Positions 1 to 64,000 of a stretch of DNA of 64,000 nt are shown in pieces. The notes under the pieces are model-generated. The model did no database searches. It was not told where the DNA came from and saw nothing but the letters and a program-made list of their open reading frames with translations. Made by a program: the position numbers and the translations under genes. The stretch's first letter is position 1, and every line of letters starts with the position of its first letter. The stretch covers positions 2,232,001 through 2,296,000 of the forward strand of contig NZ_CP074405.1 of the NCBI RefSeq assembly GCF_018388445.1, in the 5' to 3' direction. The stretch is from Cellulomonas wangleii (lineage in GTDB: Bacteria; Actinomycetota; Actinomycetes; Actinomycetales; Cellulomonadaceae).

Positions 1-737
1 TCGAACGGCACGCCGAGAGCGTCGCGTGCGATGACCGAGCACTCGATGTGCCAGCCGGGCCGCCCACGGCCGAGCCCGGGCGCGTCCCACGCCGGCTCGC
101 CGGGACGCTCCGCTCGCCACAGCAGCGGGTCCAGCGGGGACCGCTTGCCGGGTCGGTCCGGGTCACCGCCGCGCTCCGCGCTCAGGGCGAGCATCGTGGC
201 GGGGTCGAGCCGTGCGACCGTCCCGAACGCAGGGTCCACGGACAGGTCGGCGTAGACGTCCTCGCCACCGTCGGGCGCGGGCAGCCGGTAGGCGGCGCCA
301 CGGGCCAGCAGGTGGTTCACGCCGTCGACGACCTGCGGCACGGACTCCACGACGCCGCGGAACACCTCGGGCGGGACCACACCCAGTGCGGCCATGTCCG
401 ACGCGAACAGCGCCGTCTGGTCGGCGGCCAGCGCGCGCCAGTCGACCCCGGTGGCCGTCGCCCGCTCGAGCAGCGGGTCGTCCACGTCGGTGACGTTCAG
501 CGCGTAGGTCACGCGCTGCCCGGCGTCGCGCCACGCACGCCCGAGCACGTCGAACGCGATGAACGTCGCGGCGTGGCCCAGGTGGGTCGCGTCGTAGGGC
601 GTGATGCCGCACACGTAGAGCCGGGCGTCGGCGCCGGGCGCGGCCACGACCAGCTGTCCGGACGACGTGTCGTGGACGCGGACCGGCTCGCCCGTCCCGG
701 GCAGCCGAGGGATCTGGGGGGCGGGCCAGGTGAGCAC
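1..737 (-). CDS. mshC: Mycothiol cysteine ligase MshC (3' end outside window)
   Basis: ATP-dependent ligase joining L-cysteine to the glucosaminyl-inositol precursor of mycothiol, the actinobacterial thiol. The reading frame from a GTG at 737 gives 245 residues and runs off the window. It shows the class I aminoacyl-synthetase HxGH-type motif HLGHA near residues 52-56, a preceding YVCGITPYDATH block with the zinc-type Cys 43, and the downstream GWHIECS block typical of the CysS/MshC fold. MshC is preferred over CysS because of the N-terminal extension (WPAPQIPRLPG) usual in actinobacterial MshC; CysS cannot be fully excluded without the C-terminus. A TAGGCT hexamer lies 7 nt upstream of the GTG, suggesting a leaderless transcript. 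Confidence 0.88.
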   Translation of the reverse strand, partial: MLTWPAPQIPRLPGTGEPVRVHDTSSGQLVVAAPGADARLYVCGITPYDATHLGHAATFIAFDVLGRAWRDAGQRVTYALNVTDVDDPLLERATATGVDWRALAADQTALFASDMAALGVVPPEVFRGVVESVPQVVDGVNHLLARGAAYRLPAPDGGEDVYADLSVDPAFGTVARLDPATMLALSAERGGDPDRPGKRSPLDPLLWRAERPGEPAWDAPGLGRGRPGWHIECSVIARDALGVPF

Positions 738-824
738 GCCAGGAAGCCTAACCGCCGTCGCGCGGCGTCCCCGCGCACCGCCGGTGCCCCACCTGCGCCG
801 CTCGCACCGGGCACGCGTGCCGGG

Positions 825-1411
825 GTCGTGCAGGAGGGCGCCTGGCGACAGGCCGCGGGGGCGGTGCCCGCCCAGCCGGGTGCACCGGCACCCGCGACCT
901 GGGTGGTGACGGGGTCGCCCGACGCGCTGGTCGACGCCGCCCGGCTGCTCGTGCCCGACGACAGGACGCTGCAGCTCCTGGACCACCACGTGCGGCACGG
1001 CCGGGATCGACGGCCACCCCCACGTGCGGGTCGACAGGGCGGCGCACGGCACGGTCGCCCTCACGGTGCCGACCGTGTCCTTCGTCACGAAGACGAACGA
1101 CGTGCACACCGGGTGGGTGACGCGCCTGCTGTGCCCGGCGTGGTGGTCATGCCCGAGCAGGGCGAGGCTGGGCGACATGCTTGGACGTGCCCCTGGCGCT
1201 GGTGCCGGTGCGGCAGAACGAGGACATGCGCAAGATCTCCGCGTGGGCCGCGATGATCGCGGTGCCGACGCTCGTCGCGGGGATCCACGGCATGAGCTGG
1301 CGCCACGTGCCCGAGCTGTCGTGGACGTTCGGCTACGCGCTCGCGCTGCTGCTCCTGGCGGGCGCGTCGTTCGCGCTCTGGCGCGCGTTCCGGCGTTCCG
1401 GGTGGCTGTAG
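825..1411 (+). pseudogene. Decayed CorA-type magnesium/cobalt transporter
   Basis: Pieces of a CorA-like protein appear in order but in different frames. The first piece (about 825-1000) is weakly similar. The second runs from about 1008 in the frame giving GIDGHPHVRVDRAAHGTVAL and FVTKTNDVHTGWVT. The third is a short GVVVMPEQGEAG stretch near 1140-1175 in another frame. The last runs from about 1181 and ends at 1411, with QNEDMRKISAWAAMIAVPTL, the pore-entry region GIHGMSWRHVPEL and the last transmembrane segment. The family's GMN motif reads GMS. The central helical domain is missing and at least two frameshifts are needed, so no functional product is expected. The gene is convergent with uppP, 3 bp away. 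Confidence 0.75.
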
Positions 1412-1414
1412 CCG

Positions 1415-2326
1415 TCAGGCGTTCGTCGGCGCCGTCACCGGCTCGAGGACGCCCGTGAGCAGCAGCACCACGACGAGCGCGGCCAGGCCGAGCCGGTAGT
1501 ACACGAAGGGCGTGTAGCTGAAGGTCGACACGATCTTGAGGAAGGCGATGATGACGACGTAGCCGACCGCGAAGGCGACGAGCGTCGCGATCAGGGTGGC
1601 GCCGAACCCGGGCGTCCCCGCCTCACCGAAGTCGCCGACGCTCTTGGCGAGCTGGAAGAACCCCGAGCCGAACACCGCGGGGATGGCGAGCAGGAACGAG
1701 TACCGCGCGGCGGCCTCACGGGTGTAGCCCATGAGCAGCCCGCCGGTGATCGTGCCGCCGGAGCGGGAGACGCCGGGCACCAGCGCGAGGGCCTGCCAGA
1801 ACCCGAATGCCAGCGCGTGGCGTGGCGTCAGCTCGTCCAGCGTGCGGGTCTTGGCCCCCCGGCGGTCGGCCCAGCCGAGCACGAGGGCGAAGACGGCCAA
1901 CGTCAACGCCACCAGCCACAGGTTGCGGAACGGGCGCTCGATCGCGTCCTGGAACGCCAGGCCCAGCACCACGATCGGCACCGTGCCCAGGGCGATGAAC
2001 CAGGCCATGAGCGCGTCGTGGTCCGACGGACGCCCCGCCGGCATGCCGGCGCGCGAGCGCCAGTCCGTGCCGTACGCGCCCCGCAGCGCCGCCCACCAGG
2101 CCAGCACGATGCGCTTGATGTCGCGGCGGAAGTACAGCAGGACCGCGGTCTCCGTGCCGAGCTGCGTGATCGCGGTGAACGCCGCACCCGGGTCGCCCGA
2201 CCCGACCAGCTCACCCACGATGCGCAGGTGCGCGCTGGAGGAGACCGGGAGGAACTCCGTCAGCCCCTGGACCAGCCCCAGGAGGATCGCCTCGCCTGTC
2301 CCGATACCCGTCGCCACGAGGCGCAA
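1415..2326 (-). CDS. uppP: Undecaprenyl-diphosphatase UppP (BacA)
   Basis: Integral membrane phosphatase that recycles undecaprenyl pyrophosphate to the monophosphate lipid carrier used for peptidoglycan and wall polymers; it also gives bacitracin tolerance. The 303-residue protein has the two family signatures: [11 protein letters not shown] near the N-terminus, and a later [15 protein letters not shown] block carrying the catalytic Arg/Ser. Several hydrophobic segments follow, with a short cytoplasmic linker after the first pair. Length is slightly above the usual 265-290 because the first seven residues may not be translated; a start a few codons downstream is possible. Single gene, divergent from the aldo/keto reductase with about 80 bp between the starts. 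Confidence 0.93.
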
Positions 2327-2390
2327 CGATAGCGGTGCCCCGCGACGGTGGCGCGCGGCCCGGCGTACCGGGCGGACCCGCGGACGCGGC

Positions 2391-2396
2391 TAGGGT
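2391..2396 (+). promoter_or_regulatory. TAGGGT -10 element of the aldo/keto reductase gene
   Basis: TAGGGT sits 8 nt before the ATG at 2405, leaving room for a transcription start at or next to the A of the start codon. No purine-rich ribosome-binding site lies between. The pattern recurs at several genes in the window and is the reason for choosing 2405 over the in-frame upstream start at 2348. Confidence 0.55.
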
Positions 2397-2404
2397 GGCG
2401 CCCC

Positions 2405-3361
2405 ATGGAGCACCGCCGTCTGGGCCGTACGGGTCTGCGCGTCTCGTCCCTGGGCCTCGGCACCATGACGTGGAGCCGGGACACCGACGACCACGAGGCG
2501 GCCGACCAGCTGCGCGACTTCGTCGAGGCCGGCGGCACGCTCGTCGACACCTCGGCCGCGTACGCCGACGGCGGCGCCGAGGAGCTGCTGGGCACGCTGC
2601 TCGGGGACGTCGCGGGGCGTGAGGACGTCGTCATCTGCACCAAGGCGGGCGTGCGGCGCACCGCCGACGGGGGCGTCGTCGACGCCTCGCGCGGGGCGCT
2701 GCTGGACAGCCTCGACGGCTCGCTGCGGCGGCTGCGCACGGACCACGTGGACCTGTGGCTCGCGACGCCTGACGCCCGTACCCCGCTCGAGGAGACCGTC
2801 TCGGCGCTGCGCCACGCCGTGGCGGTCGGCAAGGCGCGGTACGTCGGGCTGTCCAACCACGCCGGGTGGCAGGTGGCCCGGGCGGCGACGCTGCTGGAGC
2901 ACGACCCGGGCCTCGCGGGCGTCGAGGCGGAGTACTCGCTGCTGCAGCGTGGCGTCGAGCGTGAGGTGCTGCCCGCCTGCACGGCGCTCGGTGCGGGCCT
3001 GCTGGCCTGGTCACCGCTGGGTCGCGGTGTCCTGACGGGGAAGTACCGGCGCACGATCCCGGCGGACTCGCGGGCGGCCTCCGCGCACCTCGCAGGGTTC
3101 GTGCAGCCCTACCTCACGGCCGACGCCGCCGGGGTGGTCGACGCCGTCGTCACCGCCGCCGCCGGTCTGGACCGCACCCCCCTGGAGGTCGCCCTCGCCT
3201 GGGTGACGTCACGACCCGGTGTGGCCAGCGCGGTCGTCGGCGCGCGCACGGCCACCCAGCTGCGGGGCGCGCTCGCGGTCGACGACCTGCGGCTGCCGCC
3301 GGAGATCGTCGTCGCCCTCGACGAGATCACCGCACCGCCGGCCGGCTACCCGGAGCGCTGA
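2405..3361 (+). CDS. Aldo/keto reductase
   Basis: NADPH-dependent oxidoreductase of the aldo/keto reductase (beta/alpha)8-barrel superfamily, 318 residues; substrate unknown. Visible features are the GLGTMTWS N-terminal strand, catalytic Asp 48 and Tyr 53 in DTSAAYADGG, Lys 80 in ICTKAG, and the C-terminal nucleotide-binding part VTSRPGVASAVVGARTATQL. The catalytic His expected after the fourth strand (DLYxxHxPD in the family) is not present: the strand reads DLWLATPD. The fold is clear, but efficient carbonyl reduction is less certain. Start chosen at the ATG 8 nt after a TAGGGT hexamer. Stands alone, divergent from uppP. Confidence 0.88.
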   Translation: MEHRRLGRTGLRVSSLGLGTMTWSRDTDDHEAADQLRDFVEAGGTLVDTSAAYADGGAEELLGTLLGDVAGREDVVICTKAGVRRTADGGVVDASRGALLDSLDGSLRRLRTDHVDLWLATPDARTPLEETVSALRHAVAVGKARYVGLSNHAGWQVARAATLLEHDPGLAGVEAEYSLLQRGVEREVLPACTALGAGLLAWSPLGRGVLTGKYRRTIPADSRAASAHLAGFVQPYLTADAAGVVDAVVTAAAGLDRTPLEVALAWVTSRPGVASAVVGARTATQLRGALAVDDLRLPPEIVVALDEITAPPAGYPER

Positions 3362-3367
3362 GGACGC

Positions 3368-3386
3368 GCCGGCGTCGGGCGCCGGC
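3368..3386. terminator. Short GC hairpin between convergent genes
   Basis: Seven-base arms GCCGGCG and CGCCGGC around a five-base loop, lying between the stop of the aldo/keto reductase and the stop of the acidic protein on the other strand. No T-run follows, so it is a weak candidate for a shared terminator. Confidence 0.35.
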
Positions 3387-3411
3387 CTACGGGTCGGTCC
3401 GCCCCTGCGGG

Positions 3412-3741
3412 TCAGGCGCCCGCGTGCGGGTAGGCGAGGTCGTCGTCGTCGACCTCCCCGTGCTCGTCCAGGTCGTCGTCGTCCTCGTCGTCGAGGTCGT
3501 CCTCGTCGAGGTCGTCGTCGTCCTCGTCGTCCTCGTCGTCCTCCTCGGCGAGGTAGAACGGGGTCGCCTCCCCGTGCTCCGTGCCCAGCGCGTCGTCGTA
3601 GACCTCGAACGCGTCGGCCAGGACGTCGTAGGCGTCGTCCACCACCGGGTCGTCGTCGCCCTGCTTGGCGAGGACGGCGGCGTAGTGCGCCTCGAGGGCG
3701 GCGACCAGACGGTCGAGGGCGGCACGCGGGTCCACGGTCAT
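3412..3741 (-). CDS. Very acidic small protein of unknown function
   Basis: A 109-residue protein. The first 65 residues form a plausible helical domain (PRAALDRLVAALEAHYAAVL and a DDAYDVLADAFEVYDDAL stretch). The remainder is almost pure Asp/Glu (about residues 66-103) and ends in DDLAYPHAGA. Similar proteins in actinobacteria have been labelled as primosomal proteins without experimental basis; no DNA-binding or enzymatic motif is visible here. The acidic tail produces a GTC/GTCC-rich repeat on the plus strand. Start is the ATG at 3741, which begins the conserved-looking domain; longer upstream frames are low-complexity. Transcribed away from the DUF5703 gene, about 100 bp between the starts. 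Confidence 0.72.
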   Translation of the reverse strand: MTVDPRAALDRLVAALEAHYAAVLAKQGDDDPVVDDAYDVLADAFEVYDDALGTEHGEATPFYLAEEDDEDDEDDDDLDEDDLDDEDDDDLDEHGEVDDDDLAYPHAGA

Positions 3742-3843
3742 GCGACGACGGTAGCGCCGCGCAGGGCACAATGGCAGCGCATCGGCGCTCGTGGGCGCTC
3801 CTGGCACGACGCCGGGCCCGGACGGGCGGGACGGGGTGAGGCG

Positions 3844-4092
3844 ATGGCGAAGGACACGGTGCGCGACCGGCGCAGCGAGTGGGACACGCAGGGCGGCCAG
3901 TGGGAGTACCGGGTCCTGCGGATCCCACCGACGACCTCGGGCGGTGACGCCCGCCGTCTGCTGACGGACGAGGCCGAGTACGGGCGGTGGGAGCTGGCCC
4001 GTCTGCGGCTGTACGCGGGCGGCGAGCGACGTGTGTGGCTGCGCCGCAAGATCATCCGCGTGCGCTCCACGCTGGCCGAGACCCTCGGCTGA
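3844..4092 (+). CDS. DUF5703 family small protein
   Basis: An 82-residue basic protein beginning MAKDTVRDRRSEWDTQGG. It is recognisable as the actinobacterial DUF5703 family by the W-E-Y-R-V-L-R-I-P block, the central AEYGRWELARLRLYAGG segment and the basic C-terminus WLRRKIIRVRSTL. No catalytic motif or membrane segment is present; function unknown. The ATG at 3844 follows a GGTGAG ribosome-binding site by 4 nt, which supports this start over upstream frames. In actinobacteria this family is often found beside an M20 peptidase, as here, but the two are convergent in this window. Confidence 0.8.
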   Translation: MAKDTVRDRRSEWDTQGGQWEYRVLRIPPTTSGGDARRLLTDEAEYGRWELARLRLYAGGERRVWLRRKIIRVRSTLAETLG

Positions 4093-4154
4093 CCGGCCGG
4101 CCGGGGACGCCGACGCGTGCCGGGCCGCCCGGCGGCGGGAGCCCGGCACCGTCG

Positions 4155-5471
4155 TCAGCAGGTCGACAGGAGCCGGTCCAGCACGCGCGTGCCGAACTGC
4201 AGGGCGTCGACCGGCACCCGCTCGTCGACGCCGTGGAACATCCCGGCGAAGTCCAGGTCGGCGGGCAGCCGCAGCGGCGCGAAGCCGTACCCCGTGATGC
4301 CCAGGCGCGACAGCGACTTGTTGTCGGTGCCGCCCGAGAGCATGTAGGGCAGGACGTGCGCTCCCGGGTCCTCCGCGAGGACCGCCGCGGTCATGGCGTC
4401 GACCAGCGCACCCTCGAACGGCACCTCGAGCCCGGTGTCACGCACGAGGTCCTCGACCTGCACGTGAGGACCTGCCAGGCCGGCGACGGTCTCGTCGAAC
4501 TCGGCCGAGCGACCGGGCAGGAACCGACCGTCGACCACGGCCGTCGCCTCCCCGGGGATGACGTTCTCCTTGTACCCGGCGGCCAGACGCGTGGGGTTGG
4601 TCGAGTGGCGCAGCGTCGCCCCCACGAACCGCGACACCGGTCCCAGCGCCTCGACCAGCGCCTCGACGCCCGCGGGGTCGTCCGCGTCGAACGGCAGCCC
4701 CGTGAGGTCCGCGACCCCCTCGAGCAGCGCACGCACGGTCGGCGTGAGCTGCAGCGGCCAGGGGTGCGCACCGATGCGGGCGACGGCCGCCGCCAGGTGC
4801 GTCACCGCGTTGTCGGTGCTGACCTGGCTGCCGTGCCCGGCGCGGCCCCGGGCCACGAGCCGCAACCACGCCAGGCCCTTCTCCGCGGTCTGCAGCAGGT
4901 ACACCCGCTGCCCGGCGACGTCGACGGAGAAGCCCCCGACCTCGCTGATCGCCTCGGTGGCACCGGCGAACAGCTCGGGTCGGTGCTCGACGGCCCAGTG
5001 CGCGCCGAGCCGACCGCCCGCCTCCTCGTCGGCGAACATCGCGACGACGACGTCACGGGCCGGCCGCCGGCCCTCGCGGACCATCTGCCGCACGACGGCG
5101 AGCACCATCGCGTCCATGTCCTTCATGTCGACCGCACCGCGGCCCCACACCAGGCCGTCGCGCAGCTCGCCGGCGAACGGGTCCACCGACCAGTCGGGCG
5201 CGTGGGCGGGCACCACGTCGAGGTGCCCGTGCACCACCAGGGCCGGCCGTGACGGGTCGGTGCCCTCCAGCCGCACGACGACGTTGGCCCGTCCCGGCTC
5301 GCTCTCGAACAGCTCCGGCTCCAGGCCGACGTCCTGCAGCAGACCCACGACGTACTCCGCCGCCGCCCGCTCCCCCGGCCCCGTGCCGTCGCCCGGGTTG
5401 GTGGTGTCGTACCGGATGAGCTTGCGGCACAGGTCGACGACCTCGTCCGCGGCGGTGGCCCCGCCGCTCAC
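4155..5471 (-). CDS. M20 family zinc metallopeptidase
   Basis: A 438-residue cytoplasmic di-zinc hydrolase of the M20/M25/M40 (ArgE/DapE/CPG2) superfamily; substrate probably an N-acylated amino acid or dipeptide. Metal ligands are visible as HGHLDVVP (His 83, Asp 85), the bridging Asp 115 in GRGAVDMKD, the catalytic/metal Glu pair in ADEEAGG (149-150), and a late His in the MFHGVDE block. The dimerisation domain sits between, with RAGHGSQ marking its start. The GTG start at 5471 overlaps the stop of the M3 peptidase gene as GTGA, so the two are translationally coupled and probably act in the same peptide or amino-acid catabolic route, feeding the alanine dehydrogenase encoded upstream. Confidence 0.9.
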   Translation of the reverse strand: MSGGATAADEVVDLCRKLIRYDTTNPGDGTGPGERAAAEYVVGLLQDVGLEPELFESEPGRANVVVRLEGTDPSRPALVVHGHLDVVPAHAPDWSVDPFAGELRDGLVWGRGAVDMKDMDAMVLAVVRQMVREGRRPARDVVVAMFADEEAGGRLGAHWAVEHRPELFAGATEAISEVGGFSVDVAGQRVYLLQTAEKGLAWLRLVARGRAGHGSQVSTDNAVTHLAAAVARIGAHPWPLQLTPTVRALLEGVADLTGLPFDADDPAGVEALVEALGPVSRFVGATLRHSTNPTRLAAGYKENVIPGEATAVVDGRFLPGRSAEFDETVAGLAGPHVQVEDLVRDTGLEVPFEGALVDAMTAAVLAEDPGAHVLPYMLSGGTDNKSLSRLGITGYGFAPLRLPADLDFAGMFHGVDERVPVDALQFGTRVLDRLLSTC

Positions 5472-7561
5472 CGCGCGACCGCCCCGAGCAGGCCGCGCCG
5501 CGTGAGCAGCGGCTCCATGCGCGGGCCCCGACCCCGCAGGTCCGCGAACGACTGCAGCGGGTCCACCGACCCGCCCCGGGCCAGCAACCGGGCGCGGAAC
5601 GTGTCGCCGTTGGCGCGGTCCAGCCCGCCGTTCTCGGTGAACCACTCCACGGTGTCGGCGTCGAGCACCTCGGACCAGATGTACGCGTAGTAGCCGGCCG
5701 AGTACCCGCTGCAGAAGATGTGGTTGAAGTACGTCGTGCGGTACCGCGGCGGGACCGTGCGCAGGTCGACGCCGGCGGCGCGCAGCGCGCGGGCCTCGAA
5801 CTCCACGACGTCGGCCGGGTCCGCCGGCACCTCCTGGGGGGTCAGCCGGTGCCAGGCCTGGTCCAGCAGCGCGGCGGCGAGGTACTCCGTGGTGGCGAAC
5901 CCCTCGCCGTCCTGACGGCCCGCGAGCAGCGTCCGCACCCACTCCTCGGGCATCGGCTCGCCGGTCTCGTGGTGCACCGCGAACGACCGCAGCACCTCGG
6001 GGTCCCACGCCCACATCTCGTTGACCTGCGACGGGTACTCGACGAAGTCCCGCGGCACGTTGGTCCCGGACTGCGACGGGTAGCGCACGTCGGACAGCAG
6101 CCCGTGCAGCGCGTGCCCGAACTCGTGGAAGAGCGTGATGACCTCGTCCCAGGTCAGCAGCGTCGGCTCCCCGGGCGGCGGCTTGGGCACGTTGAGGTTG
6201 TTGACCACGACGGGCGCGTCGCGCAGCAGCGTCGACTGCTCCACCAGGGAGTTCATCCACGCGCCGCCACGCTTGGCGGGACGCGTCCACCAGTCGCCGA
6301 GGAACAGCCCGAGGCCGGAGCCGTCGGCGTCGAACACCTCGAAGACGCGGACGTCGGGGTGGTAGCCGACCAGGTCGTGCCGCTCGGCGAACGTCAGGCC
6401 GTAGAGGCGGTTGGCCGCCAGGAAGACGCCGTCGGCGAGCACGCGCTCGAGCTCCAGGTAGGGACGCAGCTCCGCCTCGTCCAGGGCGCGGCGCTCCTGC
6501 CGCACGCGCCCGGCGTAGTACGCCCAGTCCCACGGCTCCAGCGAGGACCCCGGGTGGTCGGCCTGCAGCGCGTTCTCGAGGTCCGCGGCCTCGGCGCGCG
6601 CGTTGGCGACGGCCGCGGGTGCCAGCTGCGACAGCATGTCCTCCACCGCCTGCGCCGACCCCGCCGTGGCGTCCGCGGCGACGTAGGCGGCGTGGTGCTC
6701 GAAGCCCAGCAGGCGGGCCCGCTCGGCACGCAGCCGCACCATGCCCAGCAGGGTGCTGCGGGTGTCGTTCTCGTCGCCGGCGGCCCCGCGGCCGAGCGAC
6801 GCGGTCATGATCCGCTCCCGCAGCCCGCGGTCGCGCAGCAGCGACAGCACGGACTGCTGGGTGGGCAGCTGCAGCTCGATGAGCCAGGCGCCCTCGTGGC
6901 CGCGCGCGGTGGCCGCCTGCGCCGCCGCGGCGCGCGCGTCCTCGGGCAGCCCGTCGAGCTCCGCCTCGTCCGTGACGAGCACGGCCGCCGCGTTGGTCGC
7001 GGCCAGGAGCCGCCGGCCGAACGTCGCGTCGAGCGTGGTCAGCTCGGCGTTGATGGCACGCAGCCGCTCCTGCTCCTGCGGCCCGAGCCCGACACCCGCG
7101 CGCGCGAACCGGGTGCGGGTGCGGTGCAGCAGCCACGCCGTGTCGGGCGCGAGCTGCGCGCCCTCGGCCTCGAGCGCCGCGGCGAGCGCCTCCACGCGGG
7201 CGTGCAGCCGGGCGTCCAGCCAGATGGCGTCGGAGTGCTCGGCGAGCAGCGGCGCGACCTCCTCCTCGATCGCCTGCAGGCCCGGCGTGGAGTCCGCACC
7301 GGCCTGGACGTAGAACGCCGACGCGGCCCGCGACAGCAGCTTTCCGGAGCGCTCCAGGGCCTCGAGCGTGTTCTCGACGGTGGGCTCGGCGGGGTCGGTG
7401 GCGACGGCCTCGACCTCGGCGCGCTGCTCGGCCATGCCGGCACGGATCGCCGGGAGGAAGTGCTCCTCGCGCAGCTCCCGGAAGTCCGGGAGGCCGTAGG
7501 GCAGGTCGGACGCCCGGGCGAACGGGTTGGCGGGGTCGAGCGGCAGCGCGTCGGAGGTCAT
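5468..7561 (-). CDS. M3 family oligopeptidase / dipeptidyl carboxypeptidase
   Basis: A 697-residue zinc metallopeptidase of the thimet oligopeptidase/Dcp family, cleaving short peptides in the cytoplasm (no signal peptide). The N-terminal two-thirds is the helical M3 lid domain. The zinc motif HEFGHALH starts at residue 479, and the third ligand is expected in the following segment NEMWAWDPEVL. The GYYAYIWSEVLDAD block and the conserved YRTTYFNHIFCSGYSAGYY region follow near the C-terminus. The length matches Dcp enzymes (about 680). The ATG at 7561 opens an operon with the M20 gene (4-bp GTGA overlap). Alanine dehydrogenase lies 134 bp upstream in the same direction and may be cotranscribed. 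Confidence 0.93.
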   Translation of the reverse strand: MTSDALPLDPANPFARASDLPYGLPDFRELREEHFLPAIRAGMAEQRAEVEAVATDPAEPTVENTLEALERSGKLLSRAASAFYVQAGADSTPGLQAIEEEVAPLLAEHSDAIWLDARLHARVEALAAALEAEGAQLAPDTAWLLHRTRTRFARAGVGLGPQEQERLRAINAELTTLDATFGRRLLAATNAAAVLVTDEAELDGLPEDARAAAAQAATARGHEGAWLIELQLPTQQSVLSLLRDRGLRERIMTASLGRGAAGDENDTRSTLLGMVRLRAERARLLGFEHHAAYVAADATAGSAQAVEDMLSQLAPAAVANARAEAADLENALQADHPGSSLEPWDWAYYAGRVRQERRALDEAELRPYLELERVLADGVFLAANRLYGLTFAERHDLVGYHPDVRVFEVFDADGSGLGLFLGDWWTRPAKRGGAWMNSLVEQSTLLRDAPVVVNNLNVPKPPPGEPTLLTWDEVITLFHEFGHALHGLLSDVRYPSQSGTNVPRDFVEYPSQVNEMWAWDPEVLRSFAVHHETGEPMPEEWVRTLLAGRQDGEGFATTEYLAAALLDQAWHRLTPQEVPADPADVVEFEARALRAAGVDLRTVPPRYRTTYFNHIFCSGYSAGYYAYIWSEVLDADTVEWFTENGGLDRANGDTFRARLLARGGSVDPLQSFADLRGRGPRMEPLLTRRGLLGAVAR

Positions 7562-7695
7562 GGGGCCATCGTCACAGACGCGGGCACCGCCGGGCACGCG
7601 CCGGCGCACCGGGGCGTCGCGTCGCGCACGTCGCGCCTCCGGTGCGGGGCCGTGCGGGGCGCGGTGCGGCCGGTGGCTCGGCGCTGCGCGTCGCC

Positions 7696-8811
7696 CTACG
7701 CCGCCGGCAACGCGTCGGGTGACGTCCAGGGGTAGCCGTGGGCCTGCGCGACCGCCGCGTTGAGCAGCCGGCCACCGTGCGTCGTCAGACCGCCCGCGAG
7801 CGCCGGGTCCGCCGCCGCGGCACCCTGCCACCCCAGGTCGGCCAGCGAGGCGAGGTACGGCAGCGTCGCGTTGGTCAGCGCGCGGGTCGACGTCACCGGG
7901 ACCGCCCCGGGCATGTTGGCGACGCAGTACAGCACGGAGCCGTGCACACGGAACGTCGGCTCGTCGTGGGTCGTGGCCCGGGTGTCCTCGAAGCAACCGC
8001 CCTGGTCGACGGACACGTCGACCAGCACCGACCCCTGCCGCATGCGGGACACCAGCTCGTTGCTGACGAGGCGGGGCGCGCGCGCCCCGGGCAGCAGGAC
8101 CGCGCCGACCACGAGGTCGGCGTCGAGCAGCTCGTGCTCGATCGCCCAGGTCGACGACGCGATCGTGCGCACGCGCCCGCCGAAGAGGTCGTCGAGCTCG
8201 CGCAGCCGCGGCACCGACAGGTCGAGCACCGTCACGTCGGCGCGCATGCCGGCGGCGATCTGAGCGGCGTGCGTCCCGACGACGCCGCCGCCGAGGACCA
8301 CGACCTTGGCGCCGTCGACGCCGGGCACCCCGCCGAGCAGCAGGCCACGGCCCCCCTCGTTGCGCATGAGGTGGTAGGCACCCACCTGCGTGGCGAGCCG
8401 CCCGGCGACCTCGCTCATGGGTGCGAGCAGCGGGAGCGAGCCGTCGGGCAGCTGCACGGTCTCGTACGCGATCGACGTGGTGCCGGCGGACAGCAGCGCG
8501 TCGGTGGTGGGCCGGTCGGCGGCCAGGTGCAGGTAGGTGAACAGCGTGAGGTCCTCGCGCAGGTAGCCGTACTCCTGGGCGATCGGCTCCTTCACCTTGC
8601 ACACCAGCTCGGCCGCCCACGCGTCGGCGGCGGTGGGGACGATGCGGGCGCCGGCGGCGGCGTAGTCCTCGTCGGGCACGGCGGAACCGGCACCCGCGCC
8701 GGCCTCGACGAGGACCTTGTGCCCGCGCGCGACGAGGTGCTGCACCCCGGCCGGGGTCAGGGCGACCCGGTACTCGCGGTTCTTGGTCTCGCGCGGGACG
8801 CCGACCTGCAT
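7696..8811 (-). CDS. ald: Alanine dehydrogenase
   Basis: NAD-dependent enzyme interconverting L-alanine with pyruvate and ammonia, 371 residues, the usual family length. The signature MQVGVPRETKNREYRVALTP opens the protein. LFTYLHLAAD contains the catalytic His, and the Rossmann fold shows VVVLGGGVVGTHAAQIA. The C-terminal helix is typical (DLGWQGAAAADPALAGGL). Located upstream of, and codirectional with, the M3-M20 peptidase pair, consistent with use of peptide-derived alanine as carbon and nitrogen source. Divergent from the fructosamine-kinase-like gene with 102 bp between starts. Confidence 0.95.
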   Translation of the reverse strand: MQVGVPRETKNREYRVALTPAGVQHLVARGHKVLVEAGAGAGSAVPDEDYAAAGARIVPTAADAWAAELVCKVKEPIAQEYGYLREDLTLFTYLHLAADRPTTDALLSAGTTSIAYETVQLPDGSLPLLAPMSEVAGRLATQVGAYHLMRNEGGRGLLLGGVPGVDGAKVVVLGGGVVGTHAAQIAAGMRADVTVLDLSVPRLRELDDLFGGRVRTIASSTWAIEHELLDADLVVGAVLLPGARAPRLVSNELVSRMRQGSVLVDVSVDQGGCFEDTRATTHDEPTFRVHGSVLYCVANMPGAVPVTSTRALTNATLPYLASLADLGWQGAAAADPALAGGLTTHGGRLLNAAVAQAHGYPWTSPDALPAA

Positions 8812-8913
8812 GACGGATCTCCTGTGGCCGAGGGCGGTGGTGCGGTCCGTCCAGTGTCCTGCGGCGACGTTGCGCCCGCATGACGACCTGATGGCGGTCG
8901 GTAGCGTGGCCGT

Positions 8914-9681
<768 letters not shown>

Positions 9682-9768
9682 GAACTTCGTGAGGGACCCG
9701 GGCACGACAGGCGGGCACCCGGATCGGCGGGTTAGCGTCGCAATGTCCCGGACGACGGCACCGGCGCC

Positions 9769-10485
9769 GTGCGGGCCGGGACGACCGATCGACCCACGCC
9801 CGGGAGGCCCCTCATCACACGCCCCATCGTCCTCGTCCACGGCACCCGCACGTCCTCGGAGATCTGGTCGCCCCAGGTCCGGGCGCTGCAGCGCAGCGGG
9901 CACCCGACGGTGGCGATCGACCTGCCGGGGCACGGCTCGCGCTCCGACGAGCGGTTCACGCTCGACGGCGCCCTGGCCGCGATCGACGACGCGGTGCGGT
10001 CCTGCGCGCAGCAGCCGCTGCTGGTCGGGCTGTCGCTGGGCGGCTACACGGCGTTGGCGTACGCGGGGCGCCACGAGGAGCGCATCGCGGGCATCGTGCT
10101 GGCGGGCTGCTCGACGGAGATCAAGGGCAAGCCGCTGTCGCTGTACCGCCGGGCGGCGCACCACGTCACGCGGTGGTTCGGCCTGGGCAAGGGCTCGTGG
10201 CACGTCGTGACCGACATGCTGACCGCGATGGCCGGCTACTCCCCGCTGAACGACCTGCGCCGTGTGCTGCTGCCGGTCTGGCTCGTCAACGGTGCGCGCG
10301 ACCCGCTGCGCCTCGACGAGCGGCGCTACCTGCGCGCGGTGCCCCGCGCCCGCCTGACCGTCGTCCCCGGCGCGGGCCACGACGTCAACTCCCACGCCCC
10401 CGCCGCCTTCAACCGGGTGCTGCTGGACGCGTTGCACGAGCTCGCGGCCCGCAGGCCCGCGCCCGCCCTGGCCGCAGCCGCCTGA
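9769..10485 (+). CDS. Alpha/beta hydrolase
   Basis: A 238-residue alpha/beta-hydrolase. The oxyanion strand is IVLVHGTRTSSEIW, and the nucleophile elbow is GLSLGGYTA (Ser 89). The acid is probably the Asp in NGARDPLR, and the catalytic His lies in VPGAGHDVNSHAP. The compact cap between strands suggests an esterase or lactonase rather than a lipase; no signal peptide. Start is the GTG at 9769; the residues before TRPIVLVHG are not conserved in the family, so the true start may differ by a few codons. Likely cotranscribed with the metallophosphatase fragment 43 bp downstream. Confidence 0.82.
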   Translation: MRAGTTDRPTPGRPLITRPIVLVHGTRTSSEIWSPQVRALQRSGHPTVAIDLPGHGSRSDERFTLDGALAAIDDAVRSCAQQPLLVGLSLGGYTALAYAGRHEERIAGIVLAGCSTEIKGKPLSLYRRAAHHVTRWFGLGKGSWHVVTDMLTAMAGYSPLNDLRRVLLPVWLVNGARDPLRLDERRYLRAVPRARLTVVPGAGHDVNSHAPAAFNRVLLDALHELAARRPAPALAAAA

Positions 10486-10528
10486 CGTCCCGCTACCCTC
10501 GCCGGACGACGACGGAGGGAGCCGGCTG

Positions 10529-10996
10529 GTGCTCCACCTCGAGCTCAGCGGCCGCCGGATCCGGCTGCTGCACGCGTCCGCGCGCAGCGTCCACGTGCGC
10601 GTGCACTTCCACCACACGGACGAGGAGTTCGCCGGGATGTTCGCGACCACCGAGCTCACGGGTGACGGCCCGGTGCCGACGATGGTCGGGTACGGCGACG
10701 TCCACGACACCTACGTCGAGACGCAGGACGGTCGCACGCTGTTCAACGTCGGCAGCGTGGGCAACCCGCTCGACGAGCCGACCGCCTCCTACGTCGTGCT
10801 CGAGGGCGAGCCGGGTGGTGACGCGTCGGCTCCGTTCTCGCTGCAGGTGGTGCGGGTGCCGTACGACGTCGAGGCCGAGATCGCGGTGGCCCGGGACCTG
10901 GGGATGCCCGAGCGCGAGGCGTACGCGATCGAGCTGCGCACGGCCGTGTACCGGGGTCTGCACGCGGAGCGCGGCCTGCGCGCCGACGACGTCTGA
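10529..10996 (+). CDS. Metallophosphatase, C-terminal half only
   Basis: A 155-residue protein matching the second half of the YfcE/PrpE-like calcineurin phosphoesterase family. It has the start of the C-terminal beta sheet (IRLLHASARSVHVRVHFHH), the histidine strand (VGYGDVHDTYVETQDG), the family block TLFNVGSVGNPLDEPTASYV and the closing YAIELRTAVYRG. The N-terminal half that would carry the first metal motifs (DxHGN and GDxVxxG) is absent, and the 43 bp upstream cannot encode it. The usual HxH pair reads DVH, so one His ligand is also missing. Either a truncated, inactive derivative or a repurposed fold. Start is the GTG at 10529. Confidence 0.7.
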   Translation: MLHLELSGRRIRLLHASARSVHVRVHFHHTDEEFAGMFATTELTGDGPVPTMVGYGDVHDTYVETQDGRTLFNVGSVGNPLDEPTASYVVLEGEPGGDASAPFSLQVVRVPYDVEAEIAVARDLGMPEREAYAIELRTAVYRGLHAERGLRADDV

Positions 10997-11055
10997 GCGC
11001 GCGCGCCGACCGACCGGGCCGTGCGCACCCCGCCGGGCGGACGGGCCCGCCGGGG

Positions 11056-11859
11056 TCAGCGGTCTGCAGCGCCGAGGAACGTGCGCAGCGCGGACACGAA
11101 CGCCTCGGGCTGCTCGGAGTGCACCCAGTGCCCGGCGCCCTTGATCGTCACGAGCGTCGTGCGGGGGAACAGGCGCCGCATCGCCGGACCGTGCTCGGGC
11201 CTCACGTAGTCCGAGCGGTCCCCGGCGACCCACAGCACCGGGTGGTCGAACGTGGCGTCCCCCACGTCGGGGAACCCGCCGATCGTGGGCAGGTCGCGGC
11301 GCAGCAGGTCGAGGTTGGCCTGCCACCGGAACCCGTCGCCGTCGGCACGCAGGTTCTGCAGCAGGAAGCCGCGCACCCGGGCGTCGTGGACGCGCTCCGC
11401 GAGCCGCTCGTCGGCCTCGCCGCGGCGGGTCAGCGTGCTCAGGTCGATCGCCGCGAGGCTGTCGAGCAGGTGCGCGAACTCCCCCAGCGACCCTCCGGAC
11501 GCCGGGGCGATGTCCGCGACGACGAGCCGGTCCACGAGATCGGGGTGCCGCAGGGCGAGCAGCATGGCGACCTTGCCGCCCATCGAGTGCCCGACGACGT
11601 GCACGGGCCCGTCCGCGGCGAACCCGCCCCGCAGGTGCTCGGCCACCAGGTCGGCGGTCCCCGCGTAGTCGACGTCCTCGGTCCAGCCCGAGCGGCCGTG
11701 GTTGGGCAGGTCGACGAGCAGCGAGCGGAAGTCCGGCGCCAGCGCCTTGGCGACCTGCGTGAAGTTGCGCCCCTGGCCGAACAGCCCGTGCAGGAAGACG
11801 ACCGGCTGCCCGGACTCCCCCACGGTGGTGCTGACGACGGGCGGCGCGCTGGTGCTCAC
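11056..11859 (-). CDS. Alpha/beta hydrolase (YbfF-like esterase)
   Basis: A 267-residue alpha/beta-hydrolase resembling the YbfF esterase group. [20 protein letters not shown] forms the oxyanion loop, [13 protein letters not shown] is the group hallmark, and [10 protein letters not shown] is the nucleophile elbow (Ser 92). AGDRSDYV provides the acid, and [13 protein letters not shown] the catalytic His. Acts on small acyl esters in the cytoplasm; substrate unknown. The GTG start has TAGGCT 8 nt upstream, fitting a leaderless transcript. Divergent from the accessory clpP operon, so the 131-bp region between them carries both promoters. Confidence 0.88.
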
Positions 11860-11917
11860 GGGGCCCGAGCCTAGGGCGTGGTCCGTGCCGCGACCCGCCG
11901 GCGACGGCCGACGGTGT

Positions 11918-11951
11918 GCGCTGCCCGTGGCGGATCCGCCGTCGGCAGCGC
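11918..11951. promoter_or_regulatory. 34-bp imperfect palindrome upstream of the clpP pair (two PopR-type dyads)
   Basis: Outer arms GCGCTGCC and GGCAGCGC flank a perfect 12-bp core GGCGGATCCGCC, separated on each side by three bases. It can be read as two overlapping 7-3-7 dyads, CGCTGCC-CGT-GGCGGAT (11919-11935) and ATCCGCC-GTC-GGCAGCG (11934-11950). This is the architecture of the PopR box known from Streptomyces (TTCTGCC-3N-GGCAGAA); each half matches that box in 5 of 7 positions. It ends 28 nt upstream of a possible -10 element (CAGGGT, 11979-11984), a good position for an activator of clpP transcription. Confidence 0.6.
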
Positions 11952-11990
11952 GCCGTCCCGGGCGTCCCGGGCCCGGCGCAGGGTGGGGTC

Positions 11991-12605
11991 ATGACCACAC
12001 CGACACGTCCCTACGACGACGAGCTGCTCGCGCGGCTGGCCGACGAGCGCGTCGTCGCGCTCAGCACGGCGCTCGACGAGCAGACCGGGCACCGCCTGAC
12101 CGCGCAGCTGCTGCTGCTGTCGGCCGACGACCCGCGCACCGACATCACGTTGTGGATCAGCTCGCCCGGCGGGTCCGTCCCCGCGATGCTCGCGGTCCAC
12201 GACGTCATGCGGCTGATCCCCAACGACGTGCGGACCGTGGCGGCCGGGATGGCCGCGAGCGCCGGGCAGTTCCTGCTCTCGGCCGGCACGCCCGGCAAGC
12301 GGTACGCGCTGCCGCACGCGCGGGTGCTGCTGCACCAGGGGTCGGCGGGCATCGGCGGCACCGCCGTGGACGTGGAGCTGCAGGCCGACGACCTGCGGCA
12401 CACGCGCGACACCGTGCTGGGGCTGATCGCGCAGCACACGGGCCAGCCGGTCGACCGCGTGCGGGAGGACTCGCTGCGCGACCGCTGGTTCACGGCGCAG
12501 GAGGCGCTCGCGTACGGGTTCGTCGACGCGGTCACCCCGGGCCTGGCCGACGTGCGCCCCCGGCACCCGGGCGCCACGGTGGGGATCGCGGGGTTCGGCG
12601 CATGA
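11991..12605 (+). CDS. clpP: ATP-dependent Clp protease proteolytic subunit (active paralogue)
   Basis: A 204-residue ClpP subunit with the complete catalytic triad: Ser 90 in GMAASAGQF, His 115 in VLLHQGSAG and Asp 160 in REDSLRDRW. The SPGGSV turn near residues 58-63 and a short N-terminus without propeptide extension are also visible. Assembles into heptameric rings that degrade substrates delivered by Clp ATPases; no Clp ATPase is encoded nearby. The stop overlaps the start of the second clpP as ATGA, so the two subunits are made in a coupled ratio and probably form mixed tetradecamers. The pairing with a PopR-like regulator marks this as the accessory (clpP3-clpP4-like) rather than the housekeeping pair. 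Start is the ATG at 11991. Confidence 0.93.
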
Positions 12606-13195
12606 GCGGCTACCTGGTGCCGAACGTCGTCGAGCGGCGCGGCACCGTCGAGCGGTCGGTGGACGTGTTCAGCCGGCTGCTGTCCGAGCGGATCGTCTAC
12701 CTGGGCACGCCGCTGGACGACGGGGTGGCGAACGTGCTGGTCGCGCAGCTGCTGCACCTGGAGGCGGACAACCCCGACCGGCCGATCCAGCTGTACGTGA
12801 ACTCCCCCGGCGGCGACACGTCGGCGATGCTCGCCGTCTACGACGCGATGCAGTACGTGCGCCCCGACGTCGAGACCACCTGCGTGGGGCAGGCCGCGGC
12901 GGACGCGGCCGTGCTGCTGGCGGGGGGCGCCGCCGGGCGGCGCGCGATCCTCGCGCACGGTCGGGTGGTGCTGCACCAGCCGTCGACCCGCGGGCAGGGG
13001 ACGGTGCCCGACCTCATCCTGGCCGCGGACGAGGTGGTGCGGGTGCGGGCCCAGCTCGAGGAGGTGCTGTCCCGCCACACGGGCAAGGACACGGCGACCC
13101 TGCGCCGCGACACCGACCGCGACCTGGTGCTGACGGCCGAGCAGGCGGTGGCGTACGGCATCGCCGACCACGTGGTGCGGTCACGGGGACGCTGA
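12602..13195 (+). CDS. ClpP-like subunit lacking the catalytic serine
   Basis: A 197-residue ClpP homologue coupled to the upstream clpP. His 125 (VVLHQPS) and Asp 170 (RRDTDRD) are in place, as is the SPGGDTS turn. The serine motif, normally CxGQAAS, reads [13 protein letters not shown]: codon 100 is GCG (Ala). Read directly from the DNA (cag gcc gcg gcg gac), no single frameshift restores it. The subunit should be catalytically dead but structurally competent, comparable in principle to ClpR subunits of cyanobacteria and plastids. In a mixed complex it may set ring composition, ATPase docking or gating. An assembly error at one codon is the only trivial alternative. Confidence 0.9.
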
Positions 13196-13241
13196 CGGGG
13201 CGAGCGGCCCCGCACCGACGCCGGCGGGCGGCCCGCAGGCG

Positions 13242-13625
13242 TCAGGCGGCCAGCAGGACGTCCGGACGCCGCGGTGCCGCGGGGCCGTCCGCCCGTCCCG
13301 GCAGCGCGGACAGGGACCGGACCGTCCCGCCCACGCGCCCGCGCACGGCCGTGCGGCCGAGGACCGCGGCGATGCCCTCGGCGAGGTCGACGAGCGTCAG
13401 CCCGAGGGCGTCCGTCAGTGCCGCCAGCACCTCGGACGACGGCTCCTTCAGCCCTCGCTCGACCTCGGAGAGGTACTGCGGCGACAGTCGCGCCCGGGCG
13501 GCCACGTCGACCAGGCGCAGCCCGCGGTCCTCCCTGGCCGCCCGCAGCAGCGCGCCGATGGTCCGCCGCCACGCCGACGGGCGTCGCGGCACGAGCGGGG
13601 CGAGCGGGACGACGTCGTGGTCCAT
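13242..13625 (-). CDS. PopR/ClgR-type XRE transcriptional activator
   Basis: A 127-residue regulator with one XRE-type helix-turn-helix (residues about 22-78: TIGALLRAAREDRGLRLVDV, then ARLSPQYLSEVERGLKEPSS). This pattern is shared by ClgR and PopR, the activators of clp genes in actinobacteria. The protein ends in LLAA; in Streptomyces PopR the two terminal alanines are needed for its ClpP-dependent degradation, which closes a feedback loop. The gene is convergent with the clpP pair. Its own upstream region has a TAGGTT hexamer 6 nt before the ATG and a 7-3-7 dyad 27 nt further up, so autoregulation is likely. Confidence 0.85.
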   Translation of the reverse strand: MDHDVVPLAPLVPRRPSAWRRTIGALLRAAREDRGLRLVDVAARARLSPQYLSEVERGLKEPSSEVLAALTDALGLTLVDLAEGIAAVLGRTAVRGRVGGTVRSLSALPGRADGPAAPRRPDVLLAA

Positions 13626-13664
13626 GGACCGAACCTAGGTCCGTCGGGGTCGGCGCGGAACACG

Positions 13665-13681
13665 ATCTGCTGACGGCAGAA
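13665..13681 (-). promoter_or_regulatory. PopR-type dyad upstream of the popR-like gene
   Basis: ATCTGCT-GAC-GGCAGAA: one half is identical to the GGCAGAA half of the Streptomyces PopR box, the other matches in 5 of 7 positions, with the same 3-nt spacer. The site lies 27 nt from the -10 hexamer (13632-13637) of the regulator gene, almost the same offset as the palindrome has at the clpP promoter. Confidence 0.6.
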
Positions 13682-13700
13682 CGGCCGGGAGGGCACCGGG

Positions 13701-14957
13701 TCACAGGTCGTGCTCGGCGAGCTCCCGGAACTCGTCGGGCACCGTGCGCACGCGCGGCATCGCGGCGGGCAGGTACCCCACGGCGCGGGTGCCGAACCGG
13801 GCGCGCACCGCGTCGACGGACCGGTCGACGGCCCACCGCGCGGCGCCGTGCTCCGACCCCGGTCGTCGCGGGTCGTCGGCCTCCAGCGGCAGCTCGAGCT
13901 GCAGCGCCGACTGCGGGACGAGCCCGGACACCGAGACCGCGAGCAGCGTCACCTCGGGCTCAGGCTGCGGCTGCTCGCGGATCGCCTGCCACACGAGCTG
14001 CTCGGCGACCTCGGTGAGGGTCAGGGTCGCCGCCACCGGCCCGGGCAGCGTGGACGACCGCGTGACCGACCGCATGCCGGGGAACCGCACCCGCACGGTC
14101 ACGGTGCGCCCGGCACGGTCCTTGGCCCGCAGGCGGCCGGCGACGCGGTCGGCGAGCTGGGTGAGCACCTCGCGCACCAGCTCGCGCGTCACGGGCTGCC
14201 GGCCGAGCGCGGACTGCGCCCCGACGGACCGCGCCCGCCCCGCACCGGCGACCCGGCGCGGGTCCTCGTTGTGCGCGAGTGCCGACATCCGTGCACCGAC
14301 CGCGTGCCCCAGCACCTGCTCGACGGCGCTCGACGGCGTGCGGGCCAGCTCCCCGATCGTCGTGATGCCGCGCTCGGCGAGCCGGGCGCGGGCGACCGGT
14401 CCGACACCCCACAGGAGCCCGACCGGCAGCGGGTCGAGGAACTCGCGCTCCCGCTCGGGGTCGACGACCACCAGGCCGTCCGGCTTGGCCACCTGGGAGG
14501 CGATCTTGGCCAGGTGCTTGGTGCGTGCGGCGCCCACCGAGATCGGCAGACCGACCTCCTCGCGAACCCGCCGCCGCAGGAGCTCCGCGATCCGCTCGGG
14601 CGGGCCGAACAGGTGCGTCGACCCGGAGACGTCGAGGAAGGCCTCGTCGATCGAGATCCGCTCCACGGCCGGGGTGACGTCGCCCAGGATGTCCATGACG
14701 CGGTCCGCGAGGGGCTGGTACTCCCGGAACCGACCGGGGACGAACTGCAGCGCGGGACACAGCCGCGCGGCACGCCAGCCCGGCATGCCCCCGGCCACGC
14801 CGTACGCCTTCGCCTCGTACGACGCGGCGAGCACCACGCCCCCGCGCGCGCTGCCGCCCACCGCGATCGGACGCCCGCGCAGGCGGGGGTCCAGCAGCTG
14901 CTCGACCGACGCGTAGAACGCGTCGAGGTCGGCGTGCAGGATCGTGGGGCCCGCCAT
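13701..14957 (-). CDS. dinB: DNA polymerase IV
   Basis: Y-family translesion polymerase, 418 residues. Catalytic acids are seen in LHADLDAFYASVEQ (Asp 10) and in ISIDEAFLDVSG. The helix-hairpin-helix region reads LPVGLLWGVGPVARARLAER, and the little-finger domain covers the last third. A C-terminal QLELPLE motif resembles the beta-clamp-binding QxxLF-type peptide and is followed by about 55 further residues. The ATG at 14957 is preceded by a TAGGCT hexamer (6 nt) and then by a perfect LexA box, so this gene is under direct SOS control, together with the imuA-imuB-dnaE2 cassette further along. Confidence 0.95.
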   Translation of the reverse strand: MAGPTILHADLDAFYASVEQLLDPRLRGRPIAVGGSARGGVVLAASYEAKAYGVAGGMPGWRAARLCPALQFVPGRFREYQPLADRVMDILGDVTPAVERISIDEAFLDVSGSTHLFGPPERIAELLRRRVREEVGLPISVGAARTKHLAKIASQVAKPDGLVVVDPEREREFLDPLPVGLLWGVGPVARARLAERGITTIGELARTPSSAVEQVLGHAVGARMSALAHNEDPRRVAGAGRARSVGAQSALGRQPVTRELVREVLTQLADRVAGRLRAKDRAGRTVTVRVRFPGMRSVTRSSTLPGPVAATLTLTEVAEQLVWQAIREQPQPEPEVTLLAVSVSGLVPQSALQLELPLEADDPRRPGSEHGAARWAVDRSVDAVRARFGTRAVGYLPAAMPRVRTVPDEFRELAEHDL

Positions 14958-14970
14958 GGCAGCAGCCTAG

Positions 14971-14986
14971 TCGAACACGTGTTCGA
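14971..14986 (-). promoter_or_regulatory. LexA (SOS) box of dinB
   Basis: TCGAACACGTGTTCGA is a perfect 16-bp palindrome matching the actinobacterial LexA consensus TCGAAC-4N-GTTCGA. It lies directly upstream of the -10 hexamer of dinB, where bound repressor would block RNA polymerase. Confidence 0.9.
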
Positions 14987-15058
14987 GCGGGGTGCCGGCC
15001 ACGGACCACCGGACCCCGGCGGATCCGCCCGCCATGGGACGGGCACCGGACGCGCCAC

Positions 15059-15086
15059 GCGGCGGGCCGGAGCACCGGCCCGCCGC
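15059..15086 (-). terminator. Hairpin terminator of the CBM2 hydrolase gene
   Basis: Perfect 12-bp arms GCGGCGGGCCGG and CCGGCCCGCCGC with a four-base loop AGCA, starting 21 bp past the stop codon. No T-run follows, which is usual in this GC range. Confidence 0.65.
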
Positions 15087-15107
15087 GTCAGGCGCGTGAG
15101 CGCGAGG

Positions 15108-16364
15108 TCAGGCGGCCTCGCACGTGACGGTGGCACCCGCCCCGCTGCCCGTGCCCTGGAACCCGAACGTCGTGCTCTGGCCCGCGGCGACCGCGCCGTT
15201 CCACGGCGCGTTGGAGACCGTCACCGCACCGCCCGAGCCGCTCGCCACACCGTTCCAGCTGGTCGACACGCCACCACCGGGCAGCGTGACGCGTACCCGC
15301 CAGCCGGTCAGCGAGGACCGCGCCGTGACCGTGACGTCGGCCACGAAGCCCTCGCCCCACTGGTTCACGACCCGGTAGGCGGCGGTGCAGGCGGACGTGC
15401 CGCCGCCGTCCGTCGGGGGCGGCGTGGGCGTGAGGGACGGCGTCGGGGTGGGTGTCGGCGTGGGCGTCACGGTCGGCGTCGGCGTCACGCTGGGCGTGGG
15501 CGTGGGCGTCGGCGTCGGGTCCGCCCCCAGCGTCAGGTTCTTCTGCTGGACCGACCAGCCCGAGGTGCACAGGCCGCAGTTCTGGCCCACGAACGCCTGC
15601 CCGGCCTGCCGGTCACCCTTGAGCTGCCAGCGGAACCACAGCTGCGCCGCGCGACCGAACTGGCCGCCGTTGGTCTCGTGGTACGTGCCGCCGTGCCCCA
15701 CGTCGAGGTTGCCCATGAACGCGGGCAGCCCGGCGGGCAGCTTGCCCCAGTCGTCCATCGCGTTGGGGTACGCGATGTCGCTCGGCCCACCGATGATGTA
15801 CGCGATCGGGTGGTCGAGGCGTCGCAGCTGGTAGTCGTCGGCGTCGTTGAGCAGCCCGCTGCTGAAGATGCCGGTGGTGCGCACACGCGGGTCGTTCGAC
15901 ACGGCGTAGGCCTCGATGCCGCCGCACGAGAACCCGGCGGCACCGACGTTGTCCGGGTCGATCCGCCCGTACAGCGGGCTGCCCTGCCGGGAGTTCTCGG
16001 CGGTGGCCCAGTCCATCGCCTGCGTCAGCCAGCTCGCGTTGGAGCTGCCGCCGCCTCCGGGGCGGCCGTTGGAGATCACGAGGAACCCGTGCGAGGCGAT
16101 CTCCCGCAGGAAGTTCTGGGCGGACGTCCCGTCGGCCGAGCACGCCCCGTTGGCCCAGACCACGACGGGCATGCGCTCCGCGGGCAGGTTCACCGGGCGG
16201 TACACCGTGTGGTTGGGCAGCGCGCTCGTCGTCGAGTAGTCGGCGGGGTAGGGGCCGGACCCGCCCGGTGCGGCCGCGGCGGGCGTCAGCACGGCCGTGC
16301 CGACGAGAGCCCCGGCGGCCAGTGCTGCGGCCAGGACGGGGCGGGCGAACGTTCGTCGTCTCAT
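15108..16364 (-). CDS. Secreted PET-hydrolase/cutinase-fold enzyme with CBM2
   Basis: A 418-residue exported protein. A signal peptide covers residues 1 to about 32 (RRR start, Ala-rich core, AAA-A cleavage). An alpha/beta-hydrolase domain follows, with nucleophile Ser 146 in GFSCGG, a GGPSDIAYP acid loop and His 224 in GHGGTYHE. After a TPTPTPT linker at about 281-318 comes a CBM2 cellulose-binding domain (about 325-418). CBM2 features are Cys 326 and Cys 415 for the disulfide, and Trp in NQWGEGF, LTGWRV and SWNG. The catalytic domain resembles chlorophyllase/poly(alkanoate)-depolymerase and dienelactone-type esterases; the true ester substrate is unknown, but attachment to plant cell wall is implied. 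The gene stands alone with its own terminator. Start at the ATG giving the signal peptide. Confidence 0.85.
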   Translation of the reverse strand: MRRRTFARPVLAAALAAGALVGTAVLTPAAAAPGGSGPYPADYSTTSALPNHTVYRPVNLPAERMPVVVWANGACSADGTSAQNFLREIASHGFLVISNGRPGGGGSSNASWLTQAMDWATAENSRQGSPLYGRIDPDNVGAAGFSCGGIEAYAVSNDPRVRTTGIFSSGLLNDADDYQLRRLDHPIAYIIGGPSDIAYPNAMDDWGKLPAGLPAFMGNLDVGHGGTYHETNGGQFGRAAQLWFRWQLKGDRQAGQAFVGQNCGLCTSGWSVQQKNLTLGADPTPTPTPTPSVTPTPTVTPTPTPTPTPSLTPTPPPTDGGGTSACTAAYRVVNQWGEGFVADVTVTARSSLTGWRVRVTLPGGGVSTSWNGVASGSGGAVTVSNAPWNGAVAAGQSTTFGFQGTGSGAGATVTCEAA

Positions 16365-16530
16365 GGGGACCTCCGATGGGGGCGACGTCCGCCACGGGCC
16401 CGGTGGCCTCGGCGGGCGGCGGTACCCGCGACCGGGCGGCGCCGCTGGCGAACCGGTCGAGCAGATGCACACTCACCGTCGCTGCAGTCACGACAAATGT
16501 CCAGGAACTGCCCGGACCACCTGGGGCTCC

Positions 16531-16540
16531 GAAACGTTTC
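16531..16540. promoter_or_regulatory. GAAACGTTTC palindrome upstream of the CBM2 hydrolase
   Basis: A 10-bp perfect palindrome, AT-rich against a GC-rich background, 167 nt upstream of the hydrolase start and 45 bp past the paaX stop. CGAAAnTTTCG-like sequences are operators of LacI-family sugar-responsive repressors on actinobacterial hemicellulase genes. Role inferred only. Confidence 0.35.
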
Positions 16541-16584
16541 CGCCACCCGACCGTGCGACCCCGGGCAGTGCGACGTCCTCCCGG

Positions 16585-17526
16585 TCAGCGGGACGCGCGG
16601 CGCGGCGGGTCCCGCGGGTCGTCCGCCGCGACGTAGTGCGTGACCCACCGGGCGGCGTCCGGCCACGTGGGCGACATCACGTCCACGAGCCGCTCGTGCG
16701 CGAGGGGTCCCAGCGCGGTGTGCGCCTCGAGGAACGTCGCGCGCGCCTGCTCCCGCGGCCAGCCGAGCGGCAGGAGGTCCGGGGGGAGGTCGGGGTCCAC
16801 CGCGGCGAAGCGTCGCCACCCGTCCATCAGCGTCGCGCGCGCCACCAGCGCGCGCGCCGGACCGACGCGCCGCGCCCGGACGTCCCGCAGCAGCGGCTCG
16901 TGCCGTTCGACGAAGTCCCCGTACGCGCGCTCCAGCGCGTCCAGGTCGTACGCCGCGGCCGGTCCTCCCGGGCCGGCCTCGTCCTCGAAGCGGGTGCGCA
17001 TGACCGACCAGCGCGCGCCGGGCACGCCGCCCAGCAGCTGCGTGAGCCTGTCGCGGACCGGCACCGGGTCGTCGCCCGGGCTGATCCACACGCTGTCGTA
17101 CAGCCGCACGAAGCCGAGGGAGCCGAGGGCCTTGCGCAGCGCGTGCCGCTGCGGCTGCAACGACTCCGGCAACGAGAACGAGACGGTGAGCCACTGCCCG
17201 TCCCACGCCCGCGGAACACCACCGAAGGCGAGGAACCGGTGCATGGTCTCGCGGTGCCGCGCGACCGCCTGCGGCGCCACGTGGTACAGCGGCGTCCGGC
17301 CGTTGGCGCGCACGCCGATCAGGCCGCGCCGGACCAGCCGTGACAGCGCCGCCCGGGCGCTCGCGGCGCTGATGCCGAACTCCCTGAGAACGGCGACGAC
17401 CGTCGCGGACGGCAGCGCCGCGTCGGCGGAGTCGAGGTGCTCCCCCAGGACGGTGGTCAGCAGGTGCTGCGGGCTGGGGCCACGCTGCAGCCGGGGCGCG
17501 GCGACGTCGACCCCGTGCGTTTCCAC
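16585..17526 (-). CDS. PaaX-family transcriptional regulator
   Basis: A 313-residue one-component regulator of the PaaX family (phenylacetyl-CoA-type repressors). The N-terminal winged helix is at about residues 22-80 (HLLTTVLGEHL, FGISAASARAALSRLVRRGL). The central PaaX domain follows (WLTVSFSLPESLQPQRHALR, VRLYDSVWISPGDD), and the C-terminal domain carries PLGWPREQARATFLEA. No phenylacetate genes are nearby, so the target is unknown. The start is a GTG. It lies 19 bp downstream of the AI-2E-family permease in the same direction and is probably cotranscribed with it. Confidence 0.88.
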   Translation of the reverse strand: METHGVDVAAPRLQRGPSPQHLLTTVLGEHLDSADAALPSATVVAVLREFGISAASARAALSRLVRRGLIGVRANGRTPLYHVAPQAVARHRETMHRFLAFGGVPRAWDGQWLTVSFSLPESLQPQRHALRKALGSLGFVRLYDSVWISPGDDPVPVRDRLTQLLGGVPGARWSVMRTRFEDEAGPGGPAAAYDLDALERAYGDFVERHEPLLRDVRARRVGPARALVARATLMDGWRRFAAVDPDLPPDLLPLGWPREQARATFLEAHTALGPLAHERLVDVMSPTWPDAARWVTHYVAADDPRDPPRRASR

Positions 17527-17544
17527 GGCGTCACGGTAGCCCGC

Positions 17545-18813
17545 TCAGCGCACGGCGTCCGGCTCCGCGCTCGGCGTCGAGAGGGCCGCCCCCGCACGCC
17601 CGCCGGGCTCGACGGAGCGGCCGGGGCCACCGTCCTCCTCGTCGTCGTCGGCCGTCACGTCCTCGTCCATGGGCGGGTCGAGCGTGCGCAGCCGGGAGAA
17701 GACCGCCCAGGCCACGGCGACCAGCGGGACCGAGATCACCGCACCGAGGATGCCGGCGGTCAGCGTCCCCGCGGTGACGGACAGCGCCACGACGACGGGG
17801 TGCAACGACACCTGCTTGCCCATGATGAGCGGCTGCAGGATGTGCCCCTCGAGCTGCCCGATGAGGGCGATCCCGACGCCCACCCCGAGCGCCGACCACA
17901 GGCCGTTCGCCGCGAGCGCCACGATCATCGCGACGACCATCGCCGCCGGTGCGCCGATCAGCGGGATGAACGCACCGATGAGCACCAGCACGGCGAGCGG
18001 TGCGGCGAGCGGCACCCGCAGGGCCGTGAGCAGGACGAAGGCGAGGAGACCGTCCGTGATCGCGATGATGACGGTGCCTCGCGTGTACCCGGAGAACGTG
18101 TACCAGCCGGCGTCACCGGCGGTCTGCCAGGTCGGGCGGTTGCGGGCCGGGAGCTGGTTGAGGAACCACGTCCACATCTGGGCGCCGCGGGCGAGGAAGA
18201 AGACGGTGCAGAACACCGCGAGCGCGAGCGCGGTGAAGCCCTCCACGACGGACCCGGCGCTCGCCGCCACCTCCCCGACCAGGTCACCCGCGTGGTCCTG
18301 GATCCACTTCACCCCGTTCTCGATCCACGCGGCGATCTGCTCGCTGGTGATCGTGAACGGCAGCGTCCCGCTCTCGAGGAAGTCGGTGATCTGCTTGATG
18401 CCGGTGGCGAACTGCTTGCTCAGGTCGTTCCACTGCGTGGCGATCGAGTAGCCGACGTACGTGAGCATGCCGAGGAAGAACAGCGTCCCGCCCAGCAGCG
18501 ACAGGGCGGTGGCCAGGCCCCGGGGCATCGCGCGCGACATGAGCTCGACCAGCGGGCGCAGGACGGCAGTGAAGACCAGCGCCAGGAAGACCGCGATGAA
18601 CAGCAACGTCACGCGGGACGTCGCGAAGAAGACGACGACCACGGCGGCGAGGACCACGAGCAGGCGCCAGGAGACACCCGCCGACCGCCGCAGCCACCGG
18701 GGCGCCGTGTCGTCGCGACCCGCGACCGCGGGGTTGCGGCGACCGCCGGCGACCTTGCGGGCGGCGGGGCCGGCGGCACCTGCGGTCGACCGGACGTCCG
18801 ACCCCTCGATCAT
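17545..18813 (-). CDS. AI-2E family transporter (YdiK/TqsA-like permease)
   Basis: A 422-residue polytopic membrane protein of the AI-2E family transporter (UPF0118). It has about eight hydrophobic segments, an amphipathic extracytoplasmic stretch in the middle (QWNDLSKQFATGIKQITDFL), the family block GAFIPLIGAPAAM and the later LEGHILQPLIMGKQVSLHPV. Soluble basic N- and acidic C-terminal tails flank the membrane core. The family includes AI-2 exporters and sodium/proton antiporters; the substrate here cannot be told. Upstream of and codirectional with the paaX-like gene. Confidence 0.87.
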   Translation of the reverse strand: MIEGSDVRSTAGAAGPAARKVAGGRRNPAVAGRDDTAPRWLRRSAGVSWRLLVVLAAVVVVFFATSRVTLLFIAVFLALVFTAVLRPLVELMSRAMPRGLATALSLLGGTLFFLGMLTYVGYSIATQWNDLSKQFATGIKQITDFLESGTLPFTITSEQIAAWIENGVKWIQDHAGDLVGEVAASAGSVVEGFTALALAVFCTVFFLARGAQMWTWFLNQLPARNRPTWQTAGDAGWYTFSGYTRGTVIIAITDGLLAFVLLTALRVPLAAPLAVLVLIGAFIPLIGAPAAMVVAMIVALAANGLWSALGVGVGIALIGQLEGHILQPLIMGKQVSLHPVVVALSVTAGTLTAGILGAVISVPLVAVAWAVFSRLRTLDPPMDEDVTADDDEEDGGPGRSVEPGGRAGAALSTPSAEPDAVR

Positions 18814-18936
18814 GCCGACCTCCGCTCCGCCGTGGCGTTGACACGAGCAGTCTGCCCCTCGCGCGCGGCTCCTGCGCGGTGACCCACCGGCGAGCCGAGC
18901 GAAGCCGCCGATGCGGGAACCACGACCCCACCGTGG

Positions 18937-18942
18937 TATGTT
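18937..18942 (+). promoter_or_regulatory. Probable -10 element of tRNA-Leu
   Basis: TGGTATGTT contains an extended -10 (TG-n-TATGTT), 45 nt upstream of the mature tRNA 5' end, in a region with no other gene on the plus strand. No convincing -35 was seen. Confidence 0.4.
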
Positions 18943-18987
18943 CTCTGCCGCGCCGAGGGGCCGGAAACGGCTCCCCGACGTCCACCC

Positions 18988-19070
18988 GTCCGGGTGGCGG
19001 AATGGCAGACGCGCTAGCTTGAGGTGCTAGTGCCCGAAAGGGCGTGGGGGTTCAAGTCCCCCTCCGGACA
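18988..19070 (+). tRNA. tRNA-Leu (anticodon GAG)
   Basis: An 83-nt type II tRNA. The acceptor stem pairs GTCCGGG with TCCGGAC (last pair G-T), followed by discriminator A at 19070. The anticodon stem CTAGC/GCTAG encloses loop TTGAGGT, giving anticodon GAG, which reads CUC and CUU. A long variable arm (TGCCCGAAAGGGCGT) and a TTCAAGT T-loop are present. CCA is not encoded. A strong terminator follows, and the accessory block starts immediately downstream; such tRNA 3' ends are common integration targets. Confidence 0.97.
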
Positions 19071-19085
19071 CTCGTTGAGACAGCG

Positions 19086-19126
19086 ACGACGAAGGCCCCG
19101 ATCCTGGTGATCGGGGCCTTCGTCGT
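19086..19126 (+). terminator. Strong hairpin terminator after tRNA-Leu
   Basis: Perfect 18-bp arms (ACGACGAAGGCCCCGATC at 19086-19103 and its complement at 19109-19126) with loop CTGGT. It separates tRNA-Leu from the jet operon; the remaining 178 bp up to jetA show no other gene. Confidence 0.85.
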
Positions 19127-19304
19127 TCGTGCGGCGAGCCGGTCGGCCCCCGGCTCGGGTTGGCCGGGCGCCGCGCGAGGGACGTGCCGGTACCGGGCAC
19201 GACGCCGCGCACCACGGCGGTGGCCGTGCTCCGCCCGCGCGCCGTGCGCACCACGACGCCGCGCGGGCGGGAGGACGCCGCCGCACCACCTACGCTGTCC
19301 CGCG

Positions 19305-20774
19305 ATGATCACTCGTGCCGAAGGGGCGTACCTGGGAGCCGTCCGGGCGTTCCAGAACCCCATGCTCGACCTGCTGCACAAGCGGCACGCTCCCCTGGTC
19401 GTCTCGCTGCTGTCGCTCGTGTTCACGGCGGAGCGGCCCGCCGTGCCGGTCGCCGACGTGCACACGGAGGTCGCCGACGCGCTGGACCAGCTGCGCGCCG
19501 CCGGCCACGGCGACGCCCTGCCGGTCGGCTCGGCGCGCGACCTGTGCCGGCAGTGGGCGGACGCGGGCTGGCTCGTGCGCCAGGTGCTCGACGACGACGT
19601 CGAGGTGTACCGGCTGTCGGCGCACGCGGTCGGGGCCCTCGAGGTCGCGGGGCGTGCCGGCGGTGCACGCGCCCGGGTGTCGCAGTCGCGGGTGCGCACG
19701 CTGCTCGAGGCCGTCGAGCGGCTCGCGCTCGACGCCGACCCGGACGTCATGGTCCGCATCGCCCGCCTCGACACCGAGGTGAGGCGGCTTCAGGCCGAGA
19801 TCGCGCGCCTCGAGCGCACGGGCGAGGTCGACGAGGTCGACGACGAGGAGCTGCTCGAGGAGGCCGAGAACGTCGTGCACCTCGTGCGCGAGCTGCCCGC
19901 GGACTTCGCACGCGTCGCGGAGTCGATCAAGGCGATGCAGCGCGACGTGGTCACCGCCCTGCGCCAGGACCAGCGCCCGACCGGTGACGTGCTGCGCGAG
20001 TACCTGCAGCGCGGCGAGCAGGTGATGGACTCGACCCCCGAGGGGCGTGCGTTCGCCGGTGCGCTGCGGCTGCTGGGCGACCCGCAGCGGCTCGACGAGC
20101 TCTCGGTGCAGCTCGACACGGTGCTGCGGCACCGGTTCGCCGCCCGGCTGCCCTCGGCGCAGCGCGCCGAGCTGCGCGAGATCGTGCGGCGCATCGAGCA
20201 GGGGCTCGACCAGGTCTTCGCCGCCCAGCGCGAGGCGTCGTACGTGATCACGGCGCAGGTGCGCAACCACGACCCGCTGCGCGACCGGCAGGTCGACGAC
20301 CTGCTGCGCGACGTCATGACGGGGATGGCGGCGTGGCTCCCGGACTCGCGCCGCGGGCAGGCCGTGACACCGCTGCGCCGGCTACCGGTCGCGGACGTCG
20401 AGCACCTGCGCCAGACGCCCGGCGACCTGCGCCCGCCGCGCGCGCCCGACGCGCTGACCGACTGGGACGACGGGGCGGACGTCTCCGACACCGACGCCCG
20501 CGCCTGGGGCGGGCCGCACTACGCGGACCTCGAGGCGCACCTGAGCGCGTTCGGCGTCGACGCGTCCGAGGTGGACCTGGCGGCGGCGTTCCGTGCCGCC
20601 CCGCAGGAGCTGCGCCGGCCGGTGGACCTGCTGGGCCTGCTGGAGCTCGCGCACCAGCGCGGCATGACCGAGAGCGACGAGGTCGCGTTCGTCGACGCGG
20701 TGCGACCGGACGGCACGCGCCGCCGGTTCGCCTTCGGTGCGACGACGACCAGGACGAGGGACGAGGACCGATGA
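19305..20774 (+). CDS. jetA: JetA/MksF-like kleisin (DUF3375)
   Basis: A 489-residue DUF3375 protein, the kleisin-type subunit of Wadjet (JetABCD) and MksBEF(G) SMC complexes. It begins in the conserved way, [20 protein letters not shown], followed by a winged-helix region. A long helical and acidic segment follows ([20 protein letters not shown], about 163-195), then a C-terminal domain with [20 protein letters not shown]. It would bridge the SMC heads and bind JetB. The ATG at 19305 has TACGCT 8 nt upstream and no ribosome-binding site. The stop overlaps jetB as ATGA. First gene of a four-gene coupled operon next to tRNA-Leu. Confidence 0.88.
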
Positions 20775-21718
20775 CGGACACCGTCGTGCACGATGACGTG
20801 GAGGCGGGCGGGTTCATCGCGCCCGTCGCGATGGAGGACGACCCGGCCGAGCTGTTCGCCGGGGACACCGGGACGCTCGATGCCGACGTGCGCCGGGTCC
20901 TCGTGCGGCTGCTGCAGCGACGGTTCCTGCTGGCCGAGCGCAACCCCGCGCAGTGGCGCACCCTGCTGGAGAACCAGCAGGTCGTCGAGTCGCGCCTGCA
21001 CGACCTGTTCGTCCACCTCGTCGTCGACCACGACCGCGGCATCGCGTACAAGCGGCAGGTGCGCTCGGCCGAGCTCGACGTGCCCGTGCTGCTGCGCGAC
21101 GAGCCGTACACGCGCGCCGAGACCCTCGTCCTCGTCCACCTGCGCACGGTGTTCCAGCGGGAGCGCGGCGCCGGGGAGACCTCCGCCCGCGTGGACGTCG
21201 AGGAGCTCGAGGCCACCGCACTGACGTACTTCGACCCGGACGACACCAACGTCGCCGCGCACCAGCGCGAGATCCGCACGGCGGTCGCGCGGCTGGCCAA
21301 GGACGGCGTGATCGACGAGGAGTCCGAGGGCCGGTACCGCGTGACTCCCCTGGTCGAGGTCGTGCTCAGCAACGAGCGGCTCGCCGAGCTGCGCGAGTGG
21401 CTGCGGACGCGCGACGAGGACGACGCGGCGGACGGCGGCGCCCCGGGCGGCGACGAGCCCGGCGCCCCCGCCCTGCAGTCCGACGTCCCCGAGGGCGGCG
21501 ACAGCGACGTCGAGGACGCCGGGACGGACGGGGAGACCGAGCCCGCAGGGACGGCGGAGCAGGACGGCCGCACCGACCCGACGACCGCCGGCGAGGCGCC
21601 CGAGCCGCCGGGCGAGGCGGCCCCGGGCAGCCCGGTCGAGGAGATCCCCGGCCAGGGGACGATCGACGAGGCACTGGCGGACCAGGCGTCCGACGACGAC
21701 GAGGAGACGGCACCGTGA
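20771..21718 (+). CDS. jetB: JetB/MksE-like KITE subunit (DUF4194) with acidic tail
   Basis: A 315-residue DUF4194 protein, the KITE (MksE-like) winged-helix partner of the kleisin. The conserved core is residues 30 to about 210: [53 protein letters not shown] and [20 protein letters not shown]. From about residue 215 a 100-residue Asp/Glu/Gly/Pro-rich tail follows that the family does not require; it may be a flexible negative arm. Coupled to jetA (ATGA) and to jetC (GTGA). Confidence 0.87.
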
Positions 21719-24700
21719 CGATGGTCGACTCGCTGTTCGGGCTGATCCCCGCGGCGTCGACGGGTCAGCAGTGGGTGGCGCTGGACCTGCAGCTGGTCAA
21801 CTGGGGCGGCTACGACGGGCACCACCGGGTGCGCCTGGCGTCAACCGCGACGCTGCTGTCCGGCGGGTCGGGGTCCGGCAAGTCCACGCTGATGGACGCG
21901 TACATCGCGCTGCTCATGCCGCACACCACGCCCTTCAACGGCGCGTCCAACGGCGGGGTCGTGGGCCGTCCGCGCGGCAAGGACCAGCGCAACATCCTGT
22001 CCTACGCGCGCGGCAAGCTCGACGAGTCCCGCACCGAGGAGGGCACCCGCCAGCGGGTGCTGCGCGGCGACGGCAAGGACACGTGGTCGGCGATCGCGAT
22101 GACGTGGGCCGACCAGTCGGGCACCCGCTTCACCGCGGTGCGCGGGTGGTACGTGCCGTCGTCGGCGCGCACGCTCGAGGACGTCGCGGCCGTGCGGGCG
22201 ACGTGCGAGACGGAGTTCGACCTGCGGGCGCTCGAGCAGGCAGCGGCACAGCGCCTGACGCGCTCCGCGGTGGCCGCCGCGGGCCTCACCTGCTTCGACA
22301 CCGACCGCGAGTTCACCGCGCGGCTGCACTCGACGCTCGGCATCGGCGCCGCGGGCGACGGCGGCAAGGCCGTGGCCCTGCTGGGGCGCATCCAGGCCGG
22401 GCAGCAGATCACCACCGTCGACGCGCTGTACAAGGCGATGGTGCTCGAGGAGCCCGACACGTTCGCCACGGCCGACGCGGTCGTCGAGCAGTTCGACAAG
22501 CTCACGGGCACGCGCGAGCAGATGATCACGGCGCGGCAGCAGGTCAAGGCGCTCGAGCCGATCCGGGAGCACCGTGCGGCGATCGAGCAGGCCGCGGCCC
22601 GGCTGCGCGTCGTCGACGCCGTCGGCGGGTTCGACGACGGCACCTCACCGGCCGCGCTGTGGCGCCACGAGCGGCGTCTGGGACTGCTGCGGGACGTCGA
22701 GACGGACCTGCAGGGCCGGCACCGCGAGGCCCAGCGCCTGGCCGCGGAGACCTCCGCCCGCATCGCCGCCGCCCGCACGGAGCTCGACGGCGTCAAGCAG
22801 ACGCTGTGGGCGTCCGGGGGCGACCGGCTCGCCACCGCGCAGCGGGAGCTGCGCGGTGTCGCGACCCGGCTGGACGAGGTCACCCGGGCTCGCGCCCGGC
22901 TCGAGGAGGTCCTCACCTCGACGCTCGGCACGTCGGTCACGACGCTCGAGGAGTTCACCGACCTCGTCGCCCGTGCGCGGCACGCGCTCGCCGACTCCGA
23001 CGCCAAGGCCGGCGCCCGGCAGGCGCTGTTCGACGCGATGTCCGAGCGCAAGGAGGCGTCGGCCGACCTGGCCGTCCTGCGCCGTGACCACGACGACGCG
23101 CGGCACCGCCACGACAACATCCCGGGCGACCTGCACGCGACGCGCGCGGCACTGGCTCAGGCAGCGGGCCTCGCACCCGAGGACCTGCCGTTCGTCGCCG
23201 AGCTGGTCGAGGTCCGCACCGAGCACGAGCCGTGGCGTGACGCGTTCAACCTCGCGCTCGGCGGGTTCGCGACGCTCCTGCTGATCGACATCGCCCACCT
23301 GCAGGCGTTCCGGCGTGCCATCGACACGGTCCGCACGGGCCGGCGCATCCGCTTCGAGGGCGTCCCCACGGACCTGCGCGACGACGTCGGCATGGACGGC
23401 CGCACGCTGCCCGGCCGGCTGGACTACCGGCAGAGCCCGTTCACGGGCTGGCTGAAGGGTGAGCTCGCGTCACGGTTCGCGTACGTCTGCGTGGACACCC
23501 CCGGGGAGCTCGCGCAGCACGAGAAGGCGCTGACGCGCGGCGGCCAGGTCTCCGAGGGGCGTCGCGGCGCGCACGGCGGGCAGGGCGCCCGCAACGTGCT
23601 CGGCTTCACGAACACGCGCCGCCTGAGCGACCTGGAGCGGCAGGTCGAGGCCGCCGAGGCGCGGCTCACGTCCGCGGAGGCCCGCGTCGAGGAGGCGGAG
23701 GCCGCCTGGGACCGGCACGACGCGACGCTGCGCGCGTACACCGCCGTGGTCGAGCTCACGTGGGACCAGGTCGACGTCGCGGGCGTCGAGGCCGAGCGCG
23801 ACCGCTGGCAGTTCGTCGTCGACGAGGTCACGTCCGGCAACCCCGACGTGGTGCGCCTGCAGCAACGGGCCGTCGAGCTCGAGGTGCTCATCCAGGACCT
23901 CACCGAGCAGCTCGGGCGCACCAAGGGCGCCGCGGGCGACCTCGGGGAACGCTGGTCGGCGACGACCGACGCGGTCGACGTCGCCCAGGGCGCGCTGGAC
24001 GCCGCGCACGACGCGGGGACCCAGCTCGACCCGGAGCAGCGGGCGTACCTCGAGCACGTGCTGGGCGGCACCGCCGCGGACCTGCCGAGCGGCACCGCCG
24101 CGGACCTGCCGGGCGGCACCGCCGCGGACCTGCCGGGCGACGACGCGCGCACCGACCCGTCGGCAGCGCTCGACGCGTTCGACGCCGTCGTGTCGCGCGC
24201 CGCCGACCTGCTGCGCGCCGACCGGCAGGCCGCGCAGCAGACCGTCGCCACCGCGCGCGACGCCCTGCGCCGCACGTTCGAGACGTTCGTCGAGCGCTGG
24301 CCCGACCCGAACCTCGGCACCGACCCCGACGCCTCGTACGGCGACTACGACCGGATCCTCACCGAGCTGCAGGCCCAGGGCCTGCACGAGCTCGAGGCCG
24401 AGTGGCGCAAGAGCCTGCTGCGGCTGTCCGGCAACGACCTGGCCGACCTGCACAGCGCGCTGTCGCGCTCGGTGCGCGAGATCAAGGAGCGCATCCGCCC
24501 GGTCAACGACATCCTCGCGGACCTGCCGTTCGCGGACGACGACCACCGCCTGCGCATCGACGCCCGCGACACCCAGTCGACCGTCGTCGCCCGGTTCCGC
24601 AAGGAGCTGCGCGACCTGCGCGAGGTGCTCTCGACCGAGGCGACGGACGCCGAGCGCGAGCGCCGGTACCACCGGATGGCGAAGGTCATCGACCGCATCC

Positions 24701-25143
24701 GGCGCACCTCCCCCGACTTCGCCGACCTCGTGGACGTGCGCCGGCACGTGCGGCTGTCGGCCGAGAAGGTCGACCTCGACGGGAACCACGTCGCGCTGTA
24801 CGACCACATCGGCGAGAAGTCCGGCGGGGAGTCGCAGGAGCTCGTGGCGTTCATCGTCGGCGCGGCGCTGCGCTACCAGCTCGGCGACGCGGGTGCCGCG
24901 CGCCCCCGGTACGCGCCGGTGTTCCTCGACGAGGCCCTCATCAAGGCCGACGCCCGGTTCACCGGACGCGCCATCGGCGCGTGGCGCGGGCTGGGCTTCC
25001 AGCTGATCATCGGCGCGCCGAACGACAAGTTCAGCGCGCTGGAGCCGCACGTGGACCTCAAGTACGTCGTGCTCAAGGACGCCACGGGCCGGTCGCGGAC
25101 CAAGCCGGTGGCAGGGCTCCCGGCGGACGGGCCGGCCGAGTGA
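21715..25143 (+). CDS. jetC: JetC/MksB-like SMC ATPase
   Basis: A 1142-residue SMC-family ATPase of the MukB/MksB/JetC (SbcC-like) type. Walker [10 protein letters not shown] is at residues 50-58. Coiled-coil arms run through about 275-480 and 640-800, with a hinge-like segment between (about 500-640: [20 protein letters not shown], then [19 protein letters not shown]). The ABC signature [15 protein letters not shown], Walker [14 protein letters not shown] and a C-terminal [20 protein letters not shown] follow. It would be the loop-extruding motor of the complex. The GTG start at 21715 overlaps the jetB stop (an ATG two codons later is also possible). A 24-bp triplication lies within the second arm. 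The stop overlaps the MazG-like gene as GTGA. Confidence 0.9.
24067..24138 (+). repeat. Three tandem 24-bp units inside jetC
   Basis: The unit GGCACCGCCGCGGACCTGCC plus four bases is repeated three times with one changed base, encoding G-T-A-A-D-L-P-S/G three times. It interrupts the returning coiled coil of JetC in frame and looks like a recent slippage expansion. Confidence 0.9.
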
Positions 25144-25490
25144 CCGGCGACGGCGACGACCTCGCCGCGCTGCAGCGGCGCGCCGTCGCGGTGCGTGAGC
25201 TCTACGCGCGGGCAGAGGCCGCGCGGTACGGGCGGACGTGGACGACCGAGGAGATCATGCTCGGCTTCGTCGGCGACGTCGGTGACCTGGCCAAGCTCGT
25301 GCAGGGCAAGGCGGGCGTACGCCCCCGCGCCGACCTCGACGACGCCCTCGCGCACGAGCTCGCCGACTGCCTGTGGTCGGTCCTCGTGCTCGCCGACGCG
25401 TACGGGGTCGACCTGTCCGCGGCGTTCAGCAGGACGATGGACGAGCTGACCGCACACCTCACCCCCGACGAGGACCGCCCCGGCTCCTGA
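25140..25490 (+). CDS. MazG-like nucleotide pyrophosphohydrolase, last gene of the jet operon
   Basis: A 116-residue all-alpha NTP pyrophosphatase of the MazG-like type. The metal-binding helices are visible as WTTEEIMLGFVGDVGDLAKL (the EE and Asp ligands) and LAHELADCLWSVLVLADAYG (ExxD ligands). Members hydrolyse nucleoside triphosphates or alarmone-like nucleotides to monophosphate and pyrophosphate. The GTG start overlaps the jetC stop (GTGA), so it is translated with the SMC operon. It occupies the position where jetD (the topoisomerase-VI-like nuclease, MksG) is found in Wadjet operons, but it has no toprim or nuclease feature. Its substrate and any role with JetABC are unknown. Confidence 0.8.
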   Translation: MTGDGDDLAALQRRAVAVRELYARAEAARYGRTWTTEEIMLGFVGDVGDLAKLVQGKAGVRPRADLDDALAHELADCLWSVLVLADAYGVDLSAAFSRTMDELTAHLTPDEDRPGS

Positions 25491-25514
25491 CGACGCGACG
25501 GCATACTCGCGGCC

Positions 25515-25912
25515 ATGGCGACGGCAGCGCGAGACGCCTACCGCGCCGGGGCGGACACGGCCGTGGACCTCGTGACGAGCCACGCGGTGGCCCGCGCGTG
25601 GCACGACCCGTCCGTGCTCGGCGGCATGAGCGTCGGAGAGCTCCCGGCGCACCTGTCGCGCAGCGTGTGCTCCAGGTCGAGCGCAGGGCGTCGAAGGGCG
25701 CACCACCGAGGTGGCCGCCGCGCTCGACCGCCTGCGCGCCCGGCTCCCGCAGGAGCCCACCGACCGCCGTGCGCCACCAAGGCCACCCGCTGCTGTTCGA
25801 CGAGTACCTCCGCACGCGGTGCGTCGAGCTGGCCGTGCACACGAGGACCTTGCCCTCAGCCTCGGCAGCGACGTGCGCGCACCAGCCGTCACCACGCCGG
25901 TCAAATCGCTAA
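25515..25912 (+). pseudogene. Broken maleylpyruvate-isomerase/DinB-type gene
   Basis: Starts well at an ATG (MATAARDAYRAGADTAVDLV, then VGELPAHLSRSV), the N-terminus of the mycothiol-dependent maleylpyruvate isomerase-like family. Then it breaks. The continuation GRTTEVAAALDRLRARLPQE is in another frame from about 25690. RHQGHPLLFDEYLRTRCVEL (the family helix) is in a third frame near 25775-25835, and HEDLALSLGSDVRAP is shifted once more. An internal deletion plus at least three frame changes are needed. No product is expected. It separates the jet operon from the Fic-like gene. Confidence 0.75.
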
Positions 25913-25924
25913 CCAGCAGCTAAA

Positions 25925-25962
25925 CTCACCAATCGATGGCATCTTCTGTAGCGATTGGTGAG
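25925..25962. promoter_or_regulatory. Perfect 11-bp inverted repeat upstream of the Fic-like gene
   Basis: CTCACCAATCG (25925-25935) and CGATTGGTGAG (25952-25962) with a 16-nt spacer. A further AATCGCTA at about 25905 is complementary to TAGCGATT at 25949. The whole stretch is AT-rich compared with its surroundings. It ends 13 nt before the preferred GTG start and is a plausible operator for the winged-helix domain of the encoded protein, or a hairpin. Confidence 0.55.
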
Positions 25963-25975
25963 ACCTGGTGACAGC

Positions 25976-27028
25976 GTGAAGTCGTTCGAGGACCTCGACT
26001 CCCTGATCGGGTCCGTCCCGTTCGACGTCGTCGCGGACCTCCGCGTCGTGGACACGGTGCGCGGCAGCGCGGCGTTGCTCCCGGACGTCCTGCCCGGCCT
26101 CCTGTCGAGCCTGGCCGACCGTGCACGCCCCGCGAGCATCGAGTCGTCGGCAGCCCTCGACGGGGTCGTCGTCCCGCGGCGACGCGCAGCGGACATCGTC
26201 GCTGGTGAGGCCGATCGGTTGCGGGGACGCGAGGAGCAGACGCTCGCCGGGTGCCGCGACGCCTTCGATCACGTCGCCCAGGAGGACCGGGGGCCCCTGG
26301 ACGTCGACCTGGTCCTGGACGTCCACCGGCTGCTGCTCGCACACACCCCGACACCGGGCGGACGGCTCCGGCGGGTCGAGAGCGTCGTCCTGGACCGCGA
26401 CCCGCGTGCCGCGCGGGTCAAGCGCTTCACACCCGTCGCGGTGGCCGACGTCCCCCACCACCTCGACGAGCTGATCGCGCGCTACCGCGGTGCGCTCGCC
26501 ACCGACCGCCATCATCCCGTCCTGCTCACCGGCCTGTTCGTGCTCGACCTCGTGGCGATCCGCCCCTTCACCACCGCCAACGGCCGGCTCGCGCGTGCCC
26601 TGACGCCGGGCCTGCTGCACGATGCCGGGTACGACGTCGCGCGGTACGTGTCGCTCGACGCGGCCATCGCGCGGTCAGCCGAGGCGCACGCCGCCGCACT
26701 GCTCGACTCGACCGCGGACTGGCAGGGCGCCCGGCACGATCCGTGGCCGTGGCTGCACTCCCTGGTCCGGGCACTGGCGGACTGCTCCGAGCAGCTCTCC
26801 TCCCTCGTCGCCACGGCACGTAGCGGCCGGAGCAAGCAGGAGCGCGTCCGCACCTACGTGCTGCATCACGCAGGGCGCTCGTTCCGCATGAGCGATGCCC
26901 GGACCGCGCTGCCCGGGGTCTCCGACCAGACGATCCGGCTCGTCCTCGGCGAGCTGAGGAACGACGGACTGGTCGAGGTGGACGGTGTGGGCCGCAGCGC
27001 GACGTGGAGCACGGTGCGCACGCGGTAG
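25976..27028 (+). CDS. Fic-fold protein with degenerate active site and C-terminal winged helix
   Basis: A 350-residue protein (counted from the GTG at 25976; in-frame TTG and GTG starts at 25955 and 25958 lie inside the inverted repeat). It has the layout of bacterial Fic regulators: an N-terminal region with an inhibitory-helix-like IESSAALDG, the Fic core, and a C-terminal winged helix (about 285-350: SKQERVRTYVLHHAGRSF, VSDQTIRLVLGELRNDGLVE). The Fic motif HPFxxGNGRxxR reads RPFTTANGRLAR at 196-207: the catalytic His is Arg, and the first Gly of GNGR is Ala. AMP transfer is therefore unlikely; a nucleotide-sensing or DNA-binding role is possible. It lies among pseudogenes, so loss of function is an alternative. 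Confidence 0.8.
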   Translation: MKSFEDLDSLIGSVPFDVVADLRVVDTVRGSAALLPDVLPGLLSSLADRARPASIESSAALDGVVVPRRRAADIVAGEADRLRGREEQTLAGCRDAFDHVAQEDRGPLDVDLVLDVHRLLLAHTPTPGGRLRRVESVVLDRDPRAARVKRFTPVAVADVPHHLDELIARYRGALATDRHHPVLLTGLFVLDLVAIRPFTTANGRLARALTPGLLHDAGYDVARYVSLDAAIARSAEAHAAALLDSTADWQGARHDPWPWLHSLVRALADCSEQLSSLVATARSGRSKQERVRTYVLHHAGRSFRMSDARTALPGVSDQTIRLVLGELRNDGLVEVDGVGRSATWSTVRTR

Positions 27029-27035
27029 CGCGCAG

Positions 27036-27190
27036 CGCAGACCTCGAGCCCTGTCGCGACGAATGCGCCCGCGGCGACCACGGCGATGAGACCCAGCGTG
27101 ATCCACGCCCACGGGCGGGTTCGGGTCCGCGGAGGGAGCGGGGCGACCACCGGCTCGTACCTGCGGGTGGGACACGAGGTGCGCGCTTCC
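27036..27190 (-). pseudogene. Remnant of a small membrane-anchored protein
   Basis: On the minus strand this stretch encodes RRYEPVVAPLPPRTRTRPWA followed by one good transmembrane segment (WITLGLIAVVAAGAFVATG), a common N-terminus of actinobacterial membrane proteins. A GTG in another frame just upstream would give VSHPQ and needs one frameshift to join. Past the membrane segment the frame has no recognisable sequence and runs into the end of the Fic-like gene on the other strand. Judged a truncated remnant; no gene is seen on the plus strand between 27029 and 27295. Confidence 0.4.
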
Positions 27191-27295
27191 GCTTCGGAGT
27201 GCTCCGCGCACGGCGGCACCGCGCGGATGCTCGAGGCACGAAGTCGCCAGCGCGGAGCCGTGGACGAGGTTCGGCAGTGCGTCGACACTGTCCGC

Positions 27296-27919
27296 ATGCT
27301 CGTGCTGCCGACGCCCGCCCCGACGTTCGGTGGCGTCCGCCTGCGGGCGTTCGGACCCCGCGACGTCGGGATGGTCCAGGACCTCTCCACGGACCCGTAC
27401 ACGCCCCTGACCGGCACGCTGGTGGCCGATGCCACGGCCGCGCAGGCCCAGGAGTGGATCGACCGGCAGCACGAACGCCTGGTCACGGGTGCCGGGTACT
27501 CGTTCTGCGTCGCCGACGCCGCCGACGACCGCGCCCTCGGGCAGGTCGGGCTGTGGCTCGCCGACATCGAGCACGGGCGCGCGACCGCCGGGTACGGCGT
27601 CGCACCGACCGAACGCGGCCGAGGCGTCGCGGCGCGTGCTCTGACGGCGGTCACCGCGTTCGCGTGGACCATCCCCGAGCTGCACCGCATCGAGCTCCTC
27701 ATCGAGCCGTGGAACGTGGCGTCCACCCGCACCGCCGAGAACGCCGGCTACGAACGCGAAGGGCTGCTGCGCAGCCGGCAGGTGATCGGCGGGCGACGGG
27801 TGGACATGCTGCTGTACTCCGCGATCCGACCATCGATCGCCACCATGCGGATGCTGCGTGCGCGTCAGCAGCAGGGTCGCCCGGCTCCGGACACACTCGC
27901 CCGCAAGCACCGACCGTGA
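27296..27919 (+). CDS. GNAT family N-acetyltransferase (RimJ/RimL-like)
   Basis: A 207-residue acetyltransferase of the RimJ/RimL type. It opens with the usual VRLRAFGPRDVGMVQDLSTD. The acetyl-CoA loop is GYGVAPTERGRGVAARAL, and HRIELLIEPWNVASTRTAEN plus GYEREGLLRS complete the family pattern. The ATG at 27296 begins the conserved domain; longer upstream frames run through the remnant region. The acceptor is unknown. Members of this group acetylate ribosomal or other protein N-termini and small amines. Beside HepT/MntA it could be an accessory gene of the island, but no partner is evident. Confidence 0.85.
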   Translation: MLVLPTPAPTFGGVRLRAFGPRDVGMVQDLSTDPYTPLTGTLVADATAAQAQEWIDRQHERLVTGAGYSFCVADAADDRALGQVGLWLADIEHGRATAGYGVAPTERGRGVAARALTAVTAFAWTIPELHRIELLIEPWNVASTRTAENAGYEREGLLRSRQVIGGRRVDMLLYSAIRPSIATMRMLRARQQQGRPAPDTLARKHRP

Positions 27920-27974
27920 GGGACATCCGCCCTCACTGAGGCGACCAGTTGTCGACCCACCCGGTCGGGCACGT

Positions 27975-28313
27975 TCAGCCGAGCGAGTCCTGGACCCTGG
28001 TCAGCTGGACCAGCAGAGCCGGGATCACGTCATGCGCCGTCGAGACGAGAACGTCGGTGTCGGTCGACCAGTACCCGTGCACGATCCGGTTGCGCAGTCC
28101 CGCGGCGCGGCGCCACGGCACATCTGGATGCCGTTCCCGCGTCTCCTGGGAGACCTGCTTCGCCGCCTCTCCGAGGACGGTGAAGTTCCACAGCAGCGCC
28201 TCACGCACCGTCGCGTCCTGGTCGACGGCGTGCGCGTCACGGTCGGCGCTCAACGTGACGATGCGTGTCGCGGCGTCGATCATCTCGGCGACGAACAGCA
28301 CGTCAGGACGCAT
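27975..28313 (-). CDS. hepT: HepT-like ribonuclease toxin (DUF86)
   Basis: A 112-residue HEPN-domain toxin of the HepT/DUF86 family. The catalytic RX4HXY motif is intact as LRNRIVHGYW (Arg 74, His 79, Tyr 81), and the helical HEPN scaffold is seen in REALLWNFTVLGEAAKQVSQ. HepT is an RNase neutralised by its MntA partner, which adds AMP to the Tyr of this motif. The ATG at 28313 overlaps the end of mntA by 11 nt, so the pair is cotranscribed, antitoxin first. Likely a complete, functional toxin-antitoxin module. Confidence 0.88.
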   Translation of the reverse strand: MRPDVLFVAEMIDAATRIVTLSADRDAHAVDQDATVREALLWNFTVLGEAAKQVSQETRERHPDVPWRRAAGLRNRIVHGYWSTDTDVLVSTAHDVIPALLVQLTRVQDSLG

Positions 28314-28599
28314 AGAGCGCCCGAGCCTCTGTCTCGATTCGCTCACGCAGCAGCGGGTGCACCGCCCTGCGTGAGACGAGGTCCACCGGACGTCCGAGGA
28401 TCTCCGACATCTCCTCCGCGGCATCGATGATCTCCCAGGTCACATGCCGCCCGGGGAGCAGGTCGTAGAGCACGTCGATGTCGGAGTCCGCGCGCTCCTC
28501 GCCACGAGCTACCGACCCGAAGACGTCGAGCCTGGCGAACCCGAATCTCGCGCACAGGTCGACCAGCGCGCGGTACTGGCGCTCGTCGACGTGGATCAT
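28303..28599 (-). CDS. mntA: MntA-like nucleotidyltransferase antitoxin
   Basis: A 98-residue minimal nucleotidyltransferase. The motif GSVARGEERADSDIDVLYD (residues 28-46) contains the GS and the DxD pair (Asp 40, Asp 42) that define the MNT fold and bind Mg-ATP. MntA AMPylates and so silences HepT. The gene precedes and overlaps hepT. A TAGCCT hexamer lies 6 nt before its ATG (leaderless-type promoter). Divergent from the RHH/Doc module, 141 bp between starts. Confidence 0.87.
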   Translation of the reverse strand: MIHVDERQYRALVDLCARFGFARLDVFGSVARGEERADSDIDVLYDLLPGRHVTWEIIDAAEEMSEILGRPVDLVSRRAVHPLLRERIETEARALYAS

Positions 28600-28712
28600 G
28601 GCGACAGGCTAGTCGTCAGCCAGCCGCGGCGGCAGGTCCGTGCACGCAACCCCACCGAGCCCGCCAAGGCGATCAGTTGCAGATACACCCTCGCGGCCTG
28701 CGTCGCCGGCGT

Positions 28713-28732
28713 CTGATACCGCGGCTGATACC
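28713..28732 (+). promoter_or_regulatory. Direct repeat at the RHH/Doc promoter
   Basis: CTGATACC occurs twice, four bases apart (28713-28720 and 28725-28732), just before the antitoxin ATG at 28741; the second copy overlaps a possible -10 (TACCTT). Paired short repeats at this place are typical operators for ribbon-helix-helix antitoxins. Confidence 0.45.
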
Positions 28733-28740
28733 TTGGCCGT

Positions 28741-28944
28741 ATGGCAATGACTCTTCGACTCGACACGGCCGAGACAGAGGCCCTGAGGCGCCGCGCGGAG
28801 GTCGAGCACCGTTCGATGCAGGACGTAGCCCGTCAAGCCGTTCGCGACTACATCGAGCGCACCTCACGAGAGGACCTCGTCAACGCCGTGATGGACAGCG
28901 AGCTCCCCCGTTACGCAGAGGCGCTCGAGCGACTCGGTCGATGA
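28741..28944 (+). CDS. Ribbon-helix-helix antitoxin
   Basis: A 67-residue protein of the ribbon-helix-helix (CopG/Arc-like) type. A short beta strand MAMTLRLDTAETEALR is followed by two helices (RRRAEVEHRSMQDVARQAVR, then DYIERTSRE) and an acidic C-terminal tail that would bind the toxin. Its stop overlaps the Doc start as ATGA. Expected to bind its own promoter at the CTGATACC repeats and to neutralise the coupled Doc. Confidence 0.85.
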   Translation: MAMTLRLDTAETEALRRRAEVEHRSMQDVARQAVRDYIERTSREDLVNAVMDSELPRYAEALERLGR

Positions 28945-29315
28945 TCTACCTCACCGCCGAAGAGCTGCTCGTCGTCGCGCGGCGCGTCGTCGGCGATCTG
29001 GTCGTGCGTGACATCGGCCTCGTGGAGTCGGCAGCCGCACGACCACGGACTCAGATCGGCGGGACCGACGCCTACCCCGACCTCCTCGCCAAGGCCGCAG
29101 CGCTCCTTCATTCACTGACCCGAAACCACGCACTTCTGGACGGGAACAAGAGGCTGGCACTCGCAGGCACGATCGTGTTCCTCGGCGTCAACGGCACACG
29201 ACTCGTCGCCACGAACGACGACGCCTACGACCTCATCATGGATGTCGCTGCCGGCCGGGTGGACGACGTCGAGAGCATCCGCGAGCGCCTCGCACACCTC
29301 ACCGAAGCCTGGTGA
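28941..29315 (+). CDS. doc: Doc-family Fic toxin
   Basis: A 124-residue death-on-curing protein. The Doc form of the Fic motif is intact as RNHALLDGNKRLAL (His 63, Asp 67, Asn 69, Lys 70, Arg 71). Doc phosphorylates EF-Tu and stops translation. The N-terminus MIYLTAEELL and the segment IGGTDAYPDLLAKAAALLHS match the family. Translationally coupled to the RHH antitoxin. In contrast to the Fic-like protein 2 kb upstream, the catalytic residues are all present, so this module is probably active. Confidence 0.9.
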   Translation: MIYLTAEELLVVARRVVGDLVVRDIGLVESAAARPRTQIGGTDAYPDLLAKAAALLHSLTRNHALLDGNKRLALAGTIVFLGVNGTRLVATNDDAYDLIMDVAAGRVDDVESIRERLAHLTEAW

Positions 29316-29504
29316 GCGCAGCAGCACCGACTCTGCCAAGGCGATACCGGTGTGTCCCGCGGGCAGGGCTGCTCGCTCGACAGCACCCTGAGCCCCGGAC
29401 GCGGTCGCGAATGGGGCAGCTGTCCGACCCGCAGCCGGTCCAGCGCGCAGAGGTCGTCGCATGCTTGCCCACGGAGCACGTCGCAAAGCTCACTTGTCGA
29501 GGTG

Positions 29505-29731
29505 GACAACGAGCTGATCGTGCTCCACAGCGCCTTTCGCCACGGTGTCCCGGAGGGTCGATGAGGCACGCGCTGGAGAACCACGTCGACCTGTTCGACG
29601 TGGGCGACGGGATGACGATGGTCATCGGTCCGGACCACAGCGGTGGTCTCATCGAGGTCGGTGTCGTCGAGCGGTACGGCGACCTCCACGTGGTGCACGC
29701 GATGCCCGCTCGCTCGACGTTCCTGAGGTGA
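29505..29731 (+). pseudogene. Small toxin-like protein with probable frameshift
   Basis: Two adjacent frames fit together as one small protein: VDNELIVLHSAFRHGVPEGR from a GTG at 29505, then MRHALENHVDLFDVGDGMTM, VIGPDHSGGLIEVGVV and VVHAMPAR up to 29731. The first frame stops at 29564 just where the second has an ATG (29561). The continuation resembles small actinobacterial toxins that pair with an antitoxin as here. The downstream piece alone could still be translated (56 residues, 29561-29731). Either the ancestral gene has lost one base or the gene is only the shorter ORF. The 189 bp before it show no gene. Confidence 0.5.
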
Positions 29732-30009
29732 TGCCCATGCCCCGCTCCTTGGAGGAGATCGTGGCTCAGGCCGACGACCTGGCCGACACGTTCGAGGAGT
29801 ACGAGCCGCGCCCGGAGGACCGGGACACCGTCTCGCCGGTCACGCAGATGCGGCTCGCTGCGCTCAAGCGCGCAGCTGCCGAGCGTGAGATCGCGGAGGC
29901 CGTCGCCGCGGCGCGGGAGTCGCACACCCCGTGGAAGGTCATCGGCGCCGCGGTCGGCACGAGCGGCGAGGCCGCACGGCAACGGTACGGACGGAAGCAC
30001 GCCTCCTGA
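29731..30009 (+). CDS. Candidate antitoxin with helix-turn-helix-like C-terminus
   Basis: A 92-residue protein whose ATG overlaps the preceding stop by one base (TGATG), so the two are coupled. The N-terminal half is helical and acidic (SLEEIVAQADDLADTFEEYE). The C-terminal half has an alanine-rich helix followed by WKVIGAAVGTSGEAARQRYG, which resembles a helix-turn-helix of the kind that recognises DNA. The layout (small putative toxin then DNA-binding protein) suggests a toxin-antitoxin pair; the family is not one I can name. Confidence 0.6.
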   Translation: MPMPRSLEEIVAQADDLADTFEEYEPRPEDRDTVSPVTQMRLAALKRAAAEREIAEAVAAARESHTPWKVIGAAVGTSGEAARQRYGRKHAS

Positions 30010-30045
30010 CAGGATCCGCTCGACGCTGACTGGATCAGCTCGACG
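30006..30045. repeat. Two tandem 20-bp units
   Basis: CTGACAGGATCCGCTCGACG (30006-30025) is followed directly by CTGACTGGATCAGCTCGACG (30026-30045), two differences. It straddles the stop of the antitoxin-like gene and ends 30 bp before the dnaE2 stop, at the right edge of the accessory block. Confidence 0.8.
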
Positions 30046-30074
30046 CAGGGCGGTCACCGGCCGCAGGCGCGGTC

Positions 30075-33000
30075 CTACTGGAAGTCCCGCGACCTGCTCC
30101 GCACCTTCAACGACAACGGACTGAGGTGCTCCGCGACGAGGTTGGTCGCCCCGTCCGCCTTCTCCAGCCGCCCCCGCACGACCATCGCCTTCGCCGTCCG
30201 GGCCGTCCGCCGGAACCTCTGCCACAGCCCGGCGGAGCACACGATGTTGAGCAGCCCGGTCTCGTCCTCCAGGGACAGGAAGGTCACTCCCCCGGCTGTG
30301 CCCGGGCGTTGGCGGTGCGTGACGACGCCGGCGACGGCGATGCGGCGGCCCTCCTCGGTGCGGAACGCCTGCTCGACGCGCAGCACACCGGCCTCGTCCA
30401 GACCCTCGCGGACGAACTGCGTCGGGTAGGAGTCGACCGACACCCCCGTCGCCCACACGTCGGCGGTCGCGACCTCGACGTCCGACAGCCCCGGCAGCGT
30501 CGGGGCCTTCACACCGACGGCCACCCCGGGCAGCGTGTCCGGTCCCTCCTGCGCGAGCGCACCCGCTGCCCACAGCCCCGCCCGCCGGTCCACCCCGAGG
30601 GAGTCCAGCGCACCGGCCGTCGCGAGCGCCTCGAGCTGCGCGGTGGTGAGCTGCACACGCTGCACCAGGTCGTGCAGGTCGGCGAACGGGCCGCGCGCGG
30701 TGCGCGCGTCGACGAGGGCACGCGCGACGTCCTCGCCGATGGTCCGCACCTGCGTCAGCCCCTGCCGCACCGCCAGCGAGCGCACCGACCCCTCGCCCGT
30801 GCGCACCCCCACGGGCCGGGTCGGACCGGTGCCGCTGGGCTGCGCCACCAGGCGCGGCTCACCGCCGGGCGGTGTCGGGCCCACCCGCTCGACGACCGCC
30901 AGCACGTCGGACGCCTGCACGTCCGGACGCAGCACGTCGATGCCGTGCCGTCGCGCGTCGGCAGCGAGCGACTGCGGCGAGTAGAAGCCCATGGGCTGCG
31001 CCGCGAGCAGGCCGGCGTAGAACGCGGCCGGGTGGTGCACCTTGAGCCACGAGCTCGCGTACACGAGGAACGCGAACGAGTACGCGTGCGACTCGGGGAA
31101 CCCGAAGTCCGCGAACGCCTTGAGCTTGTCGAAGATCTCCTCGCGCACCTTCGGCCCGATGCCCTTGGCCGCCATGCCGTCCATGAGCCGCGCCCGCATC
31201 GCCTCCATGCGCTCGACGGACCGCTTCGACCCCATGGCGCGGCGCAGCTGGTCGGCCTCGGCGGGCGTGAAGTCCGCGACGTCGATGGCCATCTGCATGA
31301 GCTGCTCCTGGAACAGCGGCACACCGAGGGTCTTGCTCAGCGACTTCTCCAGCGACGGGTGCAGGTACGTGACCTTCTGCCGGCCCTGGGCGCGCTCGAT
31401 GTACGGGTGCACCGACCCGCCCTGGATCGGCCCGGGCCGGATGAGCGCGACCTCCACCACGATGTCGTAGAACTTCTGCGGCCGCAGCCGCGGCAGCGTC
31501 CCCATCTGCGCACGGGACTCCACCTGGAACACGCCCACGGTGTCGGCGGCGGACAGCAGCTCGTACACCGCCGGGTCCTCGTGCGGCAGCCCGTGCAGGT
31601 CGAGCACGACGCCCTCGTGCTTCTCGACCTCGGTGAACGCCAGCCGCAGCGCGGTGAGCATGCCCAGGCCCAGCAGGTCGAACTTCACCAGGCCGGCGTC
31701 GGCGCAGTCCTCTTTGTCCCACTGCAGGACCGTGCGGCCCTCCATGCGCGCCCACTCCACCGGGCACACCTCGATGACCGGCCGGTCGCACATCACCATG
31801 CCGCCGGAGTGGATGCCCAGGTGCCGCGGCAGCCGCAGGAACCGCTCGGCCAGGTCGATGACGTGCTCGGGGATGTCCTCGGTGTCCGCCGCGGCCGGCG
31901 GCAGGTGCGCCGGGACGACGTCGTGGTTGTCAGCGGTCGGACGCCCCGGCGTCTCCGGCGCCACCGGCCCGGAGCGCGTCAGGTGCCACCACGGGCTGGG
32001 CTTCTCCTGCCCGCGCAGGCTCCCCCACCGCTCGATCGACGAGCTCCACGCGTCCTGCTGCCCCGCGTCGTACCCCAGCGCCCGGGCAGCGTCGCGCACC
32101 GCCGAGCGCGGCCGGTAGGAGATGACGTTGGCGACCTGCGCGGCGTGCGTGCGCCCGTGCATGGCGTAGACGTGCTGGATGACCTCCTCACGGCGCGCGG
32201 ACTCGATGTCGACGTCGATGTCCGGCGGGCCGTCGCGCTCCGGGGCGAGGAACCGCTCGAACAGCAGGCCGTGCTTCACGGGGTCGACCGCGGTGACGCG
32301 CAGCACGTAGCAGACCGCGGAGTTGGCCGCCGAGCCGCGCCCCTGCGCCATGATCCCGTTGCGACGGCAGAAGTCGACCAGCTCGTAGACCACGAGGAAG
32401 TAGCCGCAGAACCCGAGGTCCTCGATGACGCGCAGCTCGTGCTGCAGCTGCGCGTACGCACCGGGCACGCGCTCAGCCTCCGGCGGCCCGTACAGCTCGA
32501 GCGCGCCGCGGCGCACGAGCTCGCGCAGCCACGTCGCCTCGGTGTGCCCGTCCGGCACGGGGTACGGCGGCAGGCTCGGGGCGACGAGCGACAGGTCGAA
32601 CGCGCACTCGGCGGCCAGATCCGCGGCCGTGCTCACGGCGCTGGGGTGCCGGCGGTGCAGGTAGAGCATCTCGGTCGCCGACCGCAGGTGGGCGACGGGA
32701 GCGCCGGGCAGCCACCCGTCGAGGTCGTCGAGGGAGGACCGCGCACGCACGGCCGCCAGCGCCTGCGCCAGGTCCACGTCGCGCTCGGTGGCGTAGTGGA
32801 CGTTGCCGGTCGCGACCAGCGGCAGGTTCGCCTCGCTCGCCAGGGCGGCGAGCGCGTCCGCGCGGTCGGTGTCGTACGCGTCACCGTGCACCGTGGTCTC
32901 GACGGCCACGTTGTCGCGCCCGAACAGCGCGACGAGCCGGTCGAGCTCGCGGCGCGCGGACTCCAGCCCGCCGGGAGCCACCCCGAGCACGCCCGACGGG

Positions 33001-33560
33001 TCACCGCCCGCGAGCGCGCGCCGCACCGCGCCCTTGCGGCACCCGGTCAGCACGAGCCACTGCCCGGCAGCCGCCTGCGCCAGCTCCTCCAGGTGGTACT
33101 CCGCGGCGCCCTTGCGGCCGGTGCGCAGGTGCCCCTCGGCGATCGCGCGCGACAGCGCCCGGTACCCGTCGGGCCCGCGCGCGAGCACCAGCAGGTGGCT
33201 CGCACGGGGGTCGGGGACGCCGGTCGGCGCGTCGAGCACCGGCGGCCCCGGCGTGGGGCGCTTCTCGCGCGGGTGCCGGCGGGGATCGGGCGCGGGAAGG
33301 TGCAGCTCGGCGCCGAACACCGTGGGCAGCCCGACGGCTCGCGCCGCCTGCGCGAACCGCACGACGCCGTACAGGCCGTCGTGGTCGGTCAGCGCCAAGG
33401 CGCTCTGCCCCAGCCGGGCGGCCTCGGCGGCGAGCTCCTCGGGCTGGCTGGCACCGTCGAGGAAGCTGAAGGCGGAGTGCGCGTGCAGCTCGGCGTACCG
33501 CGGGGGCCAGTCCGTGCGGGCCTCGTGCACGCCCCGCCCCCGGACGCGGCGCTCAGTCAT
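30075..33560 (-). CDS. dnaE2: Error-prone DNA polymerase DnaE2
   Basis: A 1161-residue C-family polymerase of the DnaE2 (ImuC) type, which does SOS mutagenic lesion bypass with ImuA' and ImuB. The PHP domain begins YAELHAHSAFSFLDGAS. The polymerase active site includes GSAANSAVCYVLRVTAVDP and the acidic PPDIDVDIES. Helix-hairpin-helix and OB-fold (GVTFLSLEDETGLLNIVCS) domains follow. The clamp-binding motif found in DnaE1 is not obvious at the end, as expected for DnaE2. Start overlaps the imuB stop by 8 bp. Third gene of the LexA-controlled cassette. Confidence 0.96.
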   Translation of the reverse strand: MTERRVRGRGVHEARTDWPPRYAELHAHSAFSFLDGASQPEELAAEAARLGQSALALTDHDGLYGVVRFAQAARAVGLPTVFGAELHLPAPDPRRHPREKRPTPGPPVLDAPTGVPDPRASHLLVLARGPDGYRALSRAIAEGHLRTGRKGAAEYHLEELAQAAAGQWLVLTGCRKGAVRRALAGGDPSGVLGVAPGGLESARRELDRLVALFGRDNVAVETTVHGDAYDTDRADALAALASEANLPLVATGNVHYATERDVDLAQALAAVRARSSLDDLDGWLPGAPVAHLRSATEMLYLHRRHPSAVSTAADLAAECAFDLSLVAPSLPPYPVPDGHTEATWLRELVRRGALELYGPPEAERVPGAYAQLQHELRVIEDLGFCGYFLVVYELVDFCRRNGIMAQGRGSAANSAVCYVLRVTAVDPVKHGLLFERFLAPERDGPPDIDVDIESARREEVIQHVYAMHGRTHAAQVANVISYRPRSAVRDAARALGYDAGQQDAWSSSIERWGSLRGQEKPSPWWHLTRSGPVAPETPGRPTADNHDVVPAHLPPAAADTEDIPEHVIDLAERFLRLPRHLGIHSGGMVMCDRPVIEVCPVEWARMEGRTVLQWDKEDCADAGLVKFDLLGLGMLTALRLAFTEVEKHEGVVLDLHGLPHEDPAVYELLSAADTVGVFQVESRAQMGTLPRLRPQKFYDIVVEVALIRPGPIQGGSVHPYIERAQGRQKVTYLHPSLEKSLSKTLGVPLFQEQLMQMAIDVADFTPAEADQLRRAMGSKRSVERMEAMRARLMDGMAAKGIGPKVREEIFDKLKAFADFGFPESHAYSFAFLVYASSWLKVHHPAAFYAGLLAAQPMGFYSPQSLAADARRHGIDVLRPDVQASDVLAVVERVGPTPPGGEPRLVAQPSGTGPTRPVGVRTGEGSVRSLAVRQGLTQVRTIGEDVARALVDARTARGPFADLHDLVQRVQLTTAQLEALATAGALDSLGVDRRAGLWAAGALAQEGPDTLPGVAVGVKAPTLPGLSDVEVATADVWATGVSVDSYPTQFVREGLDEAGVLRVEQAFRTEEGRRIAVAGVVTHRQRPGTAGGVTFLSLEDETGLLNIVCSAGLWQRFRRTARTAKAMVVRGRLEKADGATNLVAEHLSPLSLKVRSRSRDFQ

Positions 33561-35256
33561 AGTCGGCCTCGCAGGTCCAGACCCCGTCGGTGTGCGTGAG
33601 CAGCACGGCTCCCCCGTCGTCGAACGCGACCTGCAGGTGGCCGCGGACCTGCGGTGCGGCGCCGGGGTGCGTCCACCAGCGGTCGGACAGCAGCCACGGC
33701 CCGGCCCACCCGGCGACGGCCCGCGCCCGGTCGCCGCCGTCGACGTCGGACCACACCGCGCGCACGGTGGTGGGCCGCCCGCTCAACCGGCCGCGTCGGT
33801 CGATCCGCACGGGTGCGCCGTCGACGTCCCGCACCTCGACGCGCACGGGGTCGACCAGCACGGTCGCCGGCGCCGGGTCCGGCAGCCTGCCCGGCCAGGG
33901 ACGGTCGAGCGGCCGCGGTGGGTCGCTCTGCTCGCCCCAGGGCCGCACGTGCACCTGGTCGCGCACGTCACGCCCGCCCTGCAGGGTCACGGTGAGGACC
34001 CCCTGCCCGCCGACGATGCTCTGCGCACGCTCCAGCGCCCGGTGCGCGCGCAGGTCACCGCCCGACGGGCCGCCCCACAGCTGCGTGGCCTCGGCACCCG
34101 CGGGGGCGACGTCGAGCGCCGTGAGCGTGAGGCGGACCAGCGCGACGGGGGCGACGTCGTCCTCGTCGCCGGGCGCCCGCACGTCGACCGGCCGGCGCCC
34201 GGACCCGACGCCCCGCTCCTGCTCCCACACCTCGCGCCGCCGGTCCCGCGCCGTGGCGACCGCCGACGCGGTGAGCCACCCGTCGAGCTGCCAGCGGATC
34301 CGGTCGGTGATGCGGGCGGCGGCGAGCGCACCCCACCCGCCCAGGTCGGTGCGCCACGTGCGGACCAGCTCGGTGCCGTCGTCGGTGCGTGCCGCGACCT
34401 GCAGCCGCCCGCACGTCACGGACCGCGCGACGAGGTCGGCGTGCAGCTCCTCTGCCAGGCGCCGCCCGGCGAACGTCGCGGTGTCGACGCGGTCGACCGG
34501 CGGGTCGAGGTCGACGCTCACCTCCAGGTCCGCCTCGGGGCGACGCCGCGCGGGCGGCCGCTCGTCCAGGCCGCGGGCGAGCGTGCGCGCCCACGTGCCG
34601 AGGCGCCCGAACCGCGCGTGCACGTCCGGTGCCGGCAGCGCCGCGAACGCGCCCAGCGTGCGCAGGCCGAGGCGGTGCAGCAGGTCGACCAGCCGCATCA
34701 CCTCGGCGGCCTGCTCGGGCGTGGTGGTCGCGTGCACGAGCTCGGTGACGCCGTGCGGTGCGAGGAACACCGCCGACACCCCGGGCTCGACGACGGCCCC
34801 GGTGCGCGCGGCCAGCACGGCGGCGAGCAGCCCGTCGGCCGTCCCGACGCCGCACTCGTGGCCCGTGGCGCGGGCGACCGCGTCGACGATCCGCTCCGCG
34901 AGCGCCTCCTCCGACCCGTGGTACCGCGACGCACCGCCGGCGGGCAGCAGGAGCAGGCCGGGACGCGCGACCTCGACGCCGGCGACGACCGTCTCGGTCG
35001 CCGCGGCGACCGGCTCGAACAGCCGCACGTCGCGCGCGTCGTCCGCGGGCAGCAGCACCAGCTCGGGGCTCACCCCCTGCGCCTGGCGTCGTCGCATGCC
35101 CCGCCGCACCCCGTCGGCGCGGGCGAGCGCCGACACGGCGGTGACCCGTCGCCCGTCGTGCACGGCGGCAGGCAGGTCGAGGGGAACCTCGTCGGCGGTC
35201 ATCGCCGCGACCACGGGCCAGTCGGGCACCCACACGACCGTCGTCCGCGTGCTCAT
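33553..35256 (-). CDS. imuB: ImuB, inactive Y-family polymerase adaptor
   Basis: A 567-residue Y-family homologue that lacks the catalytic acids: the N-terminal strand reads VVWVPDWPVVAA where an active enzyme has DxDxFFAxVE. It works as the scaffold that links DnaE2 to the beta clamp and to the RecA-like partner. The palm/fingers, the thumb HhH (LLHRLGLRTLGAFAALPAPD) and the little finger are recognisable, with a long C-terminal region (about 370-567) for protein contacts. Coupled to imuA by an ATGA overlap and to dnaE2 by 8 bp. Confidence 0.93.
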   Translation of the reverse strand: MSTRTTVVWVPDWPVVAAMTADEVPLDLPAAVHDGRRVTAVSALARADGVRRGMRRRQAQGVSPELVLLPADDARDVRLFEPVAAATETVVAGVEVARPGLLLLPAGGASRYHGSEEALAERIVDAVARATGHECGVGTADGLLAAVLAARTGAVVEPGVSAVFLAPHGVTELVHATTTPEQAAEVMRLVDLLHRLGLRTLGAFAALPAPDVHARFGRLGTWARTLARGLDERPPARRRPEADLEVSVDLDPPVDRVDTATFAGRRLAEELHADLVARSVTCGRLQVAARTDDGTELVRTWRTDLGGWGALAAARITDRIRWQLDGWLTASAVATARDRRREVWEQERGVGSGRRPVDVRAPGDEDDVAPVALVRLTLTALDVAPAGAEATQLWGGPSGGDLRAHRALERAQSIVGGQGVLTVTLQGGRDVRDQVHVRPWGEQSDPPRPLDRPWPGRLPDPAPATVLVDPVRVEVRDVDGAPVRIDRRGRLSGRPTTVRAVWSDVDGGDRARAVAGWAGPWLLSDRWWTHPGAAPQVRGHLQVAFDDGGAVLLTHTDGVWTCEADYD

Positions 35257-36167
35257 CCGACCAGCCGCAACCCGCCGGCCGTCCGGGGACGGCGGCGCTC
35301 GGGACCCGGGGGCACGTGCTCACCGGGCGGGGCGAACGGCAGCACGACGTCGGCCGACGTCGGGACGGCGGCGCTGCCGCGGCCGGTGCGGCGCACCTGC
35401 ACCTCGCAGGTGCGCAGCCGCCCGTCCCCGTCGCCGACGCCCGACCAGCGGACCGGTCCGGCGTCGAGCACGACGGCGGCACCGGGCCACGGCACGGTCG
35501 TCACCAGCGCGGCCCCACGCTCGCGTGCACGTGCGGACAGGCGGCGACGGTCGGCCTCGGCGAGCGGGGCGTCCGGCCCGACGAGCACGACGTCGATCCC
35601 GTCGACCAGCGCGGCCAGCACGAGGGCGGCGTCGGCCCCGGGGTCCGGGACGAGCGCGAACCGCGCGAGGTCGAGCCCCGCCTGCGCGGCCGCCAGCAGG
35701 CCGAGCCGCGGCTGCCCGACGGCCACGGCCCACGCCCCCGACGCGCACGCGTGCGCGAGCACGCCGAGGGCCAGCGACGTGGACCCGAGCACCGAGGTGG
35801 TCGCCCCCCGGCGCAGCCCGTCGGGCAGGAGCCCGGCCAGCGCCGGCGGCACGGGCAGCGGCGGACGCTCGCTGGTGAGCAGCGACGTGCGCCGGTGACC
35901 GGGCTCGGGCACCGGCTCGTCGTGCCGCTGGGCGACCGACGAGGGGACGGACGAAGCGACCGGTGCCGCCGCGTGCACCGTCGCCGGACCGCCGGGCACG
36001 CTGTCGCGTCGGACGTCGTGCACCGCACCGGGCGAGGCGTCCTGCGCCCCGCCCGCCACCACCCCGGGGGCGCCGGTCAGCACCGTGCGCGCACCGGTGC
36101 GCCGCTCCGCGGCCACCAGCGCGGCGCGCGCGCGTGCCGCGCGCTCCACGGTGCTCGTCCCTGCCAC
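35253..36167 (-). CDS. imuA: ImuA'-like RecA-fold protein of the mutasome
   Basis: A 304-residue protein in the position of ImuA/ImuA', first gene of the cassette. The N-terminal 110 residues are poorly conserved. The RecA-like part begins PVPPALAGLLPDGLRRGATT, with SVLGSTSLALGVLAHA at the place of a Walker A (not canonical), and continues with FALVPDPGADAALVLAALVDG and GIDVVLVGPDAPL. No intact ATP-binding P-loop is visible, consistent with ImuA' proteins in actinobacteria. The GTG at 36167 follows a GGGAG ribosome-binding site by 6 nt. A LexA box lies about 95 bp upstream. Confidence 0.88.
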   Translation of the reverse strand: MAGTSTVERAARARAALVAAERRTGARTVLTGAPGVVAGGAQDASPGAVHDVRRDSVPGGPATVHAAAPVASSVPSSVAQRHDEPVPEPGHRRTSLLTSERPPLPVPPALAGLLPDGLRRGATTSVLGSTSLALGVLAHACASGAWAVAVGQPRLGLLAAAQAGLDLARFALVPDPGADAALVLAALVDGIDVVLVGPDAPLAEADRRRLSARARERGAALVTTVPWPGAAVVLDAGPVRWSGVGDGDGRLRTCEVQVRRTGRGSAAVPTSADVVLPFAPPGEHVPPGPERRRPRTAGGLRLVG

Positions 36168-36255
36168 GTCAGCTCCCTCGTGCGATCCGCCGCCGCGCCC
36201 CTCGCCGTCACGGGCAGGACACGCCACGGTGCGTTACGGACATCCGCGCCGTCCC

Positions 36256-36283
36256 GCATCATCGAACACATGTTCGATGATGC
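36256..36283. promoter_or_regulatory. LexA (SOS) box of the imuA-imuB-dnaE2 cassette, extended palindrome
   Basis: The core TCGAACACATGTTCGA (36262-36277) fits the actinobacterial LexA consensus. The symmetry extends to 13-bp arms, GCATCATCGAACA and TGTTCGATGATGC, around a central CA. It is the only LexA-type site near the cassette and lies between imuA (minus strand) and a small plus-strand ORF. Confidence 0.88.
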
Positions 36284-36468
36284 CAGTAGACGCTGACACC
36301 TCGAGGGGTGTCAATCCGCTGCCGGGAGGGTGGGCCGACAGCAACGGCGCCGGCCCCGCACGTCGCCCGATCACCGCCGATGGCCACACGACCGAGGGCG
36401 TCCTGCGCCTCGTCACGGTCCGGCCGGCGGCCCTGCTGCGCGCCGAGACCGCCGCGGCGGAGGACTGA
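36280..36468 (+). CDS. Small hypothetical protein next to the LexA box
   Basis: A 62-residue ORF whose ATG lies inside the extended LexA palindrome (3 nt past the core). Sequence: MPVDADTSRGVNPLPGGWAD, then ARRPITADGHTTEGVLRLVT, ending LLRAETAAAED. No family is recognised, no membrane segment, no cysteine. If expressed it would have to be leaderless and LexA-controlled. A 7-bp inverted repeat (TGACACC/GGTGTCA, 36294-36313) inside its start region may mean that this stretch is regulatory instead. Rest of the 36168-36515 gap: imu promoter region, no other gene seen. Confidence 0.35.
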   Translation: MPVDADTSRGVNPLPGGWADSNGAGPARRPITADGHTTEGVLRLVTVRPAALLRAETAAAED

Positions 36469-36515
36469 CCGCGCCGGGAGTCCGCACCGCCCCGACGAGA
36501 GGCGAGGATGGGACC

Positions 36516-36965
36516 ATGACCGACCCGCCGTCCGCCGGGCTGCGGGTGACCCCCGCCCTCGTGGTACCCGACGCTGAGCTGCAGTGGCGGTTCTCACGCT
36601 CGTCGGGCCCCGGCGGCCAGAGCGTCAACACCACCGACTCGCGCGTCGAGCTGTCGTGGGACGTCGCGACCTCCACGGTGCTGACCCCGGACCAACGGGC
36701 GCGCGCGCTGGAGCGTCTCGCGTCGCGGCTCGTGGGCGGCGTGCTCACCGTCGTCGCCTCCGAGCACCGCTCCCAGCTGCGCAACCGCGACGCGGCCCGG
36801 GCACGCCTGGCCGCGCTCGTCGCCGACGCCCTCGCCCCGCCCGGGCCGGCGCGACGGGCGACGCGACCGACGCGCGGATCACAGCGGCGGCGCCTCGAGG
36901 CGAAGCAGCAGCGGGCGTCGGTCAAGCGCGACCGTCGCCGCCCCGGTCGCGGGGACGTGGGCTGA
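36516..36965 (+). CDS. arfB: Peptidyl-tRNA hydrolase ArfB (ribosome rescue)
   Basis: A 149-residue class I release-factor-like protein. The GGQ motif is in FSRSSGPGGQSVNTTDSRVE (about residues 26-45). The conserved core is followed by the positively charged tail RRRLEAKQQRASVKRDRRRP, which enters the empty mRNA channel of stalled ribosomes. It hydrolyses peptidyl-tRNA on ribosomes that ran off the message. Length matches ArfB (about 140) rather than full release factors. Start is the ATG at 36516, 9 nt after GGCGAGG. Confidence 0.92.
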   Translation: MTDPPSAGLRVTPALVVPDAELQWRFSRSSGPGGQSVNTTDSRVELSWDVATSTVLTPDQRARALERLASRLVGGVLTVVASEHRSQLRNRDAARARLAALVADALAPPGPARRATRPTRGSQRRRLEAKQQRASVKRDRRRPGRGDVG

Positions 36966-37019
36966 GGGCAGCACGTGCGCCCACGTCGCGCCGCCCCGAC
37001 CAGGACGGCCGGACCGCCC

Positions 37020-37499
37020 TCAGGCCACCTCGGACGCCCGACCACTCACGCGGCGCACGGCCAGCGCGACGAGCGCGATCCCCGCCCCGGTCAGGAGCAG
37101 GTGCTCCAGGACCGTCGGGTCACGGGTCAGGTCCTGCGGCCCGGTCGAGGCGAGACGGACCACGAGGTACCACTGGACGACGGCGATGCCGTACCAGGCG
37201 GCGCCGAGCGCGGCCGTCGTCGCCAGCCACGTCGCCGTGTCGTCGCCTCGCGCACCCGCGCGCAGAACCCCCCGCCACCGGCGCCGCTGGACCAGGTGGA
37301 CGACGAGGAGGACGGCGCCGATCACGAGCAGCAGCCGCTCCAGCTCCGTGGCCTGGCGTGCGCTCACCATCACCATCAGCCGGTTGTACGTCAGGACGCC
37401 CTGGACGACCGCCACGAGCCAACCCCCGAGGGCCAGGCAGGCTCCGACGAGGGACGCACGCGCCAGCACCGACCGACGACGCCCGTGCGGAGATGGCAC
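37020..37499 (-). CDS. Four-helix membrane protein of unknown function
   Basis: A 159-residue protein with four hydrophobic segments: SLVGACLALGGWLVAVVQGV, LLLVIGAVLLVVHLV, ATTAALGAAWYGIAVVQWYL and LLTGAGIALVALAV. Short basic loops separate them and the N-terminus is basic (MPSPHGRRR), giving a cytoplasmic start. No family motif recognised. Convergent with arfB and divergent from the arsR-sulP pair. Confidence 0.72.
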   Translation of the reverse strand: MPSPHGRRRSVLARASLVGACLALGGWLVAVVQGVLTYNRLMVMVSARQATELERLLLVIGAVLLVVHLVQRRRWRGVLRAGARGDDTATWLATTAALGAAWYGIAVVQWYLVVRLASTGPQDLTRDPTVLEHLLLTGAGIALVALAVRRVSGRASEVA

Positions 37500-37589
37500 G
37501 CGCGCAGTCTAGGAGCGCACGGGCCGCCAGGGTGCCGGTCGCGCATGCCGGAACACCGTCCCGACCTCACCGGAGGCGCGGCTACCATT

Positions 37590-37603
37590 TGATGGTTTCA
37601 TCA
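37590..37603 (+). promoter_or_regulatory. Operator-like dyad before the arsR-sulP pair
   Basis: TGATGGTTTCATCA: 5-bp arms TGATG/CATCA around GTTT, directly after a TACCAT -10-like hexamer (37583-37588) and 20 nt before the regulator start. Fits autorepression by the ArsR protein. Confidence 0.5.
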
Positions 37604-37623
37604 CACCGCCATCCGGAGGCCTC

Positions 37624-38022
37624 GTGCCCCTGCACGCCCTCGGAGTCGACCGTCCTCTCGCGGACGTCAAGGCCGACCTCTTCAAGGCCCTCGCCCACCC
37701 GGTGCGGGTGCGCACCCTGGAGCTCCTCGTCGTGCGCGACCGGCAGGTCAGCGAGCTCCTCGCCGAGCTCGGCCTCGAGGCGTCGCACCTGTCCCAGCAC
37801 CTGGCGGTGCTCCGACGGGCCGGTGTCGTCACCGCGCACCGCACCGGCAACGCCGTGCACTACGCGCTCGCGCTGCCCGCCGTCGCCGAGATGCTCTCGG
37901 CCGCCCGTGACGTCCTCGTCGACGCGGCGACGCATCACCGGGACCGGCTCGACGAGACGGCCGCCCTCGCCGCCCCCACGTCGTCCGACCCCGCCTCCCC
38001 CGACCCCGACACCGACGCCTGA
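37624..38022 (+). CDS. ArsR family transcriptional regulator
   Basis: A 132-residue winged-helix repressor. LFKALAHPVRVRTLELLVVR is the ArsR opening, and VSELLAELGLEASHLSQHLA plus VLRRAGVVTAHRTGNAVHYA form the recognition helix and wing. No ELCVCDL-type metal-binding cysteines are present, so the signal is probably not arsenite or cadmium. A flexible Pro/Asp-rich tail ends the protein. The GTG start is followed one base after the stop by the sulP gene, with which it must be cotranscribed; in actinobacteria such ArsR-SulP pairs occur repeatedly. Confidence 0.88.
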   Translation: MPLHALGVDRPLADVKADLFKALAHPVRVRTLELLVVRDRQVSELLAELGLEASHLSQHLAVLRRAGVVTAHRTGNAVHYALALPAVAEMLSAARDVLVDAATHHRDRLDETAALAAPTSSDPASPDPDTDA

Positions 38023-38023
38023 C

Positions 38024-39736
38024 ATGAGCCTCGAGACCTTCCTGCCGACCGCCCGGCGACGCCTGCTCGCACTCGCCCCCCACCGCTCCGACTACGCCGA
38101 CCTGCCGCGCTCGTGGCGGCACGACCTGATCGCCGGGCTCACCGTCGCCATCGTCGCGCTGCCGCTCGCCCTCGGGTTCGGTGTCTCCTCCGGCCTCGGC
38201 GCCGCCGCCGGCCTCATCACCGCGGTGGTCGCCGGTGCCGTGGCCGCCGTGTTCGGCGGGTCGCACCTGCAGGTCAGCGGACCCACCGGCGCCATGGCGG
38301 TCGTCCTGCTGCCCGTGGTCGCCCGCCACGGGGCCGAGGCCGTGCCCGTCGTCGCGATCATGGCCGGCGGCCTCGTGCTGCTGGCCGGGGTCCTGGGCAT
38401 CGGCCGCCTCGTCGCGTACATCCCGTGGCCGGTCGTCGAGGGGTTCACGTGCGGCATCGGCGTCGTCATCGCGCTGCAGCAGGTGCCGCTCGCGCTGGAC
38501 ACCCCCCGCGCGGAGGGCGAGAACGCCGGCCTCGTCGCGCTGCGCACCCTGGGCGCCACCGACTGGGCGCAGGCCGTCGCGCCGCTCGCCCTCGTCGCCC
38601 TCGTGGTGGCCGTCATGATCGTGCTGCCCCGGCTGCACAAGGGTCTGCCCGCCTCCCTGGTGGCCGTCGTGCTCGCCACTCTCGTCGCCGAGGTCGCGCG
38701 GCTCGACGTCGACCGCATCGGCGTCCTGCCCGACTCCCTGCCCGGTCCGCACCTGCCGGTCGTCGACCTGGCCACCACCAGCGCGCTGTTCTCCGCGGCC
38801 CTCGCGGTGGCGGCGCTCGCTGCCCTGGAGTCGCTGCTGTCCGCGCGCGTCGCCGACGGCATGGCCGACGACATCGAGCGCACCCGGCCCAACCGCGAGC
38901 TGTTCGGCCAGGGCCTGGCCAACATCGCGTCGGGCCTGTTCGGCGGCCTGCCGGCGACCGGGGCGATCGCCCGCACCGCCGTCAACGTCCGCGCCGGCGG
39001 GCGCACCCGGGTCGCCGCCCTCATGCACGCCCTCGTGCTGGCCGCGATCATCTACCTCGCCGGGCCCCTGGTCGGGCGCATCCCGCTGTCCGTGCTGGCC
39101 GGCGTGCTGCTCGTCACCGCCGCCCGCATGGTCGACCTGCGGACCGCGCGCGCCATCTGCCGGTCCGGGCGCTCCGGTGCGCTCGTGTTCTGCGTGACGC
39201 TCGCGGTGACCGTCGTCTTCGACCTCGTCATGGCCGTCGAGGTGGGGGTCGCCGTCGCCGCTGTGGTGGCGCTGCGCGCGATGGCCCGCAGCAGCGGTCT
39301 GCACCGCGAGCCGATGCCGCACGAGGCGGAGGAGTCCCACGAGCAGCTCACCGCGGACACGGGACGCACCCTGCTGCACGAGCACATCGCGGTCTACCGC
39401 ATCGACGGTGCGCTGTTCTTCGCCGACGTGCGCCGGTTCCTCGACGAGCTCGCCCTGGTCAGCGACGTGCGCGTCGTCGTGCTGCGGCTGGGCAACGTGC
39501 GCATGCTCGACGCGAGCGGCGCCAACGCGCTCGTCGAGATCATCGACGACCTGCGCCGGCGCGGCATCGTCGTCCTGCTCAAGGGGCTGCGACCCGAGCA
39601 CCAGCGGCTCGCGGACAGCCTCGGAGTCATCGCCGCGCTCGCCGACGAGCGACACCTGTTCGACGACCTGGACGACGCGCTCGCGCACGCCCGCGCGCAC
39701 GTGCGCCGCTCCCTGGACACCGCCACGATGGGCTGA
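38024..39736 (+). CDS. SulP family anion permease with STAS domain
   Basis: A 570-residue SulP/SLC26 transporter for sulfate, bicarbonate or related anions. The membrane part (about 30-430) has the family signature near the first helices (HDLIAGLTVAIVALPLALGF, GLGAAAGLITAVVAG), the QVSGPTGAM re-entrant region and NIASGLFGGLPATGAIARTA. A C-terminal STAS domain (about 450-560) shows IDGALFFADVRRFLDELA and LRLGNVRMLDASGANALVEI. Controlled by the ArsR protein encoded one base upstream. The substrate cannot be read from the sequence. Confidence 0.92.
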   Translation: MSLETFLPTARRRLLALAPHRSDYADLPRSWRHDLIAGLTVAIVALPLALGFGVSSGLGAAAGLITAVVAGAVAAVFGGSHLQVSGPTGAMAVVLLPVVARHGAEAVPVVAIMAGGLVLLAGVLGIGRLVAYIPWPVVEGFTCGIGVVIALQQVPLALDTPRAEGENAGLVALRTLGATDWAQAVAPLALVALVVAVMIVLPRLHKGLPASLVAVVLATLVAEVARLDVDRIGVLPDSLPGPHLPVVDLATTSALFSAALAVAALAALESLLSARVADGMADDIERTRPNRELFGQGLANIASGLFGGLPATGAIARTAVNVRAGGRTRVAALMHALVLAAIIYLAGPLVGRIPLSVLAGVLLVTAARMVDLRTARAICRSGRSGALVFCVTLAVTVVFDLVMAVEVGVAVAAVVALRAMARSSGLHREPMPHEAEESHEQLTADTGRTLLHEHIAVYRIDGALFFADVRRFLDELALVSDVRVVVLRLGNVRMLDASGANALVEIIDDLRRRGIVVLLKGLRPEHQRLADSLGVIAALADERHLFDDLDDALAHARAHVRRSLDTATMG

Positions 39737-39773
39737 CCCCCGGCGACCGGCGCCGGGCCGACCGGAGGTTCTC

Positions 39774-40316
39774 GTGCCCACGTCCCTGACGCGTCCTGTC
39801 GCCCCCGAACCGTACGCGCTCCTGCCCCCCGTCCCGGCCTTCACCCTCACCAGCACGGACTGGGTGCACGGCGCCCGGATCCCGGACGTGCACACCAACA
39901 CCCCGTCCGGGAGCAACGCCTCGCCCCAGCTCGCGTGGTCCGGCTTCCCCGAGCAGACCGCCGCGTTCGCGGTCAACGTGTTCGACCCGGACGCGCCGGG
40001 GGTCGCCGGGTGGTGGCACTGGACCGCGCTGGGCCTCGGCCCCGACGTCACGTCCCTCGACACCGACGCGGGGCGCCCCGACGGCTCCGGGCTGCCGAGC
40101 GGTGCGTACCACCTGCGCGGCGACGACGGCGTGGCCGGCTACGTCGGCGCCGCACCGCCCCCGGGGGACCAGGTGCACCGCTACTACGCCGTCGTGCACG
40201 CGCTCGACACCGTGGACCTCGGCCTGACGCCGGACACGCCACCGGGCGCCGCGAGCTGCGCACTGGTGTTCCACACCCTCGCCCGCGCCGTCCTCATGGG
40301 GACGTACCAGCGCTGA
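39774..40316 (+). CDS. YbhB/YbcL family (PEBP-like) protein
   Basis: A 180-residue phosphatidylethanolamine-binding-protein fold, the bacterial Raf-kinase-inhibitor-like family. Hallmarks are SGSNASPQLAWSGFP, the VNVFDPDAPGVAGWWHW block (DPDAP and the WxHW ligand-site residues) and VHRYYAVVHALD. Bacterial members are cytoplasmic or periplasmic, with no established ligand; no signal peptide is seen here. The GTG at 39774 is preceded by GGAGG, which fixes the start. Confidence 0.9.
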   Translation: MPTSLTRPVAPEPYALLPPVPAFTLTSTDWVHGARIPDVHTNTPSGSNASPQLAWSGFPEQTAAFAVNVFDPDAPGVAGWWHWTALGLGPDVTSLDTDAGRPDGSGLPSGAYHLRGDDGVAGYVGAAPPPGDQVHRYYAVVHALDTVDLGLTPDTPPGAASCALVFHTLARAVLMGTYQR

Positions 40317-40339
40317 GCGGGTCACCGACGCCCCGGGGG

Positions 40340-40345
40340 TAGCCT
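40340..40345 (+). promoter_or_regulatory. TAGCCT -10 element of the YbaK-like gene
   Basis: TAGCCT 7 nt before the ATG at 40353, with no ribosome-binding site between; leaderless-type promoter. Confidence 0.5.
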
Positions 40346-40352
40346 GCCGCGC

Positions 40353-40928
40353 ATGACCACCACCGCCCTCGGGACGCTCACCTGGGAGCGGGCCGTCGAC
40401 CGTCCCGACCTGCTGGCCGCGAGCACGCACGCCGCGATCAGCGGGTGGGCGGTCGTCGACCCGACCGTGGCCGACGCCGTCCTCGTCGCCGCCATCGACC
40501 CCGACCTCGCCGACACCGCGGCCATGACCGACGCGTACGCCCTGCCGCTGTCGGCCTCGGTGAACTGTGTGCTCGTCGCGGGCCGGCGCGCGGGCGAGGA
40601 GCGCACCGCGGCCTGCCTCGTGCGCGCCACGACCCGTGCCGACGTCAACAACGCCGTCAAGCGCCTGCTGGACGTGCGCAAGGCGTCGTTCCTGCCGATG
40701 GACCGCGCCACCGACGAGTCGGGCATGGAGTACGGCGGCATCACGCCGTTGGGACTGCCCGCCGGGTACCGCGTGCTGGCCGACGCGGGCGTCGCCGTCG
40801 ACGACCCGGCCGCCGGCGGCATGGTCGTCATCGGCAGCGGCGTGCGCCGCTCCAAGATCGCCCTGCCCGGCGCCCTGCTGGTGCGTGCGCCGGGTGTCGA
40901 GGTGGTCGACGGGCTCGCCATCGGCTGA
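40353..40928 (+). CDS. YbaK/EbsC-type aminoacyl-tRNA deacylase domain protein
   Basis: A 191-residue protein of the YbaK/ProX editing-domain family, which removes wrongly attached amino acids from tRNA (Cys-tRNA-Pro or Ala-tRNA-Pro). Family features are the central VNCVLVAGRRAGEERTAACL strand and the lysine-containing NNAVKRLLDVRKASFLPMDR (the conserved catalytic Lys is probably in NAVKR or VRKAS). The ESGMEYGGITPLGLPAGYRV loop (GG-ITP) and a closing GSGVRRSKIALPG also match. A proofreading role in trans is likely; the actual mischarged tRNA is unknown. Confidence 0.87.
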   Translation: MTTTALGTLTWERAVDRPDLLAASTHAAISGWAVVDPTVADAVLVAAIDPDLADTAAMTDAYALPLSASVNCVLVAGRRAGEERTAACLVRATTRADVNNAVKRLLDVRKASFLPMDRATDESGMEYGGITPLGLPAGYRVLADAGVAVDDPAAGGMVVIGSGVRRSKIALPGALLVRAPGVEVVDGLAIG

Positions 40929-41008
40929 CGCCGCCGCCCGCACGGATGCCGTGCACCCGCCGCACCGTCAGCGTGCAAGGAGGGTCGATCCACGCGGGGT
41001 TGCACATG

Positions 41009-41118
41009 ACCGGTCAGCAGCCCGTGAGGTCCTCGTCCACCTGGTCGAGGAGTACGCGCGCCACCTGGGGCACGCGGACCTGCTGCGTGAGCGCATCGAC
41101 GGCCGCATCGGTCAGTGA
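41009..41118 (+). pseudogene. 3' remnant of a DUF664/DinB-fold mycothiol-dependent enzyme
   Basis: The only recognisable part is the C-terminus: REVLVHLVEEYARHLGHADL followed by LRERIDGRIGQ and a stop at 41118. This is the conserved last helix of DUF664 proteins (VHLVEEYARHNGHADLLRE). The upstream 80 bp to the YbaK-like gene do not continue the family in any frame. The remaining 127 bp up to the DUF1349 gene hold no gene. A gene fragment left after deletion. Confidence 0.65.
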
Positions 41119-41245
41119 GCCCGCCCGACACGGGCGAAACGGCGGAAGCAGCGCACGCCGCGGGATCACCCCGCGGCGGTGCGATCCTGGCCCAGCATCC
41201 GCCGACGTGGGCGGCGTGCCGACGCACGAGAGCCAGGAGAGCCCG

Positions 41246-41872
41246 ATGACCACCCCGCTGCACGTGCCCGCCGTCCCCTTCGCGCTGGTTCCCTCGGACG
41301 GGTCGGCGTGGGTCGTGGACGAGGCGACGGGCGCGCTCCGGATCACCGCCCCGCCGCGCACGGACGTCTTCCTCGACCCGAGCGACGGGATGTCGTACGA
41401 CTCCGCGGGCGTGCTCAACGCCCCCACGCTGATGGGCGTCCCGCCGGTCGGCGACTTCCAGCTCGTCGCCCGCGTGACCGTCGGCTTCGTCTCGACGTTC
41501 GACGCCGGCGTCCTGCTGCTGCGGGTCGACGACCGGCACTGGGGCAAGCTGTGCTTCGAGTACTCGCCCGACGGCGTCCCGCTTGTCGTCTCCGTCGTCA
41601 CCCGGGGCGTCTCCGACGACGCGAACGGGTTCGCGGTCGACCGCGACCAGGTGTGGCTGCGGGTGTCCCGTATCGGCGCGGCCTACGCGTACCACGCGTC
41701 CCTCGACGGGCAGCGGTGGGAGCTCGTCCGGCACTTCACGCTGGAGGACCCCGCGGGCACGGTGACCGTCGGGTTCGAGGGGCAGTCCCCCACCGGTGAC
41801 GGCTGCGCGGTGACGTTCGACCGGATCGCCTTCACCCCCACCCGGCTGGGCGACCTGCGCGACGGGTCCTGA
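41246..41872 (+). CDS. DUF1349 family protein
   Basis: A 208-residue concanavalin-like beta-sandwich of the DUF1349 family. Family features include the initial FALVPSDGSAWVVDEATGAL, the DVFLDPSD segment, DAGVLLLRVDDRHWGKLCFE and the YHASLDGQRWELVRHFTLED block, with GFEGQSPTGDGCAVTFDRIA at the end. The fold often binds or cleaves carbohydrates, but function is not established for stand-alone members. No signal peptide, so cytoplasmic. ATG at 41246 follows an AGGAGAG ribosome-binding site by 6 nt. Confidence 0.88.
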   Translation: MTTPLHVPAVPFALVPSDGSAWVVDEATGALRITAPPRTDVFLDPSDGMSYDSAGVLNAPTLMGVPPVGDFQLVARVTVGFVSTFDAGVLLLRVDDRHWGKLCFEYSPDGVPLVVSVVTRGVSDDANGFAVDRDQVWLRVSRIGAAYAYHASLDGQRWELVRHFTLEDPAGTVTVGFEGQSPTGDGCAVTFDRIAFTPTRLGDLRDGS

Positions 41873-41878
41873 GGACCG

Positions 41879-41900
41879 GCCGTCCCCCGCGGGGGACGGC
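41879..41900. terminator. Bidirectional hairpin between convergent genes
   Basis: Nine-base arms GCCGTCCCC and GGGGACGGC with loop CGCG, between the stops of the DUF1349 gene and the methyltransferase gene. Confidence 0.65.
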
Positions 41901-41913
41901 GGCTCCGCGCAGG

Positions 41914-42753
41914 TCAGACCCGGACCGCCCAGAACGCCACCGCGGCGGCGGCCGCGACGTTGAGCGAGTCGACGCCCCCGGCCATCGGGATCCGCACGGT
42001 CAGGTCCCCCGCCGCGATCGTGGCCGGCTTGAGGCCGTCGCCCTCGGTGCCGAGCACGAGCGCGAGCCGGTCCGGCGGGTCCGCGGCCAGGTCGTCGAGC
42101 GGCACGGAGTCGTCGGACAGCGCGAGGGACGCCGTGACGAACCCCGCCGCCCGCAGCGTCGCGACGCCCTCGGGCCACGGGTCGATGCGGGTCCACGGCA
42201 CCTGGAACACCGTGCCCATCGACACGCGCACCGACCGCCGGTACAGCGGGTCCGCGCAGCGCGGGGTGACGAGCACGGCGTCGACGCCGAGCGCGGCCGC
42301 CGACCGGAACGCCGCGCCGACGTTGGTGTGGTCGACGAGGTCCTCGAGCACCGCGACGCGCCGCGCCCCGGCACCCCCGCGGGCGGAGGCCAGCACGTCC
42401 GTGACCGACGGCAGCACCGGCCGGTGCATCGCCGCGAGGGCGCCGCGGTGCACGTGGAAGCCGGTGATCCCCTCGAGCACAGGGTCGTCCGCCACGTAGA
42501 CGGGCACGGGGTCCTCGCCCGGCACGTCCGCGAGCATCGCCTCGAGGTCCGGCAGCCAGCGCGGCGCGAGCAGCACGGAGCGCGGTCGGTGGCCCGCCCG
42601 CAGCGCCCGCGCCAGCACCGTCGAGCTCTCGGCGATGTACAGGCCGTTCGCTGCCTCGACCCGGGTGCGCAGGGCGACGTCGGTGAGGCCGACGTAGTCG
42701 GTCAGCCGGGGGTCGTCGCGGTCGGTGACGGGCTGCACGTCGGGGTGGGACAC
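41914..42753 (-). CDS. TrmH/SpoU family RNA 2'-O-methyltransferase
   Basis: A 279-residue SPOUT methyltransferase. An N-terminal substrate-binding domain (about 25-110: LYIAESSTVLARALRAGHRP) is followed by the trefoil-knot domain. The SAM-site motifs are LEDLVDHTNVGAAFRSAAAL (motif 1), LALVLGTEGDGLKPATIAAG (motif 2) and IPMAGGVDSLNVAAAAAVAF (motif 3). It methylates a ribose 2'-OH in rRNA or tRNA using S-adenosylmethionine; the exact target (23S rRNA G2251-like or tRNA) is not determinable. Single gene. Confidence 0.92.
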   Translation of the reverse strand: MSHPDVQPVTDRDDPRLTDYVGLTDVALRTRVEAANGLYIAESSTVLARALRAGHRPRSVLLAPRWLPDLEAMLADVPGEDPVPVYVADDPVLEGITGFHVHRGALAAMHRPVLPSVTDVLASARGGAGARRVAVLEDLVDHTNVGAAFRSAAALGVDAVLVTPRCADPLYRRSVRVSMGTVFQVPWTRIDPWPEGVATLRAAGFVTASLALSDDSVPLDDLAADPPDRLALVLGTEGDGLKPATIAAGDLTVRIPMAGGVDSLNVAAAAAVAFWAVRV

Positions 42754-42792
42754 GCCGTCATCCTCCCAGGCGGCACCGGTGCCGGCGCACGG

Positions 42793-44061
42793 TCAGAGGG
42801 CGGCGGGCGACCGCACCACGCGCGCCCCGAGGAACGCGACGACGCCGCCGAGCACCGCGAGCACCGGCACCACGAGGAACGCGAGGTGCGTGCCGAAGGC
42901 GTCCGCGAGCGCGCCGAGCAGGAAGGGCGCGACGCCGATGGCGAGCGCGCCCGCGAGCGTCGCCCGTGCCTGGACACGGTCACCCTGCCCCGGGGACGCC
43001 GCGAGCAGCAGCGAGATCGACAGCGGGTACTGCGCGCCGTACCCGAACCCGGCGACGACGAGGCCGGCGAGCGCGACGCCGACGTCCGTGGCCGTCCACA
43101 GCACGGCCCACCCGACGAGCGCGATGCCGAACGACGCCGCGAGCAGGTGCGCGGGGTGCACCCGCAGCGACAGCGGGCCGACGACGAAGCGCATGGCGGA
43201 CATGCCGGCGACGAGCCCGGCGGTGGTCGCCGCGGCGATGCCCGGGCCGGCGTCGGTGCGGGAGAGCACGAGGTCGGTGGCCCAGTACGTCGTGGCGTTC
43301 TCCAGCGCCGTGGCCGCCACGATCGACGTGAGGAACAGCCCGGCCGCCAGCCGCGCGGTCCGCCTCCCCGTGCCGTCCACGGCGTCACCCGCGACCGTGT
43401 CGGCCGTCGTGGCCGCGGTCGTCGCGCCGTCCACGGGGGCGAGCTCCGCCGCGCGCGCCCGGCGGCGGGCCGGCAGCGCCGTCGTGTGCGGGCTGCGGGC
43501 GACGACCACCGCCGCTGCCACGGCCAGCACGATCGTGACGGCGACGCCCGCGCGCCACCCCCACCCCGCGGAGACGCAGGCCCCGACGGCGAGCGGGCCC
43601 AGCAGTCCGACGGACGACCCGACGCCGTTGGCCTCGGTGATCGCCGCGGAGGCCGCGGGGCCGGTGTGCTCCGACAGGCCCACCTGCGCGGAGGCGATCA
43701 TGACGTTGCCGCCCAGCGCGGTGACGAACATCCCCGCGAGCGTCCAGGGCAGCGACGGACCGAGCAGCAGCGCCGCGACCCCGAGCGCCAGCAGCAGCGT
43801 GGCACCCACGACGGCCCCGCGACGTCCCGCCCACCGCACGGCGCGCGGCGTCACCGGCGCGGCCACCAGCCCGCCCACGGCCATCGCCGTGCCGTGCAGC
43901 CCTGCCTGCGCCGCGCTCACCCCGAGCTCGTCGGCGAGCAGCGGGACCGACGGGTTGAACGAGTACAGCAGCCAGCCCCACACCATGAACGGGGTGTAGA
44001 GGCCGACCGTGAGGCGGTCGCGGACGAGCCGCGGCCGCGCGAGGGACGTGACGGAGGACAT
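42793..44061 (-). CDS. MFS transporter, second of two tandem paralogues
   Basis: A 422-residue major-facilitator carrier with 12 predicted helices and a charged central loop (about 195-225). It is a close paralogue of the next carrier upstream; both begin with RPRLVRDR at residue 9, continue GLYTPFMVWGWLLYSFNPSV and share HTGPAASAAITEANGVGSSV. The alignment of the two N-termini fixes the ATG at 44061, although a GTG at 44163 that overlaps the upstream stop is also in frame. Last gene of the GH10-MFS-MFS operon. Probably a sugar or oligosaccharide importer, by context only. Confidence 0.85.
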   Translation of the reverse strand: MSSVTSLARPRLVRDRLTVGLYTPFMVWGWLLYSFNPSVPLLADELGVSAAQAGLHGTAMAVGGLVAAPVTPRAVRWAGRRGAVVGATLLLALGVAALLLGPSLPWTLAGMFVTALGGNVMIASAQVGLSEHTGPAASAAITEANGVGSSVGLLGPLAVGACVSAGWGWRAGVAVTIVLAVAAAVVVARSPHTTALPARRRARAAELAPVDGATTAATTADTVAGDAVDGTGRRTARLAAGLFLTSIVAATALENATTYWATDLVLSRTDAGPGIAAATTAGLVAGMSAMRFVVGPLSLRVHPAHLLAASFGIALVGWAVLWTATDVGVALAGLVVAGFGYGAQYPLSISLLLAASPGQGDRVQARATLAGALAIGVAPFLLGALADAFGTHLAFLVVPVLAVLGGVVAFLGARVVRSPAAL

Positions 44062-44155
44062 GAGAGGAGCATCGTCGGACGAGGGCCCCGGCTGGACGAC
44101 CGACGTCGGTGACGTTCGTCGCACCGCCGCCCGAGGGGTCCGCACGGGCGGCAGG

Positions 44156-45478
44156 TCAGGCACGGGTCAGGACGCTCGGGGGCCCGTCCCGGCGCGCGAG
44201 CCGTCCACCCGCGGCGGCCGTCACGGCGCCCATGACCGCGAGCACCGGGACGACGAGGAACGCGAGGTGCGGCCCCACGGCGTCGCCGAGCGCCCCGAGC
44301 AGGAACGGCGCCACGCCGAGCGCGAGCGCGCCGGCGAGCGTCGCGTGCGCCTGGGCGCGGTCACGGTGTCCCGGGGTGACCGCGAGCAGCAGGGCGATGG
44401 ACAGCGGGTACTGCGCGCCGTAGCCGATGCCGGCGAGCACGAGCCCGGCGAGGGCGACCCGGGCGTCCGTCGCCGTCCACAGCACGGCCCACCCACCGAT
44501 GGCGACGACGAACGACGCCGCGAGCACGTGGACCGGCGCGACCCGCAGCGACAGCGGCCCGGTGACGAAGCGGATCGCGGACATGCCGGCCACGAGGCCG
44601 GCGGTGGTGGCCGTCGCGATGCCGGGGCCGGCGTCCGTCCGCGTGACGACGAGGTCGGCCGCCCAGTAGGTGGTCGCGTTCTCGAGCGCGACGGCGGCGA
44701 CGAGCGCCACGAGGAACAGCGCCGACGGACGCAGCCGACGCCGGGCACCGGCACGCCGGGGCGGGCCCGTGGCGGTGCGCTCCGCCGGTGCCACCGGGGC
44801 GGGCGCCTGGTCGGGCGCCTGCTCGTCGGTGGCCTGCTCGTCGGTGGCCTGCTCGGACGCCGCAGGGTGCGCCCGCCGGCGCACGGCGGGCAGCGCCGCG
44901 GAGACCGGCAGCCGGGCGACGACGACCGCGGCGACCACCCCGAGCACGATCGCCACCGCGACCCCGGGACGCCAGCCCCAGCCGGCGGTCACGCACGCCC
45001 CGACCGCGAGCGGGCCGATCAGCCCCACGGACGAGCCCACGCCGTTCGCCTCCGTGATCGCCGCCGACGCGGCGGGCCCGGTGTGGTCGGCCAGCCCGAC
45101 CTGCACGGCGGCGATGGCACCCGACCCGCCGAGCGCCGCCACGAGGATCGAGGTCAGCGTCCACGGCAGCGACGGCGCGAGCACCAGGCCGGCCACGCCC
45201 AGCGCCACGAGCAGGGCGAGCACGACGATCGTGCCGCGACGTCCGACAGCACGCACCGACCGCGGCACGGCCACGGAGGCGAGCAGTGACCCGACCGCCA
45301 TCGCCGTCCCGTGCAGCCCCGCCTGCGCGCCGCTGATGTCGAGCTCGTCGGCGAGCAGCGGGACCGACGGGTTGAACGAGTAGAGGACCCACCCCCACGC
45401 GACGTACGGCGTGTAGAGACCGACCGTGGTGCGGTCGCGCACCAGACGAGGGCGGACCGGCGCGTCCGGCGTGCTCAT
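44156..45478 (-). CDS. MFS transporter, first of two tandem paralogues
   Basis: A 440-residue 12-helix MFS carrier. The central cytoplasmic loop is Ala/Pro/Gln-rich with a doubled EQATDEQATDEQAPD segment. The ATG at 45478 overlaps the GH10 stop as ATGA, so it is translated together with the xylanase; this is the main ground for proposing xylo-oligosaccharide uptake. The tandem with its paralogue arose by duplication within the operon; whether the two form a heteromer or differ in substrate is open. Confidence 0.87.
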   Translation of the reverse strand: MSTPDAPVRPRLVRDRTTVGLYTPYVAWGWVLYSFNPSVPLLADELDISGAQAGLHGTAMAVGSLLASVAVPRSVRAVGRRGTIVVLALLVALGVAGLVLAPSLPWTLTSILVAALGGSGAIAAVQVGLADHTGPAASAAITEANGVGSSVGLIGPLAVGACVTAGWGWRPGVAVAIVLGVVAAVVVARLPVSAALPAVRRRAHPAASEQATDEQATDEQAPDQAPAPVAPAERTATGPPRRAGARRRLRPSALFLVALVAAVALENATTYWAADLVVTRTDAGPGIATATTAGLVAGMSAIRFVTGPLSLRVAPVHVLAASFVVAIGGWAVLWTATDARVALAGLVLAGIGYGAQYPLSIALLLAVTPGHRDRAQAHATLAGALALGVAPFLLGALGDAVGPHLAFLVVPVLAVMGAVTAAAGGRLARRDGPPSVLTRA

Positions 45479-46764
45479 CGCACGACGACGTCCGTCCCGT
45501 CGTCGTCGAGCGTGACCTCGTGCCGGGTGCCGTCGACCTCGACGACGTACCGCCCCGGCAGCCCGCTGATCCCGACGCGACCCTGCTCGTCGGTCGTCAC
45601 CCGCGTCGGCGCGAGCCACCACTGCCCGCGCACGAGCCCGCGCAGCGCGTCGTACGCCGGCTTGGGGGTGCCGTCGGCGAACACCAGGCCACCGGGCGCG
45701 TTGAGCCACATCCCGTGGTCCGACAGGCCCCAGTAGGTGATGGCCTGCACACGCGCGTCGGCGACGAGCGTGCGGTAGTGCGCCACCATCTCCTCCGCCT
45801 GCCGGTCCAGGCCGTCGGGCGTGCTGGGCCACACGTCGACCCGGTGGTCGTTGAGGTCGTCGAGGTGCTTCGGCATGAGCTCGCCGGACAGCATCGTCGT
45901 CTCGGTGAAGTGCAGCGGCAGGCCGAACCGGCCGAACCGCTCGAGCACGTCGAGCGTCTTGTCACGGCCCCACGCGCCCTGGTGCATGTGGCTCTGCAGA
46001 CCCAGCGCGTCGATGCGCACACCGGCGGCCAGGCAGTCCTCGACCAGGTGCTCGTAGTCGGCGGACATGTCGAAGTCGTTCAGCAGCAGCGTGGCCGCGG
46101 GGTTCGCGGCGCGCGCCTCGTCGAACGCGAGCTGCACCATGCCGACGCGCCCGACGCTCTTGGCGACCCGGGTGACCGCGTTCGTGTCCTTGGTGAACAC
46201 GGGCATGATGACGACCTCGTTGATGGCGTCCCACGTGTCGACCAGGCCGGCGAACTCCCCCGCGTCGCGCCGCACGCGCTCGCGCAGCAGCCGCAGCACC
46301 TCGTCGTCCGGGTAGGGCTCGAGCCACCGCGGCGCCACCGTGTGCCACACCAGCGGGTGGCCCTTGACCCGGGCGCCACGCGACACGTAGTGCTCGGCGG
46401 CCTCCCGCAGCGCAGCGGTGCGCACGGCGCCCTGCCGCGGCTCGAACGTGCCCCAGTAGAACGGCAGCGTCGCGGTGTCGAACAGGCCGAACCACAGCTC
46501 GTCGAGCCGGTCGAGCAGCGCCTCCTGCGCCGGGTCCGGCGTCGCGCCCGTCAGCCGGCGCCACGCGCGCTCGGTCTCGTCGAACCCGATGCAGCCGAAC
46601 GCGATGCCGTGCCCCACCTGCTCCACGGTGACCTGCGCACCGGCCGCCGGCCGTCCTGCGGCGTCCATCACCTGGACGGTGCGGGTCCGGGTGCGGTGGG
46701 CGACGTCGGGGTCGGTGACGGCGGCGCTCGCGACGGCGGTGGGCGAGCTCGGCTGGACGGTCAT
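45475..46764 (-). CDS. Intracellular GH10 endo-beta-1,4-xylanase
   Basis: A 429-residue family 10 glycoside hydrolase. The acid/base is Glu 183 in TWDAINEVV and the nucleophile is Glu 288 in LHFTETTML. Other GH10 landmarks are KGHPLVWHT (135-142), NDFDMSADY and AITYWGLSDHGMWLN. There is no signal peptide; an N-terminal beta-rich extension (TVQVMDAAGRPAAGAQVTVE) and a C-terminal beta domain (about 385-429) flank the barrel. It probably trims imported xylo-oligosaccharides. First gene of a coupled operon with two MFS carriers; start at the ATG at 46764. Confidence 0.93.
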   Translation of the reverse strand: MTVQPSSPTAVASAAVTDPDVAHRTRTRTVQVMDAAGRPAAGAQVTVEQVGHGIAFGCIGFDETERAWRRLTGATPDPAQEALLDRLDELWFGLFDTATLPFYWGTFEPRQGAVRTAALREAAEHYVSRGARVKGHPLVWHTVAPRWLEPYPDDEVLRLLRERVRRDAGEFAGLVDTWDAINEVVIMPVFTKDTNAVTRVAKSVGRVGMVQLAFDEARAANPAATLLLNDFDMSADYEHLVEDCLAAGVRIDALGLQSHMHQGAWGRDKTLDVLERFGRFGLPLHFTETTMLSGELMPKHLDDLNDHRVDVWPSTPDGLDRQAEEMVAHYRTLVADARVQAITYWGLSDHGMWLNAPGGLVFADGTPKPAYDALRGLVRGQWWLAPTRVTTDEQGRVGISGLPGRYVVEVDGTRHEVTLDDDGTDVVVR

Positions 46765-46794
46765 GCGGCTCCTCAGGACGGGCTGGACGAACAC

Positions 46795-46845
46795 ATCACC
46801 CTGCCGGGCCACGTCGGACGGACCACCGGCGACGGCAAGGGTGAT
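46795..46845. promoter_or_regulatory. Split 8-bp inverted repeat upstream of the GH10 operon
   Basis: ATCACCCT (46795-46802) and AGGGTGAT (46838-46845) in the 94 bp between the GH10 start and the DASS stop; 35 nt apart. Could be paired half-sites of a sugar-responsive repressor or the stem of a long hairpin. No regulator gene is adjacent. Confidence 0.35.
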
Positions 46846-46858
46846 CAGGCTCTCATCC

Positions 46859-48484
46859 TCACGCCGGGATGCCGAGCACCCACGACGCCAGCGTCGTGAC
46901 CGTGATGGTCACGAGCAGCACCGACGCGACGCTCAGGGGCGCCCCGGCCCGGATCATGTCCGGCACCCGCACGTAGCCCGAGGAGTACGCGATCGCGTTG
47001 GGCGGGGTCGCCGCCGGCATCATGAACGTGCACCCGGCGGCGAGCGCCACCGGCACCGCGAGCAGCAGCGGTCCGTAGCCCAGGGCGTCACCCACGGTGC
47101 TCATGATCGGCAGCAGCGTCGCGGCGGTGGCGGTGTTCGACATGAACTCCGTCATCGCGACCGTCAGCACGCACACCGCGGCGACGACCACGAACGTCGG
47201 AAGCCCGTCCAGCCCGTGCGCGCGCTCACCGATCCACACCGACAGCCCCGAGGCCGTGATCTGCGACGCGAGCGCCAGACCGCCGCCGAACAGCAGCAGG
47301 ATGCCCCACGGCAGCTCGCGCGTGTCCGACCAGTCGAGCAGCCGCCCGCCGCAGTCGTCGCCGGACGGCAGCAGGAACAGCAGGATCGCCACGATCACCG
47401 CCACCACCTCGTCCGTGACGGGCGTGCCGGGCCAGACCAGCGGCAGCGCGATCCAGGACACGGCCGCGAGGGCGAACACCGCGACGACCCGCCGCTGCGG
47501 GGCGCCCATCGGCCCGAGCCGGTCGAGCTCGGCACGGACCACCGAGTCGTCCTCGCACAGCGGCGCCGGGTCGACGCGGAAGACCACCCGGGTCAGCATC
47601 ACCCAGGCCAGCAGCAGGAACACGATCGACAGCGGCAGGCCGACGGCCATCCACTGGCCGAAGCTGATCTCGATGCCGTAGGTCTCCGAGACGTACCCGA
47701 CGAGCAGCGCGTTGGGCGGGCTGGCGATGATCGTGCCGAACGAGCCGATGGTCGCCGCGTACGCGATGCCCAGCATGAGGGCAGCCGACAGGCGCGCGTC
47801 GACGCCGCCGCGCTCACGTCCGAGCAGCGCGAGGACCGACACGCCGATGGGCAGCATCATCACGGCCGTCGCCGTGTTGGAGACCCACATGCTCAGCAGC
47901 GCCGTGGCGACCATCATGCCGAGCACGAGCCGCCGCGGCGCCGTGCCGACCAGGCGCACCACCCCGAGCGCGATCCGCAGGTGCACGTCCCACCGCTGCA
48001 GCGCGACGGCGAGCACGAACCCGCCGAGGAACAGGAAGATCACCTTGTTGGCGTACGGCGCGGCGACGTCGGAGACGGGTGCGACGCCCGCGACGGGGAG
48101 CACCACCAGCGGCAGCAGCGCCGTCACCGCCAGGGGCAGCGCCTCGGTCATCCACCACACGCCCATGAGCACGAGCGTCGCCGCGGTCACCGCACCGGCG
48201 TAGGCGGGCACACCGGCCACCTCGGCCGGCATGTCCGGCACCACCCAGCCGACGAGGAGTGCGAGCACGGGGCCGACGACCAGCCCGACCGTGGGGCGGC
48301 TGGGCCGGCGCAGCCGCTCCGCGCGCGGCGGCCTGTCGGGCCGCTCCCGTCCGCGGGACGGGTGCGTGGGGGCGGAGGCGGTGGCGGAGCTGATGGGTCG
48401 ACCCTCTCGTGGGGCGCGGGTGTCGTCCTCCTCGACGCTACGGCGCAGGCCTCCTGCGGGCCTGGGACCTTCGGGGAGGCTCAC
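46859..48484 (-). CDS. DASS family (SLC13) sodium/anion transporter
   Basis: A 541-residue membrane protein of the divalent anion:Na+ symporter (DASS/ArsB) superfamily. It has two inverted-repeat SNT motifs: WVSNTATAVMMLPI in the first half and FMSNTATAATLLPI in the second. The matching hairpins are GTIIASPPNALLVGY and AGCTFMMPAATPPNAIAYSS. Members import di- and tricarboxylates or sulfate. The basic, proline-rich first 55 residues are not part of the fold, so a later start is possible. Upstream of and codirectional with the GH10 operon. Confidence 0.9.
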   Translation of the reverse strand: MSLPEGPRPAGGLRRSVEEDDTRAPREGRPISSATASAPTHPSRGRERPDRPPRAERLRRPSRPTVGLVVGPVLALLVGWVVPDMPAEVAGVPAYAGAVTAATLVLMGVWWMTEALPLAVTALLPLVVLPVAGVAPVSDVAAPYANKVIFLFLGGFVLAVALQRWDVHLRIALGVVRLVGTAPRRLVLGMMVATALLSMWVSNTATAVMMLPIGVSVLALLGRERGGVDARLSAALMLGIAYAATIGSFGTIIASPPNALLVGYVSETYGIEISFGQWMAVGLPLSIVFLLLAWVMLTRVVFRVDPAPLCEDDSVVRAELDRLGPMGAPQRRVVAVFALAAVSWIALPLVWPGTPVTDEVVAVIVAILLFLLPSGDDCGGRLLDWSDTRELPWGILLLFGGGLALASQITASGLSVWIGERAHGLDGLPTFVVVAAVCVLTVAMTEFMSNTATAATLLPIMSTVGDALGYGPLLLAVPVALAAGCTFMMPAATPPNAIAYSSGYVRVPDMIRAGAPLSVASVLLVTITVTTLASWVLGIPA

Positions 48485-48497
48485 CCCCGACGGGTGT

Positions 48498-48535
48498 GAC
48501 CTGCACGACGCGCGCTCGGGGACGTCGTGCAGGTC
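48498..48535 (-). terminator. Hairpin terminator of the ABC exporter operon
   Basis: Thirteen-base arms GACCTGCACGACG and CGTCGTGCAGGTC with a 12-nt loop, starting 3 bp after the stop of the second exporter gene. Confidence 0.75.
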
Positions 48536-48537
48536 GG

Positions 48538-50538
48538 TCAGTCGACCGGTGCGACCGCCGCCGCGAACTGGCTCTCGTACAGCCGGGCGTACGCGCCGTG
48601 CGCGGCGAGGAGCTCCTCGTGGCTGCCCTTCTCGACGATCTGCCCGTGCTCCATCACCAGGATGACGTCGGCGTCACGGATCGTGGACAGCCGGTGCGCG
48701 ATGACGAACGACGTGCGCCCCGCGCGCAGCGCGTTCATGGCGTGCTGGACCAGCACCTCGGTGCGCGTGTCCACGGACGACGTCGCCTCGTCGAGGATCA
48801 GGATCGCGGGGTCCGCGAGGAACGCGCGCGCGATCGTCAGCAGCTGCTTCTCCCCCGCCGACACGGCGCCGCCCTCGTCGTCGAGCACCGTGTCGTACCC
48901 GTCCGGCAGGGTCCGCACGAACCGGTCCACGTGGGTGGCGACGGCCGCCTCGACGATCTGCTCCTGCGTCGCGTCGTCCACGCCGTACGCGATGTTCTCC
49001 GCGATCGTCCCCTCGTAGAGCCACGTGTCCTGCAGGACCATGCCCATCTGCGAGCGCAGCGCGTCGCGCGTCAGGTCGCGGGTGTCCACGCCGTCCAGCG
49101 TGATCCGCCCGGAGTCGACCTCGTAGAACCGCATGACGAGGTTCACCAGGGTCGTCTTGCCGGCACCGGTGGGACCCACGATCGCGATCGTCTGGCCGGG
49201 CTCCGCGACGACCGACAGGTGCTCGATGAGCGGGGTGTCCGGCTCGTAGCGGAAGGAGACGTCCTCGAAGGCGACGCGCCCGCGGACGCGCTCCGGCAGC
49301 ACGGCCGGCTGCGCCGGGTCGGGGCTCTGCTCGTCGGCGTCGAGCAGCTCGAACACCCGCTCGGCCGACGCCACGCCGGACTGCAGCAGGTTCGCCATCG
49401 AGGCGATCTGGGTGATGGGCTGCGTGAACTGCCGGCTGTACTGGATGAACGCCTGCACGTCGCCCAGCGTCATGGTGCCCGACGCGACCCGCAGGCCCCC
49501 GACCACGGCGATCACCAGGTAGTTGAGGTTGGCGACGAACCCGAGCGCGGGCTGGATGATGCCCGAGATGAACTGGGCGCGGAACGACGACTCGTACAGC
49601 TTCTCGTTGCGCTCGGCGAACGTGGCCGCCGCCTGCTGCTGACGACCGAACACCGTGACCAGCGCGTGGCCGGTGAACATCTCCTCGATGTGCGCGTTGA
49701 GCTTGCCGGTCCACGCCCACTGCTGCACGAACTGCGGCTGCGAGCGCTTGGCGATGGCCGCGGCGATCACCACGGACAACGGCACCGTGACCAGCGCCAC
49801 CACCGCGAGCAGCGGCGAGATCCAGAACATCACGCCCAGCACCCCGATGACCGTCAGCACCGACGTGACCAGCTGGGACAGCGTCTGCTGGACGGTCTGC
49901 GCGACGTTGTCGATGTCGTTGGTGACCCGGGACAGCAGCTCGCCGCGGGGCTGGCGGTCGAAGTACGACAGCGGGACGCGCGTGAGCTTCTCCTCGACCT
50001 GCGAGCGCAGGCGCAGCACGGTGTTCTGCACCGCCCGCGTCGTCAGCCGCCCCTGCCACCAGCCGAACAGGAACGCCGCGACGTAGACCCCGAGGACGAG
50101 CAGGAGGATCGACCACAGCCGCTCGAAGTCGACACCGGCGCCGACCGTCAGGTCGCGCATGCCGCCGACCAGGTCGGCCAGGGTGCCCTGGTCCGCGGCC
50201 CGCAGGGCGTCCTCGGCCTGCTGCTGCGTCGTGCCCGGCGGCACCACCTGCTCCAGCTGCCGCGACACGACGCCCTCGAAGAGCACGTCGGTGGCGTTGC
50301 CGAGCAGCTTGGGACCGGCCACGGCCGCGGCCACCGAGAGCGCACCGAGCACCAGGACGGCCGCGAGGCGGGCCCGCTCCGGCCGCAGCACCGTGAGCAG
50401 CCGCCGCAGCGAACCGCGGAAGTCCATGGACTTCTGCCCCGGCACGCCCAGCCCCATACCCATGGGGCCGCCGTGCGGCCGACCGGGCGGACGCTGCGGC
50501 GCACCGGCGGAGCTGTCGTCCTTCGTGGTGGTGCTCAC
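48538..50538 (-). CDS. ABC exporter half-transporter, subunit with catalytic Walker B
   Basis: A 666-residue fused permease-ATPase. A disordered N-terminus (about 1-40) precedes six transmembrane helices with an unusually long first extracytoplasmic segment (VPPGTTQQQAEDALRAADQG). In the ATPase domain Walker A is GPTGAGKTT, the signature is VSAGEKQ (non-canonical for LSGGQ) and Walker B is ILILDEATSSVD with the catalytic Glu. The next gene upstream has the complementary defect, so the two should form a heterodimer with one active site. GTG start overlaps the partner's stop (GTGA). Multidrug or lipid export is typical. Confidence 0.92.
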   Translation of the reverse strand: MSTTTKDDSSAGAPQRPPGRPHGGPMGMGLGVPGQKSMDFRGSLRRLLTVLRPERARLAAVLVLGALSVAAAVAGPKLLGNATDVLFEGVVSRQLEQVVPPGTTQQQAEDALRAADQGTLADLVGGMRDLTVGAGVDFERLWSILLLVLGVYVAAFLFGWWQGRLTTRAVQNTVLRLRSQVEEKLTRVPLSYFDRQPRGELLSRVTNDIDNVAQTVQQTLSQLVTSVLTVIGVLGVMFWISPLLAVVALVTVPLSVVIAAAIAKRSQPQFVQQWAWTGKLNAHIEEMFTGHALVTVFGRQQQAAATFAERNEKLYESSFRAQFISGIIQPALGFVANLNYLVIAVVGGLRVASGTMTLGDVQAFIQYSRQFTQPITQIASMANLLQSGVASAERVFELLDADEQSPDPAQPAVLPERVRGRVAFEDVSFRYEPDTPLIEHLSVVAEPGQTIAIVGPTGAGKTTLVNLVMRFYEVDSGRITLDGVDTRDLTRDALRSQMGMVLQDTWLYEGTIAENIAYGVDDATQEQIVEAAVATHVDRFVRTLPDGYDTVLDDEGGAVSAGEKQLLTIARAFLADPAILILDEATSSVDTRTEVLVQHAMNALRAGRTSFVIAHRLSTIRDADVILVMEHGQIVEKGSHEELLAAHGAYARLYESQFAAAVAPVD

Positions 50539-52280
50539 GCCGCCTCCTGCGCGCTCAGCTGCGAGTACACGATCTCCTGGTACGTCTCGTTCGTCGCCAG
50601 CAGCTCGTCGTGCGTGCCGTCGCCGACCACCTGGCCCTCGTCGAGCACGAGGATGCGGTCGGCGTGGCGGATCGTCGCGACCCGCTGCGCGACGACGAGG
50701 ACCGTCACCGCGCGCGTCTCCGGTGCGAGCGCGGCGCGCAGCGCGGCGTCGGTCGCGTAGTCCAGCGCCGAGAAGGAGTCGTCGAACAGGTAGATGCTGG
50801 GCCGCCGGACCAGGGCCCGCGCGATGGCCAGCCGCTGCCGCTGCCCGCCGGACAGGTTGGTCCCGCCCTGCGCGATCGGCGCGTCCAGGCCCTCGGCCAG
50901 CTCCTCGACGAACTGCCGCGCCTGCGCCACCTCGAGCGCGTGCCACAGCTCTTCGTCGGTCGCGTCCGGCCGGCCGAACTCCAGGTTGCTGCGCACGGTG
51001 CCGGTGAACAGGTACGGGCGCTGCGGGACCAGGCCGATCCGGTCACCGAGCGCGATCGGGTCGGCGTCGCGCACGTCGACCCCGTCGACCAGGACGGCAC
51101 CGCCGGTGACGTCGTACAGCCGCGGCACCAGGTTCAGCAGGGTCGTCTTGCCGGAGCCCGTGGAGCCGATCACCGCGGTCGTGCGGCCCGGCTCCGCGAC
51201 GAACGACACCGCCTGCAGCACGGGGTGCTCGGCACCGGGGTACCGGAACTCCACGTCGCGCAGCTCCAGCAGGCCCGGCCGCGCGTCGGCGCCGGTGGGG
51301 AAGGCGACGGGCTGCACGGGCGGCACGACGGTCGTCGGGGTGTCGATCACCTCACCGATGCGGTCGGCCGAGACGATGGCCCGCGGGACCATGACGACCA
51401 TCATCGAGCTCATCATCACGGCCATGAGCACGAACATGATGTAGCTGAGGAACGCGATGAGCGACCCGATCTGCATCTGGCCGGCGTCGACCCGCTGGGC
51501 GCCGAACCAGAGCACCGAGACGCTCGACAGGTTCATCACGAGCATGACGACGGGGAACATCAGCGCCAGCAGCATCCCGGCCCGCAGGGAGGCGGTGTAC
51601 AGGTTCGTGCTGGCGACCTCGAAGCGCGCCTGCTCCTGCCGCTCCCGCACGAACGCCCGGATCACGCGCACGCCGGACAGCTGCTCGCGCATGACCCGGT
51701 TGACCGCGTCGATGCGCCGCTGCATCTGCCGGAACCACGGCACCATGCGCCGCACGATCAGGCCGATGACGACGACCAGGACCGGCACGATGACGATCAG
51801 CAGACCGGACAGCGCGACGTCCTCCCGCAGCGACATCACCACGCCGCCGATGAGCATGAGCGGTGCCATGACGAGGAACACGAAGGTCATGAAGACGACC
51901 ATCTGGACCTGCTGGACGTCGTTGGTGGTCCGCGTGATGAGCGTCGGGGCGCCGAACCGGCCCATCTCCTGCTGGGAGAACGACTGCACCTGGTCGAACA
52001 GGCGCGCCCGCACGTCGCGTCCGAACGCCATCGCGGTCCGCGCACCGAACCACACCGCGCCGATCGACGCGACGACCTGCACCAGGCTGACCCCGAGCAT
52101 CACCCCGCCCAGGCGCCAGATCGTGGCCGTGTCACCGCGCGCGACGCCGTCGTCGATGATGTCCGCGTTGAGGCTGGGCAGCCAGAGCGTCGCGATCACC
52201 TGCACGAGCTGCAGGGCGAGGACCGCGGTCACGGCACCCTGGTACGGACGCAGGTGCTCGCGGAGCAGTCGCATGAGCAT
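50535..52280 (-). CDS. ABC exporter half-transporter, subunit with degenerate Walker B
   Basis: A 581-residue permease-ATPase. Six transmembrane helices (first about 16-36), then Walker A GSTGSGKTT near residue 372, canonical signature NLSGGQRQRL and Walker B SIYLFDDSFSALD, in which the catalytic Glu is replaced by Asp. This asymmetry is known in heterodimeric exporters such as TM287/288 and BmrCD. Start at the ATG at 52280 (another two codons in). The upstream 198 bp contain a hexameric inverted repeat and the terminator of the SPFH gene, but no regulator. Confidence 0.92.
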   Translation of the reverse strand: MLMRLLREHLRPYQGAVTAVLALQLVQVIATLWLPSLNADIIDDGVARGDTATIWRLGGVMLGVSLVQVVASIGAVWFGARTAMAFGRDVRARLFDQVQSFSQQEMGRFGAPTLITRTTNDVQQVQMVVFMTFVFLVMAPLMLIGGVVMSLREDVALSGLLIVIVPVLVVVIGLIVRRMVPWFRQMQRRIDAVNRVMREQLSGVRVIRAFVRERQEQARFEVASTNLYTASLRAGMLLALMFPVVMLVMNLSSVSVLWFGAQRVDAGQMQIGSLIAFLSYIMFVLMAVMMSSMMVVMVPRAIVSADRIGEVIDTPTTVVPPVQPVAFPTGADARPGLLELRDVEFRYPGAEHPVLQAVSFVAEPGRTTAVIGSTGSGKTTLLNLVPRLYDVTGGAVLVDGVDVRDADPIALGDRIGLVPQRPYLFTGTVRSNLEFGRPDATDEELWHALEVAQARQFVEELAEGLDAPIAQGGTNLSGGQRQRLAIARALVRRPSIYLFDDSFSALDYATDAALRAALAPETRAVTVLVVAQRVATIRHADRILVLDEGQVVGDGTHDELLATNETYQEIVYSQLSAQEAA

Positions 52281-52406
52281 GGGGGGGCGGCGCCCTTCCG
52301 TGACGGCGGGCGGCGGGGCCCACCGGAACCAGCGGTCGGCTCGGCGGGAGCAGGCCGTGCAGCAGCAGGTACACGATGCCTCGCCCGCCGCGGGTGCGCA
52401 CCACCA

Positions 52407-52423
52407 TTCCGCGGTGGGCGGAA
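52407..52423. promoter_or_regulatory. TTCCGC/GCGGAA inverted repeat upstream of the ABC exporter
   Basis: Six-base arms around GGTGG, 127 nt upstream of the first exporter gene, in an otherwise empty intergenic stretch. Possible operator of an unlinked repressor; weak evidence. Confidence 0.3.
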
Positions 52424-52428
52424 CGACA

Positions 52429-52463
52429 ACGCCGGCGCCCCCAACGGTCGAGGGCGCCGGCGT
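52429..52463 (-). terminator. Hairpin terminator of the nfeD-SPFH pair
   Basis: Twelve-base arms ACGCCGGCGCCC and GGGCGCCGGCGT with an 11-nt loop, 17 bp after the stop of the SPFH gene. Confidence 0.75.
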
Positions 52464-52479
52464 CACCGGGTGCGCGTCG

Positions 52480-53685
52480 TCAGGGAGCGGGCGGCTGCTC
52501 GCCCTGCGGCGGGACGTCCTGCTGCTCCGGGCGCGGCACGGGCGTGCCGTACGACGGCTGCTGCGGCGCGGCAGGTCCGGCGCCGGGGCGCTGACCGCGC
52601 TCGGCCGCCGGGTCGAACGGGACGCCCGACAGCGTGCCCGCGCTCGTGGCGTCGGCCGTGGCGGCCGCCGACTCGCGTCGCGCTTCTGCCAGCGCCTCGC
52701 CCGGGTCGGTCAGCGACACGGGCGGCAGGTCGTCCTGCGAGAGCGGTGAGCTGCCCGCCGGACGCGAGGGGTAGTCCTCGTCGCTGCTCGGGCCGCCGCC
52801 CTGGAAGCCCTTGGACAGCCATCCCAGGGCCCCGCTGAGCTCGGCCGGCAGGAACCACATCTTGTTGGACGGGCTCGACGCGATCTTCGGCAGCGTCTGC
52901 AGGTACTGGTACGCCAGCAGCTTGGGGTCCGCGTCGCCACGGTGCACGGCGTCGAACACCTGGAGGATCGCGCGCGCCTCACCCTCGGCCCGCAGGATCG
53001 CCGACTGGGCCTCACCCTCGGCCCGCAGGATCGCCGACTGCTTCTCGCCCTCGGCCGTGAGGATCGCCGACTGCTTGACGCCCTCGGCCGTGAGGATCGC
53101 GGCGCGGCGGTCCCGCTCGGCGCGCATCTGCTGCTCCATCGAGCCCTGCACCGAGGCGGGCGGGTCGATCGCCTTGAGCTCGACACGGTTGACGCGGATG
53201 CCCCACTTGCCGGTCGCCTCGTCGAGGACGCCGCGCAGCTGGCCGTTGATCTGGTCACGGCTGGTCAGCGTCTGCTCGAGGTCCATCGACCCGATGACGT
53301 TGCGCAGCGTGGTCACCGTGAGCTGCTCGATACCGGTGATGTAGTTCGCGATCTCGTAGACCGCGTCCTTGGGGGACGTCACCTGGAAGTAGATGACCGT
53401 GTCGATGCTCACCACGAGGTTGTCCGACGTGATGACGGGCTGCGGCGGGAACGAGACGACCTGCTCGCGCAGGTCGACGCTCGCGCGCACGCGGTCGACG
53501 AACGGGATGAGCAGGTGCAGGCCTGCGTCCAGGGTCTTGTTGTACCGCCCGAGGCGCTCGACGATGATCGCGACCGCCTGGGGCACGATCCGCACCGCGC
53601 GCACCAGCGCGACGACGACGAAGACGAGGACGAGCAGCAGGACGACGATGAGCGCGATCTGACCGGCGCCGGGGCCGTCGTTCAT
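52480..53685 (-). CDS. SPFH/Band 7 (QmcA-like) membrane protein
   Basis: A 401-residue stomatin/flotillin-type protein. One N-terminal membrane helix (IALIVVLLLVLVFVVVALV) is followed by the band-7 domain (about 30-190: VPQAVAIIVERLGRYNKTLD, VSFPPQPVITSDNLVVSIDT, WGIRVNRVELKAIDPPASVQ). A helical stretch repeats an 11-residue unit of the type AILxAEGxxQS four times (about 205-250). The C-terminal 120 residues are disordered and Pro/Gln/Ala-rich. Forms ring-like membrane assemblies that organise proteases or lipid domains. Cotranscribed with the nfeD gene 79 bp upstream, the usual pairing. Confidence 0.92.
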   Translation of the reverse strand: MNDGPGAGQIALIVVLLLVLVFVVVALVRAVRIVPQAVAIIVERLGRYNKTLDAGLHLLIPFVDRVRASVDLREQVVSFPPQPVITSDNLVVSIDTVIYFQVTSPKDAVYEIANYITGIEQLTVTTLRNVIGSMDLEQTLTSRDQINGQLRGVLDEATGKWGIRVNRVELKAIDPPASVQGSMEQQMRAERDRRAAILTAEGVKQSAILTAEGEKQSAILRAEGEAQSAILRAEGEARAILQVFDAVHRGDADPKLLAYQYLQTLPKIASSPSNKMWFLPAELSGALGWLSKGFQGGGPSSDEDYPSRPAGSSPLSQDDLPPVSLTDPGEALAEARRESAAATADATSAGTLSGVPFDPAAERGQRPGAGPAAPQQPSYGTPVPRPEQQDVPPQGEQPPAP

Positions 53686-53764
53686 GGGACCTCCGCAGGT
53701 GATGTCGCCCGTACCGGGACGACCACGGTGACCCGGGGACCCGGGCCGATGACGGGAACGGGTG

Positions 53765-54247
53765 TCAGGCGGGGGCCACGCCGGGCGCGGCAGTGTCGCC
53801 GGCTGCGGTCGCCGCCGCAGGGGTGACGACGGCCGTGGCGCCGTCGATCTTGGTGACGGTCACGGCCGTGCCGGGCGGCAGCGACCCACCGTCGGCCGTC
53901 CGCGCGCTCCAGACCTCACCGACCAGCTTGACGCGGCCCGCGGTGCCGTCGACGGTCGCGACGACCACGGCCGGCCGGCCGACGAGCGCGGCGGCGTTGG
54001 TCTCCGGCAGGTCGACGCGGCTCCTGAGGTGACGCAGCAGGTACGGGCGCAGCGTGAGGAGGAGCACCGTCGACGTCACGGCGGCCACCAGGATCTGCAC
54101 GGCGACCGGTGCCCCCAGCGCGTACGCCAGGCCACCGGCGAGCGCACCGCCCGCGAACATCACGAGCACGAGGTCCAGCGAGATCATCTCGAGGATCCCG
54201 AGCGTCAGCGCTCCCCCGACCCACCAGAGCCATCCCATGCCCGCCAC
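53765..54247 (-). CDS. NfeD family membrane protein
   Basis: A 160-residue short NfeD protein. Three or four hydrophobic segments at the N-terminus (LWWVGGALTLGILEMISLDL, LVMFAGGALAGGLAYAL, QILVAAVTSTVLLLTL) precede a C-terminal OB-fold (about 85-150: NAAALVGRPAVVVATVDGTA, GTAVTVTKIDGATAVV). NfeD and SPFH proteins work together in membranes; the OB domain probably contacts the SPFH partner encoded directly downstream. Confidence 0.9.
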   Translation of the reverse strand: MAGMGWLWWVGGALTLGILEMISLDLVLVMFAGGALAGGLAYALGAPVAVQILVAAVTSTVLLLTLRPYLLRHLRSRVDLPETNAAALVGRPAVVVATVDGTAGRVKLVGEVWSARTADGGSLPPGTAVTVTKIDGATAVVTPAAATAAGDTAAPGVAPA

Positions 54248-54331
54248 CTCCGCTGGTCGCCGTCGTCCTGGGACCGATCCTAGGCGATCGCTTTGCGACG
54301 ACGTGGTCCAGGGGTCACGGAAGGGTGACGA

Positions 54332-55129
54332 TCACCCGGCCGGGCGGTCCGTGGCGTGTGCGGCCCACCGGCCGTCGACGTGGTCGAGCCGCAGCGGGAT
54401 GTCGAACGTGCCCGACAGGTTCTCGGCCGTCAGCACCTCGGCGATCGGGCCGGCCGCGAAGACGCGCCCCGCGCGCAGCAGCAGCAGGTGGGTGAAGCCC
54501 GGCGGGATCTCCTCGACGTGGTGCGTCACCAGCACCAGCGCGGGCGAGCGGCGGTCGCGGGCGAGCTCGGCGAGGGCGCTGACCAGCTCCTCGCGGCCGC
54601 CCAGGTCGAGACCGGCGGCCGGCTCGTCGAGCAGGAGCAGCTCCGGGTCGCTCATGAGGGACCGGGCGATCTGCACGCGCTTGCGCTCACCCTCGGACAG
54701 GGTCCCGAACCAGCGCTCGGCCAGGTGCGCGACCCCGAAGGCGGCCAGCAGGTCCGTGGCGCGCGACTCGTCGACGGCCTCGTAGGACTCGCGCCAGCGC
54801 GCAGTCATGCCGTAGGCGGCGGTGAGGACGACGTCGCGCACCGTCTCCCCCGACGGGATCCGGTCGGCCAGGGCGGCGCTGGCCAGCCCGATGCGCGGAC
54901 GCAGCTCGAAGACGTCGGTGGCACCCATCCGCGCGCCCAGCAGCGTCGCCGTGCCGGACGTCGGGTGCATGCGGCCGGAGGCCACCTGCAGCAGCGTGGT
55001 CTTGCCCGCGCCGTTGCGTCCCAGGACGACCCAGCGCTCGTCGTCGCGCACGCGCCACGACAGCTCCTCCAGGATCGTCGTCGTCCCTCGGCGGATCGTC
55101 ACGTCCTGCAGGTCGAGCACGTCGGTCAT
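54332..55129 (-). CDS. ABC transporter ATP-binding protein (stand-alone)
   Basis: A 265-residue ABC ATPase: Walker A LGRNGAGKTTLL (residues about 37-48), signature TLSEGERKRV (one change from LSGGQ), Walker B LLLLDEPAAGLDLGG and switch His in LVTHHVEEIPPGF. It resembles the ModF/YlmA-like group of ATPases. No permease or binding protein is next to it, so it either pairs with an unlinked partner or has a non-transport role. Start at the ATG at 55129, with TAGGGT 8 nt upstream. Confidence 0.88.
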   Translation of the reverse strand: MTDVLDLQDVTIRRGTTTILEELSWRVRDDERWVVLGRNGAGKTTLLQVASGRMHPTSGTATLLGARMGATDVFELRPRIGLASAALADRIPSGETVRDVVLTAAYGMTARWRESYEAVDESRATDLLAAFGVAHLAERWFGTLSEGERKRVQIARSLMSDPELLLLDEPAAGLDLGGREELVSALAELARDRRSPALVLVTHHVEEIPPGFTHLLLLRAGRVFAAGPIAEVLTAENLSGTFDIPLRLDHVDGRWAAHATDRPAG

Positions 55130-55193
55130 GGGCACTGACCCTAACGGCCCCCGGCCCACGCGGTGGCCCCGGCGGACCCCGGGGCGGCGGATC

Positions 55194-56219
55194 TCACAGC
55201 TCGATCGTCAGCATCGTCGAGGAGTGGGCCACGTCGTAGCCGAGCGCGGCGTACAGGCCGTAGGCCCCCGACGGGTTCTCCGTGTCGACGTCCAGCTCGG
55301 CGTACTGCATGCCGTCGGCGGCGTACGCCCGCATCACCGTGCCGAGCAGCGCCACCGCCAGACGACGTCCGCGCCACTCCCGCCGGACGCCCAGGAGCTC
55401 GGTGTACCCGGAGGTGAACCCCGCGACCGGCCAGTCCTGCTCGTAGCGCCCGGAGACGGCGTAGCCGACGACACGGTCCGCGTCGTCGAGCGCGACGAAC
55501 GACCACTCGGGCGCGAACATCGCCCGCCCCTGGCTCCACTGCTCCGGCGTCCGGGGCTCGGACCCCCAGTGGTCGGCGAACACGTCGTTGTGGGCGACCC
55601 GTACCGCGTCGTCGAGACGGGGGTCCCAGGGCACCACGCGGGCACCCTCGACGCGGGGGACGTCCGGCAGCGGGACGTCGAGCGGACGGCGCATCCCGGT
55701 GTAGTAGCGGACGGGCCGGAAGCCGGCGGCCTCGTACAGCACCGCGACGGCCGGGGTCGCGCCGTCGACGAACGTCACGATCCGCGCCGGCAGCTCCTTG
55801 CCGGACGCGGCGAGCAGCTGCCGCGCGCGCGCCTGCGACCACGCCACCAGCGCCGTGCCGATGCCGCGCCCGCGCCACGCCGGGTCCACCGTGCCCTCGA
55901 CGAACGCGCGCACCACGCGCTGGTCACCCGGTGCGGAGTCGGCGTGCGCCCACGCCCGCGGCGTCCCGTCGGCGTCGAGACCGAGGAGCGTGTCGCGCCC
56001 CAGGTCGCGCCAGGGTGGGGCGAGCTCCTCGGTCGTCTCGGGCACCGAGGCCCGGTACGGCAGCCCGTCCGCCTCCTGCGAGCGCACGCGCAGCGCGGTG
56101 ATCGCGGCCGCGTCGCCGACCGTCGCCGGACGCCAGGTCAGGCCGAGGCCAGGTGCCGGGAGCGGGACCTGCGCGGGCGCCGCCACGCGGGTCGCCAGGG
56201 GCGCGATCGTGTCGGTCAT
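55194..56219 (-). CDS. Tandem GNAT acetyltransferase
   Basis: A 341-residue protein with two GNAT domains. The first (about 26-175) has acetyl-CoA loop VDPAWRGRGIGTALVAWSQA. The second (about 190-341) has VRREWRGRRLAVALLGTVMR and ends YAALGYDVAHSSTMLTIEL. The layout is that of MshD and its relatives, and a mycothiol-synthase-like role is thinkable because mshC is in the same window, but the sequence does not show that specificity. A duplicated 16-bp element lies about 40 nt upstream of the start. Confidence 0.85.
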   Translation of the reverse strand: MTDTIAPLATRVAAPAQVPLPAPGLGLTWRPATVGDAAAITALRVRSQEADGLPYRASVPETTEELAPPWRDLGRDTLLGLDADGTPRAWAHADSAPGDQRVVRAFVEGTVDPAWRGRGIGTALVAWSQARARQLLAASGKELPARIVTFVDGATPAVAVLYEAAGFRPVRYYTGMRRPLDVPLPDVPRVEGARVVPWDPRLDDAVRVAHNDVFADHWGSEPRTPEQWSQGRAMFAPEWSFVALDDADRVVGYAVSGRYEQDWPVAGFTSGYTELLGVRREWRGRRLAVALLGTVMRAYAADGMQYAELDVDTENPSGAYGLYAALGYDVAHSSTMLTIEL

Positions 56220-56259
56220 GCACCTACCCTCGCGGGCCGCCTGCGACGGGTCCAGCGAA

Positions 56260-56291
56260 ATGTGCGCGGCACGTCATGTGCGCGGCACGTC
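56260..56291. repeat. Tandem 16-bp direct repeat
   Basis: ATGTGCGCGGCACGTC occurs twice head to tail without mismatch, in the 105-bp gap between parE stop and the start of the tandem GNAT gene. Candidate regulatory duplication for the GNAT promoter or a slippage event. Confidence 0.85.
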
Positions 56292-56324
56292 CTCCGGTCC
56301 CGGGCCGTCCGGCCGCCGGCACGC

Positions 56325-58466
<2,142 letters not shown>

Positions 58467-58606
58467 GGCGCCGATCGTAGTCGCGCCCGGCCCGCGCCCC
58501 CGTGCCGCCGTGCCGGGACCGCCTGGATGTCACGATCTTGTACGCAGACAGCGAACCGGGGGGCCGTGAGGGGATGGATCTGCGGCCCGGATGGTTGTAT
58601 GGAGAT

Positions 58607-58837
58607 GTGACAGGGACGACGACGGAACCCACGACCCCGCTGACGGCAGCCGACCGCTGCGACCGCTGCAACGCGCAGGCGTACGTCCGCGTGGTGCTCC
58701 CGGTCGGTGAGCTGCTGTTCTGTGCCCACCACGCGCGTGAGCACGCGCCGAAGTTCGCCTCGGTCGCGACGCACGTCCAGGACGAGACCGACCGCCTGCT
58801 CGCCGAGCACGGCGCCGGCGCCGGTGCGGCCGGCTGA
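58607..58837 (+). CDS. DUF7455-type small zinc-ribbon-like protein
   Basis: A 76-residue protein with a probable zinc site: RCDRCNAQAYVRV (CxxC) and LLFCAHHAREHAP (CxHH). It is conserved in actinobacteria as an uncharacterised small protein, usually close to the primary sigma factor and ParE genes, as in this window. The GTG at 58607 is chosen because it begins just before the conserved part; an ATG at 58574 would add 11 residues. Function unknown; a nucleic-acid-associated role is a guess. Confidence 0.8.
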   Translation: MTGTTTEPTTPLTAADRCDRCNAQAYVRVVLPVGELLFCAHHAREHAPKFASVATHVQDETDRLLAEHGAGAGAAG

Positions 58838-58859
58838 CCGCTCAGCACCGTACGAGCCA

Positions 58860-58893
58860 CGAGGGCCCCGGACCGCACGGTCCGGGGCCCTCG
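58860..58893. terminator. Strong bidirectional hairpin
   Basis: Sixteen-base arms (CGAGGGCCCCGGACCG and complement) around a two-base CA loop, between the stop of the DUF7455 gene and the stop of the convergent SRPBCC gene. Confidence 0.85.
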
Positions 58894-58916
58894 TCGTCCG
58901 TCCGCGACGGTCCACG

Positions 58917-59411
58917 TCACCCGGCCTGGACGTGGTCCCGCAGCCGACCCAGCACCACCGGCCAGCCGTCACGGTAGGACGCACGTCCCGCTTGCGCCTG
59001 CGACGGTTCCAGCGCCTCCCACCCGCGGTGCTCGACCTCGACCCGGCACAGCCCCGGTCCCAGCGCGAGGACACGCAGCTCGACCTCGGTCGAGGTCGCC
59101 GTCACCAGCCACGACGTCACGAGGCGGCGCGGTGGGTCCCAGACGAGCACCTCACCCCACGGGTGCTGCGTCCCGTCGTCCCAGCGCTCGACGAGCAGCC
59201 CACCTGCGCGGCCGTCGAGGTGGACGTCCCGGACCCGTGGGCCTCCGAGCGAGAAGCCGGTCACCGGCCACCACGCCCCGATCTCGTTCACGAGCACGTC
59301 GAACGTCGCGGCCTGGTCGGCGCGGACGGTCACGGCCTGCCGGACCGGCTCGGGTGCCTCCCTCACAGGCCCAGTCGCGCCGCGCGTGTCCTCACCCCGT
59401 AGGTCGCTCAT
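58917..59411 (-). CDS. SRPBCC/AHSA1 domain protein
   Basis: A 164-residue START/Bet-v1-like protein of the AHSA1 type. VRQAVTVRADQAATFDVLVN opens the fold, followed by GEVLVWDPPRRLVTSWLV and ELRVLALGPGLCRVEVEHRG. It should hold a hydrophobic pocket; the ligand is unknown. The gene overlaps the upstream ArsR gene by 20 bp. ArsR-SRPBCC operons are common in actinobacteria and usually self-regulated. Confidence 0.87.
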   Translation of the reverse strand: MSDLRGEDTRGATGPVREAPEPVRQAVTVRADQAATFDVLVNEIGAWWPVTGFSLGGPRVRDVHLDGRAGGLLVERWDDGTQHPWGEVLVWDPPRRLVTSWLVTATSTEVELRVLALGPGLCRVEVEHRGWEALEPSQAQAGRASYRDGWPVVLGRLRDHVQAG

Positions 59412-59754
59412 GGTGCTCCTCCTCGTCGGACGTCCCGGCCCCCTGCTCGACGACCCGTCGCGCCGCGTCCAGCGAGGCCGCCCATGTCTCCTCGAGGAAC
59501 CTGCGCAGCGGCACGAGCCCGTCCGGGCGCGTGCGGTACAGGTTCCGGGTCCCGTCCCTGCGGTGCGTCACGAGCCCGGCGTCCTCGAGCACGCGCAGGT
59601 GTTGGCTGACCGCGCTGCGCGTGACGTCGAACTGCTCGGCCAGCCTGCCGACGGGCAGCTCCCCGGCCGCCAGGACCCGCACGATCGCCCGACGGCGCGG
59701 CTCGGCCAGGGCGCGCAACGCCTCGTCGGTCCGCCCCTGCTCGGCCCCGGTCAC
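59392..59754 (-). CDS. ArsR family regulator of the SRPBCC gene
   Basis: A 120-residue winged-helix protein: LRALAEPRRRAIVRVLAAGE, LAEQFDVTRSAVSQHLRVLE (recognition helix) and DAGLVTHRRDGTRNLYRTRP (wing). No metal-binding cysteines. GTG start. Belongs to the ArsR subgroup that pairs with AHSA1/SRPBCC proteins and is expected to repress its own operon. Confidence 0.88.
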   Translation of the reverse strand: MTGAEQGRTDEALRALAEPRRRAIVRVLAAGELPVGRLAEQFDVTRSAVSQHLRVLEDAGLVTHRRDGTRNLYRTRPDGLVPLRRFLEETWAASLDAARRVVEQGAGTSDEEEHHERPTG

Positions 59755-59813
59755 ATGGCAACGGTCAGCGACGACTAACGGTTGGTCAAGGCTGACGGAT
59801 GACGGGATCAGAA

Positions 59814-59851
59814 CGACGAGAGCCCGGCCCTCGCGGGCCGGGCTCTCGTCG
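59814..59851 (-). terminator. Strong hairpin terminator of the sigma factor gene
   Basis: Seventeen-base perfect arms (CGACGAGAGCCCGGCCC and complement) with loop TCGC, 17 bp downstream of the sigma factor stop. Confidence 0.88.
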
Positions 59852-59868
59852 GTGGTGCCTGAGGCGTC

Positions 59869-61386
<1,518 letters not shown>

Positions 61387-61453
61387 GAACGACCTTTCGT
61401 CAGCGCGGCAACCGGAACCGAGGGGAGTCCGAAGGACCGGGAGACAGACGGAT

Positions 61454-61459
61454 ATTGTA
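61454..61459 (-). promoter_or_regulatory. Consensus-like -10 (TACAAT) of the sigma factor gene
   Basis: TACAAT on the minus strand, 67 nt upstream of the GTG, in an otherwise GC-rich leader. No matching -35 at the usual distance was found. Confidence 0.5.
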
Positions 61460-61667
61460 CCGACCCACGGGGGCACGCCGCGCGTGCTGTCGAGCGCGCG
61501 CCGACGGCGGCCGAGGTGAACTCCGGGGTCGACCTGCTGCAACGTCCGACGCGCACCAGGCATTCCCGCCGGCGTGCCGGGCGCGTCGTTCGACCGCACG
61601 GCACCGCATCCCGTGGCGCCGGGAACATGACGTGGGAGCACCGGGCCGGGAGCACCGGCCGGCAGCC

Positions 61668-62060
61668 TCAGGCGGTGGGCTTGACCGTGAGCACCGGGCA
61701 GGGCGCGTCGAACAGGACGCGCTGCGCGTTGGACCCCAGGATCAGCTTGCCGACGGGGCTGCGGCGGCGCAGGCCCAGGACGACGAGCTCCGCACCGACC
61801 TCCTCCGCCGTGCTGATGAGGTCGTCCGCCACGTCCCCACCGTCCAGCAGGCGGACGTCGTGCGCGACCCCGATCGCGTCGAGCTCCTCGCGCACCTGCG
61901 CGAGGGCCTGCTCGGTCTCGGCACGACGCTCCGGGGTCTCGTCGGGGCGCGCGCTGAGGACGACCACCACCGGCAACGAGCGCCGCTGCGCCTCCGTGAC
62001 GGCGGCGTCCAGCGCCGCGTGACCCTCCGGGGTCGCCAGGTAGCCGACCACGATCCCCAT
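61668..62060 (-). CDS. Universal stress protein family (UspA)
   Basis: A 130-residue single-domain UspA protein. [20 protein letters not shown] is the first strand/helix, with [20 protein letters not shown] and [20 protein letters not shown] at the end. The ATP-binding G-2x-G-9x-G(S/T) motif is only partly kept ([15 protein letters not shown]), with R for the first small residue, so nucleotide binding is uncertain. The 281 bp between this gene and sigA hold the sigA promoter and no gene. Confidence 0.88.
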
Positions 62061-62162
62061 CGTCGCTCCTCCTCCTGGCCGGTCCGGCCTCGGGCGCGAC
62101 GCTACCCGAGCGCAGGACCACCGACGACCTCGGCGCGCGCACGGTGTGCCCCCGGCCTCGAC

Positions 62163-63299
62163 TCATGCGCCGGCACGCGCCCACCCGGGTGCGAGCCCGG
62201 CGTCGAGCGCGGTGCGCAGGAGGTGCGCGAGGCGGTACGCGGGATCGTCCTGCAGCGCCCGGCCGAGCAGCACCGCGGCCCGCGCGCCGTCGCCCTCCCA
62301 CCACGCGAGCGTGGCCAGCAGCGTGGTCGCGGGCGCCTGCGCGCCACGCCGACCGTGCGCCACGACGTCCTGCAGAGCCCGGCGCACCGCGGCCACCTCG
62401 TCGCCGGGTGGCAGACCCTCCGCCGGGTCCACGAGCCGCCCCACGGCGGTCCGCAGCTCGGCGTCCTCGTCCGCGCCGCCGCGCGCGAGGACACGCTCGG
62501 GCAGGCTGCCGGAGCCGGGCAGCGCCGCGACGAGCACGGCATCGCGCACCCGGCGGTCGTGCAGTCCCGCCTCCACACGCCCGAGCAGGGCCGCGCGGGA
62601 GGCCCGACGCGGCTGGGGCGCGTCGTCCGTGACGAGCGCACGCCAGGCCGCCAGCGTCTCGAGCCGCCACCGGGCCAGAGCACCGGGCCCGTCCGCCGTC
62701 GCGCGCGTCCGGGCCTCGGTGCGTCGGCGGCGCACCCGGCCGACGGCGCGCCGGACGTCGCCCGGCGCCGTCGCGACGTGGCCCAGCGCCTGCCGGTCGT
62801 GCGCCACGACGGACCCGGCGAGCACCATCTCCGCACCGGCGCGGGTGGACTCCAGGTCGCTGAGCGGGCGCCCACCCGGTGGGCAGCACCCGTCGTCGCA
62901 CGACAGGCAGCGGTAGGTCGTCCGGTCCACCACGACGACCTCGACGCCCCCGAACGGCACGTCGAACGCCTCGGCCACGTGCGCCACCGCCGCGTCGACC
63001 CCGTCGCCCGCACCGCCGGCACCGCCGGCACCGCCGGCACCGCCCGCGGTGTAGAGGACGAGCACGGCCCGACGCGCACCGTCCCGGTCGAGATGGGTCG
63101 CCAGCGCCCGTGCGACCTGCGGACCGTGGAGCACGTCCGCGAGGTCGGGCAGGTCGACACGCGCCACCAGCCCGACGCGGCCGCGTGCTCCACGCAGGCT
63201 GACGGCGACGGCGCTGTCCCGGGGCTGGAAGCCGAGGAGATGCGGGACGAGGGCGAGCAGCTCGCGGGGTTCGTGGATCCGGAGGACGAGGGGTTCCAT
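62163..63299 (-). CDS. DUF4192 family protein
   Basis: A 378-residue actinobacterial DUF4192 protein. It begins [20 protein letters not shown] followed by [15 protein letters not shown], the family hallmark. The middle has a Gly/Ala-rich slippage stretch (GGAGGAGGAGGAG) and the [18 protein letters not shown] region with three cysteines that the family keeps. The C-terminal part is helical, with [20 protein letters not shown]. Function unknown. ATG at 63299 matches the usual start; the frame is open further upstream. Confidence 0.85.
63011..63046. repeat. Four 9-bp units in the DUF4192 gene
   Basis: CACCGCCGG repeated four times (the last copy with one change), encoding Gly-Gly-Ala units in the low-complexity loop of the protein. 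Confidence 0.85.
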
Positions 63300-63463
63300 G
63301 GGTTCACCGAAGCGGGCGGGGCCGACGACAGGCGCCCGGGACGGCGGATCTGTGGGCACGGCGCGTCGGCGGCTTCCTGTGGTCGGCTCGGGCTCGCTGC
63401 GAGCCGACCTGCGCTCCCCCGTGCCCGGCTCACGCTCCCGGTCCGCGCGACTACCCTGGCGCC

Positions 63464-63979
63464 GTGCCCCGCCCGACGACACCCGCCCTGGTCGCAGCCC
63501 TCGCGCTCGGCACGGTGCTGAGCGCCGGCTGCACGACGACACCGGGGCCGACCCCCACGTCGTCACCGAGTGCCGCGAGCGCCACCCCCACGCCCGGCGA
63601 GCCGCTGCTCACGGACGACATCACGGAGGACTCGGCGGTCGGCACGCTCGCTCCGGGGTTCCCCACGGACCTGGTCCCGGTGCCCCCTGACGCGGAGATC
63701 CTCGTCTCGTCGGCCGAGCCCGTCACCGACGGGGTGCTGCGCATCAGCCTCAACGTGCGGACGGGGCAGGACACCGCCGCCCTGCTCGACGCCGTGCGCG
63801 CGCCCCTGGTGGGGGCCGGGTTCGCCGAGGCCCCACCGGCCGTGCCCGAACCGGGCCTGGCCGCCCAGACGACGTTCGCCCGCTCGGACGGCGCGGAGCT
63901 GGTCGTCGTGGGCATCCTCGACCGTGACGGGCTCCGCACGATGACGCTGGGGGGGACGGTCGGCGCACCCGCCCCCTAG
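63464..63979 (+). CDS. Putative lipoprotein
   Basis: A 171-residue exported lipoprotein. The hydrophobic signal ALVAALALGTVLSAGC contains a lipobox (LSAGC, Cys 23). A Thr/Pro/Ser-rich tether to about residue 45 is followed by a globular domain with ITEDSAVGTLAPGFPTDLVP and LRISLNVRTGQDTAALLDAV. No family is recognised. The GTG start at 63464 has TACCCT 6 nt upstream. Divergent from the DUF4192 gene; the 164 bp between contain only promoters. Confidence 0.75.
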   Translation: MPRPTTPALVAALALGTVLSAGCTTTPGPTPTSSPSAASATPTPGEPLLTDDITEDSAVGTLAPGFPTDLVPVPPDAEILVSSAEPVTDGVLRISLNVRTGQDTAALLDAVRAPLVGAGFAEAPPAVPEPGLAAQTTFARSDGAELVVVGILDRDGLRTMTLGGTVGAPAP

Positions 63980-63988
63980 GGTGGGTCC

Positions 63989-64000
63989 GTGCCCACCGCG
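63989..64000 (+). CDS. Start of a further gene (cut by window end)
   Basis: A GTG at 63989 follows TAGGGT (63977-63982) by 6 nt, the leaderless-type start pattern seen elsewhere in the window. Only four codons (V-P-T-A) are visible; identity cannot be given. Confidence 0.35.

Follow-up and report, generated by a model that had tools for sequence, protein, structure and literature searches.

The locus analysed here raises the question of what the DNA motor of a type I Wadjet does when the nuclease subunit, JetD, is missing. In Cellulomonas wangleii, jetA, jetB and jetC form one operon that ends in a MazG-like gene, and all four lie within the window, i.e., the whole 64,000 nt stretch of DNA that was analysed (contig NZ_CP074405.1, GC content 74%). 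The features are listed in Table 1. JetA, JetB and JetC give strong matches to the type I Wadjet models of PADLOC, and these, together with the Pfam matches, agree with the first-pass annotation, which had read the proteins as a DUF3375 kleisin, a DUF4194 KITE protein and a MukB-like SMC ATPase; its four-gene layout and coordinates were likewise borne out. Neighbouring genes overlap by 4 bp throughout: ATGA between jetA and jetB, and GTGA both between jetB and jetC (21715-21718) and between jetC and the MazG-like gene (25140-25143). The start of jetC may be either the GTG at 21715, which gives the 4-bp overlap, or the ATG at 21721.

Table 1. Features of the jetABC locus and its downstream flank (positions are those of the window)
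Feature	Position	Strand	Remarks
jetA (kleisin, DUF3375)	19305..20774	+	489 aa; Pfam PF11855 420 bits, PADLOC JetA1 709 bits
jetB (KITE, DUF4194/MksE-like)	20771..21718	+	315 aa; PF13835 147 bits, PF21980 MksE 28 bits, JetB1 374 bits
jetC (MukB-like SMC ATPase)	21715..25143	+	PADLOC JetC1 1669 bits
JetC Walker A	21859..21888	+	position derived from motif match
JetC ABC signature KSGGESQE	24817..24840	+	position derived from motif match
JetC Walker B VFLDEA	24919..24936	+	position derived from motif match
MazG-like gene	25140..25490	+	116 aa; PF03819 24.0 bits, cut-off 22
Recombination tract, jetC end and MazG-like gene	24973..25490	+	518 bp identical to genome G099
Fic-domain gene	25955..27028	+	PF02661 42 bits; local gene-order anchor

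The Pfam domains of JetC are AAA_29, SbcC_Walker_B and MukB N-terminal, and its Walker A, signature and Walker B motifs were all found by motif match, as annotated. The same ATPase motif pattern fits 80 of the 81 loci of this clade (80 fetched named loci and the window), the remaining one being a conservative variant. JetB has a long, acidic C-terminal tail and matches the MksE model at 28.2 bits (cut-off 27). Both proteins match solved chains of type I Wadjets, JetC those of 8as8 and 8dk2 (E 1.2e-56 for 8dk2) and JetB that of 8dk1 (E 4.7e-07). The order jetA-jetB-jetC and the DUF3375/DUF4194/SMC content are also those of the type I Wadjets of E. coli GF4-3 and P. aeruginosa PA14.

Unlike these, the locus and most of its clade have no JetD. 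The complete 4.08-Mb, single-contig genome was searched with PF09983 (JetD_C) and PF11795 (DUF3322), a check proposed by the first-pass annotation, and gave no match to either half, while the positive control, C. glutamicum, matched in both. The locus is not classed as a complete type I Wadjet, because the JetD Toprim nuclease is found neither in the operon nor in the genome. A MukB-like SMC protein with a kleisin and a KITE protein and without MksG is instead the composition of MksBEF-type complexes.

The absence of JetD is common among relatives. Across the 81 clade loci, 27 carry JetD (including L003, scored as JetD-bearing although its JetD lacks a start codon), three retain only a C-terminal fragment (L019, L064 and L074) and 51 have none; for five of the named loci without JetD (L002, L009, L012, L020 and L048) less than 1.3 kb of contig follows jetC. 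A second, overlapping sample consists of the 121 genomes of the family in which this JetC is among the matches listed down to about 229 bits (a level at which fragments could be missed); 97 of these have no JetD_C match anywhere. JetD is present in 12 others at a place not adjacent to this JetC; six of these 12 carry it as part of a distant second Wadjet, and contig breaks may account for the separation in some. Of 28 further loci in which leuS adjoins jetABC, 26 lack JetD. The motor itself is maintained: JetA and JetB were found at all 80 fetched loci, a few of them cut by contig ends, and two wholly JetD-less clades of 25 and 12 loci, mostly Cellulomonas, retain full-length jetC. This JetC is present in 52 of 81 genomes of the same genus, and so is not essential there. 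Type I Wadjets elsewhere also differ in that jetABC here occupies a stable chromosomal position across several genera. A search of 72,556 plasmid records for plasmid-borne copies at E 1e-30 gave three matches, with a best identity of 46.7% and none covering 80% of the query.

Where JetD is present, its Toprim motifs are kept, apart from single changes in L010 and L070, and its start codon lies 4 bp inside the end of jetC in 22 of the 27 loci. One JetD-bearing relative, L003, has a JetC 88% identical to that of the window, so the loss can be traced between near neighbours. No common gene has replaced jetD: the first gene 3′ of jetC varies by clade, and the commonest, encoding 174 aa with weak APS kinase and AAA_33 matches, occurs at seven of the 54 loci without intact JetD. 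The Fic-domain gene lies 3′ of jetC in the close relatives L003, L004, L074, G099 and G100, with or without jetD or mazG. A contrast with distant Wadjets, all thought to have JetD, was withdrawn because the first eight distant loci had been picked for the presence of JetD. JetD adjoins JetC at these eight of the 16 listed places and at none of the other eight, where JetB is found at 8/8 and JetA at 7/8.

The JetC tree of 81 loci requires JetD to change state 13 times or more, 12 of the changes being forced by starred branches, and a tree of 126 rows 19 times or more (parsimony; the rooted trees omit L203 and L217, for which gene calling gave no usable JetC, and L195, whose JetC is the same as that of L078, was removed from the 126-row tree). 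With equal costs, the 126-row tree is explained by 10 gains and 9 losses and its root is undecided (10 and 7 on an earlier tree); when a gain costs at least three times as much as a loss, it gives 33 losses. Distances between JetD proteins follow those between JetC proteins closely (Mantel r 0.935; none of 999 permutations as high), and the two trees have 18 of 34 splits in common. The history of JetD thus tracks that of JetC, which favours loss over repeated gain. Relative to JetC, JetD evolves faster in Cellulomonas/Promicromonospora, the lineage where losses are common, than in other groups (median ratio 2.82, versus 1.22 and 0.59 elsewhere). No description of repeated JetD loss was found in the open-licence literature searched.

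The dN/dS of JetC, obtained by simple NG86 counting in DNA of high GC content, ranges from 0.04 to 0.19 (median 0.09) across 14 hand-picked pairs in which both members lack JetD, and from 0.15 to 0.23 in four pairs in which both carry it, the latter belonging to other genera. In six of eight sister pairs that differ in JetD, the JetC branch is the shorter one on the JetD-less side. By these estimates, purifying selection on JetC remains strong in the absence of JetD. The N-terminal region of JetB is similarly conserved with and without JetD, on which ground loss of a JetD-contact motif was rejected; the IFDR motif of another Wadjet is unrecognisable by sequence in this JetB, and alignment to a solved JetB leaves the match undecided. 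Sliding windows along JetA, JetB and JetC (342 tests, 11 long-branch loci having been removed beforehand) gave no clear stretch relaxed after JetD loss: the best p, 1.3e-3, is unconvincing for that number of tests and comes from a window that is tighter, not looser, without JetD. An unchanged JetB N-terminus and the lack of a relaxed stretch are signs of retention rather than re-purposing.

Ordinary decay, in which the costly cutter jetD goes first and the leftover jetABC will follow, is unlikely as an account of these loci. It would fit the variable and sometimes broken JetD genes (the startless and fragmentary copies given above) and the fast evolution of JetD in this lineage, but not the low dN/dS of JetC in JetD-less pairs, sister pairs without general acceleration, the large JetD-less clades with full-length jetC, or the constant presence of JetA and JetB. 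The decayed Wadjet that the first-pass annotation had set up as the outcome counting against its proposal is accurate as to jetD, which is gone, and not as to jetABC, which shows no decay. JetABC might alternatively remain anti-plasmid, compacting or sequestering circular DNA or handing it to a general nuclease. JetABC is described in a passage of PMC10586767 as the part that senses shape and size, and the JetB N-terminus is conserved even without JetD; against this, MksG, the counterpart of JetD, is reported in part of PMC10123090 as the executing nuclease, and no one gene has taken the place of jetD. This reading, too, appears doubtful. A JetD supplied in trans, or a diverged nuclease in its stead, is highly improbable: the genomes with a non-adjacent JetD offer a precedent, but the great majority of listed genomes, including the complete genome of the window, have no JetD_C match, and 31 of 221 genomes, as well as C. 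glutamicum, did give a JetD match in the same profile search. The suggestion of a Wadjet using an unlinked JetD accordingly finds no JetD of known families in this genome to draw on.

The least probable of the alternatives, and a very unlikely one, is that MazG has replaced JetD, with the motor as sensor of circular DNA and MazG altering nucleotide pools. The strength of the identification was itself overstated: PF03819 is matched at 24.0 bits, barely over the cut-off of 22. PADLOC has no family for the protein, and by eye its first acidic motif is GDVGD, where MazG proteins have EExxE. The gene shares with MazG-like pyrophosphohydrolases this weak match, and differs in being a short single-domain gene that is exchanged between strains and not tied to jetABC. 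Copies adjoining jetC overlap it by 4 bp and form one clade (in a tree without the second MazG copy of the window genome, which was not gene-called), and six of the 12 listed family genomes with a JetC of at least 85% identity keep the gene. In the survey of jetABC-mazG order called for by the first-pass annotation, however, MazG adjoins jetC in only six of the 121 listed family genomes and three of the 80 named loci; the closest named relative, L001 (JetC 97%), lacks it, and homologues occur elsewhere in genomes (e.g., at 65% in G000). The dN/dS of MazG is 0.33-0.94 in five pairs, versus 0.17 and 0.07 for JetC in two of these. The identical run shared with G099 stops at the mazG stop codon, whereas jetC upstream of about 24200 is only 0.76-0.96 identical per 100 bp, and recombination has evidently moved MazG between species. 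Coupled translation had been taken to make a link to JetABC likely, but the MazG-like gene starts at the position of the jetD start in relatives, so its coupling was probably inherited from jetD. An effector role was rejected because of how mazG is distributed, its single clade, its exchange by recombination, its weak constraint and a start site taken over from jetD, and the gene looks like a passenger.

The reading preferred here, at a probability of roughly 60%, is that selection for a JetD-independent function has kept the JetABC motor of this type I Wadjet in the absence of JetD. So many related species lack JetD while the motor is well preserved that a second, cutter-free job is probable, and the likeliest form in which the motor would be kept is a nuclease-free, MksBEF-like SMC complex. 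After deletion of jetD, JetABC would still load on DNA and extrude loops with ATP, and its role would be that of an accessory condensin, MksBEF-like and acting on the chromosome alongside SMC-ScpAB; canonical SMC and ScpA are encoded in the genome of the window too. The MazG-like gene would have been captured at the place where jetD started, taking over its translational coupling. Of the nuclease-less condensin-like complex among the first-pass options, the anatomy stands (jetABC intact, no JetD match), and its function is what we infer. More tentative, with the odds slightly against it, is the wider proposal that Wadjets have been turned into nuclease-free chromosomal SMC motors repeatedly, up to about 33 times on the 126-row tree.

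Known systems give parallels on both sides. MksBEFG of the actinomycete Corynebacterium glutamicum likewise combines SMC-ScpAB with a MukB-like complex, and the JetD of relatives matches its MksG (8b7f); there MksG is present, whereas here the nuclease is missing. According to a portion of PMC7083940, that system acts on plasmids and does not obviously influence nucleoid folding. MksBEF of Pseudomonas aeruginosa is a MukB-like complex on another branch, and its action on the chromosome is assumed in parts of PMC7083940 and PMC7485682, as it is proposed here. If Wadjets have indeed been converted repeatedly in this way, present-day sister species among these actinomycetes would show the step by which an MksBEF- or MukBEF-like condensin could arise from a defence system. 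Close sister species here differ in JetD while their motors are similar, so the idea is directly testable. If jetABC by itself were taken as a sign of plasmid defence, many genomes without the cutting subunit would be labelled wrongly.

The jetABC genes and the MazG-like gene that follows them are linked by 4 bp overlaps and lie on a chromosome of 4.08 Mb that is a single contig; judged by this locus, its nearest named relatives belong to Cellulomonas. The first-pass annotation described four overlapping genes lacking jetD, and this is confirmed by gene calls, PADLOC and Pfam matches, and JetD searches, as profile searches found neither half of JetD in the whole genome. The genome also carries canonical SMC and ScpA. 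The MazG-like protein matched no PADLOC family. JetB is 315 aa long and has a long acidic tail, compared with a median of 223 aa in 27 JetD-bearing relatives; JetB proteins of at least 285 aa occur at 13 of 81 loci, every one JetD-less. Elsewhere in the window, a HepT-like/nucleotidyltransferase gene pair resembles the MntA/HepT toxin-antitoxin pair, and a DnaE-like gene adjoining an impB/mucB/samB-family gene is similar to an ImuB-DnaE2 cassette.

Features of the jetABC locus and its surroundings (positions in the window)
Feature	Position	Strand	Match or remark
tRNA-Leu (gag)	18988-19071		233 bp upstream of jetA
jetA	19305-20774	+	type I Wadjet model, 709 bits (PADLOC)
jetB	20771-21718	+	type I Wadjet model, 374 bits (PADLOC)
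jetC	21715-25143	+	type I Wadjet model, 1669 bits (PADLOC)
MazG-like gene	25140-25490	+	Pfam MazG, 24.0 bits, just above cut-off of 22
HepT-like + nucleotidyltransferase genes	27975-28424, 28303-28599	-	
DnaE-like DNA polymerase III alpha + impB/mucB/samB-family protein	30075-35256	-	DnaE-like protein, 1161 aa

Eighty loci (JetC identity 51-97%) were fetched, genes were called on them, and JetD was searched for in six frames with a profile built from relatives. Counting JetD as present when profile coverage exceeded 330 of 410, the 81 loci (window included) comprise 27 with JetD, three with a C-terminal fragment (L019, L064 and L074) and 51 with none. The JetD start codon is listed 4 bp inside the jetC end at 22 of the 27, and is absent at L003. 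Acidic motifs that align with MksG are kept, L010 and L070 departing from them by one change each. In an overlapping sample of 221 family genomes, 121 carry this JetC among the matches listed (picked by hand from the search table; nine are <90% complete). Within the genus, this JetC occurs in 52 of 81 genomes. No JetD_C match was found anywhere in 97 of the 121 family genomes, while it adjoins jetC in 11 (plus a fragment there in one) and lies elsewhere or on another contig in 12.

JetD changes state at least 13 times in the JetC tree of 81 rows, 12 of the changes being forced by starred branches. With 38 rows added (119), at least 17 changes are needed: 10 gains and 7 losses where both kinds of change cost the same, or 33 losses where a gain is weighted three or more; the root, seven distant loci picked from genomes with JetD, leans this tree to a JetD-bearing root. 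A midpoint-rooted tree of 126 rows (eight JetD-less distant loci added, one duplicate removed) needs a minimum of 19 changes. Equal costs split these into 10 gains and 9 losses and leave the root state undecided, whereas weighting a gain at three or more again yields 33 losses. Gain and loss are therefore not told apart by parsimony alone. Loss rather than repeated gain is nevertheless favoured by sequence comparison, because JetD distances track those of JetC (r 0.935, a value reached in 0 of 999 permutations), the 30 JetDs of the window's clade form one clade sharing 18 of 34 splits with JetC, JetD starts at the same base across relatives, and three fragments remain.

The JetABC motor is kept where JetD is absent. 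Across 14 pairs both lacking JetD, JetC dN/dS ranges over 0.04-0.19 with a median of 0.09; it is 0.12-0.21 in six mixed pairs and 0.15-0.23 in four pairs both with JetD, these last from other genera and some loci being used in two pairs. In JetD-less pairs JetA is similar (0.03-0.25) and JetB looser (0.02-0.59). The JetD-less JetC branch is the shorter in six of eight sister pairs differing in JetD, once by a hair, and the ATPase motif pattern is matched at 80 of 81 loci, the exception being L078 (SGGSGTGKST). The JetD/JetC change ratio has a median of 2.82 in Cellulomonas and Promicromonospora/Myceligenerans (7 loci), 1.22 in Actinomadura and others (20 loci) and 0.59 in distant loci (7), as expected if JetD mattered less in the first group before its loss there.

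At 29 of 40 further loci, leucyl-tRNA synthetase (leuS) adjoins jetA or one small ORF before it, with glycogen phosphorylase, a HerA-like helicase or DegV usually on the other flank. Not counting L195, whose JetC is the same as that of L078, 26 of 28 leuS-side loci lack JetD, and L207 and L213 have it at the expected place. The pattern appears to reflect inheritance at a fixed chromosomal position; one search of plasmid records found no close copy. Whereas jetABC comes after leuS in these other genera, the window has a tRNA-Leu near jetA, possibly by coincidence. Distant JetC (well below 46% identity) occupies 16 places among the matches listed, eight with JetD beside jetC. Profile searches of the other eight, from the same family (L220-L227), found JetB in 8/8, JetA in 7/8 and JetD in 0/8, and these fall into two groups of four in the tree. 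Since half of the listed distant loci are JetD-less, JetABC without JetD also exists outside the clade of the window, and only one in two of the distant JetABC loci listed for the family is a full Wadjet.

The MazG-like gene had been proposed as a coupled, possible effector of JetABC, a link that the comparisons leave unsupported. It directly follows jetC in six of 12 family genomes with JetC of at least 85% identity, in six of the 121 with this JetC and at three of the 80 named loci. The jetC-adjoining MazGs are one clade (support 96/86) among 21 rows, the 65% second copy of the window genome being left out; other homologues lie elsewhere in genomes. Compared with G099, a same-genus genome, window 24250-25490 is a sharp recombination tract covering the jetC 3′ end and mazG, with a 518 bp identical run ending at the mazG stop, while upstream of about 24200 the identity of jetC, taken per 100 bp, is 0.76-0.96. 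Against genome G100, mazG has an identity of 0.79 and lies between jetC at 0.90 and fic at 0.89, and MazG dN/dS is 0.33-0.94 in five pairs. L003 and L004 lack mazG and keep fic further on, and at L074 the remaining piece of JetD (profile 309-402) is found downstream of mazG. In the simplest history, mazG would have come in at the jetD start, inheriting its translational coupling. The nearest named relative, L001, lacks mazG; in its place (L001 13454-21842), jetC is followed by a 328-aa gene, a 1573-aa eCIS-core-domain protein and an AAA ATPase.

According to one study, the four-part C. glutamicum complex targets plasmids, not chromosome folding, and a chromosome role is assumed for P. aeruginosa MksBEF (PMC7083940). 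Others describe family members without MksG-like proteins, read as horizontal spread (PMC10123090), mention Bacillota strains without at least one jet gene (PMC12287153), and offer as speculation that MukBEF and likely MksBEF derived from Wadjet (PMC10586767). No report of repeated JetD loss with JetABC kept was found in open-licence literature. The nuclease-less complex suggested earlier is supported in its anatomy, and is broader than a single locus could reveal. As to its function, JetABC would probably serve as an accessory condensin, ahead of slow decay and of plasmid handling without cutting.
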